13,284 nucleotides of DNA. Origin: Candidatus Nanohalarchaeota archaeon. Its GTDB lineage: Archaea > Nanohalarchaeota > Nanosalinia > Nanosalinales > JAFCCC01. Shown here piece by piece: positions 1-13,284 of the stretch. Both the position numbers and the translations under genes were made by a program. Below the pieces are notes generated by a model. It had not been told where the DNA came from. It made no database searches and worked only from the letters and a program-made list of their open reading frames with translations. Location of the stretch: contig JAFCCC010000013.1 in the NCBI GenBank assembly GCA_017610385.1, positions 1 to 13,284 on the forward strand. Reading direction: 5' to 3'. Position 1 is the first letter of the stretch. Each line of letters opens with the position of its first letter.

Positions 1-308
1 ACTATATGAAAATGTATGTGCGATACAGAAGGCCGCGCCCCCGTCCCAGAGGCATTTAGAATATTTACGCCAGAACAGTTTAATTTTTCACGAAGTTTTC
101 TTGCAGTCCGTTGTACAAACTTAAAATATTTCCCAATTAATTTCTCAGGCAAATCAAAGAAATTTTCATAATGTTCTTTTGGTATTACAATCGTATGACC
201 TTTGCCGTAAGGACTAACATCCAAAAAAGAAATAAATTCTTCATTTTCTAAAACTACCCACGATGGCAGTTCTCCATTAACAATTTTACAAAATATGCAA
301 TCCTTCAT
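1..308 (-). CDS. HIT (histidine triad) family hydrolase, 3' end outside window
   Basis: The 102 visible residues begin MKDCIFCKIV, the usual opening of HIT proteins, with C4 and C7 as a probable zinc pair. They continue through a GHTIVIPKEH segment (about 37-46) and reach the histidine triad H97-I-H99-F-H101 at the window edge. H99 would be the nucleophile in the family mechanism. HIT enzymes hydrolyse nucleoside phosphoramidates or dinucleotides in the cytosol; the exact substrate cannot be read from sequence. The block before the triad is GARPSVSH, where many relatives have AGQ-x-V-x-H. The codons there (GGG ACG GGG GCG CGG) are unusually GC-rich for this window. The start is the ATG at 306-308, giving the expected N-terminus. 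The gene lies behind the histone gene in the same direction, separated by a T-rich tract. The last 30-50 residues are missing. Confidence 0.88.
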   Translation of the reverse strand, partial: MKDCIFCKIVNGELPSWVVLENEEFISFLDVSPYGKGHTIVIPKEHYENFFDLPEKLIGKYFKFVQRTARKLREKLNCSGVNILNASGTGARPSVSHIHFHI

Positions 309-329
309 CTTAAAACCCAAAGCAATTAG

Positions 330-354
330 AAAAATAAAAAAGAAAAAAAGAAAA
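330..354 (-). terminator. T-rich archaeal terminator behind the histone gene
   Basis: Read on the minus strand, this stretch is almost pure T (runs of 4 to 7 T broken by single C or A) and starts 8 nt after the histone stop codon. Archaeal RNA polymerase terminates at such oligo-T tracts without needing a hairpin. It would separate the abundant histone message from the HIT gene downstream. Confidence 0.6.
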
Positions 355-362
355 GTACGCTC

Positions 363-560
363 TTATCGAGCCGCCTTTACATCTTCTTTCTTAACTGTTT
401 TTCTGCCCGCATGTCGTGCGTATGCCCTTGCAGATGCAGCTAGATCCTCTGCGAATTCTTCAATTGCATCTCTTAAAGACTCAACAGCATCTTCAGAAAC
501 TCTTTCAGCTCCAGACAATTTAATAATTCTTTTTACTGGTGCTAGTGGTAATTCAGCCAT
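363..560 (-). CDS. Archaeal histone, tailless, 65 residues
   Basis: This is a single histone fold without tails. It opens ELPLAPVKRIIK, continues with GAERVSEDAVESLRD and the long central helix, and ends with HAGRKTVKKEDVKAAR. The RKT loop (R53-K54-T55) and the arginines at 11 and 20 are at the DNA-contact positions of HMfA/HMfB histones. Such proteins dimerise and wrap DNA into nucleosome-like particles. At 65 residues it is one to four residues shorter than most relatives because the C-terminus stops just after the last helix begins. The start is fixed by a GGGGGTGA Shine-Dalgarno sequence six bases before the ATG and by a TATA box further upstream. The gene is monocistronic by context, with a T-rich terminator directly behind it. 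Confidence 0.95.
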   Translation of the reverse strand: MAELPLAPVKRIIKLSGAERVSEDAVESLRDAIEEFAEDLAASARAYARHAGRKTVKKEDVKAAR

Positions 561-563
561 GTA

Positions 564-571
564 TATTCACC
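564..571 (-). promoter_or_regulatory. Shine-Dalgarno site of the histone gene
   Basis: On the minus strand GGGGTGAA-type sequence lies 5-6 nt before the histone ATG at 560. It is the strongest ribosome-binding site in the window, fitting a highly expressed protein. Confidence 0.75.
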
Positions 572-614
572 CCCGTTTACCTTTGTTTTATTTAATAACA
601 TATTACACACGCTT

Positions 615-623
615 ATTTATAAA
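615..623 (-). promoter_or_regulatory. TATA box (box A) of the histone gene
   Basis: The minus strand reads TTTATAAAT, a near-perfect archaeal box A. Transcription would start about 25 nt downstream, near 594, leaving a leader of about 33 nt that contains the Shine-Dalgarno site. Confidence 0.7.
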
Positions 624-732
624 GATTACGCCGTTTTTGTCCATTCTACGCAAAGTGTAACGCTAATACCCATTGCAAATGATAATCAAAACCCAAAAAA
701 TGGACTGACCAAAATCGTCGCACAAAGAACTC

Positions 733-751
733 GTTACTCATCTAAAGTAAC
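733..751. repeat. Inverted repeat GTTACT-N7-AGTAAC upstream of polB
   Basis: Perfect 6-bp arms at 733-738 and 746-751 with a 7-bp spacer. It lies in the gap between the divergent histone and polB genes, 17 bp upstream of a second, related inverted repeat. Its half site (GTTACT) resembles that of the second repeat (GTTATT), so both may bind one regulator; this is inference. Confidence 0.4.
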
Positions 752-767
752 AATATTCTTTAGCCAG

Positions 768-791
768 AGTTATTGGTGTATAACAATAACT
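768..791. repeat. Inverted repeat AGTTATTG-N8-CAATAACT over the polB TATA box
   Basis: Perfect 8-bp arms at 768-775 and 784-791. The 8-bp spacer GTGTATAA supplies the best TATA-like sequence before polB (about 778-784). A protein bound to the arms would compete with TBP/TFB, so this is a plausible polB operator. As RNA it would also fold into a hairpin if transcription began upstream. Confidence 0.5.
778..785 (+). promoter_or_regulatory. Probable TATA box of polB
   Basis: GTATAACA is centred about 25 nt before position 806, which would give a leader of roughly 19 nt before the polB ATG at 825. No strong Shine-Dalgarno sequence is present; the bases before the ATG read AAAGAGAAC. The exact start site is therefore uncertain. 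Confidence 0.4.
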
Positions 792-824
792 AATTAAGTT
801 TTCATATCCCATTTTAAAGAGAAC

Positions 825-3218
825 ATGAAACTACAAGCACAACTTTTAGATATCACTTATAAAATTATAGAAAACACAGCAATTATTTACTTATACTGTT
901 TAAGTGATCGCGGGAAGAACATTATCGCAAAAGTTGATTCTTTCAAACCTTATTTTTATGTTATTCCTCAAGAAAAAGAATCAGATTTGTTAGATCGTTT
1001 AAAAGCGTTTAAAGTTATTCGAGATGAGAAAACGATTAAAATAACTAAAGTAGAAGAAATCAGAAGAGATAATCAAAAAGTTTACAAGGTATTTACAAAT
1101 ATTCCAAGCAATATCCCAATTTTAAAAGACGAAGTTAAAATCTGGCCAGAAGTTAAGGGCAAAAGAGAATTTGATATAGCCTTTACGCGCAGATATCTTA
1201 TTGATAATGATATTGAACCATTATCTTGGATTCAGATTATTGGAATTGAAGAAGAAACAACTTGCAATGAAGATATTTTCCTCCACGTGAAAGAAATCAC
1301 GAAAGTAAAATCCAAAGATGAATTATCATTTAATATGCTTGCCTTTGATCTTGAAGTTTTAGATGAAAAGATAATTATGGCCAGTTTTTATTCCAAAGAT
1401 TTTAGAAAAGTGTTGTGTATTAAAGACTTTCCTACAAAACAAAAATATGTTAAGGTTGTCAATAACGAAAAAGAACTTTTGGAAAAATTAGTTGAAATCA
1501 TTGTTTCTAGAAAAGTCAATGTTTTATTGGGGTATAACACAGACAGATTTGATTTTGAAATAATTAAAGAAAGAGCAGAAAAACTCGGTGTTACATTAAA
1601 TTTAGGAGTAGATGGAAGCAAATTATTTTTTGTTAAGCGAGGACTATCTCATTCGGCCAGAATAAACGGCCGTATCAACATTGATCTTTATGCCTTTGTT
1701 GAGAATTTAATCCAACAAGAATTAAAAGCAGAAACACTTTCGCTTAATAGTGTAGCAAATGAACTTATAGGAGAAAAAAAATACGACATTGATTGGGATG
1801 AAATGGAATCTTCTTGGAAAAAAGAACAAAATTTGGCGACTCTTTCCAAATACTGTTTAAAAGATTCTGAGTTGACATATAAGTTAGGTGAAAAATTAGT
1901 TCCAGTTGTTTTTTCTCTATCTGTTCTAATTGGACAGATTCCCTTTGAAGTTAGCAGAGAAAGATATAGTCAAGTTGTTGAACAGATTTTAATCAAACAT
2001 TCACATATTAAAAAGACTTTAATTCCTAATCGTCCAAGCAAAGACGAAATATTAAAAAGAAGAGGAAATTCATACGCTGGCGCATTTGTATTAGAACCAA
2101 AAGGGGGAATTTACAAAAATCTGGCGATGTTAGACTATCGTTCTTTATACCCCAGCATCATTGTTTCTCATAATATATCTCCAGAAACACTAAATTGTGA
2201 TTGTTGTGAACCAAAAGACGAAATAATGGGAAATTACTTCTGCAAATTAAAAAAAGGATTTATCCCAGAAGTTCTAGAAAAAATAATGAAAGAACGATTC
2301 ACTTTGAAGAGCAAACTGAAAAAGTTAAAGAGTGGTTCTCAAGAATATCAAGACATGTACACTCGGCAGGTTGCTTTGAAATATGTTCTAAATGCAACTT
2401 ACGGATATTTAGCATATTCTGGAGCGAGATGGTATTGTAATGAATGTGCTAGCGCAATAACTGGCCTTGGGAGAAAATATATTACAGAAACCATTGAAGC
2501 TGCTAGAAAAACAGGTCTAAATGTGGTTTATTCTGATACGGATTCTGTTCTTCTTCAAGGAGAAAATATCCACGAACGCGCCCAAGACTTCTTAATTAAA
2601 ACGAATAAAAAACTTCCAAAATTTATGGAAATAGAAATAGAAGATTTTTATCAAAGTGGCGTTTTTACATCTACTTCGAAGGGTGTTGGCATAAAAAAGA
2701 GATACGCTTTGCTTAGTGAAAATGGAGAATTACGAATTAAGGGGTTAGAACGAGTGAGAAGAGATTGGTGCGCCTTAGCAAAAGATCTTCAAGAGCAGGT
2801 TATTAAATTAGTCTTAACTGATCAAAATGATGCTGCTGTAAAATTAGTTCAGGAAACTGTCGATGCCCTAAAGAAAAAAGAAATAGCACTTAAAAAATTA
2901 CAAATATACACCAAATTAAAGAAAACCATAGATAAATATGAAATAATGACACCTCATGTTCAAGCTGCAAAACGTGCAATAGAACGTGGACTTGAAATCA
3001 AAGTTGGCCAAACAATCCGTTATGTAATTACTGAAGGAGAAGGGAGAATTTCCGATAAAGCAGAAATTATAAAGTTTGCTACTAATTATGATTCAGAATA
3101 TTATATTGAAAATCAAATACTTCCCGCGGCTTTAAGAATATTAAGAGTATTAGGTTATAGTGAAGATGATTTTCTTATGAAAGGAAAACAAACCTCACTG
3201 AGTAAATTTGCAGGTTAA
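825..3218 (+). CDS. polB: Family B replicative DNA polymerase with 3'-5' exonuclease
   Basis: All 797 residues align with archaeal PolB such as the Pyrococcus enzyme. The proofreading domain shows Exo I (D175-x-E177), Exo II (N238...F242-D243) and Exo III (Y343-xxx-D347). The polymerase domain has motif A (D437-YRSLYPSII), motif B (K519-xxx-N523-ATYG) and motif C (YSD571-TD573-S), whose aspartates bind the catalytic metals. Motif B has NATYG where many relatives have NSxYG. Cysteines matching the paired cysteines of hyperthermophile PolB are present (NCDCC...YFCK and WYCNEC). The tail QTSLSKF is a PIP-box-like motif for binding the PCNA clamp. An N-terminal domain corresponding to the uracil-sensing region is present. 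The gene is 2 nt from map and surely co-transcribed. The start at 825 gives the family N-terminus. Confidence 0.97.
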   Translation: MKLQAQLLDITYKIIENTAIIYLYCLSDRGKNIIAKVDSFKPYFYVIPQEKESDLLDRLKAFKVIRDEKTIKITKVEEIRRDNQKVYKVFTNIPSNIPILKDEVKIWPEVKGKREFDIAFTRRYLIDNDIEPLSWIQIIGIEEETTCNEDIFLHVKEITKVKSKDELSFNMLAFDLEVLDEKIIMASFYSKDFRKVLCIKDFPTKQKYVKVVNNEKELLEKLVEIIVSRKVNVLLGYNTDRFDFEIIKERAEKLGVTLNLGVDGSKLFFVKRGLSHSARINGRINIDLYAFVENLIQQELKAETLSLNSVANELIGEKKYDIDWDEMESSWKKEQNLATLSKYCLKDSELTYKLGEKLVPVVFSLSVLIGQIPFEVSRERYSQVVEQILIKHSHIKKTLIPNRPSKDEILKRRGNSYAGAFVLEPKGGIYKNLAMLDYRSLYPSIIVSHNISPETLNCDCCEPKDEIMGNYFCKLKKGFIPEVLEKIMKERFTLKSKLKKLKSGSQEYQDMYTRQVALKYVLNATYGYLAYSGARWYCNECASAITGLGRKYITETIEAARKTGLNVVYSDTDSVLLQGENIHERAQDFLIKTNKKLPKFMEIEIEDFYQSGVFTSTSKGVGIKKRYALLSENGELRIKGLERVRRDWCALAKDLQEQVIKLVLTDQNDAAVKLVQETVDALKKKEIALKKLQIYTKLKKTIDKYEIMTPHVQAAKRAIERGLEIKVGQTIRYVITEGEGRISDKAEIIKFATNYDSEYYIENQILPAALRILRVLGYSEDDFLMKGKQTSLSKFAG

Positions 3219-3220
3219 AA

Positions 3221-4105
3221 ATGAATGAAGAAATAATTGAAAAATACATTTTAGCAGGAAAAATCGCATCTGATGTTAAAAAAGAAGCGAAGAAAATTGT
3301 TAAAGAAGGCGCTCACTTATTTGAAATTGCTGAAACTTTAGAAAATCTAATCTTTGAACGTGGCGGAAAATTAGCCTTCCCAATAAACCTGTCTATAAAT
3401 GAAATTGCGGCACATTATACCCCAATTAAATCAGAAACCATTGAAATCAAACCAGACGATGTACTTAAAGTAGATGTTGGCGTGCATATAGACGGATACA
3501 TCGCAGATACCGCTTTAACTATTAATCCAAACAAACAGCACGAAAAATTAATTTCTGCAGTAAATGAAGCAGTAGCAAACGCAATTAAGATTGCAAAAAT
3601 CGGAACTAGAATTGGAGATATTGGTTCCGCAATTCAAAAGGTAATAGACTTTTATGGATTTAAACCAGTTAGAAATCTAGGGGGGCACTTTTTAGAACAG
3701 TATCAGGCACACACAGGAGAATTCATTCCAAATATAAAATCAGATAATAATGTCAAACTAAAGGAAGGAGATGTTATTGCTATTGAACCGTTCGCAACAA
3801 CTGGGTCTGGATTAATCAAAGAAGGAAAATCCGGAAATATTTATATGTTCTCTGGAACTGCCGTGAGAAATAAGTTAGAAAGAGAGGTTCTAAAAAGAAT
3901 AATTAAGGAAAGTAGAACGTTGCCATTTACTCCCCGCTGGTTTAGAGATATTTCTGACGCACGAGTAAACTTAGCTATTTCACAATTATTAAAACACAGA
4001 GCCATTCAAGGATATCCCATTTTAAAAGAGGTAAATGATGGATTAGTTGCTCAAGCAGAACATACTATCTTAATTTTAGAAAAGCCAATTGTAACTAGTT
4101 TGTAA
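3221..4105 (+). CDS. map: Methionine aminopeptidase, type 2
   Basis: This cytosolic metalloenzyme removes the initiator methionine from new proteins. The five metal ligands of the pita-bread fold are visible: D85, D96, H156, E189 and E280. H65 is the conserved histidine of the active site. The type 2 signature NLGGHFLEQYQAHTG (152-166) and the insert between the last two ligands place it with archaeal and eukaryotic MetAP2. The length of 294 matches archaeal enzymes, which lack the eukaryotic N-terminal extension. The ATG lies 2 nt after the polB stop, so translation is probably coupled. The gene ends 2 nt from the end of the convergent cdc48 gene, leaving no room for a separate terminator. 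Confidence 0.97.
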   Translation: MNEEIIEKYILAGKIASDVKKEAKKIVKEGAHLFEIAETLENLIFERGGKLAFPINLSINEIAAHYTPIKSETIEIKPDDVLKVDVGVHIDGYIADTALTINPNKQHEKLISAVNEAVANAIKIAKIGTRIGDIGSAIQKVIDFYGFKPVRNLGGHFLEQYQAHTGEFIPNIKSDNNVKLKEGDVIAIEPFATTGSGLIKEGKSGNIYMFSGTAVRNKLEREVLKRIIKESRTLPFTPRWFRDISDARVNLAISQLLKHRAIQGYPILKEVNDGLVAQAEHTILILEKPIVTSL

Positions 4106-4107
4106 TT

Positions 4108-6378
4108 TCAAGCATAATAATCTATTTTCGGTTTATCTGGAATCTTCATTCTATTTGTCATTTGTTCAAATTGTTTAATTGCCTCATTTTCAGCAGAAGG
4201 ATTAATCGTCTTTAGGGCAGCTGCAAACTCTTTCTTACCAACTTTTTTTGAGTTAATATTTTTCCTTAATGCAATCATAGCAGCTTCTCTACAAATTGAT
4301 TCAATATCTGCACCAACATATTTTTCAGTTTTTTCTGCAAGATCATCCAAATTCACATCTTTATCTAGCGGCATGTTTTTCGTATGGACTTTAAATATCT
4401 CTAATCTTGCTTTTTTATCTGGCACCGGCACATAAACTAGATTATCAATTCTTCCAGGTCGCAATAATGCAGGATCCATAACATCTGGTCTATTTGTTGC
4501 TGCGATAATAGTTACCCCTTCCAAAGATTCTATTCCATCCATTTCCGCCAATAACTGATTTACAACTCGGTTTCCTACCCCCGAATCACTACTTGAACCC
4601 CTCCTTGGCGCAACAGAATCTATTTCATCAATAAATAAAATACAAGGAGCAACTTGCCTAGCTTTAGAAAATATCTTTCTAATCGCCTTTTCGCTCTCTC
4701 CAACCCATTTTGAGAAGACAGAAGGCCCTTTAATTGTAATAAAGTTTGCTTCTGATTCTGTAGCAACTGCTTTGGCCAATAATGTTTTGCCAGTTCCTGG
4801 CATACCATACAATAAAATCCCCTTTGGCGCGGCAATTCCAAGTTTTTTAAATGAATCTGGATGTGTTAATGGCCACTCAATCATTTCTTTCAATTTAGCT
4901 TTAACATTTTCTAAGCCACCCACCTGCGTCCACTTAGTATTTGGAATTTGTACTAATACTTCTCTCATCGCAGATGGTTCAACTAACCTCATACCATGTT
5001 TCATGTCTGCCATATTAACAATTAATTTTTCTAGAATCTCTGGAGATACATCTTCTTTCTCTGTATTGATTTCCGGAAGAACTCTTCTCAATGTTGTCAT
5101 AGCCGCTTCCTTGCATAATGCTCCAAGATCTGCGCCTACATATCCATGGGTTTTACTCGCTATTTCATCTAAATCAACATCTTTTGCCAAAGGCATATTT
5201 CTAGTATGAATTTGTAAAATCTCTTTTCGCCCGTTTTTATTAGGTACACCAATTTCAATTTCTCTGTCAAATCGCCCAGGTCTTCTCAATGCTTCATCAA
5301 TATCATCTTTTCTATTTGTTGCTGCGATAACAACAACATTTTGTCTTGCATTTAAACCATCCATTAAACTTAATAACTGAGCAACAACCCTTCTTTCTAC
5401 TTCTCCTCTCGTTTCCGCTCTTTTTGGAGCAATAGAATCTATTTCATCAATAAATATGATTGCCGGAGAATTTTCCTGAGATTCCTTAAAGATTTCTCTC
5501 AGCTTCTTTTCAGATTCCCCATAATATTTACTCATAATTTCCGGACCATTAATCGAAGTAAAAAAAGCATCTGCTTCATTCGCTACCGCCTTAGCCAATA
5601 ATGTTTTGCCAGTTCCTGGTGGGCCATACAATAAAACACCTGACGGCGGTTTTATACCCAACCGTTTAAATACTTCTGGTCTTTTTAATGGAAGTTCAAT
5701 CATTTCCCGAACTTTCTGAATTTCATTTTCCAAACCACCAATGTCCTCATATGTCACATCTGGAACCGCCGGCATAGAGTCCTCAATTCTTTCTACTGCC
5801 TGCGGTTTAATTTCAATCTGAGTTTGTTCAGTAATACTGACCATTGTTTTTGGAGTAGTAGATGTAACCATCAATTTAATTTCTTCAAAACCTAAATTGA
5901 AATTCATCTCAAAATTTCGAAAAACATCATCAAAAATAGAGTTCGCACGCTCTTTTTTAGCAGATGGAACTACTATATCTCCCTGAATAACTGCTCTCCC
6001 AATCAATGCTCTTTTCAACATTGCTGGATTAGAAATTTGAATAAAAATTCCTGCTTCTGCAGGCGCCAAAACTATTTTTTTAGCTTCTTTAACCTCTGCC
6101 GGTGTCACATCTACCTTTTCGCCTAAAGAAGTTCCAGCATTTTTTCTTAAATATCCATCCATCCGTATAATTCCCAATCCTGCATCTTGTGGATAAGAGC
6201 GAGCAGCCCTAGCAACTGTTTTTCGAGATCCACCAATTTCAATAGCTTGACCTTCTCTAATACCTAATTTTTGCATAACTTGAGAGTCAATTCTAACCAA
6301 TCCGGAACCAATGTCTTCTTGGGCGTATGGAGGAATCTCTCCAACCCGTAACTTAATTACCTTTTTTTTATCTACCAT
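4108..6378 (-). CDS. cdc48: Cdc48/VAT-type double AAA+ ATPase
   Basis: This 756-residue unfoldase is the archaeal relative of p97/VCP. The N domain (about 1-185) has the double-psi barrel and four-stranded parts. D1 has Walker A GPPGTGKT (252-259), Walker B FIDEID (309-314) and pore loop KYYG (284-287). D2 has Walker A GMPGTGKT (525-532), Walker B FIDEID (582-587) and pore loop KWVG (557-560). Arginine-finger segments RRPGRFD and LRPGRID follow in both rings. Aromatic residues in both pore loops mean both rings can pull substrate, as in VAT. The protein ends YYA, which fits the hydrophobic-Tyr-any (HbYX) motif used to dock on the 20S proteasome. It is the second gene after a 107-residue unknown protein, 2 nt away, and is read from the promoter shared divergently with radB. 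Confidence 0.97.
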
Positions 6379-6380
6379 TT

Positions 6381-6704
6381 TTACTCAACATTAATTTCTT
6401 TCCAGCGCTTATCTCCTAATAAGACTCTGAAAGTATTAAATTGTACTTTATTTCCCCATTCATTAAGATACTGTTCCATTTCTCTAATATATTTTTCTGC
6501 AATAATAAACACAGAGTCTTCAACTTTAATATGAGGAATTCTATCAAACAAACCCTCTGTTCGATAATCATATGTTTTATTTTTCTTTTTTACAGTTTGA
6601 TTAAAACCAAACAAACCCCTATAAAATTTATTTCTTTCATAAAGTGATTCAAATCTATTTGTTTTTGTATCATACGCTATTAAAATCGCAACCCTATCCA
6701 CCAT
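6381..6704 (-). CDS. Unknown 107-residue protein, first gene of the cdc48 unit
   Basis: I do not recognise this protein with confidence. It starts with a beta strand (VAILIAYDT, 5-13), followed by a charged helix with a YRGLFGF segment (28-34), a basic stretch KKKNKTYDY (39-47), a strand SVFIIAEK (64-71), a helix (EMEQYLNEW) and a final strand (FNTFRVLL). This could be a small ferredoxin-like fold such as those of Cas2/PaaX-like proteins, but the similarity is by pattern only and no catalytic set is clear. There is no signal peptide or membrane segment. It is separated from cdc48 by 2 nt, so the pair is co-transcribed and likely co-translated. That makes a role with Cdc48 (adaptor, substrate receptor or regulator) a reasonable guess. 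The ATG at 6704 suits a leaderless transcript from the TATA box at 6728-6735. Confidence 0.8.
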   Translation of the reverse strand: MVDRVAILIAYDTKTNRFESLYERNKFYRGLFGFNQTVKKKNKTYDYRTEGLFDRIPHIKVEDSVFIIAEKYIREMEQYLNEWGNKVQFNTFRVLLGDKRWKEINVE

Positions 6705-6710
6705 ATTTTT

Positions 6711-6727
6711 GTTTAAGTAAACAAAAC
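6711..6727. repeat. Operator-like repeat, copy 1 (17 bp, palindromic core)
   Basis: GTTTAAGTAAACAAAAC occurs here and again, identical, at 6743-6759. The core GTTTA-AG-TAAAC is an inverted repeat with 5-bp arms. This copy lies between the minus-strand TATA box and the start codon of the 107-residue protein, over the expected transcription start. A bound protein here would block initiation. Confidence 0.6.
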
Positions 6728-6735
6728 TATATAAA
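6728..6735 (-). promoter_or_regulatory. TATA box of the cdc48 unit
   Basis: The minus strand reads TTTATATA, centred about 26 bp before 6706, so transcription would start at or next to the ATG at 6704 and give a leaderless mRNA. It sits exactly between the two copies of the 17-bp repeat. Confidence 0.55.
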
Positions 6736-6742
6736 CCTTATG

Positions 6743-6759
6743 GTTTAAGTAAACAAAAC
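6743..6759. repeat. Operator-like repeat, copy 2 (17 bp, palindromic core)
   Basis: Identical to the copy at 6711-6727 and offset from it by 32 bp, close to three helical turns, so both face the same side of the DNA. It lies just upstream of the cdc48-unit TATA box, where the BRE would be. It also lies about 15 bp before the weak radB box A, so it could act on both divergent genes. Confidence 0.6.
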
Positions 6760-6770
6760 AGTGTTTAGCC

Positions 6771-6797
6771 ATTTAATTCTTTGTACCTATATATAAA
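6771..6797 (+). promoter_or_regulatory. radB promoter region with two AT-rich boxes
   Basis: ATTTAATT at 6771-6778 is centred about 25 bp before the radB ATG at 6800, which would give a leaderless transcript. The better-looking TATA sequence (TATATATAAAT, around 6788-6797) is too close to the ATG to drive radB from this start. It may instead serve the minus strand or be incidental. Confidence 0.3.
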
Positions 6798-6799
6798 TT

Positions 6800-7504
6800 A
6801 TGAAAATAGAACGCCTTTCTTTGGGATGCAAAAGTTTAGATGATTTATTAGGTGGCGGTTTAGAATACGGAGTTATCACGAATTTTTATGGAGAAGCTGG
6901 TTCAGGTAAGAGTAATTTAGCTTTAATCGCGACCAAGAATGTAGTAGCCGCTGGAAAGAAAGTAATTTTTATTGATACAGAAGGATCATATTCTATTGAA
7001 AGAATTAACCAAATTTCAAAAGCCCCTGAAAAAGTTAACTCAAATACCACCCTACTAGAACCAATGAATTTTAACGAGCAGCACAAAATGATTCTAGAAT
7101 TAAGCAAAAAAATTAGCAAAGAAATAGGATTAGTTGTTCTAGATTCACTAGTGGCTTTATATCGTATTGCAATGGGGCCTGATACTTTCGAAGATACTAA
7201 TAGAAAACTAGCCGCACAATTACTTGAACTTTCCAAGATCGCTCGAGAAAATAAAATCCCAGTTTTAGTTACAACACAAGTCTATTCTGATTTTAATGGA
7301 ACTACAGGAGATGTTGTTTTGGTTTCAAAAGACATAGCAAAATACTGGTCGAAATGTCTAGTCAAATTAGAAAAAGGCCCAAAAAATTTAAGAAAAGCAC
7401 AATTAACAAGACATCGCTCAAGGCCAGAAGGATTAGAAACAAATTTCTTTATTGTCGAAACAGGAGTAGAATCAAGAGAATCTGAACATGATAGACTATT
7501 TTGA
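6800..7504 (+). CDS. radB: RadB, RadA/Rad51-family recombination paralogue
   Basis: This 234-residue protein is a RecA-fold core only. It lacks the N-terminal helix-hairpin-helix domain of RadA, and that together with the length marks RadB. Walker A is GEAGSGKSN (31-39) with K37. Walker B is LVVLDS (111-116) with D115. The N-terminus LGCKSLDDLLGGGLEYG is typical and fixes the start at 6800. RadB helps RadA in homologous recombination and repair, usually with weak ATPase and no strand exchange of its own; that is family knowledge. The ending, rich in charged residues, matches RadB rather than KaiC-like proteins. Its stop overlaps the end of the convergent topA gene by 9 bp. It is divergent from the cdc48 unit and may share its operator. 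Confidence 0.92.
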   Translation: MKIERLSLGCKSLDDLLGGGLEYGVITNFYGEAGSGKSNLALIATKNVVAAGKKVIFIDTEGSYSIERINQISKAPEKVNSNTTLLEPMNFNEQHKMILELSKKISKEIGLVVLDSLVALYRIAMGPDTFEDTNRKLAAQLLELSKIARENKIPVLVTTQVYSDFNGTTGDVVLVSKDIAKYWSKCLVKLEKGPKNLRKAQLTRHRSRPEGLETNFFIVETGVESRESEHDRLF

Positions 7505-9526
7505 TTTTTTCTTTCCGGGACAGGCAGGATTAATACATAACATCCAAGGTCTTCTTCCTTTTGTAATTACCTTAACTATTGGATGATTGCACACCTTACA
7601 CTTTTGATTTGTTGTTCTAATTAATCCTTTTTGAGGTAATGGAAAAGAGGTTCTACACCCATTTGCAAAATTACTACAACCCACAAAACGTTTGCCACTT
7701 GATTTAGAAACAATAATTCTTAATGGTTTTCCACAGTTTGGACATACTCCCACCTCATTTTCTTTTCTACTTGTTTCATTAATTGACTTAATTAATTCCG
7801 CTCCAATTTCCTTTTCATCTTTCTTGAATCTTTCCAGCATTTTTGTTAATTCTTTTTTAGCAGAAGCAATAACCTCATCTAAACTTTTCTTATTTTGACG
7901 AACAGCTTCCATTTGATCTTCAAAATCTCTTGTTAATTCCTCAGAAACAATATCCGGACAATGTTTTTTTAATGTATCAGAAACACGCAAACCCAGTTCA
8001 GTGACTTTGATTTGGACGTCTTGAATATAATTTCTTTTATATAATGACTCAATGATTTCTGATCTAGTAGATTTTGTCCCAATCTCCTTGGATTCTAATT
8101 CAGATATTAATGAAGCGGCGGAAAATCTGTTAGGAGGCAGAGTTTGTTTTTTCAACAGCGATAATTTTCCATTCGTTAGTTTTTGACCTTCTTTTAATTC
8201 TGGAAATTCTGTTTCTTTTAATAAAACATATGGAGCATATATTCTAAACCAATGTTCTTCCAAAGTTCTATATCCCACGGCAATAAATTCATAATCTTTG
8301 ATTTTTACAGTAATTTGCATTTTCTCTCTAATTGCTGCGGTACCAAAGGTAGCCATAAATCTCTTTACAATTAAATCAAATACTTTGAAATCTTGAACTC
8401 CTAATTTATAATTAAATTCACCAGTAGGATAAATTGCCGGATGTGCAGAATCTTTCTTCCTTCCATTCCTTGGATTTAAAGAAGTTTTACTTAATAAAAA
8501 ATTAGCAGATTCTGCATATTTTTCATTTTTATTAATTTTTTCCAATATTGAACGATAGCCAATAGATGGCGGCAATTGTTCTGAAGATGTTCTTGGATAG
8601 GAAATCAATCCAGAAGAATAAAGTGTTTGTGCGCACTTCAATGTTTGTGACGGCGTAATTTTAAAACACCTATAAGCTTCTTTTTGTAGTTCCATTAGAT
8701 TAAATGGTGTTGGTGGTTGTACTTTGTAAGAATTTCTCTCAATTTTCGAAACAATAGCGTCGCTTTTCTGACAATCCGTTTTAATTTTTTTTGCTTTTTT
8801 CTCATCCCAAATTCGCTTTTCTTTATAACCCGCATCTACTTCTTTACATTTTAAAAGCAATTGCCAATATGGAACTGGCTTAAAATCTTGAATTTCTTTT
8901 TCTCGATCCGCCAAAATTCTCAGAGCAGGTCCTTGAACTCGTCCCACACTTAAAATCCTGTATCTTCCTTGACTTTTTACTGCGAGCATTAGTGCTCTAG
9001 ATGTATTAATGCCCCAATACCAGTCAAGAGTATGTCTTAAAAGGCCAGCATTTACTTGTCCTTGATCTAAATGAGGTTTTAGGTTTTTATAGGCGTTCCG
9101 AAGCTCATGGAATGTTAAAGTGGAGAATTTCATTCTTTTGGCGTTTTTTGTCCCACAAATAAACCTTAAAATATTATATCCAATAACCGCGCCCTCTAAA
9201 TCAAAATCAGTTGCCACAATAAAATTGTCACATGTTTTAGCAACTTCTTTCAGATTGTCGTGATATTTTTTAGTAAAGGCCGCTCCTTTTTGTATAAATG
9301 TACCACTCCACTCCACATCAAAAACAGGATAACTCCAGCCCTTGCTTTTTTGCGTTAGACCAAATAAATGACCAACTGCAGGAGCAACAACAACATCATT
9401 TCCATCAATCTTACATTCAAACCAATAGGCGCCTCTTTTAGTTTTTTTAATTTGGGTTCCCCCACTTATTGCATATGCAACTCTTTGCGCAGCATTAGGC
9501 TTTTCACAAATGACTAAAGTTCTCAT
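7496..9526 (-). CDS. topA: DNA topoisomerase, type IA, archaeal form
   Basis: This 676-residue enzyme cuts and passes single DNA strands to relax negative supercoils. The N-terminal TOPRIM domain has E8 (CEKP) and the acidic cluster D107-x-D109-x-E111. The catalytic tyrosine is Y310 in LISYPRTSS, with R312 beside it; YPRTSS, not YPRTDS, is common in archaeal members. H362 in SAHPAIYPTG is the conserved histidine of the cleavage site. The C-terminus carries two cysteine zinc modules: C595/C598 with C617/C624, and C643/C646 with C664/C669. It ends in a lysine-rich tail. There is no fused helicase, so it is not a reverse gyrase. A TATA-like box about 25 bp before the ATG suggests a leaderless message. 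The gene is monocistronic by context. Confidence 0.96.
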   Translation of the reverse strand: MRTLVICEKPNAAQRVAYAISGGTQIKKTKRGAYWFECKIDGNDVVVAPAVGHLFGLTQKSKGWSYPVFDVEWSGTFIQKGAAFTKKYHDNLKEVAKTCDNFIVATDFDLEGAVIGYNILRFICGTKNAKRMKFSTLTFHELRNAYKNLKPHLDQGQVNAGLLRHTLDWYWGINTSRALMLAVKSQGRYRILSVGRVQGPALRILADREKEIQDFKPVPYWQLLLKCKEVDAGYKEKRIWDEKKAKKIKTDCQKSDAIVSKIERNSYKVQPPTPFNLMELQKEAYRCFKITPSQTLKCAQTLYSSGLISYPRTSSEQLPPSIGYRSILEKINKNEKYAESANFLLSKTSLNPRNGRKKDSAHPAIYPTGEFNYKLGVQDFKVFDLIVKRFMATFGTAAIREKMQITVKIKDYEFIAVGYRTLEEHWFRIYAPYVLLKETEFPELKEGQKLTNGKLSLLKKQTLPPNRFSAASLISELESKEIGTKSTRSEIIESLYKRNYIQDVQIKVTELGLRVSDTLKKHCPDIVSEELTRDFEDQMEAVRQNKKSLDEVIASAKKELTKMLERFKKDEKEIGAELIKSINETSRKENEVGVCPNCGKPLRIIVSKSSGKRFVGCSNFANGCRTSFPLPQKGLIRTTNQKCKVCNHPIVKVITKGRRPWMLCINPACPGKKKSK
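7498..7514 (+). terminator. T-rich tract at the end of radB
   Basis: After the radB stop codon the plus strand reads ATTTTTTCTTT, an oligo-T stretch suited to archaeal termination. The same bases encode the lysine-rich tail of the topoisomerase on the other strand, so the tract may exist for that reason instead. Confidence 0.35.
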
Positions 9527-9539
9527 CTAATTTCATTTT

Positions 9540-9594
9540 CACATAAAAGCATATAAGAATATATCGAAACTCAAAAACACATAAAAGTATATTG
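9540..9594. repeat. Duplicated 15-bp element at the topA promoter
   Basis: CACATAAAAGCATAT (9540-9554) recurs as CACATAAAAGTATAT (9580-9594) with one mismatch, 40 bp apart. The first copy includes the probable topA TATA box. Tandem promoters or a two-site operator are both possible. Confidence 0.5.
9549..9556 (-). promoter_or_regulatory. Probable TATA box of topA
   Basis: The minus strand reads TTATATGC centred about 26 bp upstream of the ATG at 9526, the spacing expected for a leaderless transcript. No Shine-Dalgarno sequence precedes the ATG. Confidence 0.45.
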
Positions 9595-9637
9595 AAAATT
9601 CTGTGTAGCTGTTGTATTCGTATTTTCTATAATTTTA

Positions 9638-9668
9638 GTATAGTGAACGCACCCCACACGTTCTATAC
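9638..9668. repeat. Hairpin-forming inverted repeat behind serS
   Basis: The arms GTATAG-tg-AACG and CGTT-CTATAC make 10 base pairs with a 2-nt bulge around a 9-nt C-rich loop (CACCCCACA on the plus strand). It begins 18 nt after the serS stop on the minus strand. No T-run follows it in that direction. It may end or protect the synthetase mRNA, or be a protein site upstream of topA. Confidence 0.5.
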
Positions 9669-9686
9669 AGTTATCTATATGACTTT

Positions 9687-10967
9687 TTATTTGCCAATAA
9701 ACTTTTTCTTATTCATATATGGCCTTAGAACCTTTGGAATTTTTATTGTGCCGTCTTTTTGTTGATTTTGTTCTATAACCCCAATCATAACTCTACTTGT
9801 TGCTAATGCGGTGTTGTTTAGTGTATGAACAAAATCTTTTGGAGATTTTCCTTCGCCTTCTCTAAATTTAATATTCAAACTTCTGGCCTGATAATCTAAA
9901 CAATTTGAATTAGATCCAACTTCTCTATACTTTCCATCTGCCATCCAAACTTCTGTATCTAATCTTTTTGAGGCGATACCACTTAATTCACCAGCGCAAG
10001 TATTAACAACGCGAATAGCCAAACCTAATTCTTTATATAAATCTTCACAATTTTTTTGAAGTTCTTGATGAAATTTCCAAGAATCCCCTGGTTTACACAA
10101 GATTACTTGTTCGACTTTATGAAATTGGTGCATTCTAAATAATCCTTTGGTATATTTTCCGTGAGTGCCAATTTCCTTTCTAAAACTTGGACTTATTCCC
10201 ACCAATTTAATTGGAAGATCTTTTTCAGTTATTGTATCATTCATAAACTGACTAACTAGGGGATGTTCAGCAGTGGCGATCATGTACAGATCCTCATTTT
10301 CAATTTTGTACATCACCTCTTCAAAATCCTCTAAATCAACCACACCCTCATAGGGCTTCCTTCGCAACATATATGGCGGATTAACTAATATATAACCCCT
10401 TTTTCTTAAAAAATCAATTGCAAATCTTTGTAAAGCCATATCCAATATAGCTAATTCTTCTTTGTTATAGAAGAAACCAGTACCAGAAACTTTTGCTGCC
10501 CTTTCTGAATCAATTAACTTTAAATGAATTAAAAGCTCCAAATGATTTTTTGCTTTGAAATCAAACATAGGGGGTTTCCCAATTTTTTTAATTTCCACAT
10601 TATTCTCATCACCCACACCCAAAGGAACAGATTCATGAATAATATTTGGAAGAGACTTGTGAATTTTATCTCGTTTTTCTTTTAGTTTTTCCACATTTTC
10701 CTCTAATTTCTTAATTTCCAATGGAATTTCCTTAACTTCTTTTAATTTTTTATCTGTATTTTTCCCAGCCTTTTTTAATTCTGCAATTTCTTTAGTTAAA
10801 ACATTTCTTTTATGTTTCAATCCATTTACTTTTTCCAAATTAGCTCTCCAAGTCTTATCTAATTTTAAAAGCTCATCAACCAACGCAGGTTTCCCTTTAT
10901 TTCCTCGTTCTTTCAAATTCTTTCTAACAATTTCCGGATTTTCTCTAATTAATTTAATATCAATCAT
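9687..10967 (-). CDS. serS: Seryl-tRNA synthetase, standard class II type
   Basis: This enzyme charges tRNA-Ser with serine. The N-terminal long coiled coil (about 40-105), rich in lysine and glutamate, grips the long variable arm of tRNA-Ser. The class II core follows: the TAEH serine loop at 232-235, motif 2 from FRKEIG to FHKVE (262-286), and motif 3 around NNTALATSRVMIGVIEQ with R392 and the LRPYM end (414-418). It is the common form found in bacteria, eukaryotes and most archaea, not the rare methanogen type. The length of 426 is normal. Its ATG overlaps the end of tyrS by 8 bp (ATGATTGA), which implies translational coupling. It is the last gene of the tRNA-Tyr unit. Confidence 0.96.
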   Translation of the reverse strand: MIDIKLIRENPEIVRKNLKERGNKGKPALVDELLKLDKTWRANLEKVNGLKHKRNVLTKEIAELKKAGKNTDKKLKEVKEIPLEIKKLEENVEKLKEKRDKIHKSLPNIIHESVPLGVGDENNVEIKKIGKPPMFDFKAKNHLELLIHLKLIDSERAAKVSGTGFFYNKEELAILDMALQRFAIDFLRKRGYILVNPPYMLRRKPYEGVVDLEDFEEVMYKIENEDLYMIATAEHPLVSQFMNDTITEKDLPIKLVGISPSFRKEIGTHGKYTKGLFRMHQFHKVEQVILCKPGDSWKFHQELQKNCEDLYKELGLAIRVVNTCAGELSGIASKRLDTEVWMADGKYREVGSNSNCLDYQARSLNIKFREGEGKSPKDFVHTLNNTALATSRVMIGVIEQNQQKDGTIKIPKVLRPYMNKKKFIGK

Positions 10968-11985
10968 CAGGATATGCCTCTTTAGCTAATTTTTCTAGTT
11001 TTACACGGTTTTTTCGCATCGGTTCCAATAACTTATTAATTTCTATCACAACAGCATTTTTTAAATCCATTGGATGAATTTCCTTTTTAACAAATGATTT
11101 TTCTAATTCTTCTTTTGTCTTAAATTCCAAATTTCCGCCCCACTTTTCTGGCCGATTTATTATGAACTTTTTATTTTGGTCTTGAAGAATCGTCATAATA
11201 ACATGTTCGGCAAATGATAGAACTCCATTATCTTCAATAATACCTTCTGGACAAAACGCTTTATTAATTTTGATTTTAACTGTTTTTTCATCATCAAGCA
11301 AATCAATTTTTGTTCGGTCATCTGAGGCAGACATTTTCTTTCCAACCAGTCCTGGAAGCATGGGATTCATAATTTCGATTCTTGGTTTATATCCTAATCT
11401 CGGAAGATTTTCTCTTGAAAACATTAATATTTTCCTTTGATCTGTTCCCCCATATTGAATATCAATATTCAAGTAAACTTCATCTAAAGATTGCATAATC
11501 GGATAAATCAATCCAGATAATTGAGGGTTCTTTCCATATTTTACAACATCTGCTGAAGCTCTCTTACAGTCATTAATTGAAACAAAAGTAGAATATTTTA
11601 AAACATCTAACATGTAATCTTTTTTCAATTGAAAAGAAGAACCAGTTATAATTTCAAAATTTTTTATATCTGCGCCAACTGATTTAAACATTAACGAAAC
11701 AACTTCTGAATAATATTTATATCTCTTTTCCAGCAAATCCCACGGACAATTATCCAATGCCCCATGCAAATCTGCTAAAAGTAATTTTACCTTAAACCCT
11801 GCTTTAAGAAAATCTGCTAACTTTAATACCCAGATAAAATACGCTATGTGTGGTTTACCCGTTATTGCAGTGCCTAAATATACTGAGGGCTGCTTTTTAT
11901 TTTTCAATAATTCCATTAATTCTTTTTCAGTTACAATTTCTTGCGTATTTCTTTTTATTAGTTCAAATTTCTCATTAACATTCAT
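10960..11985 (-). CDS. tyrS: Tyrosyl-tRNA synthetase, resembling the eukaryotic cytosolic type
   Basis: This class I synthetase attaches tyrosine to tRNA-Tyr. Y36 in VYLGTA lies in the tyrosine pocket. The HIGH-equivalent is H46-I-A-Y49, and the KMSKS loop is KMSAS (217-221). The substrate-binding runs MQSLDE (164-169) and GGTDQRK (179-185) are present. Several stretches follow human TyrRS as I recall it more closely than the Methanocaldococcus enzyme: TGKPHIAYF, ADFLKAG, ADLHGALDN, PGLVGKKMS, NGVLSF and the ending EKLAKEAYPD. At 341 residues it has only the catalytic and anticodon domains, without the EMAP-like extension of human TyrRS. It starts directly at the stop of the YbaK-like gene (TAG-ATG), with GGTGGT upstream as ribosome site. 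It probably recognises the C1-G72 tRNA-Tyr at the head of its own operon. Confidence 0.95.
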   Translation of the reverse strand: MNVNEKFELIKRNTQEIVTEKELMELLKNKKQPSVYLGTAITGKPHIAYFIWVLKLADFLKAGFKVKLLLADLHGALDNCPWDLLEKRYKYYSEVVSLMFKSVGADIKNFEIITGSSFQLKKDYMLDVLKYSTFVSINDCKRASADVVKYGKNPQLSGLIYPIMQSLDEVYLNIDIQYGGTDQRKILMFSRENLPRLGYKPRIEIMNPMLPGLVGKKMSASDDRTKIDLLDDEKTVKIKINKAFCPEGIIEDNGVLSFAEHVIMTILQDQNKKFIINRPEKWGGNLEFKTKEELEKSFVKKEIHPMDLKNAVVIEINKLLEPMRKNRVKLEKLAKEAYPDD

Positions 11986-12447
11986 CTAAACCACCACATT
12001 CTCTATTTTGTAGTTAATGCATTTTAAGATATCTCCTGATTTCATTTCAAGCCCGTTTAATAAATCACCAGATCCAAAATGAACATTTTCTAACTTTAAC
12101 ACATCTTTATCCACAAAAACCACAATATCTAAAAATAAAGGGCAAACTTCCCCAAGTTCAAATCCAAATTGATTTTTTATTTCCTGTTTGTTTAAGAGCC
12201 TAATCTTACTTCCCTGAATTTCTTTGAGTTTTTCAAAATCAATTCTATCTGTACCACGCAAAAAAACACCAAAAACCGTTTTACCTTTCAGTAAAATTGT
12301 TTTACAAATTTCTTCAATTTTTACAGGAACCGTGGCCCTTCTAACAACGTCTTTAACGGAAATTGCAGGCCCAGTTAGACTTACAACCTTAAACTCTAGG
12401 CTCCTCTCTCTTAATCTGTGTGTTATTTGTTTTAATCTTTTATTCAT
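11986..12447 (-). CDS. YbaK/ProX-like aminoacyl-tRNA deacylase domain protein
   Basis: This free-standing editing-type domain of 153 residues has the family features in order: a short N-terminal helix, FKVVSLTGPAISVKDVV, the ICKTILLKG block with the conserved lysine K49, GTDRIDFEKLKEI, the GEVCPLF segment (99-105, family G-x-V-x-P), and FGSGDLLNGLEM near the end. YbaK-superfamily proteins hydrolyse wrongly charged tRNAs such as Cys- or Ala-tRNA-Pro. The substrate here is not known; the location between tRNA-Tyr and the TyrRS/SerRS genes hints at one of those tRNAs. I chose the ATG at 12447, not the in-frame GTG at 12456, because that GTG lies inside AAAGGTG, which forms a Shine-Dalgarno site six bases before the ATG. 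The gene begins 19 nt after the tRNA 3' end. Confidence 0.85.
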   Translation of the reverse strand: MNKRLKQITHRLRERSLEFKVVSLTGPAISVKDVVRRATVPVKIEEICKTILLKGKTVFGVFLRGTDRIDFEKLKEIQGSKIRLLNKQEIKNQFGFELGEVCPLFLDIVVFVDKDVLKLENVHFGSGDLLNGLEMKSGDILKCINYKIENVVV

Positions 12448-12452
12448 ACGAA

Positions 12453-12459
12453 ACACCTT
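12453..12459 (-). promoter_or_regulatory. Shine-Dalgarno site deciding the YbaK-like start
   Basis: AAGGTGT on the minus strand sits about 6 nt before the ATG at 12447 and inside the 19-nt leader that would remain after tRNA processing. It argues against the overlapping GTG as start codon. Confidence 0.55.
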
Positions 12460-12466
12460 TTTTGAA

Positions 12467-12538
12467 TCTCGGAGACGAGAGTTGAACCCGCACCTTCAGG
12501 TCTACAGCCTGATATGCTACCATTGACACCACCCCGAG
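12467..12538 (-). tRNA. tRNA-Tyr (anticodon GUA), intronless
   Basis: The 72-nt cloverleaf folds fully. The acceptor pairs CTCGGGG with CTCCGAG (one G-U). The D stem is GTGT/GCAT with G18-G19 in the loop. The anticodon stem TCAGG/CCTGA holds the loop C-T-GTA-G-A. The variable loop is 4 nt, and the T arm is GCGGG/CTCGT with loop TTCAACT. C1-G72 and A73 are the identity elements read by archaeal and eukaryotic TyrRS. No CCA is encoded and there is no intron, although archaeal tRNA-Tyr genes often have one. Position 14 is C, not the near-universal A, which would disturb the U8-A14 contact; A15-U48 is intact. The gene heads the transcript encoding its own synthetase. A TATA box lies about 26 bp before position 12543. 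Confidence 0.93.
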
Positions 12539-12563
12539 GAAATATTGAAATGGCTAACAGTAG

Positions 12564-12572
12564 CTATAATAA
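12564..12572 (-). promoter_or_regulatory. Probable TATA box for the tRNA-Tyr/synthetase unit
   Basis: The minus strand reads TTATTATAG. Transcription would start near 12543, a few bases before the tRNA 5' end at 12538. This is the only good promoter candidate close upstream of the four-gene unit. Confidence 0.45.
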
Positions 12573-12674
12573 GAATAACTGGAGTTAGAATTTAAAGTAA
12601 TTGAATTTTTAATTAAATTGTTGAATAAACTTAAGAATAAATTTTGCAAAGCTGAAACTAGAAAACAGAACTTC

Positions 12675-12740
12675 TTAACCGCCAGTTCCCAAACCGTAAC
12701 TGAGATACCGGCAACCACTAGACCGTAAATCACTTTTCAT
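12675..12740 (-). other. GC-rich patch: possible structured leader RNA or 21-codon leader peptide
   Basis: On the minus strand an ATG at 12740 follows GGTGA by a normal ribosome-site distance and opens 21 codons before TAA at 12675-12677. The peptide would have four Ser and two Tyr codons plus five Gly. The RNA can form either of two exclusive hairpins that share one strand: GCCGGT with ACTGGC, or TCAGTT with AACTGG. Both facts fit an attenuator ahead of the Tyr/Ser synthetase unit, but leader-peptide control is rare in archaea and the tRNA lies in between. It may instead be part of an unrecognised small RNA. It is not a tRNA. Confidence 0.25.
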
Positions 12741-12754
12741 CTTTATTCACCTTA

Positions 12755-12843
12755 CATCTTCCATTTTACCAACCAACTTCTCTGTCCGTTTTTAATCACT
12801 TAACTGATGCCCATCCATTTTAATTACACTGCATCTTCCATTT
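12755..12843. repeat. Direct repeat CATCTTCCATTT, two copies
   Basis: Copies at 12755-12766 and 12832-12843 are identical over 12 bp and start 77 bp apart. A weaker relative, CCATCCATTTT, lies between them near 12811. Function is unknown. Confidence 0.4.
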
Positions 12844-12880
12844 AAATGCCTCTTTCCATAAATTAAAGTAACATTCAAGA

Positions 12881-12888
12881 TATAAAAA
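12881..12888 (+). promoter_or_regulatory. Possible TATA box for the primase-like gene
   Basis: TATAAAAA would place the transcript start near 12910 and leave a leader of about 50 nt that contains the inverted repeat at 12931-12960. A leaderless start from AT-rich sequence near 12935 cannot be excluded. Confidence 0.35.
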
Positions 12889-12930
12889 ACTTTCCAAAAA
12901 ATACAGTTCTTTGTAGTGCTTAACCAAAAA

Positions 12931-12960
12931 GAATTTTAGTTTTCAAATCAAAACTAATTC
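12931..12960. repeat. Inverted repeat abutting the primase-like start codon
   Basis: GAATT-tt-AGTTTT (12931-12943) pairs with AAAACTAATTC (12950-12960) to form 11 base pairs with a 2-nt bulge around a 6-nt loop. It ends at the base before the ATG, so in a leadered mRNA it would fill the ribosome-binding region. No Shine-Dalgarno sequence is seen. Confidence 0.5.
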
Positions 12961-13284
12961 ATGAGTACCACTTTTTTCTTTCCAACAGGATTAAAACCAT
13001 GTAGTATTGAACAGAGAAAAGAATTTTACACAAAGGAATTTAATATTGACAAGGCAGAAAAATGGTTCACATTAAACAACAGAACACAGGGTTTGATTGT
13101 TATTGATATTGGAACAGAAACAACAAGATATAGACCAATTCTGAAAAAATATTTGGGAAAATTAGTAAATATATCGAAATTTGAAGACACCACCCAGTTA
13201 AAAGAAAAACTTCTGTATTACATTCCAGAGGATATTTATTATTCAATTAAAACAATTCAGGGAATTCGAGAACACCAAGAATTA
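12961..13284 (+). CDS. priS: DNA primase small subunit-like protein, N-terminal part
   Basis: The open frame runs from ATG 12961 to the window edge with 108 residues and no stop. The opening EQRKEFYTKEF followed by a helix and KWF (about 17-36) matches the start of archaeal/eukaryotic primase small subunits (R-x-x-FY-x-x-x-[FW]). The later run from SKFEDTTQLKEKLLYYIP to DIYYSI (about 72-96) fits the family segment that ends P-x-x-[IV]-Y-x-S-[VI]. The catalytic D-x-D and zinc-binding residues would lie beyond the window, so the assignment rests on the N-terminal pattern. PriS makes the RNA/DNA primers for replication together with PriL. It could also be a divergent primase-related protein. It is divergent from the tRNA-Tyr unit. 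Confidence 0.6.
   Translation, partial: MSTTFFFPTGLKPCSIEQRKEFYTKEFNIDKAEKWFTLNNRTQGLIVIDIGTETTRYRPILKKYLGKLVNISKFEDTTQLKEKLLYYIPEDIYYSIKTIQGIREHQEL

Follow-up and report, generated by a model that had tools for sequence, protein, structure and literature searches.

An intronless tRNA-Tyr gene stands at the head of a gene cluster for an aminoacyl-tRNA deacylase, tyrosyl-tRNA synthetase (TyrRS) and seryl-tRNA synthetase (SerRS) in the stretch of 13,284 nucleotides that was analysed, here called the window. The reading favoured here, with moderate confidence, is that of a lineage-specific tRNA/mRNA dicistron in front of an older operon, supplying a supplementary tRNA-Tyr and reflecting a recurrent habit of these archaea. 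The tRNA gene would have joined a pre-existing ybaK-tyrS-serS operon in this lineage, as a second, intronless tRNA-Tyr in which a body like that of Nanoarchaeota tRNA-His carries the archaeal Tyr identity set. The features of the locus are:

12565..12572, minus strand: candidate TATA-like box TTATTATA, at -34 to -27 relative to the 5' end of tRNA-Tyr
12467..12538, minus strand: tRNA-Tyr(GUA), intronless (ARAGORN and Rfam RF00005)
12448..12466, minus strand: 19-nt spacer between tRNA-Tyr and the deacylase ORF, the putative leader after tRNase Z cutting (from the sequence)
11986..12447, minus strand: YbaK-type aminoacyl-tRNA deacylase, 153 aa (PF04073, E 1.4e-16)
10960..11985, minus strand: tyrS, archaeal TyrRS, 341 aa (NF006330, 327 bits)
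9687..10967, minus strand: serS, SerRS, 426 aa (TIGR00414, 453 bits)
7496..9526, minus strand: topA, next downstream of serS (ORF; homologues lie 3' of serS in many f4 loci)
12961..13284, plus strand: 5' part of priS (primase small subunit), a divergent neighbour truncated at the window end

The first-pass annotation had proposed that one transcript carries the tRNA and the three genes behind it, and the spacing to which it appealed was confirmed: 19 nt (12466-12448) separate the tRNA discriminator A73 from the deacylase ATG at 12447, the deacylase end (11986) abuts the tyrS start (11985), and the end of tyrS (10960) overlaps the start of serS (10967) by 8 bp. With one strand throughout, a 19-nt spacer, and junctions of 0 nt and an 8-bp overlap, the set has the adjacency and spacing of an operon of a tRNA and its cognate synthetase, with a deacylase gene between the two. 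The short leader with a Shine-Dalgarno site, also proposed earlier, is present as 19 nt containing AGGTG (12458-12454), which begins 8 nt past the 3' end of tRNA-Tyr. The deacylase might start at an in-frame GTG (12456) or at the ATG at 12447, and the latter is more likely because of the placement of AGGTG six nt upstream of it. The box TTATTATA has 7/8 matches to the archaeal TATA consensus, and perfect boxes occur at the same position in several other tRNA genes of this genome; it is a candidate, two further 7/8 TATA-like matches being found in the same stretch upstream of the tRNA. The spacer is too small for a promoter. Because the TATA-like box lies at -34 to -27 and no T-run follows the tRNA, a single transcript is likely. 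It would extend from one promoter just upstream of 12538 through tRNA-Tyr, deacylase, TyrRS and SerRS; release of the tRNA by RNase P and tRNase Z would follow, tRNase Z leaving an mRNA that starts near 12466, with the 19-nt leader and its Shine-Dalgarno-like site. If this is true, a tRNA and its synthetase on one transcript would be a simple means of keeping both in step.

The window contig resembles the other contigs of the genome in GC content (0.330 versus 0.332) and tetranucleotide composition (correlation 0.92), which rules out misbinning. A second tRNA-like element or guide RNA at 12600-12760 was considered and rejected (no Rfam match, fold z-score -0.9), and that interval has no strong second copy elsewhere in the genome. 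No T-box leader was found before a synthetase gene of the window, where the sole Rfam match at gathering score is the tRNA; archaea are not known to use T-box control. The solved structures nearest to the deacylase are 1wdv, 3op6 and 2cx5.

The tRNA-Tyr of the window matches RF00005 over its full length (51.6 bits, E 7e-9), and ARAGORN gives the same call (12538-12467). Every stem of the cloverleaf is paired, the T-loop is intact, the variable loop is short, and CCA is not encoded. The criteria for membership among archaeal tRNA-Tyr were those of PMC9976931 and PMC5370408, the former listing A73, C1-G72 and G34 U35 A36 as identity elements; the window gene has the complete set (C1-G72, A73 and the GUA anticodon). 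The D-loop is one C longer than in its tRNA-His homologues, the additional base lying between positions 13 and 14, and the Rfam alignment puts C at position 14, where the canonical D-arm has A14; the extra C beside this position may weaken the function of the tRNA. As part of the favoured reading, and with the same moderate confidence, the gene is predicted to yield a tRNA that supplements the canonical, intron-bearing tRNA-Tyr instead of being the sole supply.

That canonical gene, on contig C11 of the same genome (locus L101, 1485-1662), gives the genome a tRNA-Tyr besides that of the window. Introns interrupt it in both the anticodon loop and the T-loop; because of these two inserts, it is missed by ARAGORN and by a genome-wide Rfam search, and it was found only by a pattern search with two gaps, which recovered few real relatives. 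The T-loop insert folds as a 3-4-3 bulge-helix-bulge (3-nt bulges on either side of a 4-bp helix), the anticodon-loop intron is delimited with less certainty, and the RNA after splicing is recognised as tRNA-Tyr with a perfect cloverleaf. Disruption of the canonical gene by an inserted element was ruled out, as the T-loop insert is an exact bulge-helix-bulge intron that splices cleanly. Its anticodon is the same GUA, so the window gene adds no decoding capacity. Given this second source on another contig, the output of tRNA-Tyr is not wholly tied to that of TyrRS, contrary to the earlier suggestion. More generally, tRNA totals in such genomes are unreliable when a canonical tRNA-Tyr is invisible to ARAGORN and Rfam, and a claim of an "only tRNA-Tyr" is not readable from a standard scan. 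The unrelated tRNAs of L101 (Tyr) and L004 (Arg-CCT) are preceded, at about 105 nt, by leaders homologous to each other (80% over 106 nt), and several other tRNA genes of this genome have upstream hairpins that end in a short stem immediately 5' of the tRNA.

When 371 Nanoarchaeota genomes were searched by BLAST, the best relatives of the window tRNA were four tRNA-His(GUG) genes, which match it at 77-82% across some 60 nt. Core identity is 75-81% to these four versus 67-72% to four tRNA-Tyr, in a comparison where the tRNA-His set consists of the best BLAST matches and BLAST handicaps intron-bearing tRNA-Tyr. The D-stem of the window tRNA is common to the four tRNA-His. The resemblance is suggestive of a tRNA-His-like origin, and a surplus tRNA-Tyr with such a body may exemplify recruitment of a tRNA from one amino-acid identity to another, next to the very enzyme by which it must be recognised. 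The tRNA-His of the same genome was ruled out as the parent (core identity 55%). A BLAST search within the order gave nothing useful, and a search of viral contigs for a source, with a degenerate but narrow pattern, gave no exact match and hence no support for a viral origin.

The order ybaK-tyrS-serS-topA recurs among 28 genomes of the archaeal order to which this genome belongs, mainly in one family, and the arrangement ybaK-tyrS-serS(-topA) is old there. The nearest relative (G001) shares with the window a priS gene divergent to ybaK-tyrS-serS, but its gap between priS and ybaK is too small for a tRNA. The priS call in the window is based on 43% identity over 92 aa to a G001 protein matching PF01896; the YbaK proteins of the two genomes are too diverged for a BLASTP match, though both match PF04073. 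Another genome (G010; L084 6432-8594) has two tandem TyrRS-like genes between ybaK and serS, the second a diverged paralogue with 35% identity. Conservation of tRNA-Tyr beside tyrS in relatives, which the first-pass annotation had put forward as a check, was not borne out: no tRNA-Tyr adjoins tyrS at any other tyrS locus fetched, and no tyrS adjoins tRNA-Tyr at the tRNA-Tyr loci read elsewhere. This makes the tRNA an addition specific to the lineage, and its absence from other loci does not mean that the pair in the window is untranscribed. The earlier interpretation of the layout is partly supported. In the tree, the window TyrRS nests within Nanoarchaeota TyrRS together with that of G001 (fork 100/98), apart from most of its own order. 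The tyrS gene was probably replaced in place by lateral transfer, the operon neighbours remaining those of the order; lateral transfer of TyrRS among DPANN archaea has been reported (PMC5370408). It is the only TyrRS gene found in the searched loci and stretches of the genome, where one other match was weak.

Tight tandems of a tRNA and an ORF are ordinary in this genome, the gaps at three others being 4, 24 and 34 nt. The tandems noted elsewhere (L007, L008, L019 and L028) are tRNA-Asn/peptidyl-tRNA hydrolase Pth2, tRNA-Arg/DUF192, tRNA-Cys/a 123-aa ORF of unknown kind with a strong Shine-Dalgarno site, and tRNA-Leu/L18e. The chance that one of about four tight tandems should hold the cognate synthetase is about 1%, a rough estimate rather than a computed value, and so the tRNA-Tyr/tyrS case taken alone could be coincidence. 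In a compact genome, a surplus tRNA may have landed before an operon that encodes its own synthetase by accident, with any co-transcription an unselected side effect. The tandems with unrelated genes (DUF192, L18e and the unknown ORF) and the lack of the arrangement in relatives agree with such an accident, but the one isotype in surplus is exactly that of the operon, and hisS is preceded by tRNA-His genes with a related body far more often than chance would place them there. Coincidence is considered rather unlikely.

The tRNA-His evidence comes from a pattern search of 371 Nanoarchaeota genomes, from which 65 loci were read, selected regardless of their neighbours. At 17 of them (L143, L147, L150, L152, L153, L155, L156, L157, L159, L163, L168, L170, L173, L197, L205, L206 and L207), hisS is next to tRNA-His on the same strand within 350 nt; by estimate, not computation, a named gene would follow a given tRNA by chance on the order of one time in a thousand. 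Nine of these gaps fall within 7-39 nt (7, 10, 19, 19, 20, 21, 22, 22 and 39), and several of the short ones contain a GGAGG Shine-Dalgarno site; some longer gaps hold TATA-like stretches, so hisS may have its own promoter there. At a threshold of 60% identity, the HisRS proteins of these loci fall into 14 clusters; the median identity between pairs is 44%, and the pattern is therefore either old or has arisen many times. A further case (L068 9236-9367) was met outside the scan, at a tyrS locus. At three more loci (L130, L133 and L135) tRNA-His precedes hisG, which was confirmed as HisG for one, followed by hisI or hisH; here the tRNA heads biosynthesis genes of its own amino acid. In most genomes with the tRNA-His/hisS pair, the tRNA heading hisS is the sole tRNA-His match to a pattern that may miss others, and these genes are probably working tRNAs. 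A literature search, with most subscription journals outside its reach, found no description of the recurrence. Given this recurrence, the succession of a tRNA by its own enzyme looks like a real but little-described coupling, and it is reasonably probable that the window layout is an instance of a habit of these archaea that is clearest as tRNA-His/hisS. The 14 divergent clusters make the coupling idea directly testable.

Two regulatory readings go further. The tRNA-first dicistrons with genes for the same amino acid (tRNA-His/hisS, tRNA-His/hisG and tRNA-Tyr/tyrS) might serve DPANN archaea as a form of regulation, translation of the downstream mRNA being set at the 5' tRNA by the synthetase or the processing enzymes that act there; the window would be a fresh instance, with a tRNA-His body recruited to Tyr identity before a laterally acquired tyrS. 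This proposal is regarded as improbable. Still less credence is given to the idea that the element is a mimic, hardly or not used as a tRNA, to which excess TyrRS binds as a tRNA-like 5' leader, repressing translation of its own operon. Autoregulation of the E. coli thrS type works through such a tRNA-like leader, placed before the ribosome-binding site in a synthetase operon, and the window is alike in having one 5' of that site; to our knowledge, however, the thrS-type leader never takes the form of a cloverleaf gene and stays in the mRNA, whereas the window has a complete tRNA. A mimic would suit the existence of a dedicated tRNA-Tyr gene elsewhere in the genome, the retention of the Tyr identity set by a tRNA whose body is not of the Tyr kind and whose D-arm is unusual, and the closeness of the Shine-Dalgarno-like site to the tRNA 3' end. 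It sits poorly with the intact stems and T-loop, which mean that RNase P and tRNase Z should excise the tRNA, with a first downstream gene that is not TyrRS, and with the probably functional state of the tRNA-His genes before hisS. The supplementary-tRNA dicistron accordingly remains the preferred reading.

Operons of a tRNA and its own synthetase are already known, as pylTS and tRNA-Trp(A73)/TrpRS-A. The pylTSBCD cluster of Methanosarcinales begins with the tRNA-Pyl gene pylT, followed by the synthetase gene pylS (PMC2933860, PMC11467909), and resembles the window in that the tRNA gene leads the cluster of its own synthetase on one strand; pyrrolysine, however, is an addition to the standard amino acids that comes with dedicated biosynthesis genes and has just one tRNA, whereas in the window the amino acid is a standard one, the synthetase is the only TyrRS found, and the tRNA is a surplus copy set apart from the synthetase gene by that of a deacylase. 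The tRNA-Trp(A73)/ORF1/TrpRS-A operons of some CPR bacteria (PMC5370408) likewise combine an extra tRNA with its cognate synthetase, with an ORF between them and the canonical tRNA elsewhere, but theirs is a second, non-canonical TrpRS. In the halobacterial S9 operon, co-transcription of tRNA-Leu with an mRNA is reported by Kromer and Arndt (1991), as cited in PMC2871058; by that account it parallels the window as an archaeal tRNA gene with a downstream mRNA, co-transcription being reported there and inferred here, and differs in having ribosomal protein genes instead of a cognate synthetase (the present genome also has its tRNA-Leu/L18e neighbour pair). The Nanoarchaeota tRNA-His/hisS loci share with the window a tRNA followed by its own synthetase on the same strand, often at 19-22 nt with a Shine-Dalgarno site, and a related tRNA body; they differ in serving histidine, in an interval free of a deacylase gene, and in their recurrence in 14 divergent clusters.
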